DNA from: Candidatus Pacearchaeota archaeon
GTDB taxonomy: Archaea > Nanobdellota > Nanobdellia > Pacearchaeales > GW2011-AR1
Length of the DNA stretch: 53,388 nt
Assembly (NCBI GenBank): GCA_018304045.1
Contig: JAGVWZ010000012.1
Span: forward strand, 1-53,388
Direction: 5' to 3'
Part shown: piece after piece, positions 1 through 53,388 of the stretch
Layout of the letters: each line of letters starts with the position of its first letter
Position numbering within the stretch: position 1 is the first letter of the stretch
Translations under genes and position numbers: made by a program
Notes under the pieces: model-generated
Told to the model about the DNA's origin: nothing
Seen by the model: the letters and a program-made list of their open reading frames with translations, nothing else
Database searches by the model: none

Positions 1-139
1 GGCAGATGTTCCTAGAAAGTATTTGGGAAAGAGAGTTTATGTGATAATTACAAAAAAGAAAATTAAAATGTAAAGCTTAACTTAATGACATTGGGCATGC
101 TACCTAAAACTTTAAAAAAGACTTTTTCTAAAAAATTAG

Positions 140-547
140 ATGAGAGGAATAACTCAAAGTCAACTTCAAGAAATTGCAAAAAATACTATAAGATTTTTAG
201 ACCAATATAGAATTTTTAGTCTTGATGATTTGGTAAAAAATAAATGGTTAAAATGCGTTATACCCCCTGAAGATTTTATTACTATTACTCCTATTCCTAG
301 TCTGATTTATGCAAGAAACAGAAAATTAGTTTTATGTGCACCTTGTATCTTACAATCAGAGGAATCGAGAATTATGTTTAATGCAGATGCAAATCCGCAA
401 GGATATGAGGTGGGCTGTTTTTTTGAAGACAGGACCATAATTCAGAGGAAAATAATTCCGGGTGTAAACTTTCAAGATATAAGGGATGAATTACAGAGAT
501 TAACTCAAACGAATTATTATTCTCCTGTTCCTTTTACAGGAGTTTAG
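140..547 (+). CDS. hypothetical protein
   Basis: 135-aa ORF from the track; no family recognised. Confidence 0.6.
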   Translation: MRGITQSQLQEIAKNTIRFLDQYRIFSLDDLVKNKWLKCVIPPEDFITITPIPSLIYARNRKLVLCAPCILQSEESRIMFNADANPQGYEVGCFFEDRTIIQRKIIPGVNFQDIRDELQRLTQTNYYSPVPFTGV

Positions 548-588
548 TAAGATTTAAAAATCATTTCTTAATGATTTCTTAGATTAAC

Positions 589-993
589 ATGGTAATAAGA
601 TTAGTAGCATTAGATATTTATGGAACTGTCTTAGCAACAGATGACCATAATAGTTCGTTTCCTCCAAGAAGAGGGCTTGAATGTTTTTTTGATGTATGTG
701 ATGTTAGAGGAATAAAAGTTGTTACAAGTTCTGATTGTTATACAGCTAATGTAATGGCTGAACTTGCTCATTGTTTTGGAAAATATCCTGACAGAAGAAT
801 GAGCTTGCAAAGGTTTGCTGGATTTTTTCAATTAGATGAAGTTCCTGTTAAAGATTTTTCAAGAATTATTGCCAAATCGCAGGGAATTGTCGGCTCTCTT
901 ATTCTTCCTTCAGAACTTCTTGTTATTGGAGATTCTGATAAAGATATTGACGGAGCATTAAAACATGGTTGTTGTTCTGTAAGGTGTCCTTAG
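589..993 (+). CDS. HAD-superfamily hydrolase-like protein
   Basis: N-terminal LDIYGT motif and C-terminal VIGDSDKDIDGALKHG typical of HAD motif IV; reading frame continues 21 codons past an in-frame TAG. Confidence 0.65.
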   Translation: MVIRLVALDIYGTVLATDDHNSSFPPRRGLECFFDVCDVRGIKVVTSSDCYTANVMAELAHCFGKYPDRRMSLQRFAGFFQLDEVPVKDFSRIIAKSQGIVGSLILPSELLVIGDSDKDIDGALKHGCCSVRCP

Positions 994-1111
994 TATAGGG
1001 TGGATGGTGAAAGAGATTGGGATTTTGATAGAATAAATCTAGATTCTATTGAATAAATTTAGTATTCTTCTATACAATAATGCTTAAATAATTATTATTT
1101 AACTAATAAAT

Positions 1112-1513
1112 ATGGCAAAAGCATGGGTTTGGGTTTTGGTTGGAGTTTTTGCAGTAATTGCTCTAGTCTGGATTAGTGATTATTGGTATAACTATTACAC
1201 AACTGGAACTTGTAGGGATGACCATGGAAATGCATATCCCTGTGGAAAGTCCTATAGATATTCTGATAACTATGATTACAATTATCTAAGTTATTCTTAC
1301 TATGATAGTTATGGAAACAGAGTTGTTGTAAACAAAGAGCATAATTTTGATGATTACTATGATTGCTATCATGCAAATATTCCTGATTCAAGATATGGGC
1401 AATTATTAAGAGAAGATTATGGAATAAGATGTTGGGGTTATGAGGTTTTGAATGATAATCCTATTACTTATTATTCTAATTCTGAAAAAGCCCCTATTAT
1501 TTACGTAAAGTAA
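1112..1513 (+). CDS. Tyr-rich protein with N-terminal TM helix
   Basis: N-terminal hydrophobic segment WVWVLVGVFAVIALVWI, then Tyr/Asp/Asn-rich domain. Confidence 0.6.
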   Translation: MAKAWVWVLVGVFAVIALVWISDYWYNYYTTGTCRDDHGNAYPCGKSYRYSDNYDYNYLSYSYYDSYGNRVVVNKEHNFDDYYDCYHANIPDSRYGQLLREDYGIRCWGYEVLNDNPITYYSNSEKAPIIYVK

Positions 1514-1712
1514 TTTAAAACTAGATATCTAACTAATAATTTTTACATTTGCATTTTGTTTTTAATTACTAGAACTATTATTATCCTTTAGCCTGTAACA
1601 TTAACAATAAAATATTCTTGAGAAATTTTTAAAGTAATAATTTGTATTTATTTTTCTAAACAAAAACAAAACCTATTTAAATTAGAATTAGTTTGTTTAA
1701 CTAATTTTAGAT

Positions 1713-2477
1713 ATGAAAAAGCCTTATTTAAAAAAAGTTGGTGTATTTAATGGGTATAATGTATGGTATGTTAATGGATATTATATTCGAAATAATCTTG
1801 ATAAAGAGTTCACTAATTTTGGCAGTAATAGATATTTTCATTTTATTCCAAAACATGAATTATGGATCGATTATGAAAATGGGAAAAAAGAAGCTAGATT
1901 TTTTATTGATAATTTTTTAATGATACAAAAAGAATTGAAAAATGGACATTCGTACAATGATGCTGTAAACATTGCAAATAGGCATGAAGGTGCTGAAAGA
2001 AGTAAGTCTAAACATATTATAAAATTAAAGAAAATAAAAAATAAAGAAAAATTAGTGAAAAAAGTACATATGAAAAGAATTTTCTCTAAATATACAAAAA
2101 ATATTAAAATATGGATTGTGAGGGGAGACTTAGTAAGAAGTTTGTTTTACATTGATTTTACAGAAGGAGGTCATGATAAGGTTTATCATTTTGTTCCTAA
2201 ACATGAAATTTGGATTGATGATGAGGTGTATAAAAAAGAAATTCCATATGTTTTGATACATGAACTTCATGAGAGATTCTTAATGGGAGAAGGCTGGGAA
2301 TATGATTCAGGTGGTGTTGGTGTATTTTCAAGAAAACCTAAGAAAGGAACAAAATCTGCTCATTTTGAAGCTGAAAAACTAGAAGCATTTTGCAGAGAAC
2401 ATCCAAAACAAGTCAAGACCTTGCTTATTAAAGCTATAAAAAATAATGATAAACAAGCTGAAAATGATCTGAAGTAG
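1713..2477 (+). CDS. hypothetical protein with internal duplication (HF[IV]PKHE[LI]WID repeated)
   Basis: 254-aa ORF; HFIPKHELWID and HFVPKHEIWID in two halves; second half followed by HELHERFLM. Confidence 0.7.
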   Translation: MKKPYLKKVGVFNGYNVWYVNGYYIRNNLDKEFTNFGSNRYFHFIPKHELWIDYENGKKEARFFIDNFLMIQKELKNGHSYNDAVNIANRHEGAERSKSKHIIKLKKIKNKEKLVKKVHMKRIFSKYTKNIKIWIVRGDLVRSLFYIDFTEGGHDKVYHFVPKHEIWIDDEVYKKEIPYVLIHELHERFLMGEGWEYDSGGVGVFSRKPKKGTKSAHFEAEKLEAFCREHPKQVKTLLIKAIKNNDKQAENDLK

Positions 2478-2695
2478 ATTTTCATTAGTAATGTAAAAAT
2501 ATCTTTAGAAGCTTATAAAAAATAATCTTTGCCTATATTCTTACATATTTTCATAGTTAAGTTAAAACTATTTGCCCATTTAGAATAAGCACACCATCCT
2601 TGCAAACTTTCTGAAAGTTGATTCATACTAATATCTCCTTTGTTGTATTGATTTATCTTTAAAATTACCTTTCTAATATTCCTCTTTCTTAATAA

Positions 2696-3462
2696 GAAGT
2701 GCTTCAAAGTGAAGACCTTACTAAAAAAGAGATAAATTTTTAACCAATGATTTATTTGAGATGTTATGAAAAGTAAAGAAGTAAAAAACATTGATTTTTG
2801 GGAAAGATTGTTAAGTGAACTTCCAGAGTCGTATAAAGAATGGTTTAAAGAAGAGAGAAAATTTCTTCACGACATCTAACAAGAAACTCTAAGGTGCTAG
2901 AGGTGGGATGTGGAGATGGTAGAAGTATAAAAGATATAATTGATATAACTCAAAATATTACTGCAATAGACCACGACCAAAAGGCAGTAAATGATGCTAT
3001 TGATAATTTTAAGGAATATCCAAATATAAAAATAATTTTGGGAGATGCAAGAGAATTACTTTTTAAAGATAAAAACTTCGACTTTGTTTTGTGTCTTACA
3101 ACTTTTGCAAATTTTGGAGATAACAAATTCAAGGCATTGGGGGAAATGAAAAGAGTGCTAAAAAATAGAGGAAAAATAATAATTAGTGTTTTTTCAGAAG
3201 ACGCTTTTGAAGAAAGGATGAAGGTTTATAAAAAACTTGGAAGCCCTATAAAAGAGATAATTGATAACAAAAAAGTTATATTTAATGAAAGTCTTGGAGA
3301 CAATGTTTCTGAGCAGTTCTCAGAGAATGAATTAATTAAAATATTTAATAAAATTAATCTTAATGTGGAAATAATAGAGAAGTCAGGAATCGGTTATATG
3401 TGTTTATTATCCAAAATTAAGAGTCCTTAGTAAGGTCTACGAAATGAATACCTTCTTAATAA
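2696..3462. mobile_element. cassette-like insertion 1 in DGR RT (methyltransferase cargo)
   Basis: bounded by gaagaccttactaa (2711-2724) and ttagtaaggtct (3427-3438) inverted arms and by CTTCTTAATAA cores at 2685-2695 (ttTCTTAATAA variant) and 3452-3462. Confidence 0.6.
2766..3430 (+). pseudogene. class I SAM-dependent methyltransferase, frameshifted near 2876
   Basis: VLEVGCGDGRS motif I and LGDARELLFKDKNFDFVLCL; MKSKEVKNIDFWERLLSELPESYKEWFKEERKFLHD lies in another frame directly upstream. Confidence 0.65.
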
Positions 3463-3974
3463 GAAAGACTTCAATGTGAAGACCTTACTAAGTTTGTTTA
3501 AAAGATTTTAATAAAGTATAATGTTCTGCAGTGTATTGTGGCAGGTTTCTGTTTTCAGGTATTAGAGTCTGTGTAACAATCCTGTAATTACCAATAATTG
3601 CTGTATTTGGAAACATAGCTTCAACTGCCCCACTTCTTTCTTCCTGTTTACTAGAATAAGCAACTCTCTCTCCATTTAATTCATAGCCAACATCTCCCCT
3701 AAAATCAATAGGTATAGTCTCCCCACTATCAGTTAATAGATGTAAGGTGCTTATATCTTTTCTAATAGCTACAGGTTGCCCAGAAGGCATTTCTGTTAAA
3801 ATAGTGGATGTCCTCTTAAAAAGTATCTTTAATAATCCTTTAGCACTAGATTCTTTGGGTATTTCTTGTTCTCCCATTTTAACATAATTAAAATAAGATT
3901 TTTAAAGATTCATATATTGCAATATATCTTTATTAAATTTAGTAAGGTCTTCAAAAAGGATACCTTCTTAATAA
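3463..3974. mobile_element. cassette-like insertion 2 in DGR RT (129-aa ORF cargo)
   Basis: arms gaagaccttactaa (3478-3491) and ttagtaaggtcttc (3939-3952), a perfect 14-bp inverted repeat; core ccttcttaataa at 3963-3974. Confidence 0.6.
3488..3877 (-). CDS. hypothetical protein, cassette 2 cargo
   Basis: 129-aa ORF. Confidence 0.55.
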   Translation of the reverse strand: MGEQEIPKESSAKGLLKILFKRTSTILTEMPSGQPVAIRKDISTLHLLTDSGETIPIDFRGDVGYELNGERVAYSSKQEERSGAVEAMFPNTAIIGNYRIVTQTLIPENRNLPQYTAEHYTLLKSFKQT

Positions 3975-4867
3975 TCTAAAGTGATAAAAATTCCTGAAAC
4001 CAACAAAATCTATTCCTCTTGAAAGAGGAATTACTCTAGATTTATCTGGATGAAGCTCTAATTTTAATTCATTTATCAAAAAGAGGTTGATTTGGGTTTT
4101 CCAAGTTTCAAGTTGCTCTCTTGATTGATGCAAAATAACAAAATCGTCAACATATCTTATATAATATTTTGCTTTTAATTTATGTTTTACAAAATAATCA
4201 AGTTCATTTAAATAGATATTAGCAAAAAATTGGGATGTTAAGTTTCCAAGAGGCATGCCTTTATTTTGCATAGCAAAATTGGGGGGGGGGGCAAACTAAT
4301 TTTGGAGGTATTTTCTAAAATCTTTTCAATCAACAAAATAACTTTTTCATCTTTAATTTTCTTTTTGATAATGCTTAAAAGAATTTTATGATTAACTTCT
4401 TCAAAATAATGTTTTATATCTGCTTTAATACAGAATGCCTCTGATTTCAAATTATTGGTAACTTTTCTTTTGAATTCATCAAATCTCTTTATTGCAAATA
4501 AATTGCCCTTGCCCTTTCGATTTGCACAGGAATCATAGATAAATGTTTTATCAAAAATAGGTTCAATTATTCTTATTAAAGCATGATGAATAACTCTATC
4601 TCTAAAAGCGGATTTGTTTATTTTTCTTGTTTTTGGGTCTCTTAGTATAAATGTTATTAATGGTTTTGGTTGATAAATCTGTTTAGTCAATTCATTTTGC
4701 AGTTGAAATAAATTTTTGATTGTATCTTTTTCAAATTCTATGACATAAGGTTTCTTTGTTTTATGTTTTCTTGCTTTTCTCCAAGCAAGAAGTAAATTAG
4801 AGAGGTTATAAACTTGTGAATATAATTCTTTCTCTTCCATAAAATATAAATCCTAACCATTTCTGAG

Positions 4868-4958
4868 CTATTCTGCCGTTGTCATTGGAATTAGCCAAGT
4901 CATCATCATTAGCATTCCAGTTGCCATTCCTGTTAAGGTAAGCCCTGAACAACTTATA
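4868..4958 (-). repeat. DGR template repeat (TR)
   Basis: coding strand reads LFRAYLNRNGNWNANDDDLANSNDNGRIA with dense AAC/AAT codons; aligns ungapped to 5243-5333 with differences only at A. Confidence 0.93.
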
Positions 4959-5120
4959 GCCAATTTATCTATTCCCAAAAATTAATTTGGTCACTGAAAA
5001 TCCTCGCAAGTATTTTCTGTATTTCATGGCATAATAAATTTTAATAATGCACTAATAAATTGACATGTAGCCCAGCCATTTATGGCTAGGAATTTAATAA
5101 AGAAAAATATCTATATATAT

Positions 5121-5915
5121 TTATGCTCTAAGTCTGGCTATAAGATCGGCTCTTTCTTTTTGTTGTCTAGTTAAAAGTTCTGTTGCTTGTCTTTGTAATT
5201 CTTCAAAATTTTTTTGCGCAGCTTCGCCAGTTGTTTCAACCACTACCCTGCCGAGGTCACTGGAATCAGCCAAGTCAACATCACCAGCATCCCAGACGCC
5301 ACCCCTGTAAAGGCAAGCCCCGAACAACCCATTATTTGATGGTGAATAATTCCAATTGAAATCTTGAGTGTTTAAAACCTGGGATTTAGCTAAATCTCTT
5401 CCTTGTTCTGATAATACTAAGACTAATCCGCTTGGAGACTTTTCATCAACCATATAAGTTAAGGCACTATAGGGTATAAGTTTTGGGCTTGTTAAATCCA
5501 TTCCTATGCCTTGTAAATTTTCTGCTAATGCTTTCGCTTGTACAGGATTAACTTGATAACCTTGTTCCCCAACAAGATTTAATCCAAAATCAACATAAAA
5601 ACCAGACATAAAACTAGGATTATTTTCTTTTGCAACTTGCAATCTTGGTATTGCAACAAGAACTTTTCCTTCTGGAAGAATTTCATTTAAAATAACTAAT
5701 CTATATGGGCTTGATTGTGCTAATCTTCCATCTCTTTCTTCAAATGAACCTAAAGTTTGCTTAACTCTTTCCATTAATCCTTCATCCGGAATAGTTCCTA
5801 AAATACTTTTAACTTTTTCAGAATATAATTGAGGATAATTTCCTGATTCTAAAGCTACACACATTGGAACTTCTTCAGATCTTATTGCAACTGCTGAATA
5901 ACTTGGTTTTGCCAT
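5121..5915 (-). CDS. DGR target protein, C-type-lectin-like VR domain plus ~30-aa charged C-terminal tail
   Basis: 264-aa ORF containing VR; GLFGACLYRGGVWDAGDVDLADSSDLGR resembles CLec-fold DGR targets. Confidence 0.85.
   Translation of the reverse strand: MAKPSYSAVAIRSEEVPMCVALESGNYPQLYSEKVKSILGTIPDEGLMERVKQTLGSFEERDGRLAQSSPYRLVILNEILPEGKVLVAIPRLQVAKENNPSFMSGFYVDFGLNLVGEQGYQVNPVQAKALAENLQGIGMDLTSPKLIPYSALTYMVDEKSPSGLVLVLSEQGRDLAKSQVLNTQDFNWNYSPSNNGLFGACLYRGGVWDAGDVDLADSSDLGRVVVETTGEAAQKNFEELQRQATELLTRQQKERADLIARLRA
5243..5333 (-). repeat. DGR variable repeat (VR) within the target gene
   Basis: encodes LFGACLYRGGVWDAGDVDLADSSDLGRVV; 19 hand-counted substitutions versus TR, all at TR adenines. 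Confidence 0.93.
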
Positions 5916-6015
5916 ATTATTTATATTATTCCTTTGTTTTTAAACCTTTCTATAGTTATATAACTATCTAGTGATAACAAAATAATCTTAAATAGTAGTT
6001 GTTTCTTTATTTATT

Positions 6016-6534
6016 ATGAAAAATAAGATATTAATTTTATTTTTTGTATTTTTATTAATTGGCATTAATTTTGTTTCTGCTGCATTTTATGGAGGATATA
6101 AAGGATCAAATTCTAATTATGTAAATTCTGGTTCTGCACCAATTTATAATCTAAGGTATCAGGGTGCTTCAAATGAACCATCTACATCCTATTATTCTGG
6201 CTATTGGAATGGTAACTCCGGAAGCAGTAGCTCAAGTTCTTCAAGTGCTTCGAGTAGTGCAAAAACATTTAATGGACCCTATACACAAGTTCATTCACAA
6301 AATACAGCTTCTTATCCAAGGCCGGTTTCAACACCTACACCTAGTTCAAATAATTTCCAAGGTGGAAATGGATATTCTGGTTATGGTGGATATTATGGAT
6401 ATGGTAGTTATGGTTATTCTAGTGGGTATTATGGTGGTTATGGGTATGGTTATAATTATTATTCTCCTACATATTATGGATATTCTTCCTATGATTATTA
6501 CAGTGATTATTATCCTGCTTATTATTGGTATTAA
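6016..6534 (+). CDS. secreted low-complexity Ser/Gly/Tyr-rich protein
   Basis: signal peptide ILILFFVFLLIGINFVSA; YGGYGYGYNYY repeats. Confidence 0.7.
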   Translation: MKNKILILFFVFLLIGINFVSAAFYGGYKGSNSNYVNSGSAPIYNLRYQGASNEPSTSYYSGYWNGNSGSSSSSSSSASSSAKTFNGPYTQVHSQNTASYPRPVSTPTPSSNNFQGGNGYSGYGGYYGYGSYGYSSGYYGGYGYGYNYYSPTYYGYSSYDYYSDYYPAYYWY

Positions 6535-6596
6535 CTTATCTTAGATATATTTTATAATATAATTTTGTTTTTAAAGCAACATTTATTTTATTATGA

Positions 6597-7811
6597 ATGG
6601 TACATTTAGTTGGAGTTCATCATGCAGGGTTTAATTCTTTATTTGGAATTCCGGAATTAACTGTTAATCAATTTGGACTTATTCCAGGAGATGATTTTTT
6701 AACTTTTTTGTCTGATTTTCCTGATGGAACAAAAGTTGGATTAGAAACATTTACAACAGGAGATTTTGAAACGGTTCAAGATCACCTTGCTTCATTGAGG
6801 CTTGATGGAAGATATCCTTCTGAACATAATAAATATTGGGATGCTTTAAAATCAGTATGCGGGAAATTTAGATTTCCCTATGAATGTTTAGAAGATACTA
6901 GACTCTGGTATAAATACAATCAACTAATGGTTAATTTTACTAGATTAAATGAAGTTATTCATGAAAGAGTTTTATTTCAAGAGGAAGGTGAAAGTGATTT
7001 TCATTATAATGTTAAGTTGGCAAAGTGCAATGAATTAAGACATAGAAGTCAACTTAAGGTAAAACAGGTTCATGAGTTAGATAGAGATAAAAGATTATTA
7101 GAAAGAATTGCTGAAGCAAAAGTAGATATTGCTATTGTTGGAGATGGGCATGCTGCTGTATGGTATGCAGAAAAAGATAGAGTAAAAAGAGAATTTGGAA
7201 TTGATTTGGAAAGTTATTCAACTGAATTAATGACTCCAACAGGATATCCTGGACAATATGTTATGGAATTTACTCAAAATGCTACACCTAATGATCAAAC
7301 TGTTTTCTATAATAATATTTTATTAAGATCCTTAAGACTAGTTAGTGGAGAAAGATTGATTTATGGAAGAAAACCTGACTTTGTTGGGACATGGAGAAAT
7401 GTTATGCCTTCTGAAGGTTATTTTGAAGTTTTTTCAAATGGAAATGGATTTTCAGGAGAGATTTCTGATTGTATTGGAGATGCTGTGTTTGAAGGTGAAG
7501 TAAATGATCAAGGAGTCAGATTTATAAAAAAATATACTCGTGCAAACCAAACCTTAACAAAACCAATAGAATATAGAGGAATGAAAGTTGATGGTGGATA
7601 TTGTGGATATTATGGGGTTAAAGGTTGTGGAGGCGGATTATTTTTTATGAGGGCAGGAGAAAGTGCAAAACCACTTGACCTTTCTGTTGGAATCTACAGA
7701 ACATTGGCTGATAAAAAAGAAGAATTGCATGAAATTGCAGATCAATTATTTGGAAAGAGCTCTCAAGTTGCAGAAGTTGAAACTAGAGATTCTGGAGAAT
7801 TTCCTTTTTAG
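6597..7811 (+). CDS. hypothetical protein
   Basis: 404-aa ORF; possibly TraB/erythromycin-esterase-like N-terminus (VHHAGFNS, GLETF, IAIVGDGHA). Confidence 0.6.
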   Translation: MVHLVGVHHAGFNSLFGIPELTVNQFGLIPGDDFLTFLSDFPDGTKVGLETFTTGDFETVQDHLASLRLDGRYPSEHNKYWDALKSVCGKFRFPYECLEDTRLWYKYNQLMVNFTRLNEVIHERVLFQEEGESDFHYNVKLAKCNELRHRSQLKVKQVHELDRDKRLLERIAEAKVDIAIVGDGHAAVWYAEKDRVKREFGIDLESYSTELMTPTGYPGQYVMEFTQNATPNDQTVFYNNILLRSLRLVSGERLIYGRKPDFVGTWRNVMPSEGYFEVFSNGNGFSGEISDCIGDAVFEGEVNDQGVRFIKKYTRANQTLTKPIEYRGMKVDGGYCGYYGVKGCGGGLFFMRAGESAKPLDLSVGIYRTLADKKEELHEIADQLFGKSSQVAEVETRDSGEFPF

Positions 7812-7902
7812 AAATTATTATTCCGAAAACTATTTAAGGTTTAAATATCTAATATAATTATATACGCTCACCATTGCGTAAGCAATGGGTGGGCACTTTA
7901 TA

Positions 7903-8385
7903 ATGAAAAGAGTTTCCATATTTATTGATGGTAATAATTTTTATCATGGATTAAAATACATTTACAAAGATTCAAAGAAATTTATGGACTTTAATTTTGA
8001 AAAATTCTGTAACTTTTTAGTTGAGGATAATCAGATAATAAATATCTTTTATTATAATGCTTGCCTAGATAAAAATGAAAATAAGGGCAAATATAATAGT
8101 CAACAAAAATTCTTTGAAAAATTAAGAAAAATTCCTAAATTTAATCTAATTTTATGTAAACTTTTGAAAAGAAAGATTAAAGGTAAAAATGAATATTATT
8201 ATGTCTTTAAAGAAGATGATATTCATATGGCTGTAGATATGGTTGAAGGTGCTTGTGAAAATAAATTTGAGATTGCTATGTTAGTTTCAGGGGATGGTGA
8301 TTTTGTTCCAGCAGTTAAATCTACTCAAAAACATAATAAATATGTAGAAAACATATACTTCAAAAAAGCTCTTCAAGAAGCCTAA
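7903..8385 (+). CDS. NYN-domain (LabA/DUF88-type) protein, likely frameshifted at the C-terminus
   Basis: MKRVSIFIDGNNFYHGLK, DIHMAVDMVEGA and LVSGDGDFVPAVK motifs; SSRSLKLICNESIELTKEILDKLF continues in another frame. Confidence 0.75.
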   Translation: MKRVSIFIDGNNFYHGLKYIYKDSKKFMDFNFEKFCNFLVEDNQIINIFYYNACLDKNENKGKYNSQQKFFEKLRKIPKFNLILCKLLKRKIKGKNEYYYVFKEDDIHMAVDMVEGACENKFEIAMLVSGDGDFVPAVKSTQKHNKYVENIYFKKALQEA

Positions 8386-8463
8386 AACTAATTTGCAATG
8401 AATCTATTGAATTAACAAAGGAAATTTTAGATAAGTTATTTTAATAGAATAATTTAGCAATAA

Positions 8464-9354
8464 TTATCTAGAAATTACATAGAATATTTCATTTCTTGTC
8501 TTTATTATCTCAAATTTTAGGTTAATTCTTTCAAGCATTAATTCAAAACCTTTTCTTCTTGGAAGATTCATTGGCTTTCCACCAATGGTTCTTGTTGCAA
8601 AGCTTGCAACTATGAATTTTGTTTTATTCATTAATATTTTTATTAATTCTTCTCCTGGTTTTGCATCTTTTGTATTTATGAGATCTATTAATTTTAGTAG
8701 AAAGATTATATCTCCATTGGGAATCATCGAGACATTGGTTAGATTTTTTGCATCGAGTATCTGTGCATTTCCATTAAGTCCAAATGGTCTCATTATTTTG
8801 AAAAATTCATTTAGAAAATTAATATCTTCATTGTCAATATCATAGGCAAAATAATTTAGATTATCTATTTGCATATATGGATAGGATATGGGATTTAATC
8901 CACAACCAATGTCAATTATTGTTTTTGGTTTGTCTGTTATTTGGAAGATTTTATTGTATATTTCTTCATAATCTTCCAATCTTTCTTTTGCTGAAACAGC
9001 TGTAGAAAGAATCTTATTAATAATATCTACGACACCTAACGGTTTCTTAGATGTATCTTCCCTAGAGATTACATTTTTTAATTCATGAAGAAGTTTAGTT
9101 CTCTTTGATTTTTTACCTCGCAGGTATGATGAATATAGGCGATGGAGTTTAGATCTTATTTCTTTAATATCTTGTTTTGTAATCTTTTCTACTTTATTCT
9201 TTTTTAAATGATTATTTATTTCTTCTAGAACTATTTCATCTGCTATTGAAGAATATTTTTTGTTCTTTTTTATTTCTTGAAGAAGCTGAGTTGTGAGAGA
9301 TTCCATGATAGTAATAAAAATAAAAATCAGTATTAAAACTTTTATAATAAACAT
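8464..9354 (-). CDS. FmrO/ArmA-like 16S rRNA methyltransferase family protein
   Basis: STAVSAKERLEDYEEIYNKIF followed by IIDIGCGLNPISYPYM, a pattern of the Rmt/FmrO methyltransferase family. Confidence 0.7.
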   Translation of the reverse strand: MFIIKVLILIFIFITIMESLTTQLLQEIKKNKKYSSIADEIVLEEINNHLKKNKVEKITKQDIKEIRSKLHRLYSSYLRGKKSKRTKLLHELKNVISREDTSKKPLGVVDIINKILSTAVSAKERLEDYEEIYNKIFQITDKPKTIIDIGCGLNPISYPYMQIDNLNYFAYDIDNEDINFLNEFFKIMRPFGLNGNAQILDAKNLTNVSMIPNGDIIFLLKLIDLINTKDAKPGEELIKILMNKTKFIVASFATRTIGGKPMNLPRRKGFELMLERINLKFEIIKTRNEIFYVISR

Positions 9355-9395
9355 AACAGAAAAATTTATATACTATAGCGTTCTATATAGTTACT

Positions 9396-9620
9396 ATGGT
9401 AACAACAATACAGATAAGTGAAGAATTATTAGAACGTCTCAAAAAGATGAAACTTCATGAAAAAGAGAGTTATGAGGACATAATCCTAGACTTAATTGAG
9501 GATAGATTAGAGTTATCAGAAGAAACTAAAAGAGAAATTGAAGAATCAAGAAAAGAGGCAATAGAAGGCAAAGTTCATAAATGGGAAGATGTAAAGAGGG
9601 AGCTGAAATTAAATGTATGA
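9396..9620 (+). CDS. VapB/RelB-like antitoxin
   Basis: TTIQISEELLERLKKMK ribbon-helix-helix N-terminus; overlaps the RelE-like ORF. Confidence 0.75.
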   Translation: MVTTIQISEELLERLKKMKLHEKESYEDIILDLIEDRLELSEETKREIEESRKEAIEGKVHKWEDVKRELKLNV

Positions 9621-9861
9621 ACTTATATTTACTGATAAAGCAAAACAGCAGTTTAAAAAATTAGAAAAGCAAGTGCAAGAGAGAATTGGGGCTGTTTTTG
9701 AAAGAATTAAAGTCCGCCCTTATGATTATGTTGAAAAATTAGTTGGAGAACCTGGATATAAATTGAGAGTTGGAGATTATAGAGTTTTTCTAGATATTGA
9801 TAATAATAAATTAATAATTCTTGTTCTAAAAGTAGGACATAGAAAAAATATTTACAAGTAA
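9613..9861 (+). CDS. RelE/ParE-family toxin
   Basis: YELIFTDKAKQQFKKLEKQVQERI...VGEPGYKLRVGDYRVFLDID...VLKVGHRKNIYK. Confidence 0.85.
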   Translation: MYELIFTDKAKQQFKKLEKQVQERIGAVFERIKVRPYDYVEKLVGEPGYKLRVGDYRVFLDIDNNKLIILVLKVGHRKNIYK

Positions 9862-9881
9862 TAAAAATCATTTGATTTTTA
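9860..9881 (+). terminator. hairpin downstream of the TA operon
   Basis: palindrome ATAAAAATCATTTGATTTTTAT. Confidence 0.35.
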
Positions 9882-9986
9882 TCGAGGAGATTTATCATTA
9901 ATAATTTTCAAAAAAACAAAACATACAGAAATTAATTTGAAAATTTCTGTCCTTTTCCGTTGTTAAAATTCAAAACAACAGAAAAG

Positions 9987-9994
9987 TTTATAAA
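9987..9994 (+). promoter_or_regulatory. TATA box of the EF-1A gene
   Basis: tttataaa about 23 nt before ATG 10017, archaeal leaderless-type spacing. Confidence 0.65.
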
Positions 9995-10016
9995 CCTATT
10001 TTTTTATCATATAGAC

Positions 10017-11306
10017 ATGGCACAAGTTAAACCAACAATGAATGTTGTATTTGTAGGTCATGTTGACCACGGAAAATCTACATGTGTAGGCAGGCTTATG
10101 TATGATTCCGGAGTTATTCCTGAACAGGAAATGAAAAAATTAAAAGAAGAAGCTGTAAAACATGGAAAAGTTGGATTTGAATTTGCATTTGTTATGGATA
10201 AAATTAAGGAAGAAAGAGAAAGAGGAGTTACAATTGATTTATCTTATCAAAAATTAATCACACCTAAAAGACAGATTACAATAATTGATGCTCCTGGTCA
10301 CAAAGACTTTGTAAAGAACATGATTACTGGTGCTTCACAAGCTGATGCTGCTTTTTTAACAATTTCTGCTAAAGATGGAGTTCAACCTCAAACTAAAGAA
10401 CATTTATGGTTACTTAGAACAATGGGAGTTCAGCAAATAGCTGTTTCATTAAATAAAATGGATGCTGTTGATTACAAAGAAGAAGCTTTCAATAAAGTTA
10501 AAGCTGAAGTTTCTACTTTATTAAAAGGAGTTGGAATCAACCCTGAAAAAACATTATTCTTAGCTGTTTCTGGATTAATGGGAGATAATATTTTTAAGAA
10601 ATCAGATAAAATGCCTTGGTACAAAGGGCCTACAATATATGAACAATTAGACTTATTTGATGAACCAAAAAAACCAACTGATTTACCAATGAGAATGCCT
10701 ATTCAAGATGTTTATGAAATTACTGGAATTGGAACTGTTCCTGTTGGAAAAATTGAAACTGGGATAATGAAAGTTGGACAAAAAATCAAGATTTTACCTG
10801 GAAGAAGTGGAAGAGGAATAGATGGTGAAATAAAAAGTATTGAAATGCACCATGAACAATTCCAAGAAGCTCAAGCTGGATTTAATGTTGGAATAAATAT
10901 AAGGGGAGTTGGAAAAAAGGATATTGCAAGAGGAGATGTTATTTGCGATGCTGCTAAACCTGCAACAATGGTTGAAGAATTTACAGCACAAATTGCAGTA
11001 ATAAATCATCCAACTGTAATTGCAAAAGGATATACACCTGTATTCCATGTTCATACTGCTCAAGTTCCATGTCAATTCACTGAAATAGTTCATAAAATAG
11101 ATCCTACAAGTGGACAACCAATGCCTGGAAAAGTTGATTTTATCAAGAATGGGGATGTTGCAATTGTTAAATTAAAACCTATGGGAAATTTAGTTCTTGA
11201 AACTTCAAAAGTTAATCCTCATATGGCAAGATTTGCAATAAGAGATGCTGGAGCAACTGTTGCTGCTGGTGTTTGTATGGAAATAGTTGAAAAGAAATTA
11301 GCTTAA
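10017..11306 (+). CDS. tuf: translation elongation factor EF-1 alpha
   Basis: MAQVKPTMNVVFVGHVDHGKSTCVGRL; DAPGHKDF; NKMD; internal ATG preferred over the 9960 track start. Confidence 0.97.
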   Translation: MAQVKPTMNVVFVGHVDHGKSTCVGRLMYDSGVIPEQEMKKLKEEAVKHGKVGFEFAFVMDKIKEERERGVTIDLSYQKLITPKRQITIIDAPGHKDFVKNMITGASQADAAFLTISAKDGVQPQTKEHLWLLRTMGVQQIAVSLNKMDAVDYKEEAFNKVKAEVSTLLKGVGINPEKTLFLAVSGLMGDNIFKKSDKMPWYKGPTIYEQLDLFDEPKKPTDLPMRMPIQDVYEITGIGTVPVGKIETGIMKVGQKIKILPGRSGRGIDGEIKSIEMHHEQFQEAQAGFNVGINIRGVGKKDIARGDVICDAAKPATMVEEFTAQIAVINHPTVIAKGYTPVFHVHTAQVPCQFTEIVHKIDPTSGQPMPGKVDFIKNGDVAIVKLKPMGNLVLETSKVNPHMARFAIRDAGATVAAGVCMEIVEKKLA

Positions 11307-11340
11307 ATTATATTTCTAAACCTGAAACTGGAGGGAAGAG

Positions 11341-11556
11341 TTGAGGAAGATTAAAATGACTGAACCTACACAAAATCCTTTAGAAAAAATTGCTTCAAAT
11401 CCTGTTTCCAATATTTCTCAAAAACCTGCATCATTGAGAGACTGGGAAGCTGAAATTGTTTTTAATGATGCCTATAGGGGATGTTTATACCCTATTGTTG
11501 TAATTTTAGCTTCAATTGCAAGTGGTTGCGCTGCCTTATCTTCTGTTTACAAATAA
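11341..11556 (+). CDS. small membrane protein
   Basis: C-terminal TM-like YPIVVILASIASGCAALSSV. Confidence 0.45.
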   Translation: MRKIKMTEPTQNPLEKIASNPVSNISQKPASLRDWEAEIVFNDAYRGCLYPIVVILASIASGCAALSSVYK

Positions 11557-11732
11557 AATGGAAAATCCAAATTATCAAAATTCAAAACTTCCAGAAGAAC
11601 CTTCTATAAGAGAATATGATGAATTTAGGGATAGACATAAGACTTGGGAACAGATAAGAACTGAAAGATATAATTCTTGTTGATTAGAACTTCTTAATAT
11701 ATATTTATAAACCAAATTTTTATTTATTTAAC

Positions 11733-12476
11733 ATGGGAAAAATAATTGCTATTGGTGGAGGAGAATTAAAAGATCTTGATACTTTTTCAATTGATGAAGA
11801 AGTTATCAGACTTACTGGTAAGAAGAATCCAAAAGCACTTTTTATTCCAACTGCTAGTAAAGATGCAGAAGGATATTGGGAAACATTTAAACAGGTTTAT
11901 GGAAATAGGCTTGGATGTAAAACTGATGTTTTAAGACTTGTGAATGAAACTCCTTCTTTAAAAGAAATTAAAGAAAAAATATTTGGTTCTGACTTAATTT
12001 ATGTTGGTGGTGGAAATACTCTTGAGATGCTTGAAATTTGGAGAAAACATGGAGTTGATGAGGTATTAAAGAAAGCCTATGAAAGAGGAATTGTTCTATC
12101 AGGACTTTCTGCTGGTGCAATTTGCTGGTTCAGATATGGATGCAGTGATTCACCAAGATTTGCAAATGCAACTGATGCATCTTTTGTAAGAATAAATGGA
12201 CTTGGACTTGTGAACCTTACTATGAGTCCTCATCATATTCGTGAACAGCATAGAGATAATGGTTTAACTGAAATAATGAAGACAACACCTGGAGTTGGCA
12301 TTGGGCTTGATGATAATTGTGCATTGGAGATTGTCAATGGTACCTATAGATTTATAGGATCAAAAGCAGGAGCTGGAGCTAAGAGAGTTTATTATAAAAA
12401 TTATAAACCTGTTGTGGAAAGAATGAGAGTAAATGAAAATTATTTTTTGTTAGACAGGCTTGTTAAAAAACAATAA
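11733..12476 (+). CDS. peptidase S51 / cyanophycinase-like protein
   Basis: IAIGGGELKD; YVGGGNTLEML; LSGLSAGAICW nucleophile motif. Confidence 0.85.
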   Translation: MGKIIAIGGGELKDLDTFSIDEEVIRLTGKKNPKALFIPTASKDAEGYWETFKQVYGNRLGCKTDVLRLVNETPSLKEIKEKIFGSDLIYVGGGNTLEMLEIWRKHGVDEVLKKAYERGIVLSGLSAGAICWFRYGCSDSPRFANATDASFVRINGLGLVNLTMSPHHIREQHRDNGLTEIMKTTPGVGIGLDDNCALEIVNGTYRFIGSKAGAGAKRVYYKNYKPVVERMRVNENYFLLDRLVKKQ

Positions 12477-12821
12477 TATTTTTAAATTGCTTATTTTCTT
12501 AAATTTCATGGTATGTGAAACAAAACCTGCATTTCTATATATGTATCTCAGCAGGATATTCTGGATTTTGAGATACAAAATGGAGCAAGGAGTTGGGATT
12601 ATGGTGAATTAGAACAAGAATTCGCTCTACAATTTGAAAGTGCAAAAAGTGATGAAGAACAAGAGAAATTAAGGATAAAATTTATTGTTAAACTAAATGC
12701 AAAATATAAGCTTATTTATTCTAATGCTCTAAATTCTTCGATTGACCTTAGATATAGACAAAGAGGATTTCATGTTGTTTATGCTTTACTGGATAATACT
12801 GAAATTTCAGATGTTATTCGA

Positions 12822-13205
12822 TTGCAACCAACAGATCAAATAATATATGTTGGAATAGATGCAGAAACTCATAGAACACCTAATGCAGATGAACATTATC
12901 CTTATCCTAAAAGTGATTTTATAATGAATCAATTAGGAAATGTTGGAAGATTGGTTGTTTCTGGATTTCATTTACACTCTTGTGTAAAAAAAGTAGCAAG
13001 AAGAGCTTTTTTAAGAGGAATAAATGTTTTAGTTGATGAAGAATTAACTGAATTATTTCCATTTAATTTAAAACAAGCGAGTTTCAGACCAGATACTTAT
13101 CCAAGTATTAATCCATTTGATATAATAAAATATCCTGAAATGCTTGAATATTTTATTAGAAAGAGAAAAAGGCAACCCTGGTTATATCAATGGCAATCAC
13201 GGTAA
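12822..13205 (+). CDS. hypothetical protein; same frame is open upstream to ~12520 without an ATG
   Basis: track ORF plus upstream QQDILDFEIQNGARSWDYGELEQEFALQFESAKSDEEQEKL in frame. Confidence 0.5.
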   Translation: MQPTDQIIYVGIDAETHRTPNADEHYPYPKSDFIMNQLGNVGRLVVSGFHLHSCVKKVARRAFLRGINVLVDEELTELFPFNLKQASFRPDTYPSINPFDIIKYPEMLEYFIRKRKRQPWLYQWQSR

Positions 13206-13461
13206 TATTTTTAAACCTTGTTTTCTAATTGATAGTATGAAAAAAGCAATGAATAATTTGATTGAAAATTATTCTAGCTTGGAAACTCTTAAAGTTTCCA
13301 ATTCATTCAAAATTATCAATTTTGAAGACTTTAGCTTCTTTTACTTTTATTTGTAAATCTAGGATTAAACCAGATTTATAGAATTTTATCTTATAACTAA
13401 AATCTAGATTTCTGGTTTTCCATTTGAAGCTTAAATAACTAAATACAAACAGGAGGAAAAA

Positions 13462-13698
13462 ATGTCAACAATAGATATATTGGAAGAAAAGGCAGGACAA
13501 GGTGTTCAATTATGTCCATTATCAGCTAATGCTGATGAAATAGAGGCTAGCATAGATAGACCAAGGCTAATTATACAACACCCTTGCTATGAAAGAGAAG
13601 TAACTGGAATCGGAGATAATGCAAAAGTTACCTATGTAAGAAAAGATTGTAGAGGCTATGATACTAGTTGTCCTTGCCATTCACAGAACACTGAATAA
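13462..13698 (+). CDS. small Cys-containing protein
   Basis: preceded by aggagg; ends in DTSCPCHSQNTE. Confidence 0.55.
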   Translation: MSTIDILEEKAGQGVQLCPLSANADEIEASIDRPRLIIQHPCYEREVTGIGDNAKVTYVRKDCRGYDTSCPCHSQNTE

Positions 13699-13734
13699 TT
13701 TAATTTATTTTTTTATTATTTGTTCGTTTTTGGA

Positions 13735-13932
13735 AAAAACAACATGGTAACACATATATTGGAAGAAGAAGATTTTGAAATCCATGATGGACTTAAGTTC
13801 TGTAAAATCAGAGCTTATTTACTTAGAGAAGTACCTGGACATGAAGATGAAAAATTATTAAAACAAAGTCATTGTTACTCTAAATGCAATAGTACTTGTC
13901 CAAAGAATCCTTACTATGGATTATATGTTTAA
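13735..13932 (+). CDS. small Cys-containing protein
   Basis: HCYSKCNSTCPKNPYYGLYV; adjacent to a similar-size Cys protein. Confidence 0.4.
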   Translation, partial: KNNMVTHILEEEDFEIHDGLKFCKIRAYLLREVPGHEDEKLLKQSHCYSKCNSTCPKNPYYGLYV

Positions 13933-14005
13933 TATAAATAGTTTATTTAATATAAAAAATTTATTAAAAATATATAAAAAAGAAAAAAAGAAATTTTAGG
14001 AAGAA

Positions 14006-14074
14006 TTATTCAAATTCTTCGTCATCCTCTATAGCGTCTAAAATTGTTTCTTCGTCTTCAAGTTCTTCAGACAT
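14006..14074 (-). CDS. 22-aa highly acidic peptide
   Basis: MSEELEDEETILDAIEDDEEFE, below the ORF-track cutoff. Confidence 0.3.
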   Translation of the reverse strand: MSEELEDEETILDAIEDDEEFE

Positions 14075-14229
14075 TATTTTAACCTCATTTTTTTGATTAA
14101 TTTTATATTGGCATCAGGGTATTTAAAGTTTTTTATTAAAATAATTCATGTTGTGCATGAGGATAAACTTTAAAAACTCTTTTTGTTTTTAGATTTTATA
14201 TCAATTTTTTCTTGATTCCTTGATTTATG

Positions 14230-14374
14230 CTCTGTCCGGAATTAAATCTCATAACTTCGAATATTCTAAAAAATCACTTATTTTTATTTACTCCCCCCTA
14301 ATTAATGAGGGGATAAAGAAAAATAAGACAATAATAGATTAACTTTTATTAAAAATAAAGAACTCCGGACAGAG
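14230..14374. ncRNA. candidate structured RNA or MITE-like hairpin
   Basis: outer CTCTGTCCGGA/TCCGGACAGAG 11-bp perfect; inner CTTATTTTTATTTACTCCCC with GGGGATAAAGAAAAATAAG. Confidence 0.45.
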
Positions 14375-14569
14375 GATTGATTTGCAAAGATTTATAAACC
14401 AAATTAATTATTGATAGTCATCATAGATTATCAGATTACAGATAGATTATTAATCAGACTAATCTTTTAAAATCATATTCACTAATCGAGGCAAAGAATA
14501 GATATTAATAGGAAGTTATAAGTTGGATTAAGAATTCTAAAGTAATTTGTTGATTTGTAGGAACACAAT

Positions 14570-15763
14570 TTGGCTAAAATATCACCAGTATCAATAAAAT
14601 ACATAATACATGCAAAATTTGAATCAGATGGAGCAGTTGAAAAACCAGACATAATTGGGGCTTTATTTGGCCAAACAGAAGGTCTTCTTGGAGATGATAT
14701 GGAAATGAGAGAACTCCAAAAATCTGGTAAAATTGGCAGAATAGAAGTTAATACAAATTATAAAGATGGCAAAACTTTTGGAGAAATTGAAGTTCCCAGT
14801 GCAATGGATAAAACTGAAACAACTATTATAGGAGCTGCTCTTGAAACAATTGAAAGAGTTGGACCAAGTGATACTCATATAGAAGTAACTGAAATTGAAG
14901 ATGTAAGGGGAAGCAAAAGAGATTATATTTTAGAAAGAGCAAAAAAATTAATGGAAAAGTTAGGGGATGGTGGAAATGATATGAATGAAATGACTTCTGA
15001 AATTAAAACTTCTGCTAAACTTGCAAAATTACAAACTTATGGTACTGAAAATCTTCCTTGTGGGGATGTTTCTGGTGATGAACTTATCATAGTTGAAGGA
15101 AGAGCAGATGTTGTAAATCTATTAAAAAATGATGTAAAAAATGTAATATCAATGAATGGTTCAAAACTTCCTGAAACAATAAAAGAATTGTCTAAAGAAA
15201 AGGCAGTTGTTATATTGTTTGTAGATGGAGATAGAGGGGGAAATCTAATTATAAAAAATGTTGTTGAAAATGCAAAAATTGATTTTATAACAATGGCTCC
15301 TGAAGGAAAAGAAGTTGAAGAATTGACTCAAAAGGAAATTCTTCAATCATTAAGAAAAAAAGTTCCTGCTTCAGAATACATTGGAAGCCAAAGAACAAGA
15401 GGTGTAAGAAGGTATGATAGAAATGAGAAAAATGATAGAGTAGAAATAAATGAAAGCAAACCTAAAGGAAAAACAATAATTAAAAAAATTACTTCTGAAG
15501 AAAAAGAAAAAATTAAGGAAGAGATTAATGATTTAATTGGATCAAAAGGAGCTATAATTTTCAATAAAAAATTAGAGGTAATTAAAAAAATTCCTTTGGG
15601 AAGATTGCAAGGCATAAGAACTGATGAAGAGGCTTATGTTATTGCAATTGATGGAACAGCAACTCCTAGAATAATAGAAAGTTGTGAAAATCTTGGATGT
15701 AGCAACTTAATTGCTACTAATTTTGTTTATTCTGATACTGATATTAATTTAGTAAGTATTTAG
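14570..15763 (+). CDS. dnaG: archaeal DnaG primase (TOPRIM)
   Basis: KYIIHAKFESDGAVEKPDIIGALFGQTEGLLGD; ELIIVEGRADVVNLLKND; LFVDGDRGG; TTG start. Confidence 0.95.
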   Translation: MAKISPVSIKYIIHAKFESDGAVEKPDIIGALFGQTEGLLGDDMEMRELQKSGKIGRIEVNTNYKDGKTFGEIEVPSAMDKTETTIIGAALETIERVGPSDTHIEVTEIEDVRGSKRDYILERAKKLMEKLGDGGNDMNEMTSEIKTSAKLAKLQTYGTENLPCGDVSGDELIIVEGRADVVNLLKNDVKNVISMNGSKLPETIKELSKEKAVVILFVDGDRGGNLIIKNVVENAKIDFITMAPEGKEVEELTQKEILQSLRKKVPASEYIGSQRTRGVRRYDRNEKNDRVEINESKPKGKTIIKKITSEEKEKIKEEINDLIGSKGAIIFNKKLEVIKKIPLGRLQGIRTDEEAYVIAIDGTATPRIIESCENLGCSNLIATNFVYSDTDINLVSI

Positions 15764-16047
15764 GGGAAAATTATTACTTAGTTTTTAAGTGACATAATAA
15801 TTTAATCTGCTTTTAGATAAGATTAAATTTAAAAATTTATTGTTATTGTATGCAAAACAAGATAATCTAGCATTAGAAAATAAGTTATAGCTTAATTGAT
15901 TAAACAGCTGATATGTCGTATTATTAATAAAATTCTTTGGGAAAAATAATCCTTTTGAAGTTAGGTTATTTTTTATCAATCCCTTTAGAAAACTGAATAA
16001 ACATAGTAAAAACAAATGTTTTTAAATATATATCTTCTATAAAGACT

Positions 16048-16542
16048 ATGGTTGGAAAAATAAAAGAGATATTGGAAAGAGAGGGATATAGCAAACTGTA
16101 TCAAAGACTTGTTATTTCATTTATAATATTAACATTGATACTAATACTATTCTTAGGCTATTATTTCTTTTTCTATGAGAAAGCTTGTGCAAATGAAGAA
16201 TGTTTTAAAAAAGCATTTGATAAATGTAATAGGGTTAATTTTTTGAAGGACAATGAACAGGCATTATGGCTATATCAAATAACTGGTAGAGAGAAAGGAG
16301 CAAAATGTAAAGTTAAAGTAACATTAATGATGTTAAAACAAGGCACTATTGAAAATCAGAAATTAGAAGGTAGTTTTATGATTTGTAATGTAATAAGGGA
16401 TAATGCTCTTAATTCTGAAGGAGATTTAAGTTCTTGCAAAGGACTTTTGAAGGAAAAGATGCAAGAAATAATAATCCAAAGGATGCATAATTACATACTT
16501 AAAAATGTTGGAGAAATTAAAGAAGAGTTTAATCAACCCTAA
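16048..16542 (+). CDS. membrane-anchored hypothetical protein
   Basis: N-terminal TM LVISFIILTLILILFLGYYFFF. Confidence 0.6.
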   Translation: MVGKIKEILEREGYSKLYQRLVISFIILTLILILFLGYYFFFYEKACANEECFKKAFDKCNRVNFLKDNEQALWLYQITGREKGAKCKVKVTLMMLKQGTIENQKLEGSFMICNVIRDNALNSEGDLSSCKGLLKEKMQEIIIQRMHNYILKNVGEIKEEFNQP

Positions 16543-16560
16543 AGATAAATTTTTAATATA

Positions 16561-17907
16561 ATGAAAATTTTTCCATTATCAAAACATTCTCAGGGAGAGA
16601 CTATAACTATAGTAATGATAATTATGATTGTTATTGTTGCTATGTTTATTGTAACAAGTCTTGTTATTAATACAATTAACAATCAAAAAGAGCAAATTCA
16701 TGGAGAAATTTTTGCAATAACTCTTGATTCTCCTTCAAAACCTATTTCCAATGAATTTATGGTGCAGGTAAAGGTTCATAGGGGTAGTGGGAAAGCAAAT
16801 CTTAACTCTATAAAATTTTTATTAAAGGACGATAAAGGAAATTTTTATAATTATAATAGTACGAATATTCCTGATGAACTTGAAACAAAAACCTATACTA
16901 TTCCTTATGCAGATATAGGGCTTTCAAGTGGTAAAATAATTCAAGTTCAGTTTTTTCCTGTTTTAAATGATAGCAATAATAAGCAGATTATTGGTATCCC
17001 AAGTCCTGAACTAAAAATAGGTTCGGAAAGTGCTGCTCTTCCTACATGTGTTGAAAATGCCAGAAGATGTTCTTCTGCAACAGCATATCAGATTTGTCAT
17101 TCAAATGCATGGGAAACTCCTATTACTTGTGAGGATTCTAATGCTTGCAATGGAGTTGAGACTTGTTCTGCAGGAGCTTGCCAAGCTGGAACTCTTATAA
17201 CTTGTAATCCAGGATATATTTGTTCAAATGGAGTATGTGTTTTTGATATTTCTGTTGGACTAGTTTCTTGGTGGAAATTTGATGGAAGTGTTCAAGATAG
17301 TGTTGGAATAAATCATGGTATTCTTGGACCTGGAGCTATAATTGAAAATGGATATTTAACTTTAAACGGAACAAATACTTCTTATGTGAATATATCAAAC
17401 CTAAATGCAAATGGTCTTAGTTTCGGCGCGAATAATTTTTCCGTAAGTTTTTGGATAAATCCAAAAAAAGCTGGAACATATCAGTATATTTTTTCAAATG
17501 GTGCTCCTATGAGTGGTTATGGTGCAAATTATGGATATTGGATAAGGTTAAATACCCTGAATCAAATTGAGTTTGCAGCAGGGACCTACCCTTCTAATGT
17601 ATTTAGAATAGCAAGCATTAATCCTATTCCATTAAATCAGTGGACTAATGTGCAAGCTATTAAAAATAATACAGGGGTTTCTCTTTATTTTAATAATAAT
17701 CTTCAACAAATTTCCATTGGTTATAATAGTTTTTCAAATACAAATGCTTCTTCATTTTGTCAAAAAGCAATAGGTTATTTTAACAAACCTTGCAATGATG
17801 GAAATGGTTTTGGAAGTTATTTCAATGGAAGCATTGATAATTTGATGATATACAATAAAACTTTAAATATAAATGAAATAAATGTTATTTATAACAGCCA
17901 GAAGTAA
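16561..17907 (+). CDS. pilin-like anchored surface protein with LamG/concanavalin-like domain
   Basis: SQGETITIVMIIMIVIVAMFIVTSLVI anchor; GLVSWWKFDGSVQDSVGINHGIL...SVSFWINP. Confidence 0.75.
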   Translation: MKIFPLSKHSQGETITIVMIIMIVIVAMFIVTSLVINTINNQKEQIHGEIFAITLDSPSKPISNEFMVQVKVHRGSGKANLNSIKFLLKDDKGNFYNYNSTNIPDELETKTYTIPYADIGLSSGKIIQVQFFPVLNDSNNKQIIGIPSPELKIGSESAALPTCVENARRCSSATAYQICHSNAWETPITCEDSNACNGVETCSAGACQAGTLITCNPGYICSNGVCVFDISVGLVSWWKFDGSVQDSVGINHGILGPGAIIENGYLTLNGTNTSYVNISNLNANGLSFGANNFSVSFWINPKKAGTYQYIFSNGAPMSGYGANYGYWIRLNTLNQIEFAAGTYPSNVFRIASINPIPLNQWTNVQAIKNNTGVSLYFNNNLQQISIGYNSFSNTNASSFCQKAIGYFNKPCNDGNGFGSYFNGSIDNLMIYNKTLNINEINVIYNSQK

Positions 17908-18013
17908 TAAATCTGTATTTTATATGATAGTATACTCAAGTATACTTTTAGTATAATAAGGTATTTAATTATTAATTAGAAATATTATTAAACTTAGATG
18001 ATATTATTTTAAT

Positions 18014-18814
18014 ATGGTAATAAAATTTGGTGATAGCAAGAAAGCTCATTCAATTCGCTTTGGTCCAGCAGGATTGGGTGGAGTGAAAGAAGCTGTTGAA
18101 AATCTTGAAAAGTTTGCAAAGCTTGGACTTCTTGCTTGTGAAATTGAGTTTGTTAGACAGATATACATTAAAGATAAAGATTGTCAAAGTATCAAGTCTG
18201 CGGCAGATAGACTAGGTATAAAATTAAGTATTCATGCTCCTTATTTTATTAATTTAAATAGTGCTGAAAAAAAGATTATTGAAGATTCTAAGAAAAGAAT
18301 TATTGAGTGCTGCAGAATAGGTGAAAAATTAGGTTGCTATAGGGTTGTATTTCATGCTGGTTATTATGGTAAAATGAATGAAGAAGAGACTTATGAAAAT
18401 ATAAAAAATGAGATAGTAGATATTATGAATGTAATAAAACAAAATAGATGGAAAATAAAACTTGCTCCTGAAACAATGGGGAAAGTAAATGTTTTTGGAA
18501 GTATTGAGCAGATTTCAAGACTTGTTCAGGATACTAAATGCAGTTTTTGCATTGATTTTGCACATATTCTTGCTAGAGATAAGAAAGTTGATTATGAAAA
18601 AATAAAGGATTTATTTAAAGAAAAAGAATGGCATTGTCATTTTTCAGGTATTGAATATAATGAAAAAGGTGAGAGAAAACACTTGAAGACAAAGAGGGAA
18701 GATTGGGAAAAGTTGTTAAGCAATTTGCCTAGTGGTAAGAGCATAATAGTAATTAATGAAAGTCCATATACTGTTGAAGATTCTATTGAAGGACTAAAAC
18801 TATTGAAGGATTAG
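18014..18814 (+). CDS. endonuclease IV-like AP endonuclease (TIM barrel)
   Basis: KFGDSKKAHSIRFGPAGLGG; LSIHAPYFINLN; VVFHAGYYG; LAPETMGK; FCIDFAHILAR; HCHFSGIEY. Confidence 0.85.
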   Translation: MVIKFGDSKKAHSIRFGPAGLGGVKEAVENLEKFAKLGLLACEIEFVRQIYIKDKDCQSIKSAADRLGIKLSIHAPYFINLNSAEKKIIEDSKKRIIECCRIGEKLGCYRVVFHAGYYGKMNEEETYENIKNEIVDIMNVIKQNRWKIKLAPETMGKVNVFGSIEQISRLVQDTKCSFCIDFAHILARDKKVDYEKIKDLFKEKEWHCHFSGIEYNEKGERKHLKTKREDWEKLLSNLPSGKSIIVINESPYTVEDSIEGLKLLKD

Positions 18815-19079
18815 GCACTGTTCCTAGAGTTATTGCATTCTGCTTCATGTCTTCTATTGGGCTTAGTGTATTGCAGGCTTCAACAAGATCTGCACAAAAC
18901 CAGTTTCTGCAAAGATGATTTCTTTTTAGATTGTCATGTTCTTTGCAATAGGATTTGCCATCCCTTATTTCCTGATTCATGCATAATTGGCCATGATTAT
19001 AATCATAGCAACAAGCCCCACATTGAACACAGGATTCATTTCCCCAGATACCTAATCTTGATTTTAAATTTGATGACAT
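18783..19079 (-). CDS. YkgJ-like Cys-cluster protein
   Basis: CVQCGACCYDYNHGQLC...YCKEHD...CRNWFC. Confidence 0.65.
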   Translation of the reverse strand: MSSNLKSRLGIWGNESCVQCGACCYDYNHGQLCMNQEIRDGKSYCKEHDNLKRNHLCRNWFCADLVEACNTLSPIEDMKQNAITLGTVPNPSIVLVLQ

Positions 19080-19123
19080 GAGAAGTTTTTTATATTTATT
19101 TTTAATCTAAATTTTAATTAAAT

Positions 19124-19345
19124 TTAATCTGCTTTTATTTTCTTTTTTATTATGATTTTTCTTTTGATTCTTTTATCTAAGTTTTCTAAGATCTTTTGAG
19201 CTTTTAATGGCTCTTTTCTGCATACATTTAGTATGTAGAAAAGCTTGTTTATTAGTTCATTATAGGTTTCTCTATCATACTCTTTTAGATGTTCTAGTCT
19301 TGCCTTAGTTTCCGTCGATAATTTGATTGTAGTTATGTTTTCCAT
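19124..19345 (-). CDS. ribbon-helix-helix regulator/antitoxin-like protein
   Basis: ITTIKLSTETKARLEHLKEYDRETYNELINKL. Confidence 0.65.
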   Translation of the reverse strand: MENITTIKLSTETKARLEHLKEYDRETYNELINKLFYILNVCRKEPLKAQKILENLDKRIKRKIIIKKKIKAD

Positions 19346-19368
19346 ACCCCGGTATACCTTGGTATACT
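19343..19368. promoter_or_regulatory. operator repeats overlapping the RHH gene start
   Basis: CATACCCC-GGTATACC-TT-GGTATACT next to TATA-like atataaat. Confidence 0.5.
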
Positions 19369-19477
19369 ATATAAATCTTATGTTTTTTGTATCTATTATG
19401 TAGTTATTACAATACCGAAATATTTATAAAGCAAATTTATGTCTTAAAATCAACTAAATTTAAACAAAAAACCTAAC

Positions 19478-20734
19478 ATGAAAAACAAAGCAATTTTCGT
19501 TTCTTTTGTAGCATTTTTAGCTATAGCTTTGATTTTGAATACAGTGCTTGCTAGTGACATAGTCACTATCACAAGTGTTAAAGTTAATGGTGTTGTTGCT
19601 AGTCAAACATCACCAGCTATTGCAGGCGAAGTTTCTGACACTGTTCCAGTGGAAGTTGAATTTCTTGCAAATGCTGATGTAACTGATGCAAGAGTCAAGG
19701 TTTCAATAGAAGGATATAAAGAAGATATATCTGCTTCTACACCAAGATTTCTTTTGGTTAATGGAAGTAGATATGTGAAGAGATTCACACTTCAATTACC
19801 TTCAAGTATGGACCTTGATGATTTGACAGAAGGTGTTGAACTACAAGTTGAAGTTAGTGCAAAGGCTGAAGCTTCTGTTGTACAATCTTATGCAATAAAA
19901 ATGCAAAGAGATTTATACAGCTTGAATATTTTGTCTGTTGATGCACCTCAAAAAGTAACTGCTGGAAACACAGTTGCTTTTGACATTGTTTTACAAAACA
20001 ATGGAAATGATAGACTTGACAACACATACATTAAGGTTTCAATACCTGAATTAGGCGTTGAAAGAAAAGTATATTTTGGTGATTTGTCTCCCTATGTTGA
20101 AGATAATTACGAAGACATAAGAGATACAAATAACAAAGTACTTTACTTGGCAATACCAAGAAACGCTCAACCAGGAAACTACAATGTAGTTATTGAAGCT
20201 TATAACTATGACACAAGCACAATTGTTAAAGAAAGACTTGTTGTTGAAAGTGCTGGTAGCCAATCAGGCGTTATACCATCAATTACTTCAAGAACAATCT
20301 CTACTGGCGAAGAAACAACTTTTGAAGTTGTTTTAGTTAATCCGAACGACAGAATGGTAGTTTATTCTATCATACCTGAACAATCAGAAGGATTAATTGT
20401 TAATGTACAAGAACCAGTTGTAACAGTTGGAGCAGATTCAAGCAGAACTGTAGTAGTAAAAGTTAAAGCAACTAATAGTGCATCAGAAGGCACTCATTTA
20501 GTAGTTGTTGGTGTTAATACAGAATCAGGACTTGAAAGAAAAGTTAGTTTCACAGTTAATGTGGATAATAACTCTTCAACAAATCCAGTTCCAGGATTAA
20601 CAGGCAATAATACAGTCTTAATTTTGACTGTTATACTAGTGATTGTATTCGTGGTACTTTTAGTAATACTAATAGTGTTATTAACAAGAAAGCCAACAGA
20701 AACTGAAGAATTCGGAGAAACAAGTTATTACTAA
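19478..20734 (+). CDS. secreted/membrane-anchored Ig-like (CARDB/NEW3-like) surface protein
   Basis: signal peptide, NPDNRM-like beta domains, C-terminal TM. Confidence 0.7.
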   Translation: MKNKAIFVSFVAFLAIALILNTVLASDIVTITSVKVNGVVASQTSPAIAGEVSDTVPVEVEFLANADVTDARVKVSIEGYKEDISASTPRFLLVNGSRYVKRFTLQLPSSMDLDDLTEGVELQVEVSAKAEASVVQSYAIKMQRDLYSLNILSVDAPQKVTAGNTVAFDIVLQNNGNDRLDNTYIKVSIPELGVERKVYFGDLSPYVEDNYEDIRDTNNKVLYLAIPRNAQPGNYNVVIEAYNYDTSTIVKERLVVESAGSQSGVIPSITSRTISTGEETTFEVVLVNPNDRMVVYSIIPEQSEGLIVNVQEPVVTVGADSSRTVVVKVKATNSASEGTHLVVVGVNTESGLERKVSFTVNVDNNSSTNPVPGLTGNNTVLILTVILVIVFVVLLVILIVLLTRKPTETEEFGETSYY

Positions 20735-20827
20735 ATTTTTATTTTTTTATTTTTTTATATCTTGTTTTTGTGATGAATTCTTTTAACCTAAAGAGAAAGA
20801 TTGGTGAGATTAATATTTTAATTTAAA

Positions 20828-21079
20828 ATGATATATTATTATGCTTATGTAACCAGATATTCTAAGGAAGATAATTTTAGTCTATTAACTTTTCATGATA
20901 CTCATAAACTGGCGGTTGTTACAGATAAAGAGGAAGCAAAAATTGCTTTTAGAAAAGCTTTTTCTCATAATACTTTTAATGAAGGGGGAATTGTTAATAT
21001 AACCCAACAAGTAGCTGATGGTATTATCCCTGTAGATAAACTAGAAATATTGGAATTAGTTGTTAAAAGAAGTTTGTAA
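20828..21079 (+). CDS. hypothetical protein
   Basis: 83-aa ORF. Confidence 0.45.
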   Translation: MIYYYAYVTRYSKEDNFSLLTFHDTHKLAVVTDKEEAKIAFRKAFSHNTFNEGGIVNITQQVADGIIPVDKLEILELVVKRSL

Positions 21080-21121
21080 TAAATTTAATAAAAAAAAATT
21101 CTATGTAAATAAAATAATTTT

Positions 21122-21400
21122 TTATTTACAATATTTGCATTTAGCAACATAGTTGTAGATTAGTGCAAATACTGCTCCAAATATATAACCTCCTACAAAG
21201 GAAACTATTATAAGCAAGATTGCATTAAGTATTACAATATTTGTAAGCACTAAATCTAGTTTTATTGAGTGGAGCAATAATATCCAGTCAACTAGTTTTT
21301 GAATGCCTAGTGCAACTGCTATTGACCATACTAAATGAGCTAGAGCTGCAAATAAACCTACTGTCAATCCTAATTTATTAGGGCTTAGTTTTTCAGCCAT
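21122..21400 (-). CDS. small membrane protein
   Basis: two hydrophobic segments. Confidence 0.6.
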   Translation of the reverse strand: MAEKLSPNKLGLTVGLFAALAHLVWSIAVALGIQKLVDWILLLHSIKLDLVLTNIVILNAILLIIVSFVGGYIFGAVFALIYNYVAKCKYCK

Positions 21401-21497
21401 TTTTTACTTATACCTCCTTTCATATATTTTATAAAATATATACTATATTAGATATGTTTTTTAGGTTTATAAGATTATTGAAATAAATATTTGTATA

Positions 21498-22682
21498 TTA
21501 TTTTTCATGAAAACTTGCTAAGCCGCTAAAACCTCTTCCAAATTCTCCCCACATATGTTGTGTGTCGTGAAAAGAAACAGCATTAATATCTATAAAATGT
21601 GTTAATCCTTTTGAAAGAAGAGCTTTATCTTCAAGAGGTTTTACAATTCCATAAAGATTATATGATCCCCTATAATCTCTGCAATATGATTTTGCAGCAC
21701 TAAAAACTTTATGTGTATCCATACAAGGAAAAATACCTTCTGGAATTATCTCCAATTGTCCTAAAGGTTTTTCTAATCCCTTTTCAAAATCAAATAATCG
21801 TTGGTTATATACCCAAACAGCATCACCAGAATTAGTTCCTGTTAATGACTCTTCTAAAAAATGAAACTGAAAGCCTAAATAAACTGGATTTACTGCTTCT
21901 GATAAAGGTCTTGAACCTAACCAATTACATTTATGCAAGTGATTTGACACTGCAATAATTCTATCATGTATTTGCCCAAATCCAACATTTAATGTCTGAA
22001 ATCCTGATAAATCAAAAAAGGCTTCGGCTTCCTCAATAGTCATTTCAATATTTTTTCCATGCTTTGCTATTCCATTTCTTACCCATATTCTCGGTTCTGT
22101 TCCATCTGGTTTTAACCCTGCTCTACTTCGGTAACCATTTGGATTATATAAAATTTGATAAGGTAATTTTGTTTCACAGCAAGGCATTTCACATTTGTCT
22201 CTTATTGTTTCTCCAGAAACTTTATCAGATATGTCCATAAAACAAATCTCTGCTCGTTTTAATATTTCAGAACCTCCATTTGCTATCATTCTTGCTTCTT
22301 CAATAACATAGGGGCAATTTGGATCAGCATGATAAGGATCTGCATACTGAGAACCTAAAAGAATTGCATGGTTTTCAGGGATTATTGGTAAGCTTGCTCC
22401 TTCAGGTAATGGATGAGGAGTATAGGCATCACAAATACATTGTGAAGCAGTATATCTGCTGCTTCCAATGTTTCCCCAACCCTTAAATGATTCTACAATT
22501 TTTACTGCTCGAAATCTTTCTGAATTATTACAAAGAACTGGATCATCATTTTTTGTTCCTCCAGACATACTTGTGCAGTTAGTACAGTTAACACGATTAA
22601 CTGATCCTTCTCTTGGATTATTTGTTCTTGCTCTTCTAAATCTAAAGGTTTTATCAAAATCTTCTTTTTTTAATTTAGACAT
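21498..22682 (-). CDS. hypothetical Cys/His-containing protein
   Basis: 394-aa ORF; NCTNCTSMSGG, CDAYTPHPLP. Confidence 0.7.
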   Translation of the reverse strand: MSKLKKEDFDKTFRFRRARTNNPREGSVNRVNCTNCTSMSGGTKNDDPVLCNNSERFRAVKIVESFKGWGNIGSSRYTASQCICDAYTPHPLPEGASLPIIPENHAILLGSQYADPYHADPNCPYVIEEARMIANGGSEILKRAEICFMDISDKVSGETIRDKCEMPCCETKLPYQILYNPNGYRSRAGLKPDGTEPRIWVRNGIAKHGKNIEMTIEEAEAFFDLSGFQTLNVGFGQIHDRIIAVSNHLHKCNWLGSRPLSEAVNPVYLGFQFHFLEESLTGTNSGDAVWVYNQRLFDFEKGLEKPLGQLEIIPEGIFPCMDTHKVFSAAKSYCRDYRGSYNLYGIVKPLEDKALLSKGLTHFIDINAVSFHDTQHMWGEFGRGFSGLASFHEK

Positions 22683-22864
22683 AAAAGAAATAATATCTTT
22701 TATTTTTTAAGTATTATGGTTATACAAAAGTATGGATTTTCACGAATATTCTAAAATAATGAAAAACTACTAATTGTTTGAGTGAAAAGTCATTAAATTC
22801 TATAAATTCTTTGGTTATATATTATTATAATAATCTATATAAAGTATTGTCATATTCTTTTTTT

Positions 22865-23260
22865 ATGTTAACAGATGAACAAGTAAGACAAGAAATAACT
22901 AGTGTATTGAGAGATTCTGATATACATGGATTAGTTGAAAAGATTGCTTATTTCTTATATATAAGAACTCCTCAAAATACTGCTCTTGATAATTGGTCTA
23001 CTGCACAAGATACCCTTCTAAGATGGAGTGATTCTGAATATAGAAAAGGATTAAGAGAAGATACAAGTTTTGGAAATCAAATTCATGAGCTATTGAATCA
23101 TTTGGCTTATGATAAATACCAAGAAAGACTACTTTTTCATGATAATGATAATGCTTATGCTGACTGGATGACTGCAAAACATGAACTTGCTAAACAGGTT
23201 TTATGGCAGCAGTCTAAAATTATTGTTCCTTTGTATCCTGGTCAGCCTTTTAGGTCTTAA
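22865..23260 (+). CDS. hypothetical protein
   Basis: ATG within track ORF 22778-23260 gives MLTDEQVRQEITSVLRDSD. Confidence 0.6.
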   Translation: MLTDEQVRQEITSVLRDSDIHGLVEKIAYFLYIRTPQNTALDNWSTAQDTLLRWSDSEYRKGLREDTSFGNQIHELLNHLAYDKYQERLLFHDNDNAYADWMTAKHELAKQVLWQQSKIIVPLYPGQPFRS

Positions 23261-23325
23261 GTTTTATTCACCTTTCAGTTCAACTATTCATTCAGCTAAT
23301 ACCTTATGTTTGATACTCAAAAGTT

Positions 23326-26190
23326 TTACAACTGCAAGCTCAATACCTTTGAAATTCCTTCTTGCATTGATACTCCATAGAGAACATTGGAAGACTCAGA
23401 TATTATTGAATCATTATGTGTGATTATCAGGAATTGGCCTTGTTTCATGTGTTTTTTTAGGAGATAGGCTAATTTTTCAGAGTTTCTTCTGTCTAAGGCA
23501 GCATCTATTTCATCAAAAATGTAAAATGCATAGGGCTTATAGGTTTGTATTGCAAATATTAAGGAGAGGGCTACTAGAGTTTGTTCTCCACCTGATAAAC
23601 TTGTTACATCAAAATACTTCCCCCCACCAACTTTAACTATAATATCTAAACCTCCATTGAAAATGTCTTTTTTATCTTCTGGCTCTAGAAGAACAATGCC
23701 TTTTGTGCTTAATTGTGAAAAATTGTTTGAAAATAATTCATTAATTTTTTCCAGAGTCTCTATGAATGCTTTTTTCTTTTTCTTGTCTATTTGCTCTATT
23801 ATCTTTAGAATCTCTTCTTTTTCTTTTTCCAATTGGTCTACTTTTTCTTTTATTTTATCATATTCTTCTTTTATTTGATCATAGACCTCTAATGCCCTTA
23901 GATTTACATTTCCTATTTTTGCTAAAATAATATCTGTTTCATGGAGTTTTTCATGGAGTTTTTCTACAGATATGGAAATAAATTCAACTGGTTCAAATTC
24001 TTTTAATTCTTGAGCTAATGTTTCAATTCTAGCATTGATTTGTGCTTTACCTATCATAAAATTATTTATTTCATTTTCAATGAGTCTTTTTTCATTCTGA
24101 TTTATTAACATTTCAGATTCCAATATTCTTGCCTTATCTTGAATATTATTTTTTTCTTCAAACATTTTTTGATATTTTTGTTTTAAAATTTCTGATTGCT
24201 CTTCTTTTTTATTAGCAATTTTTTGTTTTTGTTCCAACTGCACATTTATCTCTTTTGATAACTCTAAGATTTCTTCTTTATCCCTTATATTCTGTTTAAT
24301 AGCAAGTTTGATTCTTTCAAGTTCCCTTTGCTTCACAGTTATTTCATTCCCTAAATTTCTTTCCTCTGTTCTTTGAAGTTCATTTACTTCTAATTTAAGA
24401 TTATCATATTGCTCTTCACTCATTTTAATCAAAGAAAATTTATGTTCAATGTCTTTTTTCTTTTTATCAAGATTTTCCAATTCTGTCTCAAAATGCTTTT
24501 CTTCTTCTATGTTTCTTTTTAATTGCTGTTTTTTATCAGTTATTGTCTGTATTTTAACTAGATCTATGTTTCTTTGGTTTATTTCCAATGAATTCTTTGC
24601 AATCTTTTCTTTTATATCTTTTATGTTTGCTTTTATTTTAGTAATTTCTATTTCTGAATTTTTTATTAAATTTTTTGCGTCTTCAATATCTGAATCAGAT
24701 TTAGAAATTACTTCATGAATGTGATGTTCTGTCATTTTTGTTTTACATAAAGGACATATGTCTAATTTTGAAACCTGTAATTTTATTTTATCAGCTTCAT
24801 TTATTCTTTGATTTTGTATTGCTGATATTTTTTGTTTTTCCAATAGCTCATCTTCTAATTTATTTACTTTTTCTTTACTTGATTCTATTTCTTGTTTTAA
24901 TCTCACTATCAATTCTTTATGTTCTTCTGATGAATTATTTATCTTGATTTCTTTTTCAATATCTTGTATTTGATTCAAAATGAAGTTAGATTCATTTTTT
25001 ATTCTTTGAAATTGTCTTTTTTTGTCTTCTATCTGATTGTTTATTGAGGAGAGATTTGATTTTAATAAGAAGTATTGCCTTTTTGCTTCCTCTAATTCAT
25101 CTAGTCTTGATTTCTTTTCTTGTAAATCTTTTCTTGTGTCCTTTGAACGCTCCTTTGACATTGAATCTATTTCTGTTTCATAAAGAATTATTGAGTCTTC
25201 TAAACTTCGCTTTCTTCTTTCTAACTCTAATAATTGATTCTCAAAATTTTCCTTTCTTGCTATCATTCCTGCTATTTCTTGCTTTAATGTAGAAAGTTCT
25301 ATTATCAAAGTATCTTGCTCTAATCCTGAAGATTTTTGTATTATTTGAGTTATGTTTAATATTTTTTCATTGAGAATTTCTATTTCTTGTTTTAATTTTG
25401 TTATGTGTAAATCTTTTTTCTCAATATCTTTTTGTTTTATAGAAACACTTCTTAATACTTCATTTAATTCTTTTTCTTTTTCTTGAATGTTCTTATTTAT
25501 TATAGAAGCCTTACATCTTTTCTTGATTTCTTCTAATTTTTTGAATTTTAAGGCTTGTTCTCTTTCTTCTTCTAAATTTCTTAGATAATTTGTTCTTTCT
25601 CTCAATATCGCGTTTATTTGCTTTAATCTTTCATCTGTTTTTTCAAGTTCTTTTAGGGATTTTTCCTTTCTCATTTCATAGACTGAAATTCCCGCTACTT
25701 CTTCTAAAATTTTTCTTCTTTCGTCAGCAGGCAGTTTTACAAATTTTTCAATTTCTCCTTGAAGTACAATATTAAAACCATGGGGATCAATGCCTGCTTG
25801 GTTTAAAAGTTCTAGGCACTCTTGTCTTGTTTTTGTTTCATGATTTATTCTGTAAATGCTTTGTCCATTTTTTCTTACAATTCTTCTTATTATTATTTCA
25901 TTTGAATCTAATGCAAATTCTTTTTCTGAATTATCAAAAACAATTTCAACATAGGCTTCATTTGATGCTTTATATTCCTTATTTCCTGAAAATATTAAAT
26001 GAGAGGCTTTTGCAGCTCTTATGGATTTAATTGAAAGTCTTCCTAGAACAAAACATAGGGCATCTGTAACATTCGATTTTCCGCTTCCATTTGGACCAAC
26101 AACAACTGACATATGCCTATCTAAATTTATCTCAGTCTCTCTTGCAAAAGACTTAAATCCCTTCATTACAATTTTCTTAATATATGTCAT
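23326..26190 (-). CDS. smc: chromosome segregation protein SMC
   Basis: Walker A VVGPNGSGKSNVTDAL; long coiled coil; CPLCKTKM zinc hook-like motif mid-protein; SLSGGEQTLVALSLIFAIQ. Confidence 0.95.
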   Translation of the reverse strand: MTYIKKIVMKGFKSFARETEINLDRHMSVVVGPNGSGKSNVTDALCFVLGRLSIKSIRAAKASHLIFSGNKEYKASNEAYVEIVFDNSEKEFALDSNEIIIRRIVRKNGQSIYRINHETKTRQECLELLNQAGIDPHGFNIVLQGEIEKFVKLPADERRKILEEVAGISVYEMRKEKSLKELEKTDERLKQINAILRERTNYLRNLEEEREQALKFKKLEEIKKRCKASIINKNIQEKEKELNEVLRSVSIKQKDIEKKDLHITKLKQEIEILNEKILNITQIIQKSSGLEQDTLIIELSTLKQEIAGMIARKENFENQLLELERRKRSLEDSIILYETEIDSMSKERSKDTRKDLQEKKSRLDELEEAKRQYFLLKSNLSSINNQIEDKKRQFQRIKNESNFILNQIQDIEKEIKINNSSEEHKELIVRLKQEIESSKEKVNKLEDELLEKQKISAIQNQRINEADKIKLQVSKLDICPLCKTKMTEHHIHEVISKSDSDIEDAKNLIKNSEIEITKIKANIKDIKEKIAKNSLEINQRNIDLVKIQTITDKKQQLKRNIEEEKHFETELENLDKKKKDIEHKFSLIKMSEEQYDNLKLEVNELQRTEERNLGNEITVKQRELERIKLAIKQNIRDKEEILELSKEINVQLEQKQKIANKKEEQSEILKQKYQKMFEEKNNIQDKARILESEMLINQNEKRLIENEINNFMIGKAQINARIETLAQELKEFEPVEFISISVEKLHEKLHETDIILAKIGNVNLRALEVYDQIKEEYDKIKEKVDQLEKEKEEILKIIEQIDKKKKKAFIETLEKINELFSNNFSQLSTKGIVLLEPEDKKDIFNGGLDIIVKVGGGKYFDVTSLSGGEQTLVALSLIFAIQTYKPYAFYIFDEIDAALDRRNSEKLAYLLKKHMKQGQFLIITHNDSIISESSNVLYGVSMQEGISKVLSLQL

Positions 26191-26302
26191 CTAAATATCT
26201 CCTTTTTTATTAGAATAATGAAAGAACACATATTTTTAAGCATTCTTATAATGCTTAAACTCATTAAAAATTAAATTTTTAAGATTTTATGTTATTTGAA
26301 GT

Positions 26303-26953
26303 CTAAAATAACTTCTTTTGCTTTTCATCATTAGCTTTTTCAATATTTTTGAATGTTGACCAAGATTTTCTGAATATTTCTGGATGTTTTTGCCAATTCT
26401 CTTTTATGAATTTTTGAGTTTTTGGATTTGCAGGATAGCCAGGGCCTGTATCTCCATATTGCTTTTGTATTCTTGTTATTTCTTCTTCTCTTCTTACTTT
26501 AGCTATGATTGATGCTGCACTACATACTGGATAATTAACATCTGCTTTATGTTCTACAACATATTTTATGTCTTTCTTTTTTATTAATTTTTTTATGTAA
26601 TCTTCATATTTTTTTGGAACTGGATGTGGACAATCAATTATAACTTTGTCTGGATTAAAATGATTTATTATTTCTGCTTGTTTATGAGCTTCTAACCAAT
26701 TAAGATTCATTTCTGTATTTTTTTCATCCAATGCTTCATCAATTTCTCTAGGAGATACTTCTATTATTTTAAATTCAGAATTTGCCTGAATTATATTATT
26801 TAATTCAATTCTTTTTTTATGAACCAATAATTTAGAATCTTTTACAGCACCTAATCCTGCTTCAGTTCCTTCTTCAATCATTACTCCTGCAATTATCATA
26901 GGTCCAATGCATGGACCTCTACCGGCTTCATCAATTCCTAGGACTTTTACCAT
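26303..26953 (-). CDS. rnhB: ribonuclease HII
   Basis: VLGIDEAGRGPCIGPMIIAG; AASIIAKVRRE. Confidence 0.95.
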   Translation of the reverse strand: MVKVLGIDEAGRGPCIGPMIIAGVMIEEGTEAGLGAVKDSKLLVHKKRIELNNIIQANSEFKIIEVSPREIDEALDEKNTEMNLNWLEAHKQAEIINHFNPDKVIIDCPHPVPKKYEDYIKKLIKKKDIKYVVEHKADVNYPVCSAASIIAKVRREEEITRIQKQYGDTGPGYPANPKTQKFIKENWQKHPEIFRKSWSTFKNIEKANDEKQKKLF

Positions 26954-27003
26954 GATTGTTAAAATATAATAGTATTTATAAAATTATATAATTACTAGAA
27001 AAC

Positions 27004-27690
27004 ATGAGAAGGCATAATCTTCATACACATACGACCTATTCAGATGGAAGAAACACTCCTGAAGAATTAGTTCAAAAAGCAATTCTTGAAAGATTAGATA
27101 TTATTGGAATAAGTGATCATGGATTTTATAATCAAACGAGACATTTAGATGAAAAAACACTTCCAGATTATATTTATTTTTTAAGAAAATTAAAAGATAG
27201 GACTCCTAGAATTAAAGTAATGATTGGCCTGGAGATTAATACTGCTAGACCTACTGGAATTGATCCTGAAAGACTCCCATTTGAAATTGTTAATCAGATG
27301 GATTATGTTTTATTTGAACATATAAAATTTGATGATACACTCAAAGCAGTCTATAGAAATATTGAATCAGTTGTAAATGCTAAAAAGCATTTAAGAATTC
27401 CAGTGGGGCTTGCACATACAGATATACAGGGGGAATTTTTTGGGAATGAGGAAGATGCTGTTAGAATCCTTGGAGGAAATGAGATTTTTATGGATATGCC
27501 CTTAAATCTCAAAGGAGATTATGTTAGGTTCGGATATACTCAAAAAATTTTAGAGTACTTAAGAAAATATAAAGTTAAATTTGCAATTGGAACAGATGTT
27601 CATTCAAGAAAAGATTCTGTTGGGAATATTGATGCTGCAATGAAATACTTAACTGAAAATGGGCTTGAAGTTCTTGAAATGGTTTCTTGA
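27004..27690 (+). CDS. PHP-domain phosphoesterase
   Basis: HNLHTHTTYSDGRNTPEE; GISDHGF; IGTDVHSRKD. Confidence 0.9.
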   Translation: MRRHNLHTHTTYSDGRNTPEELVQKAILERLDIIGISDHGFYNQTRHLDEKTLPDYIYFLRKLKDRTPRIKVMIGLEINTARPTGIDPERLPFEIVNQMDYVLFEHIKFDDTLKAVYRNIESVVNAKKHLRIPVGLAHTDIQGEFFGNEEDAVRILGGNEIFMDMPLNLKGDYVRFGYTQKILEYLRKYKVKFAIGTDVHSRKDSVGNIDAAMKYLTENGLEVLEMVS

Positions 27691-27731
27691 TTATTATTTA
27701 GTTATTTAAAATAATTTTTTGTATGTTTTTT

Positions 27732-27764
27732 AAATCCTGCCTTATAAAAAGTAGCGGGGGTAGG
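27732..27764. repeat. partial duplicate of the tRNA-iMet 3' end and flank
   Basis: aatcctgccttataaaaagtagcgggggtagg repeated near-identically ~90 bp downstream at the tRNA 3' end. Confidence 0.6.
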
Positions 27765-27842
27765 TGCTCAAAAATTAATAATTTTTGGCAACCATTCGCA
27801 CTTACATGCTCAGGTATTTGAAAAATCCTGCCTTATAAAAAG

Positions 27843-27918
27843 TAGCGGGGGCAGGATTTGAACCGTGCGACTTCCGGGTTATGGGCCCGGCGAGAACTCC
27901 AGGCTTCTCTACCCCGCT
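27843..27918 (-). tRNA. initiator tRNA-Met (CAU)
   Basis: AGCGGGG/CCCCGCT acceptor with A1-U72, CCGGG-CCCATAA-CCCGG anticodon arm; T-stem GCACGG versus CCTGC has one extra nucleotide. Confidence 0.85.
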
Positions 27919-27975
27919 ATATAAAAATCAACGATAATAGACTTTTAAAGGTTGCTGTTTTTCTAAAGAATTATT

Positions 27976-28824
27976 TTATGCATAGGGCATTTCTTCTAAT
28001 ATTGGATTAGATGTTGTTTTATCCAACTGAAGAGTAGTTTGTGTCCTTTCTAATTGTTGGATTTGTTGTTGTTGTTTTCTTTCTTCTAATCTATGAGGAT
28101 TGTTCCAAGATGCAGGTGTTAAACCATATATTCCTGCTGTTAAGGCAAGTGAAGCTGCAACAGCTGTAGCATAGGTTGCTATTTTTCCTCGTTTGCTCAT
28201 GTTCTTTACTTTTTCTGGATAAGTTTTTCTAACACACTCTCTATAACCAAATATATCAAGTCCACAATCAACAGAATAACCAATTAATGGCCCTCTTAGG
28301 ACTTGAGAAACACTGCTTATTCCTAATGCTATTCCAACTGCCCAGGAATTCCATTCTCCGGTTTTATAATAACCCCAGGTATACCCTCCTAATAAAACAC
28401 TTGAAGAATATAATGCTGTAAAAACAAAATCATGTGCTCCTTGAATCCATTCACTTGATCTTTGGGTTATTCCTAGTTTTCTTTCAGAAGCTTGCCTGCA
28501 TATTTGATAAAGAGGACCTGCAAAAAGATAGGTTAATGCAGCAACACCAACTTTACCTTGTATTGAAGCTTGATCAGTCATAGCCATTAAATCAATTGGA
28601 TTGCAATGATACCTATCCATTACTCTTCCTACTCCTTCCATAATAAAAGTATCATTAATAGCTTGAACAGGAGTTGCAACAATCAAAAGAGAAGTACTAT
28701 TAAGACAATCTCTTGGAGCTCGCTTTATCAATCTTTTACCAAGATCTACAACTGTATTAAGAGCTCTTTTTCCAAAATTTTCTTTTTTATCTACTATTGA
28801 TTCTAATCCCATTAATTTTATCAA
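27976..28824 (-). CDS. membrane protein
   Basis: several hydrophobic segments; Gln-rich tail. Confidence 0.6.
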   Translation of the reverse strand: MIKLMGLESIVDKKENFGKRALNTVVDLGKRLIKRAPRDCLNSTSLLIVATPVQAINDTFIMEGVGRVMDRYHCNPIDLMAMTDQASIQGKVGVAALTYLFAGPLYQICRQASERKLGITQRSSEWIQGAHDFVFTALYSSSVLLGGYTWGYYKTGEWNSWAVGIALGISSVSQVLRGPLIGYSVDCGLDIFGYRECVRKTYPEKVKNMSKRGKIATYATAVAASLALTAGIYGLTPASWNNPHRLEERKQQQQIQQLERTQTTLQLDKTTSNPILEEMPYA

Positions 28825-28994
28825 TCTCTAACTGGTTTATTAATAATTATCCTGTTTAATATATATTTCAGAAAAGGATATTATTTTAGATTATATTATT
28901 TTATATTTTTATTATTTGAAAATCTAAATTTTACTACTTCCTTTAAATGCTATTAGAACTAAATCTTTAAAAGTAAGTTTTTATTAGTGTTTTT

Positions 28995-30218
28995 ATGAAA
29001 ATTGAAAACATACCTCCAATAATTATTGGACAAGGAGATAATGAGTTAAGAGTATATGGCTTTCAAGGTGGAATGGGTGTTAAAATTTCTGGTAAAAGAT
29101 TAGCTGCTGCTTGTATGAAAGCTGATTTTCTTGGAGTTATTGCAAGTGTTGGACTTGGTGTTGCTGATGGTAGATTTCAAAGAGAAATAAAGGAAAATGA
29201 GGGAAGACTTATTGATGCTTCTTCTGATGAAAGAAAAAGAATTATTGAAGATATGTATGTAAGATGTAATGTAGCTTCTTTAGTAGATGAAATTCAAGGA
29301 GCAAGAGATTTATCTAAAGATGAACATGGAAAATCATACGGAGCTCTTGGAGTCAATGTCATGTGTGCTCTTAGAGAAAAAGAAATTTTATTTAGAACTG
29401 CTTTAGAACGAGGTGTTGAAGCAATTGTTTCTGGCGCAGGAATTCCTAAGAATCTTCCTGAATTAAAATTAGAATATGGAATAACAGATACAAAATTAAT
29501 TCCTATTGTTGCATCTGCTGGTTATGCTAGTTTAATATGCAGACTTTGGGAAAAGAAATATAATTATTATCCAGATGCAATTGTTGTTGAGGGCCCGCAA
29601 GCAGGAGGGCATTTAGGATATACTAAAGAAGAACTTAGTAATCCTGAATTTGTAAGAAATGGTCTTGAGAGAATTGTTAGAGAAGTTATTGAAACATTAA
29701 AACTATTTGAACAGAGAGCAGGAAGAAAAATTCCTGTTGTTTGTGGTGGAGGAATATTTTATGGTGGAGATATAAGGCAAGCTGTTGAAGAATGGAAAGC
29801 TGCAGGTGCTCAAATGGCAACAAGATTTGTTTGCACTGATGAGTGTGATGCTGATTCTAGATTTAAAAAAGCTTATATTAATTGCAAATGTCCTGAAGAA
29901 ATTGCTCTTATAGATAGCCCTGTTGGAATGCCTGGTAGAGCAATTACTAATCAATTTTTAAGGGAAGTTCAAGAAGGTAAAAAACATCCTCTTGGATGCA
30001 TATATAGATGTCTTGATCCTTGTAATAAACCTGAAGATATTGACAATCCTCCCTCATATTGTATTGCAAGAGCATTAATTGAGGCACAAAGAGGAAATCT
30101 GCAAAATGGTTTTGCATTCGCAGGTTCTAAGGCATATTTATGTGATGAAATTATTCCTGTGGAAGAATTAGTTAAGTATTTAGATATAGAGTATGCTCAA
30201 AACAAAAGAAGTTCTTAA
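28995..30218 (+). CDS. nitronate monooxygenase / FabK-like enoyl reductase family protein
   Basis: QGGMGVKISGKRLAAA; GALGVNVMCAL; VEGPQAGGHLGYT; VVCGGGIFYGGDIRQA; GAQMATRF. Confidence 0.85.
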   Translation: MKIENIPPIIIGQGDNELRVYGFQGGMGVKISGKRLAAACMKADFLGVIASVGLGVADGRFQREIKENEGRLIDASSDERKRIIEDMYVRCNVASLVDEIQGARDLSKDEHGKSYGALGVNVMCALREKEILFRTALERGVEAIVSGAGIPKNLPELKLEYGITDTKLIPIVASAGYASLICRLWEKKYNYYPDAIVVEGPQAGGHLGYTKEELSNPEFVRNGLERIVREVIETLKLFEQRAGRKIPVVCGGGIFYGGDIRQAVEEWKAAGAQMATRFVCTDECDADSRFKKAYINCKCPEEIALIDSPVGMPGRAITNQFLREVQEGKKHPLGCIYRCLDPCNKPEDIDNPPSYCIARALIEAQRGNLQNGFAFAGSKAYLCDEIIPVEELVKYLDIEYAQNKRSS

Positions 30219-30319
30219 ATAATTTTTTATATAATTTAATATATGAATTGAAAATTCATAAACCTTATAAGAATAAAAGACATTGTAAAATTGACTAAAT
30301 TAATGTAAGGAGGTTAAAA

Positions 30320-30727
30320 ATGAAAAAATATATTTTACCTGGTTTAATTATGCTTACGGTTCTAGTTTTAACATTAAGTGTTAGTGCTACTGTAACAACT
30401 GTTTATCAACAAACTTATACAAATCCTAATACTGGCAATAGTGCTACTGTTACTAAATATCAGCAATCTGGAAGTTATATGAATGGCTATGGTTATAATG
30501 TTCAAACATCTACTGGTGGATATTATAATGTTTGGGGTTTAGTTGATTCTTATGGCAATAAATATGTTGCTGGATCTGGTGTCAATGCCTATGGTGGAGC
30601 TGCTGCTGGAGGAGCTGTAAAAACTACTACTGGATATGTTGTTGGAGGCGGAGCTGTGAGAAGTCCTAGTGGATATGGTGCTATTGGTGGAGGAATTGTA
30701 AAATCCCCCTACTACTATCACTATTAA
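30320..30727 (+). CDS. secreted Gly/Ala/Tyr-rich protein
   Basis: signal peptide and GG-rich repeats. Confidence 0.65.
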   Translation: MKKYILPGLIMLTVLVLTLSVSATVTTVYQQTYTNPNTGNSATVTKYQQSGSYMNGYGYNVQTSTGGYYNVWGLVDSYGNKYVAGSGVNAYGGAAAGGAVKTTTGYVVGGGAVRSPSGYGAIGGGIVKSPYYYHY

Positions 30728-30786
30728 TACAAAAGATTGTTTTTATTTTTATATAAATTTATAAACTCTTTATTTTTTTTGTTTTT

Positions 30787-32103
30787 ATGAGAAGAGTAGT
30801 TATTACAGGAAGAGGTGTTATTTTACCTAATGCAGATAATGTTCATTCTATGATGAAGAATTTGTACAATGAAAGAAGTTCTATTGAAAATTGTTCTACA
30901 AGATTTGAATGGTTAAAAGATTATAGAAGTCAATTAGGTTCTTTGTTCAATGGATTTGTTTTTGATTATGAAAAATTTGGTCTTGATATTAAAGAATCAA
31001 GAAGATATGGTGCTTCTGCTATTTATGCTGTTGAAGCTGCTTATCAGGCAATAAATGAATCTGGATTTTTAACTCAAAATGATGCTAATTTAATGAGGGA
31101 TAGAACAGGTGTTATTGTTGGACATGGTTTGTGTGGAATTATTGAAATTGAAGCTCAGAAAGAAAGACAAATACAAAAAGGCATTTCAAGAGTTAGTGCT
31201 GATATTTCTTTTAAATGTCTTCCTGATTCTTCACCTGGATATATATCTTTAATTTGGGAACTTCATGGGGAATGTTATTCTCTTGCAACTGCATGTGCAT
31301 CAGGTGCAACTGCAATTAGAAGGGGAGCTAGTGCAATAAGACATAATGAAGCTGATGTAATGGTTGTTGGTGGTACTACTGAATGTGCTGCTTCATTGAT
31401 ATTTGCTAGTTTTGGGCAATTAGGTGCTTTATCAAAAAGAAATAATGATGCAATTCATGCATCAAGACCATTTGATAGAGATAGGGATGGATTTATTTTA
31501 GGTGAAGGTGCTGGAATAGTTGTTTTAGAAGAATTAGAACATGCAAAAGGAAGAGGTGCAACAATATATGGAGAATTAGTTGGTTATGGTTTTAATTCAG
31601 ATGCTTATAAATTAACTGCTCCAAGACCTGATGCATTATATATTGTTAAATCAATGAGGGACGCAATTAGAATGGCTGGAATTAGCCCTGAACAAGTTAA
31701 TTATATCAATGCTCATGGAACTTCAACTCCAAATAATGATGGAATTGAAACATTTGGAATAAAAAAAGTTTTTGGTGAACATGCTTATAGGATTCCGGTT
31801 AGTTCAACAAAATCTATGATAGGGCATACATTAAGTGCAGCAGGAGCAATTGAATTTATTGTTGCACTTGAAACAATAAGAAATAAAAGAATACATGCTA
31901 CTTTAAATTGTGATAATCCAGATACTGATGCAAATTATCATAGTGATTGGAGTGAAGAAGATAGACAATGTTTTCAACCATGTGATTTAGATTACGTCAC
32001 TGAAGGTGCAAAGGATAGACATGTTGAAGTTGCTATGTCAAATTCATTTGGATTTTTTGGACATAATGAATCTTTGATAGTTAGAAGATATAGGGGAGAT
32101 TAA
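30787..32103 (+). CDS. fabF: 3-oxoacyl-ACP synthase II (KAS II)-like
   Basis: TACASGATAIRRG catalytic Cys; NAHGTSTPNND and STKSMIGHTLSAAGA catalytic His motifs; SNSFGFFGHN. Confidence 0.92.
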   Translation: MRRVVITGRGVILPNADNVHSMMKNLYNERSSIENCSTRFEWLKDYRSQLGSLFNGFVFDYEKFGLDIKESRRYGASAIYAVEAAYQAINESGFLTQNDANLMRDRTGVIVGHGLCGIIEIEAQKERQIQKGISRVSADISFKCLPDSSPGYISLIWELHGECYSLATACASGATAIRRGASAIRHNEADVMVVGGTTECAASLIFASFGQLGALSKRNNDAIHASRPFDRDRDGFILGEGAGIVVLEELEHAKGRGATIYGELVGYGFNSDAYKLTAPRPDALYIVKSMRDAIRMAGISPEQVNYINAHGTSTPNNDGIETFGIKKVFGEHAYRIPVSSTKSMIGHTLSAAGAIEFIVALETIRNKRIHATLNCDNPDTDANYHSDWSEEDRQCFQPCDLDYVTEGAKDRHVEVAMSNSFGFFGHNESLIVRRYRGD

Positions 32104-32296
32104 TAACATTGATTTATAACAGCCCATTTATTACCTGAATAAATTAATTACTATTTTCTAACATAACGAACATTTGGAAATTTTTAATATAAATTTCTCA
32201 AAGATATTATTATTATTAAAAGTACTTATTAGGCTAGAAAGTTTTATTATGCAAATAGTTGGTGAAGTATTATGGTTTATTGTAGTTGAATTTGTT

Positions 32297-33133
32297 TTAT
32301 TTTTCTAATTCTTTTAACTTTTTCCTTACATTTAACAAATCCTCGTGAGTATGGATATGGAGATGTTCTTGACCACTAATATAACCTCCAAGAAGCCTTC
32401 TTTTTGTGAGTTCTGGAAAAATCTCAAATTCTAAACTTCTTCCAGGATAATTAAATATTTCTGGTTCTGCAACAAATAAACCCCCAAAAAATAATGAAGA
32501 GGGCAGATTTTTTTTTACGGGTTTTTCATCAAAGGTTAATATTTTTTTTCCTTCCATTGTTACATGACCAAATAAACAATCATTACTCGGAATAACTGAA
32601 CTGCAAATTAAAATTGTTGTAATCATCTTGCTTTCTAAGTGCTGATTCCATAATTCAAGAACGTTAACCTTATCAATCACTAAATCGCATTGAATAACTA
32701 GGAATGTTGTTTTAATTTTTCCTTTTAATAGTTTCAAAGCACTTGCAGTGCCTCCTTGGTCATCTTCATCAAGATATTCAATTTTCATTCTAGAATCTGA
32801 ATTATCACCAATTATCCTAAATATATTTGTTAATGTTTTATGATCTGCAATTATATACACGGTTCTAAACCCAGAATCCCCTAATTTTTTGATTTGCTTT
32901 TCAATTAAGGTTTGATTATCTATTTTATAGGCATAACGATTTGGAAATTTTGAACCAACAAGACCTTTACTTTTTGATCCTGCCAGGATAACTGCTATTC
33001 TTGATTCTTTTAATGCTTTTTTTATAAAATGTTCTATTGCCTGAGAACGATTCCTAATAAAAATATTATCTACAACTGAATCAATGTCCCTTAGAATTTT
33101 TTCGTTTATTGTTATGGAAATTTTTGTTTTCAT
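32297..33133 (-). CDS. RHH domain fused to NDP-sugar nucleotidyltransferase
   Basis: MKTKISITINEKILRDIDSVVDNIFIRNRSQAIEHFIKKAL then AVILAGSKSKG...TLIEKQIKKL...LDEDDQGGTASAL. Confidence 0.85.
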   Translation of the reverse strand: MKTKISITINEKILRDIDSVVDNIFIRNRSQAIEHFIKKALKESRIAVILAGSKSKGLVGSKFPNRYAYKIDNQTLIEKQIKKLGDSGFRTVYIIADHKTLTNIFRIIGDNSDSRMKIEYLDEDDQGGTASALKLLKGKIKTTFLVIQCDLVIDKVNVLELWNQHLESKMITTILICSSVIPSNDCLFGHVTMEGKKILTFDEKPVKKNLPSSLFFGGLFVAEPEIFNYPGRSLEFEIFPELTKRRLLGGYISGQEHLHIHTHEDLLNVRKKLKELEK

Positions 33134-33285
33134 TCCATTTATTATAATGCCATAATAAGTATATAAATCCTACTAAGGTGGGATGAAGTAGTATTTGGGT
33201 TTAAAGTGGATTTTAAGGGGCGTGTAAAGGTATGAATAAGTAGGATAATGATATATTTTTTATAGCAGATTATGTTTTTATTGCA

Positions 33286-34359
33286 ATGAAAATACCTTGG
33301 GCAATTCCTAATATTATTGAAGAAGATAAAAATTTTGCCAAAGATATAATTGATTCTGGATGGTATGGTATGGGAAATATTGTTGAATTATTTGAAAAAA
33401 ACATGGCAAAATATATTGGAGTGAAACATGCAATTGCAGTTAACAATGGAACTTCTGCAATAGAAGTTTTGCTAAGAGCATTGAATATTGGTGAAGGAGA
33501 TGAAGTTATAGTTCCTGCTTATTCATATATTGCTACTGCAAGTGCAGTAAATTTAATTGGAGCTCAGCCATTATTTGTTGATGTTGATGAAACAATGACA
33601 ATTAATCCAGAGGAAATTGATAAAGTAATAACTAATAGGACAAAGGCAATAATGTGTGTTGACTTGACTGGTAATCCTTGTGATTATTCTAAGTTGCTTG
33701 AAAAATCAAAAATATATAATGTTCCATTAATAGTCGATGGTGCTCAATCACTTGGTTCAAAATATAATAATAAATCATGTTTAAGTTATGGCATTGCTAG
33801 CACTACAAGCTTTCATGCTGCAAAGATTCTTACAACAATCGAGGGTGGAATGATTTTTACAAATGATTTTGAATTAATGAAAACAATAAAAAAGATTAGA
33901 AATCAAGGAGAAGGAGAGAATAAATATCTACATGAAATTTTAGGTGGGAATTACAGAATGACTGATGTAGCTGCTGCATTTGGAATAAAACAATTAGAAA
34001 GAATTGAAAAAACACTTAAAAAAAGAGAAGAAAAGGTAGATTATTATAAAAAACTTCTTAATGGGCATGTAAAATACTTAGATGTTAAAAATAATTATTC
34101 CTCTTATTTTATATTTCCAGTTTTTATAAAAGATAGGGATAAATTATATGAATTTTTAAAAAATAATGGAATAGAAACAAGGAAAATTTATCCTAGAACA
34201 ATTCCTAAACAACCCCTATACAAGAACAGAGAAAATTTTCCAGTTGCAGAAAAGTTTTGCAGGGAAACTCTTTCACTTCCACTTTATGATAAAATAAGTT
34301 TTGAGGAAATTGAATATGTTTGTAATAAAATAAAAGAATTCTTGATAAAAATAAAATGA
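33286..34359 (+). CDS. DegT/DnrJ/EryC1 aminotransferase
   Basis: AVNNGTSAIEVLLRAL; VPAYSYIATASAV; VDGAQSLGS; TSFHAAKILTTIEGGMI. Confidence 0.93.
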   Translation: MKIPWAIPNIIEEDKNFAKDIIDSGWYGMGNIVELFEKNMAKYIGVKHAIAVNNGTSAIEVLLRALNIGEGDEVIVPAYSYIATASAVNLIGAQPLFVDVDETMTINPEEIDKVITNRTKAIMCVDLTGNPCDYSKLLEKSKIYNVPLIVDGAQSLGSKYNNKSCLSYGIASTTSFHAAKILTTIEGGMIFTNDFELMKTIKKIRNQGEGENKYLHEILGGNYRMTDVAAAFGIKQLERIEKTLKKREEKVDYYKKLLNGHVKYLDVKNNYSSYFIFPVFIKDRDKLYEFLKNNGIETRKIYPRTIPKQPLYKNRENFPVAEKFCRETLSLPLYDKISFEEIEYVCNKIKEFLIKIK

Positions 34360-35276
34360 AAAAGATATTGATTACTGGAGGGGCAGGATTTGTAGGAACT
34401 AAATTAGTTCTGCTTTTATTGGAAAAAGGATATTATGTTAAAGTTCTTGATAATCTTATTCACAATCAGATTGTTTTTTCAGAGATAAAAGATGCTAGAT
34501 TCGAATTTATTAAAGGAGACATAACTAAAGAAGAAGATGTTAAAAACGCTTTGAAGGATATTGACTTAATTGTACATTTGGCTGCAATTGTTGGTGCTCC
34601 TCTTTGTGATAAAAATCCAGAACTTGCAATCAAAACTAATATTAATGGTGTTGAAATCATCAATAGATTAAGGGTAAATATCCCAATTATCTTTGCTTCT
34701 ACTGGAAGTGTATATGGTAAACTAAATGAATTATGCACTGAAGAATCTCCTGTAAATCCCCTAAGCTTATACGGGAAAACAAAATATATTGGGGAACAAA
34801 TTATTAAAAAATCTGGAAATTACATAATATTTAGGCCTGCTACTGCTTTTGGAGTTTCTCCTAAAATGAGAACAGATCTTTTGATAAATGACTTATTACT
34901 TACTGCATTGAAAACAAAAAAATTAATAATTTTTGAAGGAAATGCTAAAAGAACTTTTATTCATGTTTCTGATTTTGCAATGGCTATTGTTTATGCTATT
35001 GAAAATTTTGAAAAAATTAAAAATAAGATTTATAATCTTGGAAATGAAAAAATGAATTGCTTAAAAAAGGATATTGCAAAAATAATTGCAAAATATACTG
35101 AATGTGAAATAGAAATATCTCGATCAGGTGAAGATCCTGATAAAAGAGACTATGAGGTTTCCTATGAAAAGATAAGAGAAACTGGTTTTAATACTTGCAT
35201 GTCAATTGAGGATGGAATCAGAGAATTGATAGAATATTATTATACATTAAATAAAGACCTAATTTCTAATAAATAG
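34356..35276 (+). CDS. NAD-dependent nucleotide-sugar epimerase
   Basis: ILITGGAGFVGTKLV; STGSVYG; YGKTKYIGEQ. Confidence 0.93.
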   Translation: MKKILITGGAGFVGTKLVLLLLEKGYYVKVLDNLIHNQIVFSEIKDARFEFIKGDITKEEDVKNALKDIDLIVHLAAIVGAPLCDKNPELAIKTNINGVEIINRLRVNIPIIFASTGSVYGKLNELCTEESPVNPLSLYGKTKYIGEQIIKKSGNYIIFRPATAFGVSPKMRTDLLINDLLLTALKTKKLIIFEGNAKRTFIHVSDFAMAIVYAIENFEKIKNKIYNLGNEKMNCLKKDIAKIIAKYTECEIEISRSGEDPDKRDYEVSYEKIRETGFNTCMSIEDGIRELIEYYYTLNKDLISNK

Positions 35277-35424
35277 ATTTAAGTCGGATGATGTATTACT
35301 TTTTATATATTTTTTCTTTTATATTAGATAAAATTGGTATGAAAAAGTAGTATTTTTACTATAAATTAGTGAGAATTAGTAGGATGAAGTTAATACTTTT
35401 AACTAAAATAATCTGAATATTTTT

Positions 35425-36579
35425 ATGGCATTGGCTTATACATTAAATTTGTTAGATAATCAAAGGAAAAAACTAAGAGAAGAGCTTCTTGAAGAATATA
35501 TTTCTAGAGGAGAAGAACCTTTTGACTATGAAAGACAATTATTTGTTGAAAGGCCTGGTTTTTTAGAAAAAGTTTTAAATCAAGAAGTGATGCCCCCATG
35601 GCATTTTGAAGTTCTTCCTACTGAAAGATGTAATAATAACTGCATTTGGTGCAGAGGTGGGCATAGGGATTTTATGGCCTCTGAAAAGGATTTATCTGAA
35701 GAAGTTATGTTTAGATTAATGGGGGAGTTAGCAGATTATGGTGTTGATGGAATAATAAGATTTTCTGGAATGTCTGGAGAACCTTTAATGAATCCTGGAG
35801 CATTACCTGCTATAAAAGAGGGAATTAGAAGAGGGCTAAATGTTGGCTTAATAAGTAATGGTATTTTACTGGATGAAAGAGCCCATGATTATTTGTCAGG
35901 AGCAGTATATGTAAACACTAGCCTAGATGCTTCGAACTCAGAAACATTCAATGAATTAAAAGGCCATAGGGGAGATGTTTTTGATATGATTGTTGATAAT
36001 GTAAGAAAATTAGCTTTGTTTAAAAATTCTGGAGACTATAGATTTAGGGTTGGTGTAGGATATTTAGTGCATCCAAAAAATTATAATGGTATTGTGGAAG
36101 CTGCAAAATTAATAGGGTCTACTGGAGCAGATATACTTCAATTTAAACTTCCACTTGGACAATCTATGTTTAATGGACAAGATACAAAAAAAATAGAAGA
36201 ACTTCTGTTAAGGGCTCAGGAATATTCTAGAGGAGGATTCAAGGTTGAGGTAATGCAAAGTGAAACTGAAAGAAGAGCAGAACTTGGTGGAACAATGGCA
36301 AAACCTAATTTTCCTAAATGCTATTCACAATTTTTAAATGGAGTTGTTGGTGCTGATGGAATTGTGTATCCCTGTGTTCATTATTATTATCAAAAAGGTA
36401 TTTCCGGAGCTCCTTTTGGAAGCTTATATGAACAAAGTTTGAGAGAGATATGGGAAGGCGAAGTAAGAAAAAGAATTATGAGGAGAATAGTTCCTAGAGA
36501 AGATTGTGCTCTTTGCAATAGATATGACCATAGGATGAATAGATTTATCAATTTTATTGATTCAAATGGAGTTAAATAG
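35425..36579 (+). CDS. radical SAM/SPASM protein
   Basis: PTERCNNNCIWCRGG CxxxCxxC; SPASM-like C-terminal Cys cluster CVHYYYQ...EDCALC. Confidence 0.9.
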   Translation: MALAYTLNLLDNQRKKLREELLEEYISRGEEPFDYERQLFVERPGFLEKVLNQEVMPPWHFEVLPTERCNNNCIWCRGGHRDFMASEKDLSEEVMFRLMGELADYGVDGIIRFSGMSGEPLMNPGALPAIKEGIRRGLNVGLISNGILLDERAHDYLSGAVYVNTSLDASNSETFNELKGHRGDVFDMIVDNVRKLALFKNSGDYRFRVGVGYLVHPKNYNGIVEAAKLIGSTGADILQFKLPLGQSMFNGQDTKKIEELLLRAQEYSRGGFKVEVMQSETERRAELGGTMAKPNFPKCYSQFLNGVVGADGIVYPCVHYYYQKGISGAPFGSLYEQSLREIWEGEVRKRIMRRIVPREDCALCNRYDHRMNRFINFIDSNGVK

Positions 36580-36626
36580 ATTTTAGGTATAGATAATTAT
36601 TTAATCATATATTTCTTAATTTATTT

Positions 36627-36854
36627 ATGTCAGGTGCTGGTGAAGGTAAAAAATTAATTGGAAAAGCCAATGTGTATATTCATGAAAAAGGCAAAAGCAA
36701 TGCTAGAATTACGCATATTGATATTGAACTAGGAGAATTAAACGATATTATAAAACCTGGTGAAGCTTCCTATGTTCAAGGTAAAGAAGGTGGAGTTTTT
36801 ATTGGATTAAAAAGAGAGATGATTACTCGGGCTGAAAAGAAATTGAAAGAATAA
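36627..36854 (+). CDS. small conserved hypothetical protein
   Basis: 75-aa ORF. Confidence 0.5.
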   Translation: MSGAGEGKKLIGKANVYIHEKGKSNARITHIDIELGELNDIIKPGEASYVQGKEGGVFIGLKREMITRAEKKLKE

Positions 36855-36901
36855 ATGAATAATAGATTATTTTAAAAACTCTGTATTTCTATCATTTTTA
36901 T

Positions 36902-37008
36902 GCCTTCGTCGCAAAGTGGTATTGCAACGGATTGCTATAAATTGAAATAAAAATATTGCAAAAATCCGTGTCCTTCGGGACTCCCGGGTTCAATTCCCGG
37001 CGAGGGCG
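36902..37008 (+). tRNA. tRNA-Ser(GCU) with intron
   Basis: GCCTTCG/CGAGGGC acceptor; ACGGA-TT-GCT-A-[26-nt intron]-A-TCCGT; long variable arm TCCTTCGGGA; CCGGG-TTCAATT-CCCGG T arm; perfect BHB (TTGC/GCAA helix, TAT and AAA bulges). Confidence 0.9.
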
Positions 37009-37049
37009 TATTTCTTTTGAAAAATATATTAACAATATAGCTATTATGC

Positions 37050-38723
37050 CTATTCTTTATAGAATAATCTTTTAAACCAATTTAATATTTTTTCTACAAG
37101 GTTAGAGTTTACACATTTCTCCGAAATACAAACATTACTTAAGCATTCAAAATTATTCTCACAAACTGAATTCGCTTCATTTTGATTTTCCCATTCTCTA
37201 TTTTCATCACAATATTTTTTATTTTTTCTTAGACCTATTAGTTCACATTGCGAAGTATTTTCTTTTACACTATCTTTTAAGACTTCATTTTCTGATTGTG
37301 ATTCTATTTTACCCTCAACTAGAATGCCTTTATCACCAAATTCATCGTAAAAAACAGTATTAGTTGCTCCTGTAGTGGTTGTAGTTTTTTCATCCACAGA
37401 ATTTAGAATTTTTATTAAATGTTGTTGACTTATATAATTGTAAGTTTCATTGCGCATTCCATTTCCCATCCGGCTATTAAGAGAAGATCTAAATCTATTA
37501 CTGGAACCGCACACAATATAACAACCTGTATTGTTCACACAGTCTGTGCCTATGTTAATATTGCCCGGATTTTTTGGTATGCATCTATGATGATAATAGA
37601 AATCAGATTCATTCCTATATATTAAATTTTCTGTAATCCATACACATGGTTTAATAATAGATGATAGGTTATTCAGAGAAAAAGAAGCTATCTTAAAATT
37701 TTCACACTCTTCGCTAAAGGGTATATCCGTACACAGTTTTACTATATTTAAACACCTTGTTATACTAGAATTAAGATGATTCCCCCATAAGCAGGGGAAT
37801 TGATTATCCCTTTTATTATAGCATGAATCTCCATCAAGTGCATCTTCACAATTTTTTCCATAAAGATTTGATGAAATAATAGGCACCCCATTACACCATT
37901 TTGAACAAGCTACTGAATCATTCGCAATATCAACATTTACTCTATCTGGAAGATAATAAGCTATCGAATCCATCTCATACTCATCTTCTAAATTTCCAAA
38001 AGAATGGCCAAATTCATGTAACAAAGCGGATCTAAAGTATATCATATCAGCACCACCAAAATCAAAGAAAGTAATCTCTCCCAAACCTGCCCGAGATCTA
38101 TCGTTGTAATCTAATTTAATTAATCTTATTTCCTGTTTATTTGTTTGTGGGCAGGATGAAGATAATTCTGATGAAATATTCTTAAAAATAAAATAATCAT
38201 CATAAATTGTTTTATTTACATGACTTAATTTATTAATATACCACACATTAAATTTATTTTTATAATCTCTAAAAGGATATTCTGACAATAATCCCGTATC
38301 ATCTAGAGTCCCAGTACCATTTATATTCACTAAGGTTATAATTTTATCTTTAAATTCATTAATATCATTATAATTGAAACCTATAAAAATAATATTAATT
38401 CTCTCTTCATTGGGATTATTATGATTAGGTATTAACTCTAGGCACAAAGATTCATTTTCTTGAGGTACACACTTCCCTAGTTCTTCATTCCAGATAGTTC
38501 CCTGCTGACAAGCAATACTTCCCCCATTAGGAACACATTTCTGCAATTGTTCATTCCATTCATAACCTTGCTGGCATGATGGACTGCTTAAGGGCATACA
38601 TTTCTGCAATTGTTCATTCCATTCATAACCTTGCTGGCATGAATTACTTCCTTCTATTGCAAATAAAAGAGGAATTAGTAATTGAAAAAATATACTTATT
38701 AATATAACAACTCCTTTTTTCAT
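37050..38723 (-). CDS. secreted M64-like metallopeptidase with N-terminal Cys repeats
   Basis: signal peptide; three CQQGxxWNExLxKCxP repeats; ALLHEFGHSFGNLEDEYE zinc motif. Confidence 0.8.
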   Translation of the reverse strand: MKKGVVILISIFFQLLIPLLFAIEGSNSCQQGYEWNEQLQKCMPLSSPSCQQGYEWNEQLQKCVPNGGSIACQQGTIWNEELGKCVPQENESLCLELIPNHNNPNEERINIIFIGFNYNDINEFKDKIITLVNINGTGTLDDTGLLSEYPFRDYKNKFNVWYINKLSHVNKTIYDDYFIFKNISSELSSSCPQTNKQEIRLIKLDYNDRSRAGLGEITFFDFGGADMIYFRSALLHEFGHSFGNLEDEYEMDSIAYYLPDRVNVDIANDSVACSKWCNGVPIISSNLYGKNCEDALDGDSCYNKRDNQFPCLWGNHLNSSITRCLNIVKLCTDIPFSEECENFKIASFSLNNLSSIIKPCVWITENLIYRNESDFYYHHRCIPKNPGNINIGTDCVNNTGCYIVCGSSNRFRSSLNSRMGNGMRNETYNYISQQHLIKILNSVDEKTTTTTGATNTVFYDEFGDKGILVEGKIESQSENEVLKDSVKENTSQCELIGLRKNKKYCDENREWENQNEANSVCENNFECLSNVCISEKCVNSNLVEKILNWFKRLFYKE

Positions 38724-38844
38724 AGTTTAATGCAGAGAGACTAAATAATAAATCTTTCTGTTTATTAAAAAATCTGAAATTTCATTTCCTTTCTAAAAAT
38801 ATAATAAATTAGATCATAGTATCCTGCCCTTTTTGGGTTCCATA

Positions 38845-38897
38845 TTGCTAATCCGCGACCTTTACCGGTCTCCTGGGTTCAATTCCCAGTGGCGGCG
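38845..38897 (+). repeat. tRNA-Ser(GCU) 3'-half copy 2 (att-like)
   Basis: TTGCTAA-TCCGC-GACC..GGTC-CTGGG-TTCAATT-CCCAG-TGGCGGC-G, no matching 5' half. Confidence 0.8.
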
Positions 38898-38904
38898 TTT
38901 TATA

Positions 38905-38944
38905 TTGCTGAACCCAGGTTCCTGGGTATTTCCCAGTGGCGGCG
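38905..38944 (+). repeat. degenerate tRNA-Ser 3'-half copy 3
   Basis: TTGCTGAACCCAGGTTCCTGGGTATTTCCCAGTGGCGGCG. Confidence 0.6.
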
Positions 38945-39002
38945 GTTATTTTCAATACCAATAAGTTTTAAATACTACTGCTACTTATAATATTTATTAA
39001 TT

Positions 39003-39036
39003 CCCCGGTATGGTTTTCGGACAATGCCGGGTTTTT
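39003..39036 (+). terminator. GC hairpin followed by T-tract
   Basis: CCCGGTAT...ATGCCGGG then TTTTTATTTTATTT. Confidence 0.45.
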
Positions 39037-39074
39037 ATTTTATTTCTAGCAAAGTTTATTAGTATTAAACATTA

Positions 39075-39713
39075 ATGAATTCCATGAAAAAAGTGATTAT
39101 ATTAATAGATGGAAATAATTTTTATCACAACTTGAAGCATATGAAGATTAAGCCAAGCAATGTTGATTTCAAAAAACTAACTGATTTTATAGCTAAGTAT
39201 TTTGATTTAGAACTGCAGGAAGTTAGATATTATAACTCAATGCCAACATTAAGAGATGGAAGAAATTTGTATTTTTCCCATCTTAAGTTTATTGATGATT
39301 TAAAGAAAATACCTAAATTTTCTGTTCATACAAGAAAACTCCAAGTTCATTCAAACAAAGAACTATTAAAAGAAAAACAGGATTTGATTGATTCAATGGA
39401 TTTGTGTGAAAACTGCAAGCCTATTGTTGAACAAAACATTTTTGATGCAGTTAGCAATATAAAAAAGAAGGAAAAAGGTATTGATATTATGCTCGGAATT
39501 GATTTGGTTGAATCTGCAATAGAAGATAAAGCAGATAGTTTTATAGTTGTTTCAGGAGATGCTGATTTTGTTCCTGCAATGAAACTAACAGAAAAGAAAG
39601 GCAAAGATGTCTATAGTGTTAGTCTTGCAAAGGGTTACAGCAAAGAATTAAGGGACAATTTCAAGTTTTTTGTAATTGGAAAGAATATGATAATTGAAAA
39701 TTGTTTAAAATAA
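39075..39713 (+). CDS. NYN-domain (LabA/DUF88) protein
   Basis: KVIILIDGNNFYHNL; GIDIMLGIDLVESA; VSGDADFVPAMKL. Confidence 0.85.
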   Translation: MNSMKKVIILIDGNNFYHNLKHMKIKPSNVDFKKLTDFIAKYFDLELQEVRYYNSMPTLRDGRNLYFSHLKFIDDLKKIPKFSVHTRKLQVHSNKELLKEKQDLIDSMDLCENCKPIVEQNIFDAVSNIKKKEKGIDIMLGIDLVESAIEDKADSFIVVSGDADFVPAMKLTEKKGKDVYSVSLAKGYSKELRDNFKFFVIGKNMIIENCLK

Positions 39714-39714
39714 A

Positions 39715-40077
39715 ATGGTCTCCCTTACAAAAGCTGAAAAAGATAAATTGAAAGAGATATTAACAAAATCTAAAGATAAAGAAGCAAAAGAAATTATTAA
39801 AAAAATAGATAATGAAAAGAAACTAAAATATGCCTATTACAAAAAAGATATTAAAGCGTTTTTAAGACAAGCATTTAAAGAAAAAAAGAAGGTAAAAATA
39901 AGATATTATAGCTTATCTTCAGATGAAATCAAATGGAGAACAGTTTCTATTTACCAACTTGGTTCTGATTTCATTATTGCTTATTGCCATTTGAGAAATG
40001 AAGAAAGAACTTTTGTAACTGATAGAATTTCCCAAGCTGCAATTTTAGATGAAAGTTATAAAATTCCAAATGGCTGA
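39715..40077 (+). CDS. WYL-like domain protein
   Basis: AFKEKKKVKIRYYSLSSDEIKWRTVSIYQL...YCHLRNEERTFVTDRI. Confidence 0.7.
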   Translation: MVSLTKAEKDKLKEILTKSKDKEAKEIIKKIDNEKKLKYAYYKKDIKAFLRQAFKEKKKVKIRYYSLSSDEIKWRTVSIYQLGSDFIIAYCHLRNEERTFVTDRISQAAILDESYKIPNG

Positions 40078-40116
40078 GAACCTGAAAGTATTGTTTGGTA
40101 AAAGTATGAGGATATT

Positions 40117-40419
40117 ATGATAAATGAAAAAGAAAGACCAAAATGGCCTATGCAAAGGCTGAAAGGAATGTATTTTGCTATGCATTGTTGGAAATGTAAA
40201 AAGTTTGAACTTCCTCAGGAAGAGTTTGAACAAACAGAGTATGAAAAGAGTTGTGAGCCAAATATTCAGAAAATTATTCATAGATTGGACTTAAAAGAAA
40301 TGAGATTTAAAGATTTTAATATTATTATTAAAAATAGTGTGTTCTGCAAATTTGAAAAAAGAGATTTTAGTAATAATTGTCCTATTTGTAAGAAATTTGG
40401 AGTTCCAAACCATTTCTAA
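40117..40419 (+). CDS. CxxC small protein, paralog A
   Basis: KERPKWPMQRLKGMYFAMHCWKCKKFELP...CPICKKFG; close paralog at 43479. Confidence 0.75.
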   Translation: MINEKERPKWPMQRLKGMYFAMHCWKCKKFELPQEEFEQTEYEKSCEPNIQKIIHRLDLKEMRFKDFNIIIKNSVFCKFEKRDFSNNCPICKKFGVPNHF

Positions 40420-40492
40420 TCACATGATTGGTGGAAAATCGGTGAAAATATAATTTATTATATTTAATATGTAGCCATATTTGGGTTACATA

Positions 40493-40543
40493 TTGCTAAT
40501 CCATGACCTTCGGGACTCCCGGGTTCAATTCCCGGCGAGGGCG
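40493..40543 (+). repeat. tRNA-Ser(GCU) 3'-half copy 4
   Basis: last ~38 nt (CCTTCGGGACTCCCGGGTTCAATTCCCGGCGAGGGCG) identical to the intact tRNA gene. Confidence 0.85.
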
Positions 40544-40557
40544 GTTTTTTTTTCAAT

Positions 40558-41093
40558 GTGAAGATTAAAATACTTGATTTTTTTTTAATGAAAATGAAAA
40601 CAAATCTTCAATTTAAACCTATCACTGAATTTAAACCTGGAATAATTTTTGATATTCTTTCTAGAAGCTATGAAGAATTAACAAAATTAGGGCCTGAATT
40701 TTACAAATTAAAAAAAAATGAAAAAGTGATGATAAGGGAGCATTTGAAAATTTAGAGACTAGAGGAAGATGTTATTTTATTACTTGTTTAAATGAGGTTC
40801 CTATAGGTATGGGTTCTTATGACCCTAGACAAGGTCCTGAATTTGGAATTATTGGAGATAATTGTATTTTGCCAAAGTTCAGAGGAAATGGTTATGGAAA
40901 AAAACAAATTGAAGAAATACTAAAGAGATTTCGTGAAAGAAAATTTAGGAATGCCAGAGTTTCTACAAGCGAACATCCATTTTTTATTTCTGCTCAAAAA
41001 ATGTATCCAAGTATAGGATTTAATGAAACAAGAAGATTTAAGAAAAAACCTGACTCAAAATATCGAGATATAGAGTATGAAATGAAACTTTAA
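40558..41093 (+). pseudogene. GNAT acetyltransferase, frameshifted at an A-tract (~40709-40725)
   Basis: C-terminal frame reads DKGAFENLETRGRCYFITCLNEVPIGMGSYDPRQGPEFGIIGDNCILPKFRGNGYGKKQI; N-terminal part in another frame. Confidence 0.75.
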
Positions 41094-41194
41094 AATATAA
41101 TTTATATCTAACCAAATATTGTACACCATTTTTCTTATATTTTTCAATCTAGAAAGATTTATAAAGATACATTAATTATTCTGATATGAGGTAA

Positions 41195-41788
41195 TTGGTG
41201 TGTCATTTTACCTTTAAAATGAAAAATAAAAAAATAACTCTTAATCAAGAAAAAATAGAAATAAAAGAAGTATCTAAAATAGCTGGGCTTTCATCTAAAG
41301 AGGTTAGTATAATTTCATGGCTCGAATTTTATCAAAAGTATTTTTTTACTTCAGATGATATAAGTTTCTTTTTTAATGACAAAAGAGCTCTATATAGAAT
41401 AATACAAAAACTGCTTAGAAAAAAAAGAATAATGAAACTTAATAAAAATAAATATTATTTAATTCCTATAAAAGCTAGAACAGGGAAATGGAGTGAGCAT
41501 GAATTCATAATGGTTGATGAACTATGCAATTCAGGAGAATATTATATTGGCGGCTGGACTGCTGCTAACTATTGGAGGCTTACTGATCAGATTCCTGCTT
41601 GGACAGAGATCTATACAAAAAATAAACAAGGTAAAAAGATTATAGGAAATACAAGAATCATTTTTCATAGAATAAGAAAAGTAGATAAAGATAAATACAT
41701 AATAAAAACGATAAAAGGACATGAGTTTAAGATATTAAAAAAAGGAGAGACAAAAAAATGGTTGAAGTTAAGAGAATACCTGCTATAG
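41195..41788 (+). CDS. AbiEi-type antitoxin/regulator
   Basis: winged-helix-like N-terminus; overlaps the AbiEii-like gene; GGWTAANYWRLTDQIP. Confidence 0.75.
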   Translation: MVCHFTFKMKNKKITLNQEKIEIKEVSKIAGLSSKEVSIISWLEFYQKYFFTSDDISFFFNDKRALYRIIQKLLRKKRIMKLNKNKYYLIPIKARTGKWSEHEFIMVDELCNSGEYYIGGWTAANYWRLTDQIPAWTEIYTKNKQGKKIIGNTRIIFHRIRKVDKDKYIIKTIKGHEFKILKKGETKKWLKLREYLL

Positions 41789-42540
41789 AATTCGAAGTTA
41801 TACTTGGAAAGACAAATTTTCTTAGAGAAAAACTAATTAAAGATTATTATCTAACTTTAATCCTCTATCTTATTAGAGACATTAAAGGCATTTATTTTAA
41901 AGGTGGAACTGCTCTTAACAAAATATTCCTCAATCATGCAAGACTATCTGAAGATCTGGATTTTTCTTTAACAAAAGATGAAAAAGAAGTAAAAGAGGAT
42001 ATATCAAAGGTTCTAAGTGATTCAAATTTTATTAAAGAGATTACAGAAGGCAAAAATGTTGATGGTTTCTTGAGGATGATAATAAAATGCCAGTCTGAAA
42101 TAGGGGAAAGTGAGATTTTCATTGATTTGAATAAAAGAGCAAAACTTGTGCTTCCATCTGAAGAGCATGAAATCAACCATTTTTATGCTCCCTTTATTCC
42201 TAAGTTTTCTATAAAAACTGTTGCAGAAGAAGAACTGATTGCTGAAAAAACAGCAGCAACAATAGGCAGAAATAAACCAAGAGACCATTATGATGTTTAT
42301 ATGATATTAAAGAAAGGTATTCCTATAAATATGGAACTTGTAAAGAAGAAATGCAATGAATCGGGAGACGAATTTTCTATAATAAAAATGTTCAACAAAG
42401 CAAAAATGTTAAAAAATAGATGGGATAAAGACATGGTATTTCTTATTTCTGAAGAAATAACTTTTCAGGAAGTAATAAAATTTTTATCAAAACATTTTAA
42501 TCTTAAAGAAGAAAAAGAAAAGATTAAGAAAAAGATATAA
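41758..42540 (+). CDS. AbiEii-type nucleotidyltransferase toxin
   Basis: FKGGTALNKIFLNHARLSEDLDFSL; VAEEELIAEKTAATIGRNKPRDHYDVYMI. Confidence 0.9.
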   Translation: MVEVKRIPAIEFEVILGKTNFLREKLIKDYYLTLILYLIRDIKGIYFKGGTALNKIFLNHARLSEDLDFSLTKDEKEVKEDISKVLSDSNFIKEITEGKNVDGFLRMIIKCQSEIGESEIFIDLNKRAKLVLPSEEHEINHFYAPFIPKFSIKTVAEEELIAEKTAATIGRNKPRDHYDVYMILKKGIPINMELVKKKCNESGDEFSIIKMFNKAKMLKNRWDKDMVFLISEEITFQEVIKFLSKHFNLKEEKEKIKKKI

Positions 42541-42562
42541 ACATCTGACCATATTATATTTA

Positions 42563-43495
42563 ATGGACATTGACAAGATTCTAGATAAAGCAGATGAAGA
42601 TAGATACTATAAGGGTCAAAATTATTACAAACAAAACAGGGTAAAAAACGGGATAATTTATAATAATTATTTAATTGCAGAAGTAATAGGGAGTGATATA
42701 TATAGGATTAAAATAAAACTTGGTAAAAATCCTGAATTTAATTGTACTTGTCCAGATAATGCAAATTATTGCAAGCATATTATTGCAGTATTATTAATGT
42801 ATAAATATAGAAAAGAATGGTTTGTTGATTTCGATAAGTTATTATCTGATTTAGGAAAGAAAGACAAACAGGAACTACTAAATATAATCAAACAAATGTA
42901 CTTAAATAAAATTGATCTAATAAGTATATTAAAAATTAATAATTTTCAAATCAAGGAAATCAATGATTTTTCAAAAGATATTTATGGTGTGGAAGATTTA
43001 TTTGTAGAATATGTTCATTATGAAGAAATGTCTAATTTAATAAAAAAACTAGACTCTATAATTACTATCTCGCAGGAATTTAGTGAGAAGAAAGATTTTA
43101 TATCTGAATTTGCAGTATTATGGTCTTTGATAAGAACTATTTCAAATAAAATTGGAGATTGTGATGATTCGGATGGGCAGATAGGAGAATTATTCTTTGA
43201 ATGTGTTCAAGGATTTTCTAAAATTATTAATAAGGTTTTAGTAGAAAAATATAAGAGGGAAAAATTTTATCATGAAGTGCTAACCCTCTGGGAAAAGAAT
43301 GACTTTGGGATAGAAGATGGTTTTTTAGATATAATAGAAGAAACTGCAACTGGAGAAGATTCCGATTTTTTAATAGAAGAAATTAAAAAGATAATTAGCA
43401 AAAATAAATCAAAATATTTTATTGAATATAAAAAAGAAGATTTAGAAGAACTTATTTCCCATCTAAAAGAATTGAAAAATGGAAAAAGCTTATAA
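42563..43495 (+). CDS. SWIM zinc-finger protein
   Basis: YNCTCPDNANYCKHIIAVLL-type CxCx(n)CxH motif. Confidence 0.85.
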   Translation: MDIDKILDKADEDRYYKGQNYYKQNRVKNGIIYNNYLIAEVIGSDIYRIKIKLGKNPEFNCTCPDNANYCKHIIAVLLMYKYRKEWFVDFDKLLSDLGKKDKQELLNIIKQMYLNKIDLISILKINNFQIKEINDFSKDIYGVEDLFVEYVHYEEMSNLIKKLDSIITISQEFSEKKDFISEFAVLWSLIRTISNKIGDCDDSDGQIGELFFECVQGFSKIINKVLVEKYKREKFYHEVLTLWEKNDFGIEDGFLDIIEETATGEDSDFLIEEIKKIISKNKSKYFIEYKKEDLEELISHLKELKNGKSL

Positions 43496-43787
43496 AAAAG
43501 AAAGACCAAAATGGCCTATGCAGAGGCTTAAAGGAATGTATTTTGCTATGCATTGCTGGAAATGCAAAAAGTTTGAACTTCCTGAAGAGGAATTTGAACC
43601 TACAGAGTATAAACTGAAATGTGAAAAGAACATTCAAAGAATAATTGATATTCTAGATGTTAAAGAAATGAAATTTAAGGATTTTAACAATATTATTAAG
43701 AATAGTGAATTCTGTAGATTTGAAAAAAGAGATTTTAGTAATAATTACCCTATTTGCAAGAAATTTGGGATAACAAATCATCTCTAA
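43479..43787 (+). CDS. CxxC small protein, paralog B
   Basis: ~90% DNA identity by eye to the 5' part of paralog A. Confidence 0.75.
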   Translation: MEKAYKKERPKWPMQRLKGMYFAMHCWKCKKFELPEEEFEPTEYKLKCEKNIQRIIDILDVKEMKFKDFNNIIKNSEFCRFEKRDFSNNYPICKKFGITNHL

Positions 43788-43895
43788 AAATATAATTTAT
43801 ACATCAAAATATCTTGCCTAAAAGACGCCTTTTTCTAATAATATATAAATAATTTATATAAAATTTTTAGTCTGTTGTAACATTTTTATAATTCT

Positions 43896-43945
43896 TTGCT
43901 AATCTGTGCCCTTTGGGTTCCTGGGTTCGATTCCCAGTGAAGGCG
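43896..43945 (+). repeat. tRNA-Ser(GCU) 3'-half copy 5
   Basis: TTGCTAA-TCTGT-GCCCTTTGGGTTC-CTGGG-TTCGATT-CCCAG-TGAAGGC-G. Confidence 0.8.
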
Positions 43946-43971
43946 GTTTTATATAATTATGAATCGAACAT

Positions 43972-44046
43972 GTTCGATTCCCAGAAAAATTTTAGTCTTG
44001 ACAAAAATACACTAGTTACAACAAGAGTAAAATTTTTGTGAAGGCG
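43972..44046 (+). repeat. tRNA-Ser 3'-end fragment 6, interrupted by a 54-nt insert with inverted ends
   Basis: GTTCGATTCCCAG ... TGAAGGCG split by AAAAATTTTA...TAAAATTTTT. Confidence 0.55.
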
Positions 44047-44149
44047 TTTTTATTTATAAGAAACATTTTCATAATATTTAAAAACCTAGAATTTTATTTT
44101 AGGTATATTAACAAAAAAAGGTGATAAAAATGAGTAGTTGTTTAGACTT

Positions 44150-44327
44150 AAGAGAGTATCAAGACAATCCTGATATGCAAAATATCTTAGGAAAACTTGT
44201 TTCTGGTAAGAGTGGATATAAATCTGTAATTGATAAAACAAAACCTATTGCAAAATGTTCGCAATGTGGAAAAATACTGGATGATTCCTGGAAATTCTGT
44301 CCTGAATGTGGTAATAGGATTAAGTGA
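44150..44327 (+). CDS. zinc-ribbon protein
   Basis: KCSQCGKILDDSWKFCPECGNRIK; track ORF 44121-44327, exact start uncertain. Confidence 0.6.
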
Positions 44328-44627
44328 TATTATCATACTATTAATGGTAATTTATTTAGAATCTCATATATTTGCTTCTCAATCTTATTTGATTGTTAAG
44401 TACGCTTTCTATTAAAAGATGATTCTTTTAATTTGTTTTAATATGTAATATTAATAATGTGTGTAAAATGAAGAGATTAAATAGATTAAAAGATAAATTG
44501 TAGTTAAGCAGAGTATCATATCTTATTGCTGATTAGATATTTTAGTGAATTAAACTAGATAATCTCTATTATGATGATTAGTTAATATGTTTCTAATAAT
44601 GATAATGCTTTAAAAACATATTATAAT

Positions 44628-45470
44628 GTGAATTTCATGAAAAATAAGATAGTAATATTATTTATTGGATTGATATTTAGCTTGATTTTAATTAGCGGAG
44701 TTTTAGCTATGGAGGTTAAGGAATGTACTAAAGAGTGCATTAGAAATACTTCTATTAAGATTAATGAATGTCATTCTAATTTTAGTAATTGCCTTGAAAA
44801 TGCAAAAATTGATTTGAAAGAGTGTTCTTCATTTTCTGGAAAGAATAAAACAATTTGTGTAAAAGATGCAAGAAATGAAATAACCCAATGTAACAGTGAT
44901 AAAAAAACTTGCTTGAAAAATATTGATAATTCATTAGTTAGGTGTAAGAAAAAATGTTTATATGATGGAAAAAATATAACCTGTGAAAAAGGAAAATACA
45001 ATGCAGGAGATATTTTTTTAAATGGTTGCGATAAATGTGAGTGCAATTGGAATGGAAGAGTTAGTTGCAAAACAACTGAATATTGTAATTTTAATGTTAA
45101 TGATTTAAATATATCTAAGGAAAATTGTGAAACTAATAATGGACTGTATCAACCATTGTGTGCAGGAAGCATTATGAGTGCAAAATGCACTCAAGAAGTT
45201 TATTGTCAATGTGGTGGTAAATTAAATTTAACTTGTCCTTCGGATTATACTTGTTTATATGATTTTTACTTAAATAAAAATAGGAGAGGTCAATTTGCAC
45301 AAGAATGGATAGAATTTCCAAACTATAGGAAAATAGGGAATGTTGGAATTTGTGTTAAAAATCCTAATCTTGCTAGTTGTGGAAATGGAGTTTGTGAAAA
45401 TATTTGTGATAATGAGAATTGTTCTTTGGCTGAAACTTCTTATAATTGTGCTAAGGATTGTAAAATTTAA
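44628..45470 (+). CDS. secreted Cys-rich protein
   Basis: signal peptide; many Cys including GNGVCENICDNENCSLAETSYNCAKDC. Confidence 0.7.
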   Translation: MNFMKNKIVILFIGLIFSLILISGVLAMEVKECTKECIRNTSIKINECHSNFSNCLENAKIDLKECSSFSGKNKTICVKDARNEITQCNSDKKTCLKNIDNSLVRCKKKCLYDGKNITCEKGKYNAGDIFLNGCDKCECNWNGRVSCKTTEYCNFNVNDLNISKENCETNNGLYQPLCAGSIMSAKCTQEVYCQCGGKLNLTCPSDYTCLYDFYLNKNRRGQFAQEWIEFPNYRKIGNVGICVKNPNLASCGNGVCENICDNENCSLAETSYNCAKDCKI

Positions 45471-45712
45471 GAAGATCTTCTATTAAATTTTAAAACTAAA
45501 TTTTGTTCTTCATCAAATACTAGAACCTCTATTGGAATATTTCTTCTACATTGAAATCCATCACTTGCTCTTGATTTTCTTTGTTTTAACAATTCAGCCT
45601 TATTGTTTAATTCTGTTTCATTATCGGCATGAAATCTAATTGGCTTGATAAAACCATAGCCAGCTTCTATATTGCAACCACAATCATAACCTAGAATTGC
45701 TAAATATTTCAT
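45467..45712 (-). CDS. hypothetical protein
   Basis: 81-aa ORF. Confidence 0.45.
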   Translation of the reverse strand: MKYLAILGYDCGCNIEAGYGFIKPIRFHADNETELNNKAELLKQRKSRASDGFQCRRNIPIEVLVFDEEQNLVLKFNRRSS

Positions 45713-45830
45713 TAATAATATAATCTTGTTGAATTAATAAAACTATTCTTAATCAATCTTGATTATAATGATTGTCGTACATATTTTCTATTACATTAAT
45801 GGTTTTAAATGAGGAATATGTTGTTTTTTT

Positions 45831-46076
45831 ATGAAGATTAGAGTAAAAAAATTACATGATGGAAGAATTATCAAACTGGAAAGTGGGGGGGAAATAAAAG
45901 AAGTAATGATACATGAAGATATGTTTGATAAGGAAAAAGGTAAAATATCTATATGTTTTAGAGGACATAGAAATTCTGGAATAGTTGAATTAACTGAAAA
46001 AGAGGCAAATGAGCTATACAGAACACTTGGTTCAAAAATCAATTTAATAAAGGATATAAAAATTATAAGGGGATAA
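45831..46076 (+). CDS. hypothetical protein
   Basis: 81-aa ORF. Confidence 0.5.
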   Translation: MKIRVKKLHDGRIIKLESGGEIKEVMIHEDMFDKEKGKISICFRGHRNSGIVELTEKEANELYRTLGSKINLIKDIKIIRG

Positions 46077-46202
46077 TCTTTGTTAGTGTTAAAATTTATT
46101 TAAATGCTCATAGATTCACATTTCTAAGAATTAGTAAGCAGGGATTAAGAGTATAAACTTATCAATAAATCAGTATATCTCTAAATAATTATAAGAACTT
46201 AA

Positions 46203-46382
46203 TTATCTTTTGAATATTTTCTTAATCCTATGTACTATAGAACGATTCTTTTTCTTTATTCTTTGACCTTTTTGATAGGCTTTTATTTTTCTTACTTTTG
46301 AATTCATATCTTTTTTACTTGGTTTTCTAGAGTGTTTGCCTTTTTTTGATATTCTTACTACTCTTTTTTTTACTTTTTTCAT
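46203..46382 (-). CDS. 59-aa Lys/Arg-rich basic protein
   Basis: MKKVKKRVVRISKKGKHSRKPSKKDMNSKVRKIKAYQKGQRIKKKNRSIVHRIKKIFKR; below track cutoff. Confidence 0.55.
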   Translation of the reverse strand: MKKVKKRVVRISKKGKHSRKPSKKDMNSKVRKIKAYQKGQRIKKKNRSIVHRIKKIFKR

Positions 46383-46413
46383 TATCGCCTCTTTTTTATT
46401 TATATTGAATATG

Positions 46414-46640
46414 GGTAGCTGATAAAAAACCTGGCTCAGTGAGAAAGTTCCATAAATAATGGTCGAAACGGTATTGATCTATCGACTTATTTTAATGGTT
46501 ATCTTTTTCGCATTATCAAACAAGCTTAACAAATGTAGATTTCATATAGAGAGTTATAGCCAGGACTCTATATTAATGTCGAACATCTGACAGAGGCTGT
46601 GATAAAAGCACCCTTTCCAGGGCAACTGGTTTATCAGCCA
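46414..46640. ncRNA. candidate structured RNA with competing helices
   Basis: GCTGATAAA (46418) and GGCTGTGATAAA (46595) can both pair with TTTATCAGCC (46630); further hairpins ATAGAG...CTCTAT and CCAG-GGCAA-CTGG. Confidence 0.45.
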
Positions 46641-46921
46641 ATATTAAAAGAAAAAAATAGTATTTAAATGATTAGTGTAATTTTTTAGTTAATACAATTA
46701 ATCTTCAATTAGGAAACATTTTTTCTTGTCTAAGTAGGAATCTTTTTTAAAAAAATCAAATTCTTCATCAGATTTTTTACTATCATACTCTTTATTTAAA
46801 TCAAAAAAACCAAAATTATCTATCATTTTGTTGTTATAAATTTTCTATTATTAATAATCATTACAACTATATAAATATAATTGTAAGAAAAAATAATTGA
46901 TAAAAGGTTTTTAAATAGATA

Positions 46922-48721
46922 TTGTTTATTAATCTAATGGAAGATACTAAAAAGAAAATTGACTGGAAATATGATTTGAAAGTTTATTTTGATTTTCTGT
47001 TTAAATATAAATGGATTGCGATTATGATTATATTCCTTGTCTTTATACAGGAATCTAAGAATATAATTGTGAATTATCTCTTTAAGGTTATTATAGACAA
47101 AGGAACAGGGTTTTCTTCAGGAGTTCTTTTAAGAGCTGATTTTATTTTAGCATTAGAAATTGTTGGAATTGTTTTTATTATTCTTGCATTTCTTCATGTA
47201 TTTGCTAGTTATTTTAAAAATCATTTTCTTAATAGGCTTGAATTAAGCATGATGCAGGATCTAAAAACAAAATTCTTTAATCATCTTATAAGTTTAGACC
47301 ATGGTTTTCATGTTACTCATAAAACAGGTAGTATGATTTCTAGATTATCTAGGGGAAATTCTGCTATAGAAAGAATGACTGATATTTTAATATTTAATCT
47401 TGCTAGCATTACTATGCAGGTAATATTTGTATTTTTTTCATTGATTTATTTGGATAAATTATCTTTCTTTATTGTTAGCATTACTGTTGTTGTATTTATT
47501 GCTTACAGTGTTATATTGCAAAGAATGCAGGAAGAATCAAATGTTATTGCAAATAAAACTGAAGATATTGAAAAAGGAACTATTGCTGATATTTTTACAA
47601 ATATAGATTCTATAAAATATTTTGGAAAGGAAAAAACAATAAAAGACAAATACAAAAAACTCTCTGATGAAACAAGAAAAACTTTTTTAAAAAATTGGGA
47701 CTATTATAGGTTAATGGCTATTGGCCAGAGTTTTATAATAAGTCTTGGAACTTTTATATTGATTTATTTTTCAATAACAAAATTCCTTGATGGAAGAATG
47801 ACACTTGGTACTATTGCTTTTATCTATTCTGTTTATGGCATGCTGGTTAATTCCAGTTTTGGAGTTGTTCATGGAATAAGGGGGTATTATAGAAGTATGG
47901 CTGATTTTGAAGAATTATTTGGATATGGTAAGATTAAAAATGAAATAAAAGATGAACCTAATGCAAAATTTTTGAAGATAAAAAATGGGGAAGTTGAATT
48001 TAGGAAGGTAAGTTTCAATTATGGCAAAAGAAAAATCTTTGATAATTTTAATTTAAAAATTCCAATGAATAAAAAGTTTGCATTAGTTGGGCATTCTGGA
48101 AGTGGAAAAACAACACTTATAAAATTATTGTATAGAATGTACGACCTTAATGGTGGAGAAATATTAATTGATAATCAAAATATATCAAAAGTCAAGCAAG
48201 AATCTCTTAGAAATGAAATGGCAATTGTTCCACAAGAATGTGTTTTATTTGATGACACTATTTATAATAATGTTGCTTTTTCAAATCCAAGAGCAACTAG
48301 ACAAGAAGTTTTAAGTGCTATAAAATTTGCACAACTTGATAAAATAATCCAAAAGTTTCCAAACAAAGAAGAAACAATTGTTGGAGAAAGAGGAGTAAGA
48401 TTATCTGGTGGTGAAAAGCAAAGAGTTTCTATAGCCAGAGCAATACTTGCTGATAAAAAAATACTTGTTTTAGATGAGGCAACTAGTTCTCTTGATTCTG
48501 AAACAGAATATGAAATACAACAGGATTTAGTTAATTTGATGAAAGGAAGAACTTCTATAATAATCGCTCACAGGCTTTCAACAATAATGAAGGCAGATAA
48601 TATTATTGTTATGAAGGATGGAAAGATTGTTCAGAGTGGCAATCATAATCAATTGATAAACCAAATTGGAGAGTATAAAAAATTGTGGAATCTACAAAAA
48701 GGTGGATATATGAGGGATTAG
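46922..48721 (+). CDS. ABC transporter, fused permease-ATPase
   Basis: six-TM N-terminus; ALVGHSGSGKTTL; LSGGEKQRVSIARAILADKKILVLDEATSSLD. Confidence 0.95.
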   Translation: MFINLMEDTKKKIDWKYDLKVYFDFLFKYKWIAIMIIFLVFIQESKNIIVNYLFKVIIDKGTGFSSGVLLRADFILALEIVGIVFIILAFLHVFASYFKNHFLNRLELSMMQDLKTKFFNHLISLDHGFHVTHKTGSMISRLSRGNSAIERMTDILIFNLASITMQVIFVFFSLIYLDKLSFFIVSITVVVFIAYSVILQRMQEESNVIANKTEDIEKGTIADIFTNIDSIKYFGKEKTIKDKYKKLSDETRKTFLKNWDYYRLMAIGQSFIISLGTFILIYFSITKFLDGRMTLGTIAFIYSVYGMLVNSSFGVVHGIRGYYRSMADFEELFGYGKIKNEIKDEPNAKFLKIKNGEVEFRKVSFNYGKRKIFDNFNLKIPMNKKFALVGHSGSGKTTLIKLLYRMYDLNGGEILIDNQNISKVKQESLRNEMAIVPQECVLFDDTIYNNVAFSNPRATRQEVLSAIKFAQLDKIIQKFPNKEETIVGERGVRLSGGEKQRVSIARAILADKKILVLDEATSSLDSETEYEIQQDLVNLMKGRTSIIIAHRLSTIMKADNIIVMKDGKIVQSGNHNQLINQIGEYKKLWNLQKGGYMRD

Positions 48722-48727
48722 GATAAA

Positions 48728-49282
48728 ATGAAGAGGCTGTTCAGATTTAGATATCCAAAAATTGCAATATTAATTGCATTTATGGCAATTGCATATATCC
48801 TTTTTAGTGATTCTAATGTAAGTAGTTTTGTTAATAATATTGGGACTTATTATGAATATATTGGATATTTCTTCGCGGGACTTTTATTTTCATTTGGATT
48901 TACAACCCCTTTTTCAGTAGGGTATCTTATTGTTTCTAAACCAGATAATATATTTCTAGCTTCAATAATGGGTGGAGTGGGGGCATTAATTTCAGATATT
49001 GTTATCTTTAAAATAATAAAATTTTCATTTATTGATGAATTTCAAAGACTTAAAAGAACTGAGAGAATCCGAGAGTTAAGAGACTTGATTGAATATGAAT
49101 TTGGACACAAAATAAAAAATTACCTTTTGTATATTTTTGCTGGAATTGTTATAGCAAGCCCTCTTCCTGATGAACTTGGAGTTATTATGCTTGCTGGATT
49201 AACTAAAATCAGAATAAGAAGCTTTATGGTTATTAGTTTTTTATTTAATACAATTGGTATTTTTATTATATTATTGATTTAA
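48728..49282 (+). CDS. integral membrane protein
   Basis: multiple TM segments. Confidence 0.65.
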   Translation: MKRLFRFRYPKIAILIAFMAIAYILFSDSNVSSFVNNIGTYYEYIGYFFAGLLFSFGFTTPFSVGYLIVSKPDNIFLASIMGGVGALISDIVIFKIIKFSFIDEFQRLKRTERIRELRDLIEYEFGHKIKNYLLYIFAGIVIASPLPDELGVIMLAGLTKIRIRSFMVISFLFNTIGIFIILLI

Positions 49283-49317
49283 TTCATAAGTTATATAAAG
49301 TAAAGTTTATTAGATTG

Positions 49318-49860
49318 TTTATGGTTAGTATAAAAAATATTGTGTTTGGAATTGCAATCTTTATACTTACAATATCTGTTGGAGTATATGGAATAAGCAC
49401 TTTCTTAGATAAGTCTCCACAATATGATAAAGTTTGCCCTCCAAGACAGATTTTAAATGAAGAACAATGCGTTATTGAGAATGGAACTTGGACAAATTAT
49501 AGTTATATACCTGAGTCAAAACCAATTCTTGCAAATGAAAGAGGATATTGTGATACCTATACCATCTGTCAGCCAAAATTTGATGAATTGAACAGAATTC
49601 ATTCTAGAAAAATTTTCTTTTTTGCACTTCCTCTTGGAATTGTGATTATAATCATTGGGGCATTATTATTTGGATTAGAAAGTGTTGGAAGTGGACTTAT
49701 GGCTGGTGGAGTTGGAATAATATTGTATGGAATTGGTTCTGTTTGGCCTTATGCAGATGATTTGATTAAGTTTATATTATCTTTAATAGGATTGATTATT
49801 GTTATTGGAGTAAGCTATTATGCTAATAATAAATGGAAAATTTTTAAGAAGAGAAAATAA
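49318..49860 (+). CDS. membrane protein
   Basis: N-terminal and C-terminal TM segments. Confidence 0.6.
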   Translation, partial: FMVSIKNIVFGIAIFILTISVGVYGISTFLDKSPQYDKVCPPRQILNEEQCVIENGTWTNYSYIPESKPILANERGYCDTYTICQPKFDELNRIHSRKIFFFALPLGIVIIIIGALLFGLESVGSGLMAGGVGIILYGIGSVWPYADDLIKFILSLIGLIIVIGVSYYANNKWKIFKKRK

Positions 49861-51417
49861 TTATTTTTTCTCTAATTCTCTTAATTTCATTCTAATTATT
49901 TTTCCAGAATTTGTTTTTGGAATAGATTCTACAAACTGAATTGTTTTTGGATATGCATGTCCTGCATAATTTTCCTTTACAAATAAAGAAAGTTTTTGTT
50001 TTAATTCTTCACTTTCTTTAAAATTTTTATTTAATACTATAAATGCTTTAAGGATTGCTCCTCTTATTTCATCTGCAATTCCTATTACTGCTGATTCTTT
50101 TACTGATTTGTGTTTCATTAATATTGATTCGATTTCTATTGGTGAGACTCTTTCTCCTGAAGTTTTGATTATATCGTCTTTTCTTCCTATGAAAAATAAG
50201 TAACCTTCTTTATCAATGGTTGCAGCATCATTAGTTCTAAACCAATTATTTTTAAAATAATCTTTGTGCATTTTTTCATGTTTGTATATATTTGTCATTA
50301 AAGCTGGAAAATCTGGTTTTAATGAAATTGTATCATCAATGATTTTAACTGTAATTCCGGGAATTGCTTTTCCCATAGAACCATATTTTTTCTTTAATCC
50401 TTTCCATGTTGCAATAACCATTGCACCTGTTTCTGTTTGCCAATAGGTATCATTTATTTCAATACCAAGAGTTTTATAAAAATCAAATACTGCTTTTGTT
50501 AATGCTTCTCCAACAGAACAAATATTTCTTATTCCATTTAAATCTTGTTTTTTAATTTCTGGTTTTAACATCCTTAGGGCTGTTGGAGCTGTATAAATTA
50601 CTGAAATTTTATTTTTATTAATAAATTTTATCCAATTTTTTGCATCAAAATGTGCTTCTAGAATATATATTGAACATCCTATTGATAAGGGGGCTAAAAT
50701 TCCATATACAGTCCCTGTAACCCATCCTGGATGAGCAGTACAAAAGTAATTATCATTTGGTTTTAAGTCTAAAACAAGTTTTGCAGTATAATGCTGTTGA
50801 ATTAATGCTTGATGTGATATTTCAACACCTGCAACAGGAGTTCCTGCTGTTGAAGAAGTAAATATCATTACAGCTGTATCTTCTCTTTTTTTTTGGATAG
50901 CTTGAAAATATTTTGATTGTTTCAAAATATCTTTTTTATATTTGCCTTCATCAATAATTAAAATATGTTTTAAGGATGGAACTTTTTTCTTTATATTTTT
51001 TGGAATTCTTTTTGCTAATTCTGAATTTGTTATCAATACATCAGCATCTCCTCTATGTAATCTTAGTTCAAGTCCTTGTTCTTGAAATGCTTCAAATAAA
51101 GGAAGTGCTATGCTTCCATGCTTAATTGTTCCAAGTGTTGCAATATACATTTCAGGAATTTTTGGAAGAAATAAAAAAACTCTTGAGGATGGCTTAATTT
51201 TTAATTTATTTAATAGATTCGCAAATTTATTTGTTTCTTCTTGAAGTTGTTTGTAAGTAAATGTTTTAGTGGATTTATTTTCAAATTCAAATGATAATGC
51301 TAGTTTATCTGGAGTTTTAATTGCATGCCTATCAAGACATGATTCAATCATGTTCATCTTATCATTATGAATAACTATATCTTTTTCATGCTGTTTCCAG
51401 ATAGGGTTTAGTTTCAT
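49861..51417 (-). CDS. AMP-forming acyl-/acetyl-CoA synthetase
   Basis: AVMIFTSSTAGTPVAG; YWQTETGAMV; FFIGRKDDIIKTSGERVSPIEIE; PKTNSGKIIRMKLRE. Confidence 0.92.
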   Translation of the reverse strand: MKLNPIWKQHEKDIVIHNDKMNMIESCLDRHAIKTPDKLALSFEFENKSTKTFTYKQLQEETNKFANLLNKLKIKPSSRVFLFLPKIPEMYIATLGTIKHGSIALPLFEAFQEQGLELRLHRGDADVLITNSELAKRIPKNIKKKVPSLKHILIIDEGKYKKDILKQSKYFQAIQKKREDTAVMIFTSSTAGTPVAGVEISHQALIQQHYTAKLVLDLKPNDNYFCTAHPGWVTGTVYGILAPLSIGCSIYILEAHFDAKNWIKFINKNKISVIYTAPTALRMLKPEIKKQDLNGIRNICSVGEALTKAVFDFYKTLGIEINDTYWQTETGAMVIATWKGLKKKYGSMGKAIPGITVKIIDDTISLKPDFPALMTNIYKHEKMHKDYFKNNWFRTNDAATIDKEGYLFFIGRKDDIIKTSGERVSPIEIESILMKHKSVKESAVIGIADEIRGAILKAFIVLNKNFKESEELKQKLSLFVKENYAGHAYPKTIQFVESIPKTNSGKIIRMKLRELEKK

Positions 51418-51857
51418 CTCATCACCTCTTTTATATTATCTAAAAACTCATTTATATCTTTTTCTAATTCTTCAAAAATTGCATGATAAACCAGAACATC
51501 ATCAATTTTACCATATTGATGTGCTATAAAATTTCGCATACCCTTTGCATTTTTTAATTTTTTTGTTAAAATCTCTGATATTATTTTGTTTTTATATAAT
51601 ATATCAAATATTTCATTTTCATATTCAGGATATTTAAATTCTTTATGGTTCATTACAAGAAAAGCTAAGTCTTCTACAGCTTCAATAATTTTTTCAAAAT
51701 AATGTTCGCAGATTGCTTTTAATTTAAAATCTTTCTTATAATCTTCTAATTCTAAACTTTGGGGAATTGAGCTGTATAATTCTTCCATAAATTTATCTAT
51801 CTGCTCTATTTTTTCATCGATTCTCTCTTTTATAGATGGTTTTGCCATTTTTATCAA
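51414..51857 (-). CDS. HEPT-domain toxin (DUF86, HepT-like)
   Basis: MRNFIAHQYGKIDD (RNxxxHxYxxID-like) motif. Confidence 0.85.
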   Translation of the reverse strand: MIKMAKPSIKERIDEKIEQIDKFMEELYSSIPQSLELEDYKKDFKLKAICEHYFEKIIEAVEDLAFLVMNHKEFKYPEYENEIFDILYKNKIISEILTKKLKNAKGMRNFIAHQYGKIDDVLVYHAIFEELEKDINEFLDNIKEVMR

Positions 51858-52326
51858 TCTCCTTTTTTATTTTATCTGGAAGAATATTATACACCTGAAC
51901 ATCTACTTTTTCTGGAAGATTTCCTAATATATTTTTTCTGAATTCAAATGCATCGTCCTCATTAATGCTTTCTTTAAATTTAACAGCAAGGTCAATGTCT
52001 GAAAAAAGATGAAATCTTTTTTCAGCTAAAGAACCAAATAATATAATCTCTTTAATTTTCCAAAACCACTGGTGATTTTTTATAAGTTCTAATGTTCGAC
52101 CTATTAGGTCTTTTGTATTTTTTCCATGTTTTAACTCAAATTCATTTAGATAAGGTGTTAGAGATTTTATTGCTTCAAATTTTTTTCTTATATCTCTTGA
52201 AAGACGTGTTTTTTCAGAAGGTGATAAACTAACTCCAACTAATTGTTTTTCAATTATCTTTAATTCTCTTTCACCAAAGATTTTTCTTAGATTTTCATTT
52301 TTCTTAATTGTATTTAAGAGGCTCAT
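51814..52326 (-). CDS. MNT-type nucleotidyltransferase antitoxin
   Basis: EIILFGSLAEKRFHLFSDIDLAVKF; overlaps the HEPT gene. Confidence 0.88.
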   Translation of the reverse strand: MSLLNTIKKNENLRKIFGERELKIIEKQLVGVSLSPSEKTRLSRDIRKKFEAIKSLTPYLNEFELKHGKNTKDLIGRTLELIKNHQWFWKIKEIILFGSLAEKRFHLFSDIDLAVKFKESINEDDAFEFRKNILGNLPEKVDVQVYNILPDKIKKEIDKNGKTIYKRENR

Positions 52327-52330
52327 TTTA

Positions 52331-52367
52331 TATCACCATTATGATAATAGTTATCATAATGGTGATA
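52331..52367. promoter_or_regulatory. 37-bp palindromic operator upstream of MNT-HEPT
   Basis: TATCACCATTATGATAA-TAG-TTATCATAATGGTGATA, 17-bp perfect arms, just before ATG 52326. Confidence 0.7.
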
Positions 52368-52372
52368 ACTAT

Positions 52373-52717
52373 TTAAACCTTTCTTCTTTTAGAATTATTT
52401 TTAATTTTCTCTCTACCGTAAATAAGCCAGCCTATTATTACAAGCCCTAAATTTATTACTCCGAAAACATTTGCTAGTATTAATGGAAAGTTGTTTATTT
52501 CAATGCCATATAATAACCATATTATTGCTGCAATAAATACAAAGGAATAGGTTATTATGGAGATGTCTTTTGCACTTTTTCTTCTAAATATTTTTATCCA
52601 TTGCGGAAGATTTGCTAATCCGCCTATTGTTCCGAAGATTGTTGCTAATATGGACAGAATTGTCATTTCATTAACTCCTTGTTTACATAATTTAAGCAAA
52701 CTTTTTGATTGAGCCAT
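52373..52717 (-). CDS. SemiSWEET/PQ-loop transporter
   Basis: LATIFGTIGGLANLPQWIKIFRRKSAKDISIITY. Confidence 0.85.
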   Translation of the reverse strand: MAQSKSLLKLCKQGVNEMTILSILATIFGTIGGLANLPQWIKIFRRKSAKDISIITYSFVFIAAIIWLLYGIEINNFPLILANVFGVINLGLVIIGWLIYGREKIKNNSKRRKV

Positions 52718-53100
52718 TTTAATGATGAAAATGCTTTATCAAAATCCAACCATTTGTAATCTGAATGCTCTTTTTTGTCTAAGGTTACCTGTTTACTATT
52801 TATTTGAACTGAAAAAAGATGGTATGTTTGATGGGTTATTCCTGGTCTGTCTTCATATTCTTTATCATACTTATAATTTCCTCTGATTTTGTAGGATTTT
52901 ATTTTTAATGGAGCTTGTCCTGTTTCTTCTTTTGATTCTCTTTTTACAGTATCTAATTCTGTTTCACCTTTTTCAATCCCTCCTTTTGGAAACTCCCATC
53001 CAATCCAATGTTTGTTTCTTTTTAATAAAAGATATACTGGCTTATTATTTTCAATTAGATATACTAAAATAAAAACTCCTTTCCTAAACTTCTTTTTCAT
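52663..53100 (-). CDS. NUDIX hydrolase
   Basis: WEFPKGGIEKGETELDTVKRESKEETG Nudix box. Confidence 0.92.
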   Translation of the reverse strand: MKKKFRKGVFILVYLIENNKPVYLLLKRNKHWIGWEFPKGGIEKGETELDTVKRESKEETGQAPLKIKSYKIRGNYKYDKEYEDRPGITHQTYHLFSVQINSKQVTLDKKEHSDYKWLDFDKAFSSLKWLNQKVCLNYVNKELMK

Positions 53101-53388
53101 ATTAATTGAAAATTTCTTTAATATATAAAAGTTCCTTATTAGACTATTAATGATAAAAATTATTTAATAAATTAGCCCATAGATTAAGGAGATTAAGGTT
53201 ATTCTGCACTAAACTTTTTACTGATTTGCCTTACTACCTCTGAACTCTTTATTTTATATTTATTATTAATATCAAAAAAAACAATGTGCCACCACACACT
53301 AAACAGGCTGAGTCACAATTCAAATAGTTTGAATTGATTATCAATTCAAAAAATAAAATCTTATTATTATGAACTATTTTTCCTCTTG

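Follow-up and report, generated by a model that had tools for sequence, protein, structure and literature searches.

Hypermutation by a diversity-generating retroelement (DGR) in a Candidatus Pacearchaeota archaeon is probably phase variable, with slippage at a short tract in the reverse transcriptase (RT) gene turning it on and off. The element lies in the window, by which we mean the whole stretch of 53,388 nucleotides that was analyzed, positions 1 to 53,388 of contig JAGVWZ010000012.1 in the assembly GCA_018304045.1. The basis for the proposed switch is a comparison of species, each represented by one consensus genome. In this proposal, the DGR RT gene contains a simple-sequence contingency locus. 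The sequences show a slippage-prone repeat within a loop that tolerates changes in length, after RT motif 3 and before motif 4 and the catalytic YVDD, and the length of the repeat decides whether motif 4 and everything after it is in frame. Repeat units gained or lost during replication would move the RT, and with it mutagenic retrohoming, back and forth between an OFF state, a truncated RT without the active site, and an ON state with the RT in frame. The diversifier would then be silent in most cells, and a minority of cells would diversify the target. The break of the RT frame at a recurrent homopolymer is the main novelty of the locus, and it was missed in the preliminary description of this DNA.

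The identification of the window locus as a DGR is supported by adenine-only divergence between a variable repeat (VR) and a template repeat (TR), by an RT of the DGR clade, and by the standard order of target, TR, and RT (Table 1). Realignment of VR and TR on the minus strand without gaps gave 19 mismatches over 90 positions, all of them at TR adenines on the coding strand (14 A to G, 4 A to T, and 1 A to C), just as first described; no TR base other than adenine differed. Adenine makes up 30 of the 90 TR bases, and the probability of 19 out of 19 mismatches falling there by chance is 3.8e-12. No similarity between VR and TR was found outside the 90-position block. The VR lies inside the target open reading frame, and the TR lies between the VR and the start codon of the RT gene (position 4840), which it adjoins. 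The target had been given as a protein of 264 amino acids with a tail of about 30 residues beyond the VR; the protein length is correct, and the tail is longer, at about 39 residues. The remark that DGRs are already known in DPANN archaea also agrees with the literature, nanoarchaeal DGRs having been described by Paul et al. in 2015 (PMC4372165) and DGRs having been surveyed globally by Roux et al. in 2021 (PMC8144416).

Table 1. Features of the DGR locus and of the insert that interrupts its RT gene, in window coordinates
Feature	Position	Strand	Basis
DGR target protein, 264 aa, orphan	5121..5915	-	ORF; Pfam search; homologous DGR targets in relatives
Variable repeat (VR)	5243..5332	-	19 mismatches versus TR, every one at a TR adenine
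Template repeat (TR)	4868..4957	-	Ungapped alignment with VR
RT N-terminal part, motifs up to 3, frame 1, stop soon after tract	4238..4840	-	ORF; PHROG RT family, E 1.5e-54
11-base homopolymer, proposed slippage switch	4281..4291	G on +, C on coding strand	Same-site repeats in relatives
RT part with motif 4 (GMPLGNLTSQ) and motif 5 (YVDD), other frame	3951..4271	-	ORF; RVT_1, E 1.5e-11
RT C-terminal (thumb) part, severed by insert	about 2513..2695	-	LLRKRNIRK...LQGWCAYSKWANSFNL in ORF 2513-2791; weak GIIM match
Insert, two units with inverted-repeat ends	2686..3974		Repeat search; repeats 2686-2724, 3426-3492, 3939-3974
Methyltransferase gene within insert, N terminus apparently frameshifted	2894..3430	+	Methyltransf_11, E 1.9e-18
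129-aa orphan ORF within insert	3488..3877	-	ORF; without family match

The target is an orphan with no match in Pfam, but the suggestion that the novelty lies in its family is weak, since homologous DGR targets occur elsewhere in the order. One such relative, from another genome (L040), is 55% identical, and the homologues of the target are DGR targets there. An AF2 model of the target reached a pLDDT of 79, and its top fold matches were C-type lectins, with weak scores (E values of 0.26 in the PDB and 0.13 in BFVD), so that the comparison only hints at a C-type-lectin fold.

The adjoining minus-strand gene had been taken for a DGR-type RT, and its type is borne out. Motif 4 contains the SQ dipeptide (GMPLGNLTSQ), the YxDD motif reads YVDD, and the best PDB match of an intact homologue (L009) was the 8ub7 group, the BPP-1 DGR RT (E 1e-45), with a group II intron RT next (E 2e-21). 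The gene is not a single open one, though, and is broken in two ways: by a frameshift at the 11-base tract just ahead of motif 4, which leaves the N-terminal part and the motif 4-5 part in different frames, and by a 1.3-kb insert. A structure prediction for the RT had a pLDDT of 50 and was not used. The insert has TTATTAAGAA (coding strand) at each junction and contains no recognized transposase; a search with its inverted repeat gave no relatives above background, and no close copy of the insert turned up in 20 genomes. Because the insert interrupts the RT gene, this copy may no longer work at all, barring help from another RT. The window tract is also the sole poly-C (coding strand) among the tracts of related RTs, the flanks at 4270 to 4310 resemble the reverse complement of the loops of relatives (as compared with L008), and CAAAATT/AATTTTG inverted repeats are present, all of which suggests a micro-inversion. 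The interruption of the window RT and the deviant base of its tract weigh against the proposed switch.

The same genome has a further target, TR, and RT on another contig (C20), where the VR and TR mismatches are at A in 14 of 14 cases. The C20 RT is frameshifted at a G11 tract (C20:10575-10585) in the same loop ahead of motif 4, and both DGR RT paralogues of this genome are out of frame with an 11-base tract at the same site. Apart from these two tracts, no G run in the 1.16-Mb genome reaches 9 bases. Judging by its sequence, the C20 DGR is OFF through the tract alone. Adjoining it (L004, 8271 to 8822) is an ORF in which a long run of (AAT)n encodes about 18 asparagines.

Homologues of the RT were gathered from 207 genomes of the same order and were present in 78, yielding 101 distinct RTs, of which 68 were in frame at the loop and 33 were out of frame. 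The loop contained a repeat in 45 of these RTs, a poly-G in 30, a poly-C in the window RT, and (GA)n or (AG)n in 14; the poly-G/C tracts were 6 to 13 bases long and the (GA)n tracts 5 to 27 units. RTs with a repeat were in frame in 13 cases and out of frame in 32, versus 55 in frame and 1 out of frame among the 56 RTs without a repeat (Fisher P = 9e-15). Dinucleotide runs of at least 10 nt were present in 14 loops versus none in flanks of about 900 nt, and G/C runs of at least 8 in 25 loops (about 120 to 180 nt) versus 5 flanks (about 900 nt). A change of one or two repeat units reopened the frame in every one of the 32 OFF copies versus 1.9% with shuffled flanks. Several features of a contingency locus are found here: a slippage-prone repeat in an ORF, a frame set by repeat length, both states (13 ON and 32 OFF), and retained selection. 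The frame offsets of the poly-G/C tracts were 11, 9, and 11 over the three frames, which are about equally common, and this spread led us to reject programmed frameshifting, for which one constant offset would be expected. We also judged it unlikely that the RT is permanently split, because both flanks are open in a joinable frame in all 32 OFF copies.

Turnover at the site has been frequent. The repeat label changed at least 28 times across a tree comprising 115 RTs, with at least 12 changes forced by well-supported branches, and the loops are quite different between RTs that are about 80% identical; on the strength of these comparisons, the tract is gained and lost at a single permissive site. 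A comparison of 120 RTs revealed no near-identical alleles that differ in tract length, the closest pairs being about 80 to 87% identical with wholly different loops, a result that weighs against the switch. One otherwise in-frame DGR RT (L036, G026:C9) has a C10 tract near its 3' end, about 490 nt after motif 4, which may switch the C terminus instead. The L035 RT, and also L026 and L032, have a C-terminal extension of about 110 amino acids, and the L035 extension matches HTH_40 (PF14493, E 9e-17).

A pattern scan of a named genome collection gave 51 matching stretches. Pacearchaeota, Woesearchaeota, and other Nanoarchaeota, among them the complete genome GW2011_AR20, account for about 40 of these as RTs, and CPR bacteria for 3; the pattern demanded the GMP motif and so could not match the GIP or GLP forms found in bacterial RTs. 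Matches in Myxococcus, Geobacter, Prevotellaceae, Desulfoluna, and others were set aside as chance, since they are not RTs. A phylum-wide scan found the pattern in 19 of 380 genomes, from several families, and the reversed pattern in none of the 380. These data bear on whether the tracts, or their lengths, are artefacts of sequencing or assembly, for example of two-color poly-G, an explanation that we find hardly credible. Homopolymer lengths can be wrong in metagenome assemblies, one-base errors are possible at single loci, and the assemblies of some relatives (L202, L203, and L211) have poly-G at contig ends or close to them, probably as sequencing artefacts. The RT tracts, however, are internal with coding sequence on either side, they recur at the same position across many genomes that come from separate studies and include a complete one, (GA)n tracts are found at this site as well, and the reversed pattern is absent.

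Tracts in the same loop were seen in three CPR DGR RTs, two from Patescibacteria (L074 and L091) and one from Saccharibacteria (L084), with a G10 in frame and a G9 and a G13 out of frame. The mismatches between VR and TR in these three were at A in 16 of 16, 21 of 24, and 16 of 17 cases. In the saccharibacterial order, the poly-G pattern was present in only 1 of 197 genomes. Viral contigs gave no tract-bearing RT and only three distant RT homologues.

The out-of-frame RTs do not look abandoned. In the 100 codons that follow the tract, pN/pS was about 0.19 for ON and OFF copies alike, and the window RT compared with L031 gave a dN/dS of 0.08. The YxDD motif was kept in 45 of 45 OFF copies in a larger set, and OFF terminal branches were not longer than ON branches (P = 0.91). 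To judge from these substitution patterns, related tract-bearing RTs remain under selection as full-length proteins. At OFF loci, adenine accounted for 299 of the 333 mismatches counted over the best repeat pairs, a few of these pairs being other repeats, and clean VR/TR cases gave 21 of 21, 19 of 19, and 15 of 15. Because the VRs at OFF loci differ from the TR mainly at adenine, the RT has evidently been active recently in lineages with an OFF consensus. The RTs might instead be recently dead copies, the repeat frameshifts and the window insert marking decaying DGRs; the window RT does combine a frameshift with an insert, and broken RTs with A-only VRs have been described earlier (PMC3521204). 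We consider this very improbable as a general account, given that a change of one or two repeat units restores all 32 OFF copies, that breakage is confined to one site, that neither relaxed selection nor long branches are seen, and that RTs without the repeat are almost never broken. It is plausible for the window RT itself because of the insert.

The main rival to a switch in the DNA remains transcriptional slippage, or ribosomal frameshifting, by which some full-length RT would always be made and the repeat would lower RT dosage without any switching. Polymerase slippage on homopolymers is well known, and the near-equal frequencies of the three poly-G/C frames and the equal selection on OFF and ON copies are as expected if length hardly matters. 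We nevertheless regard it as unlikely. The (GA)n tracts of 5 to 27 units at the same site are a poor substrate for a one-base slip, the offsets are not constant as they would be under programmed frameshifting, and the same G tract follows the start codons of surface proteins, in the classical arrangement for phase variation.

CGAA follows the tract in 25 of 49 cases, and GGGGGGGGCGAA occurred 39 times in 195 genomes versus 4 times for a reversed control. About half of the non-RT cases inspected are in genes for large secreted surface proteins, 22 to 46 nt past the start codon, with roughly five each in frame and out of frame; a tract soon after the start codon is the classical arrangement of a contingency locus. 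Several loci (L281 to L285 and L288 to L291, in G075, G148, G139, G144, G147, and G206) have a poly-G of 8 to 10 followed by CGAA a few codons into a large secreted surface protein, in frame in some and out of frame in others, and they are likely phase-variable surface proteins of the same archaeal order. One of these genomes, G075, has several surface-protein paralogues with a common N terminus and a G8 or G9. An intergenic G9CGAAC tract (L213/L251, G037:C1:168559) lies just upstream of a TATA-like TTTATAAATG and is possibly a promoter-spacing switch. We think it rather likely that stochastic simple-sequence switches in the RT govern DGR hypermutation across DPANN archaea, as well as in a few CPR bacteria, and that these, with the same G tract controlling secreted surface proteins, belong to a general archaeal phase-variation system.

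Compared with known systems, the window locus shares with BPP-1-type and archaeal DGRs a VR-bearing target, a TR adjoining the RT, adenine-only divergence, and an RT closest to the BPP-1 bRT among solved structures, but differs in that the RT frame is governed by a tract of poly-G/C or (GA)n ahead of motif 4. The DiGReF study of 2012 reported scattered broken RTs, frameshifted or interrupted by transposons, with VRs that differ from the TR only at A, and read them as recent inactivation (PMC3521204). Those were single cases, whereas the frame change here is recurrent, at the same site, linked to a repeat, restorable, and accompanied by purifying selection. Among bacteria, the homopolymeric tracts of Helicobacter canadensis are simple-sequence contingency loci that change by slipped-strand mispairing (PMC2823697). 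Bacterial contingency loci likewise have homopolymeric or dinucleotide tracts within ORFs and mixed in-frame and out-of-frame alleles, but what they switch is a surface antigen or a modification gene, whereas here the setting is archaeal and the switched gene would encode a mutagenesis enzyme. We found no earlier report of a repeat-switched DGR RT in the literature on DGRs and phase variation that we searched, although priority is not certain, and a search for phase variation in DPANN or other archaea returned nothing relevant.

DGR surveys that need full-length RT ORFs would have missed about a third of the systems in this sample (33 of 101 being out of frame). How DGRs are kept from continuous mutation is, to our knowledge, poorly understood. 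If the proposed switch is real, a heritable, reversible, and random change in the RT would be the answer to the restraint of DGR mutation in this lineage, with most cells stable and a minority diversifying. It would also mean that simple-sequence phase variation operates in uncultivated archaea, and that a contingency locus there controls a second diversity generator.

What the first reader, a model, noticed from the sequence alone, without database searches (positions are those of the whole stretch)
36926..36973. 26-nt tRNA intron sits in the anticodon loop where the att-like copies begin: possible anti-integration intron
The resident gene reads ACGGA-TTGC-TA|TAAATTGAAATAAAAATATTGCAAAA|A-TCCGT. 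It forms a canonical bulge-helix-bulge (TTGC/GCAA 4-bp helix, TAT and AAA 3-nt bulges) and splices to TTGCTAA, the loop seen uninterrupted in the 3'-half copies. The intron therefore disrupts the presumed att core. It has been proposed in the literature that archaeal tRNA introns protect tRNA genes from integration; this locus has both intron and integration scars.
Basis: partly seen in the sequence, partly recalled or inferred. Interest (0 to 1): 0.72.

Follow-up and report, generated by a model that had tools for sequence, protein, structure and literature searches.

The report
tRNA intron inside an integration hotspot
A serine tRNA gene of an uncultured archaeon has a small, ordinary-looking intron exactly in the seven bases that mobile DNA in related archaea uses as its landing site, so the intron should block such landings, but the data show only that it is probably younger than the landings recorded beside it, not that it evolved as a shield.

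Summary
Window 36902-37008 is an intact tRNA-Ser(GCU) with a 26-nt intron (36938-36963) at canonical position 37/38, in a bulge-helix-bulge. Three downstream 3'-half copies (38845, 40493, 43896) lack the intron and start at the anticodon loop TTGCTAA. A fourth, degenerate one lies at 38905.

The att claim is supported from relatives. In one genus of the same family, G201 has an unsplit tRNA-Ser(GCU). In G203 the matching gene is split by an 11-kb element with a tyrosine integrase, and exactly TTGCTAA, the whole anticodon loop, is at both junctions. An intron at 37/38 cuts that 7-bp core after base 6 and moves the two stem arms from 7 to 33 bp apart.

Protection is not shown. Among orthologs, 4 of 21 intron-bearing and 6 of 65 intronless genes carry scars (p=0.25). 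I saw no displaced half with an intron. The farthest copy, c3, matches a same-genus ortholog; the resident 3' half does not. The intron is therefore probably younger than the displaced copies, gained with or after the last integration.

This is a known kind of intron in a known kind of site. Its value is a family in which the protection hypothesis can be tested.

The parts
36902..36937 (+). tRNA-Ser(GCU) 5' exon, ends TTGCTA (bases 32-37)
36938..36963 (+). 26-nt intron at 37/38, canonical bulge-helix-bulge (TTGC/GCAA)
   Evidence: absent in same-genus orthologs
36964..37008 (+). tRNA-Ser(GCU) 3' exon, starts at A38; probably delivered by an element
   Evidence: 96% to c2, 71-78% to orthologs of same-genus G001/G013/G015
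38845..38897 (+). c1: intronless 3'-half copy TTGCTAATCCGCG...GGCGGCG
38905..38944 (+). degenerate further 3'-half copy (TTGCTGAACC...GGCGGCG)
   Evidence: by eye; partial repeats
40493..40543 (+). c2: intronless 3'-half copy, 96% to the resident 3' exon
43896..43945 (+). c3: intronless 3'-half copy, 95% to the same-genus G013 gene and pairing fully with the resident 5' half; probably the original 3' half of the gene
38817..38844 (+). left flank of c1, homologous to that of c2 (shared att arm)
   Evidence: family D9 (46 nt, 80%)
40465..40492 (+). left flank of c2, homologous to that of c1
   Evidence: family D9
39075..39713 (+). cargo: NYN-domain protein; a homologue lies beside tRNA-Ser(GCU) in G014
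39715..40077 (+). cargo: WYL-domain protein
   Evidence: homologue at the G017 tRNA-Ser island
40117..40419 (+). cargo: 100-aa CxxC protein (ORFx), just left of c2
43479..43787 (+). cargo: ORFx paralogue, just left of c3 (82% DNA identity to 40124-40423)
41758..42540 (+). cargo: AbiEii nucleotidyltransferase

Best explanation
An ordinary archaeal tRNA-Ser(GCU) intron at 37/38, sitting in a gene whose anticodon loop is a recurrent integration site. Small elements accreted here by recombination at the 7-bp loop TTGCTAA, each time leaving an intronless 3' half on its far side. The intron came later, either with the last incoming 3' half or by intron gain afterwards. As a consequence it splits the 7-bp core and separates the two stem arms, so recombinases that need the intact loop should no longer use this gene; pre-tRNA splicing keeps the tRNA working. 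Shown: intron, BHB, intronless copies, and core = loop in two relatives. Inferred: the order of events, splicing, and loss of att function. Not shown: that the intron was selected for protection.
For: Intron and BHB. Same core in relatives: G203 occupied and G201 unsplit with matching halves, TTGCTAA at both junctions, attP arms GGACTA...TAGTCC, PF00589 integrase beside the right end; G170 likewise, arms CTATC/GATAG. I saw no displaced or broken half of this gene with an intron, in the window, G148, G077, G154, G170, G203, G017, G014, G002, G012 or G183. c3 is 95% identical to the gene of same-genus G013 and pairs 7/7 and 5/5 with the resident 5' half, whereas the resident 3' half is only 71-78% like G001/G013/G015, so the resident 3' half is probably an import. 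In G148 too, an introned resident gene lies 4.5 kb from an intronless 3' half matching its own 3' exon. Cargo homologous to the window's lies beside tRNA-Ser(GCU) in G014 and G017.
Against: No integrase in the window's island ORFs that were scanned, and only a XerA-like one plus one weak hit in the genome, so the enzyme that built these scars is unknown. c2 is nearer to the resident 3' half than c1 is, so simple one-after-another accretion does not explain every copy; gene conversion is possible. The genome is an 86%-complete draft.
Confidence: 0.62

Rival explanations
1. Anti-integration intron: the intron was kept by selection because it destroys the attB site in the anticodon loop after repeated costly integrations.
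For: It cuts the 7-bp core demonstrated in relatives; I saw no introned displaced half; where an integrase of this clade lies at tRNA-Ser(GCU) (G170, G203, G201, G091) the gene is intronless. At about 24% introned genes, roughly 13 scar-bearing genomes would give about 3 introned scars by chance; none was seen.
Against: Scar frequency does not differ, 4/21 against 6/65 (p=0.25). 37/38 is the commonest position for any archaeal tRNA intron (PMC3293823), and this genome has introns in six other tRNA genes. Scars may predate the introns.
Confidence: 0.22
2. Element-delivered intron (Sugahara 2012 model): the youngest element carried intron plus 3' half in its attP, so integration replaced an intronless 3' half by an intron-bearing one.
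For: The resident 3' half looks foreign while displaced c3 looks native; G148 has the same layout; one relative of the resident 3' half sits in a mosaic copy in G012.
Against: No intron-bearing attP was found; the one viral-contig scan, which looked for intronless 3' halves, gave nothing recognisable as archaeal tRNA-Ser(GCU) att sites. The crossover would have to tolerate a changed 7th core base and a different right arm.
Confidence: 0.3
3. The intron is irrelevant to integration: elements recombined within the 3' half, downstream of the intron, using an intronless 3'-half mimic in attP, so the resident gene kept its intron throughout.
For: Displaced copies would also look intronless; c2 is 96% identical to the resident 3' exon.
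Against: In G203/G201 and G170 the crossover is at the loop, not in the 3' half; copies in many genomes break exactly at TTGCTAA; it does not explain why c3 matches a same-genus ortholog while the resident 3' half does not.
Confidence: 0.12

Closest known systems
Archaeal tRNA BHB introns at 37/38
   Same: Position, 4-bp helix with two 3-nt bulges, restored cloverleaf
   Different: Nothing structural; what is unusual is that it lies beside three intronless half copies of the same gene
Caldiarchaeum tRNA-Thr(GGU) locus (Sugahara et al. 2012, PMC3293823)
   Same: Resident tRNA with an extra intron, a displaced tRNA piece nearby lacking that intron, mobile DNA between them; intron delivery by attP proposed
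   Different: There introns are at 24/25 and 45/46 and the displaced piece is a 5' fragment; here canonical 37/38 and several 3' halves in tandem
Anticodon-loop att sites of tyrosine integrases (SSV1 Int; review PMC8371274)
   Same: 7-bp overlap equals the anticodon loop, stem arms as binding sites (G203, G170)
   Different: In G203/G170 the host tRNA is cut in two and replaced by a complete tRNA gene carried by the element; the window island has no integrase gene
Islander-type genomic islands (PMC4383910)
   Same: Regenerated tRNA gene at one end, displaced fragment at the other, here in tandem
   Different: Very small, integrase-less units of about 1.5 to 3.4 kb

Membership tests
Archaeal BHB tRNA intron | Canonical position 37/38 and intact mature tRNA after removal | tested here: met
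Archaeal BHB tRNA intron | Bulge-helix-bulge at the exon-intron junctions | tested here: met
Archaeal BHB tRNA intron | Excision in vivo by the splicing endonuclease | not testable with these tools
   needs RNA or in vitro splicing
Archaeal BHB tRNA intron | Genome encodes the splicing endonuclease | not tested
Anticodon-loop att site of a tyrosine integrase | Crossover core is the anticodon loop, split against unsplit site | tested here: met
   G203 against G201, TTGCTAA at both junctions; shown in relatives, not in the window
Anticodon-loop att site of a tyrosine integrase | Repeats of the tRNA 3' part bound the inserted DNA in the window | tested here: met
   c1, c2, c3
Anticodon-loop att site of a tyrosine integrase | Integrase gene in the island | tested here: not met
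   no PF00589 hit in the contig or in the island ORFs scanned
Anti-integration intron | Intron interrupts the functional core | tested here: met
   the core is demonstrated in relatives only
Anti-integration intron | Introned orthologs carry fewer integrations | tested here: not met
   4/21 against 6/65, p=0.25, not phylogenetically corrected, low power
Element-delivered intron (Sugahara model) | Mobile attP containing intron plus 3' half | tested here: inconclusive
   viral-contig scan looked only for intronless 3' halves and found none recognisable as archaeal tRNA-Ser(GCU)

The most novel reading that the evidence does not exclude
The intron is itself the fossil end of an integrated element: the att arm right of the core was left between the host 5' half and an element-borne 3' half, and became a spliceable intron by forming a BHB. 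The reverse complement of the flank left of c3 (AATT---ATAAAAATGTTACAA) matches the intron (AATTGAAATAAAAATATTGCAA) at the same distance from the core (p=0.005 against random window 28-mers, one of three flanks tested). Integration at the loop would then create introns and the protection would be self-made.
Probability: 0.1. Interest if true: 0.85.

Novelty: new member of a known kind. Interest (0 to 1): 0.5.

Why it matters
Whether archaeal tRNA introns protect tRNA genes from mobile DNA, are delivered by it, or are unrelated to it has been argued for years without a direct test that I could find. This archaeal family offers introned and intronless orthologs, occupied and unsplit sites, and an integrase whose core is exactly the loop the intron breaks, so the question can be settled by a plain recombination assay and a strain-level survey.

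Tried and rejected
An integrase in the window island: none found. Organism name by a genome-contig scan with the 5'-half pattern: no match. Free attP in viral contigs: 46 hits, none recognisable as archaeal tRNA-Ser(GCU); mostly phage tRNA genes and chance matches. ORFx as a conserved terminal gene of the elements: in other genomes it usually follows a WYL gene and lies away from tRNA-Ser, so I treat it as cargo. A split, trans-spliced tRNA in G154: halves on two contigs with a 26-nt perfect complement, but both keep the whole TTGCTAA and no BHB forms by my reading, so attL/attR of an insertion is likelier; no intact gene was found in that draft. Intron homology to the flanks of c1, c2 and to the G148 flank: not significant. 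One search prints 3/7 for the c1 acceptor pairing because of a one-base slip in my slice; counted by hand it is 6/7.

Full report
What is there. Window 36902-37008 (+) is a complete class II tRNA with anticodon GCU. Both exons align to a covariance model of the family's tRNA-Ser(GCU) with one gap of 26 nt between bases 37 and 38 (92.2 bits; the spliced resident gene is one of the six sequences in that model). ARAGORN with introns allowed gives the same gene; the exact base of the cut is ambiguous by one A, which does not change the mature tRNA. TTGC of the loop pairs with GCAA of the intron, with TA^T and AA^A bulges; forcing this BHB costs 0.2 kcal/mol against the MFE. Six more tRNA genes in this genome have introns (some anticodon names given by ARAGORN are doubtful), so introns are normal here.

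The copies. Downstream lie three intronless 3' halves, c1 (38845), c2 (40493) and c3 (43896), and one degenerate piece (38905), all beginning at the anticodon loop. c1 and c2 share a 46-nt stretch that includes their left flanks. Between them is cargo: an M64-like peptidase, NYN, WYL, AbiEii, a SWIM protein and two paralogous CxxC ORFs. Homologues of the NYN and of the WYL/CxxC cargo sit beside tRNA-Ser(GCU) in G014 and G017. No integrase was found in the island.

The att core. Two relatives show what recombines. In G201 tRNA-Ser(GCU) is whole (it has an integrase gene just downstream, so it is unsplit rather than a pristine empty site). In G203, of the same genus, the same gene is cut in two...CACAAGG-TTGCTAA|ACTAGTCC... 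on the left...GGACTATC|TTGCTAA-CCTTGACC... on the right, 11 kb apart, with a tyrosine integrase near the right end and a complete, intronless tRNA-Ser(GCU) carried just inside the left end. G170 has a second such element with a 56%-identical integrase and arms CTATC/GATAG. The core is therefore the seven bases of the anticodon loop, as known for SSV1 integrase (PMC8371274). The 37/38 intron lies after the sixth base of that core and moves the stem arms from 7 to 33 bp apart (inference: attB destroyed).

Age of the intron. No displaced or broken half that I read, here or in other genomes of the family, carries an intron. c3 is 95% identical to the 3' half of the intact gene in same-genus G013 and pairs fully with the resident 5' half; the resident 3' half is only 71-78% like the G001, G013 and G015 genes, but 96% like c2 and 87% like a mosaic copy in G012. 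The simplest reading is that c3 is the old host 3' half and that the resident 3' half was brought in, with the intron either on it or gained afterwards. I do not know which genus member is closest to this genome, which limits this argument. G148 shows the same layout independently: introned resident gene, and 4.5 kb downstream an intronless 3' half that matches its 3' exon.

Test of protection. From two pattern searches over 181 family genomes and the fetched sequences I classed 21 orthologs as introned (G000, G039, G047, G054, G056, G071, G077, G079, G141, G144, G148, G158, G164, G167, G184, G187, G188, G221-G224) and 65 as intronless. Extra or broken copies occur in 4 of the 21 (G000, G148, G077, G144; 3 if G144's near-complete copies are left out) and 6 of the 65 (G170, G203, G017, G014, G002, G005): Fisher p=0.25 and 0.68. 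The classing was partly by hand and is not corrected for relatedness (G077, G167 and G222-G224 are one genus). G012, G154 and G183 have broken halves but no intact gene was found in the draft, and G211 has one gene of each kind; these four were left out. So introned genes are not depleted of scars; but scars cannot be dated against intron gain, and the absence of introned scars is what protection would predict. Neither protection nor its absence is shown.

Chance and caveats. The BHB alone could arise by chance at about 1 in 32 (my estimate), but all 11 introns checked in the family have it. The likeness of the intron to the inverted flank of c3 (p=0.005, one of three flanks) is suggestive only. 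All genomes are drafts without names; the archaeal, probably DPANN, nature of the host is inferred from its size and its tRNA introns.

Literature. The protection idea and its alternative, delivery by attP, are both published (PMC3293823, which cites Randau and Soell; PMC8371274). My few searches found no direct test.

Noticed in passing
window 2513-4840 (-): A reverse transcriptase-like gene (YVDD motif, by eye) appears broken into three ORFs by a 1.2-kb insert carrying a methyltransferase-like ORF; the insert is bounded by hairpin repeats TTAGTAAGGTCTTCA...CCTTCTTAATAA (2686, 3427, 3939). Similar hairpin sequences lie against broken tRNA-Ser(GCU) loops in G014:C79, G077:C26 and G154.
   Followed up: partly
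L258 (G203:C44) 1359-12640 and L194 (G170:C29 from 24000) 4333-10750: Integrative elements that cut tRNA-Ser(GCU) in the anticodon loop and carry a complete replacement tRNA-Ser(GCU); the G203 one has a Prim-Pol/AAA protein and a tyrosine integrase.
   Followed up: partly
L195 8010 (G154:C1) and L196 8040, 9265 (G154:C2): 5' half and two 3' halves of tRNA-Ser(GCU) on two contigs with a 26-nt perfectly complementary flank; either ends of a large insertion or a nascent split tRNA. No intact gene found in that draft.
   Followed up: partly
L050 (G017:C38): Two 5'-half copies, one with a near-identical promoter region, lie upstream of the intact gene: here the elements carry the 5' half rather than the 3' half.
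   Followed up: partly
window 40117-40419 and 43479-43787: Family of about 100-aa CxxC proteins, usually right after a WYL-domain gene and near toxin-antitoxin-like or defence genes in other genomes; no Pfam match.
   Followed up: partly
G211:C2 and G211:C16: A genome with two tRNA-Ser(GCU) genes, one with a 15-nt intron and one without.
   Followed up: no
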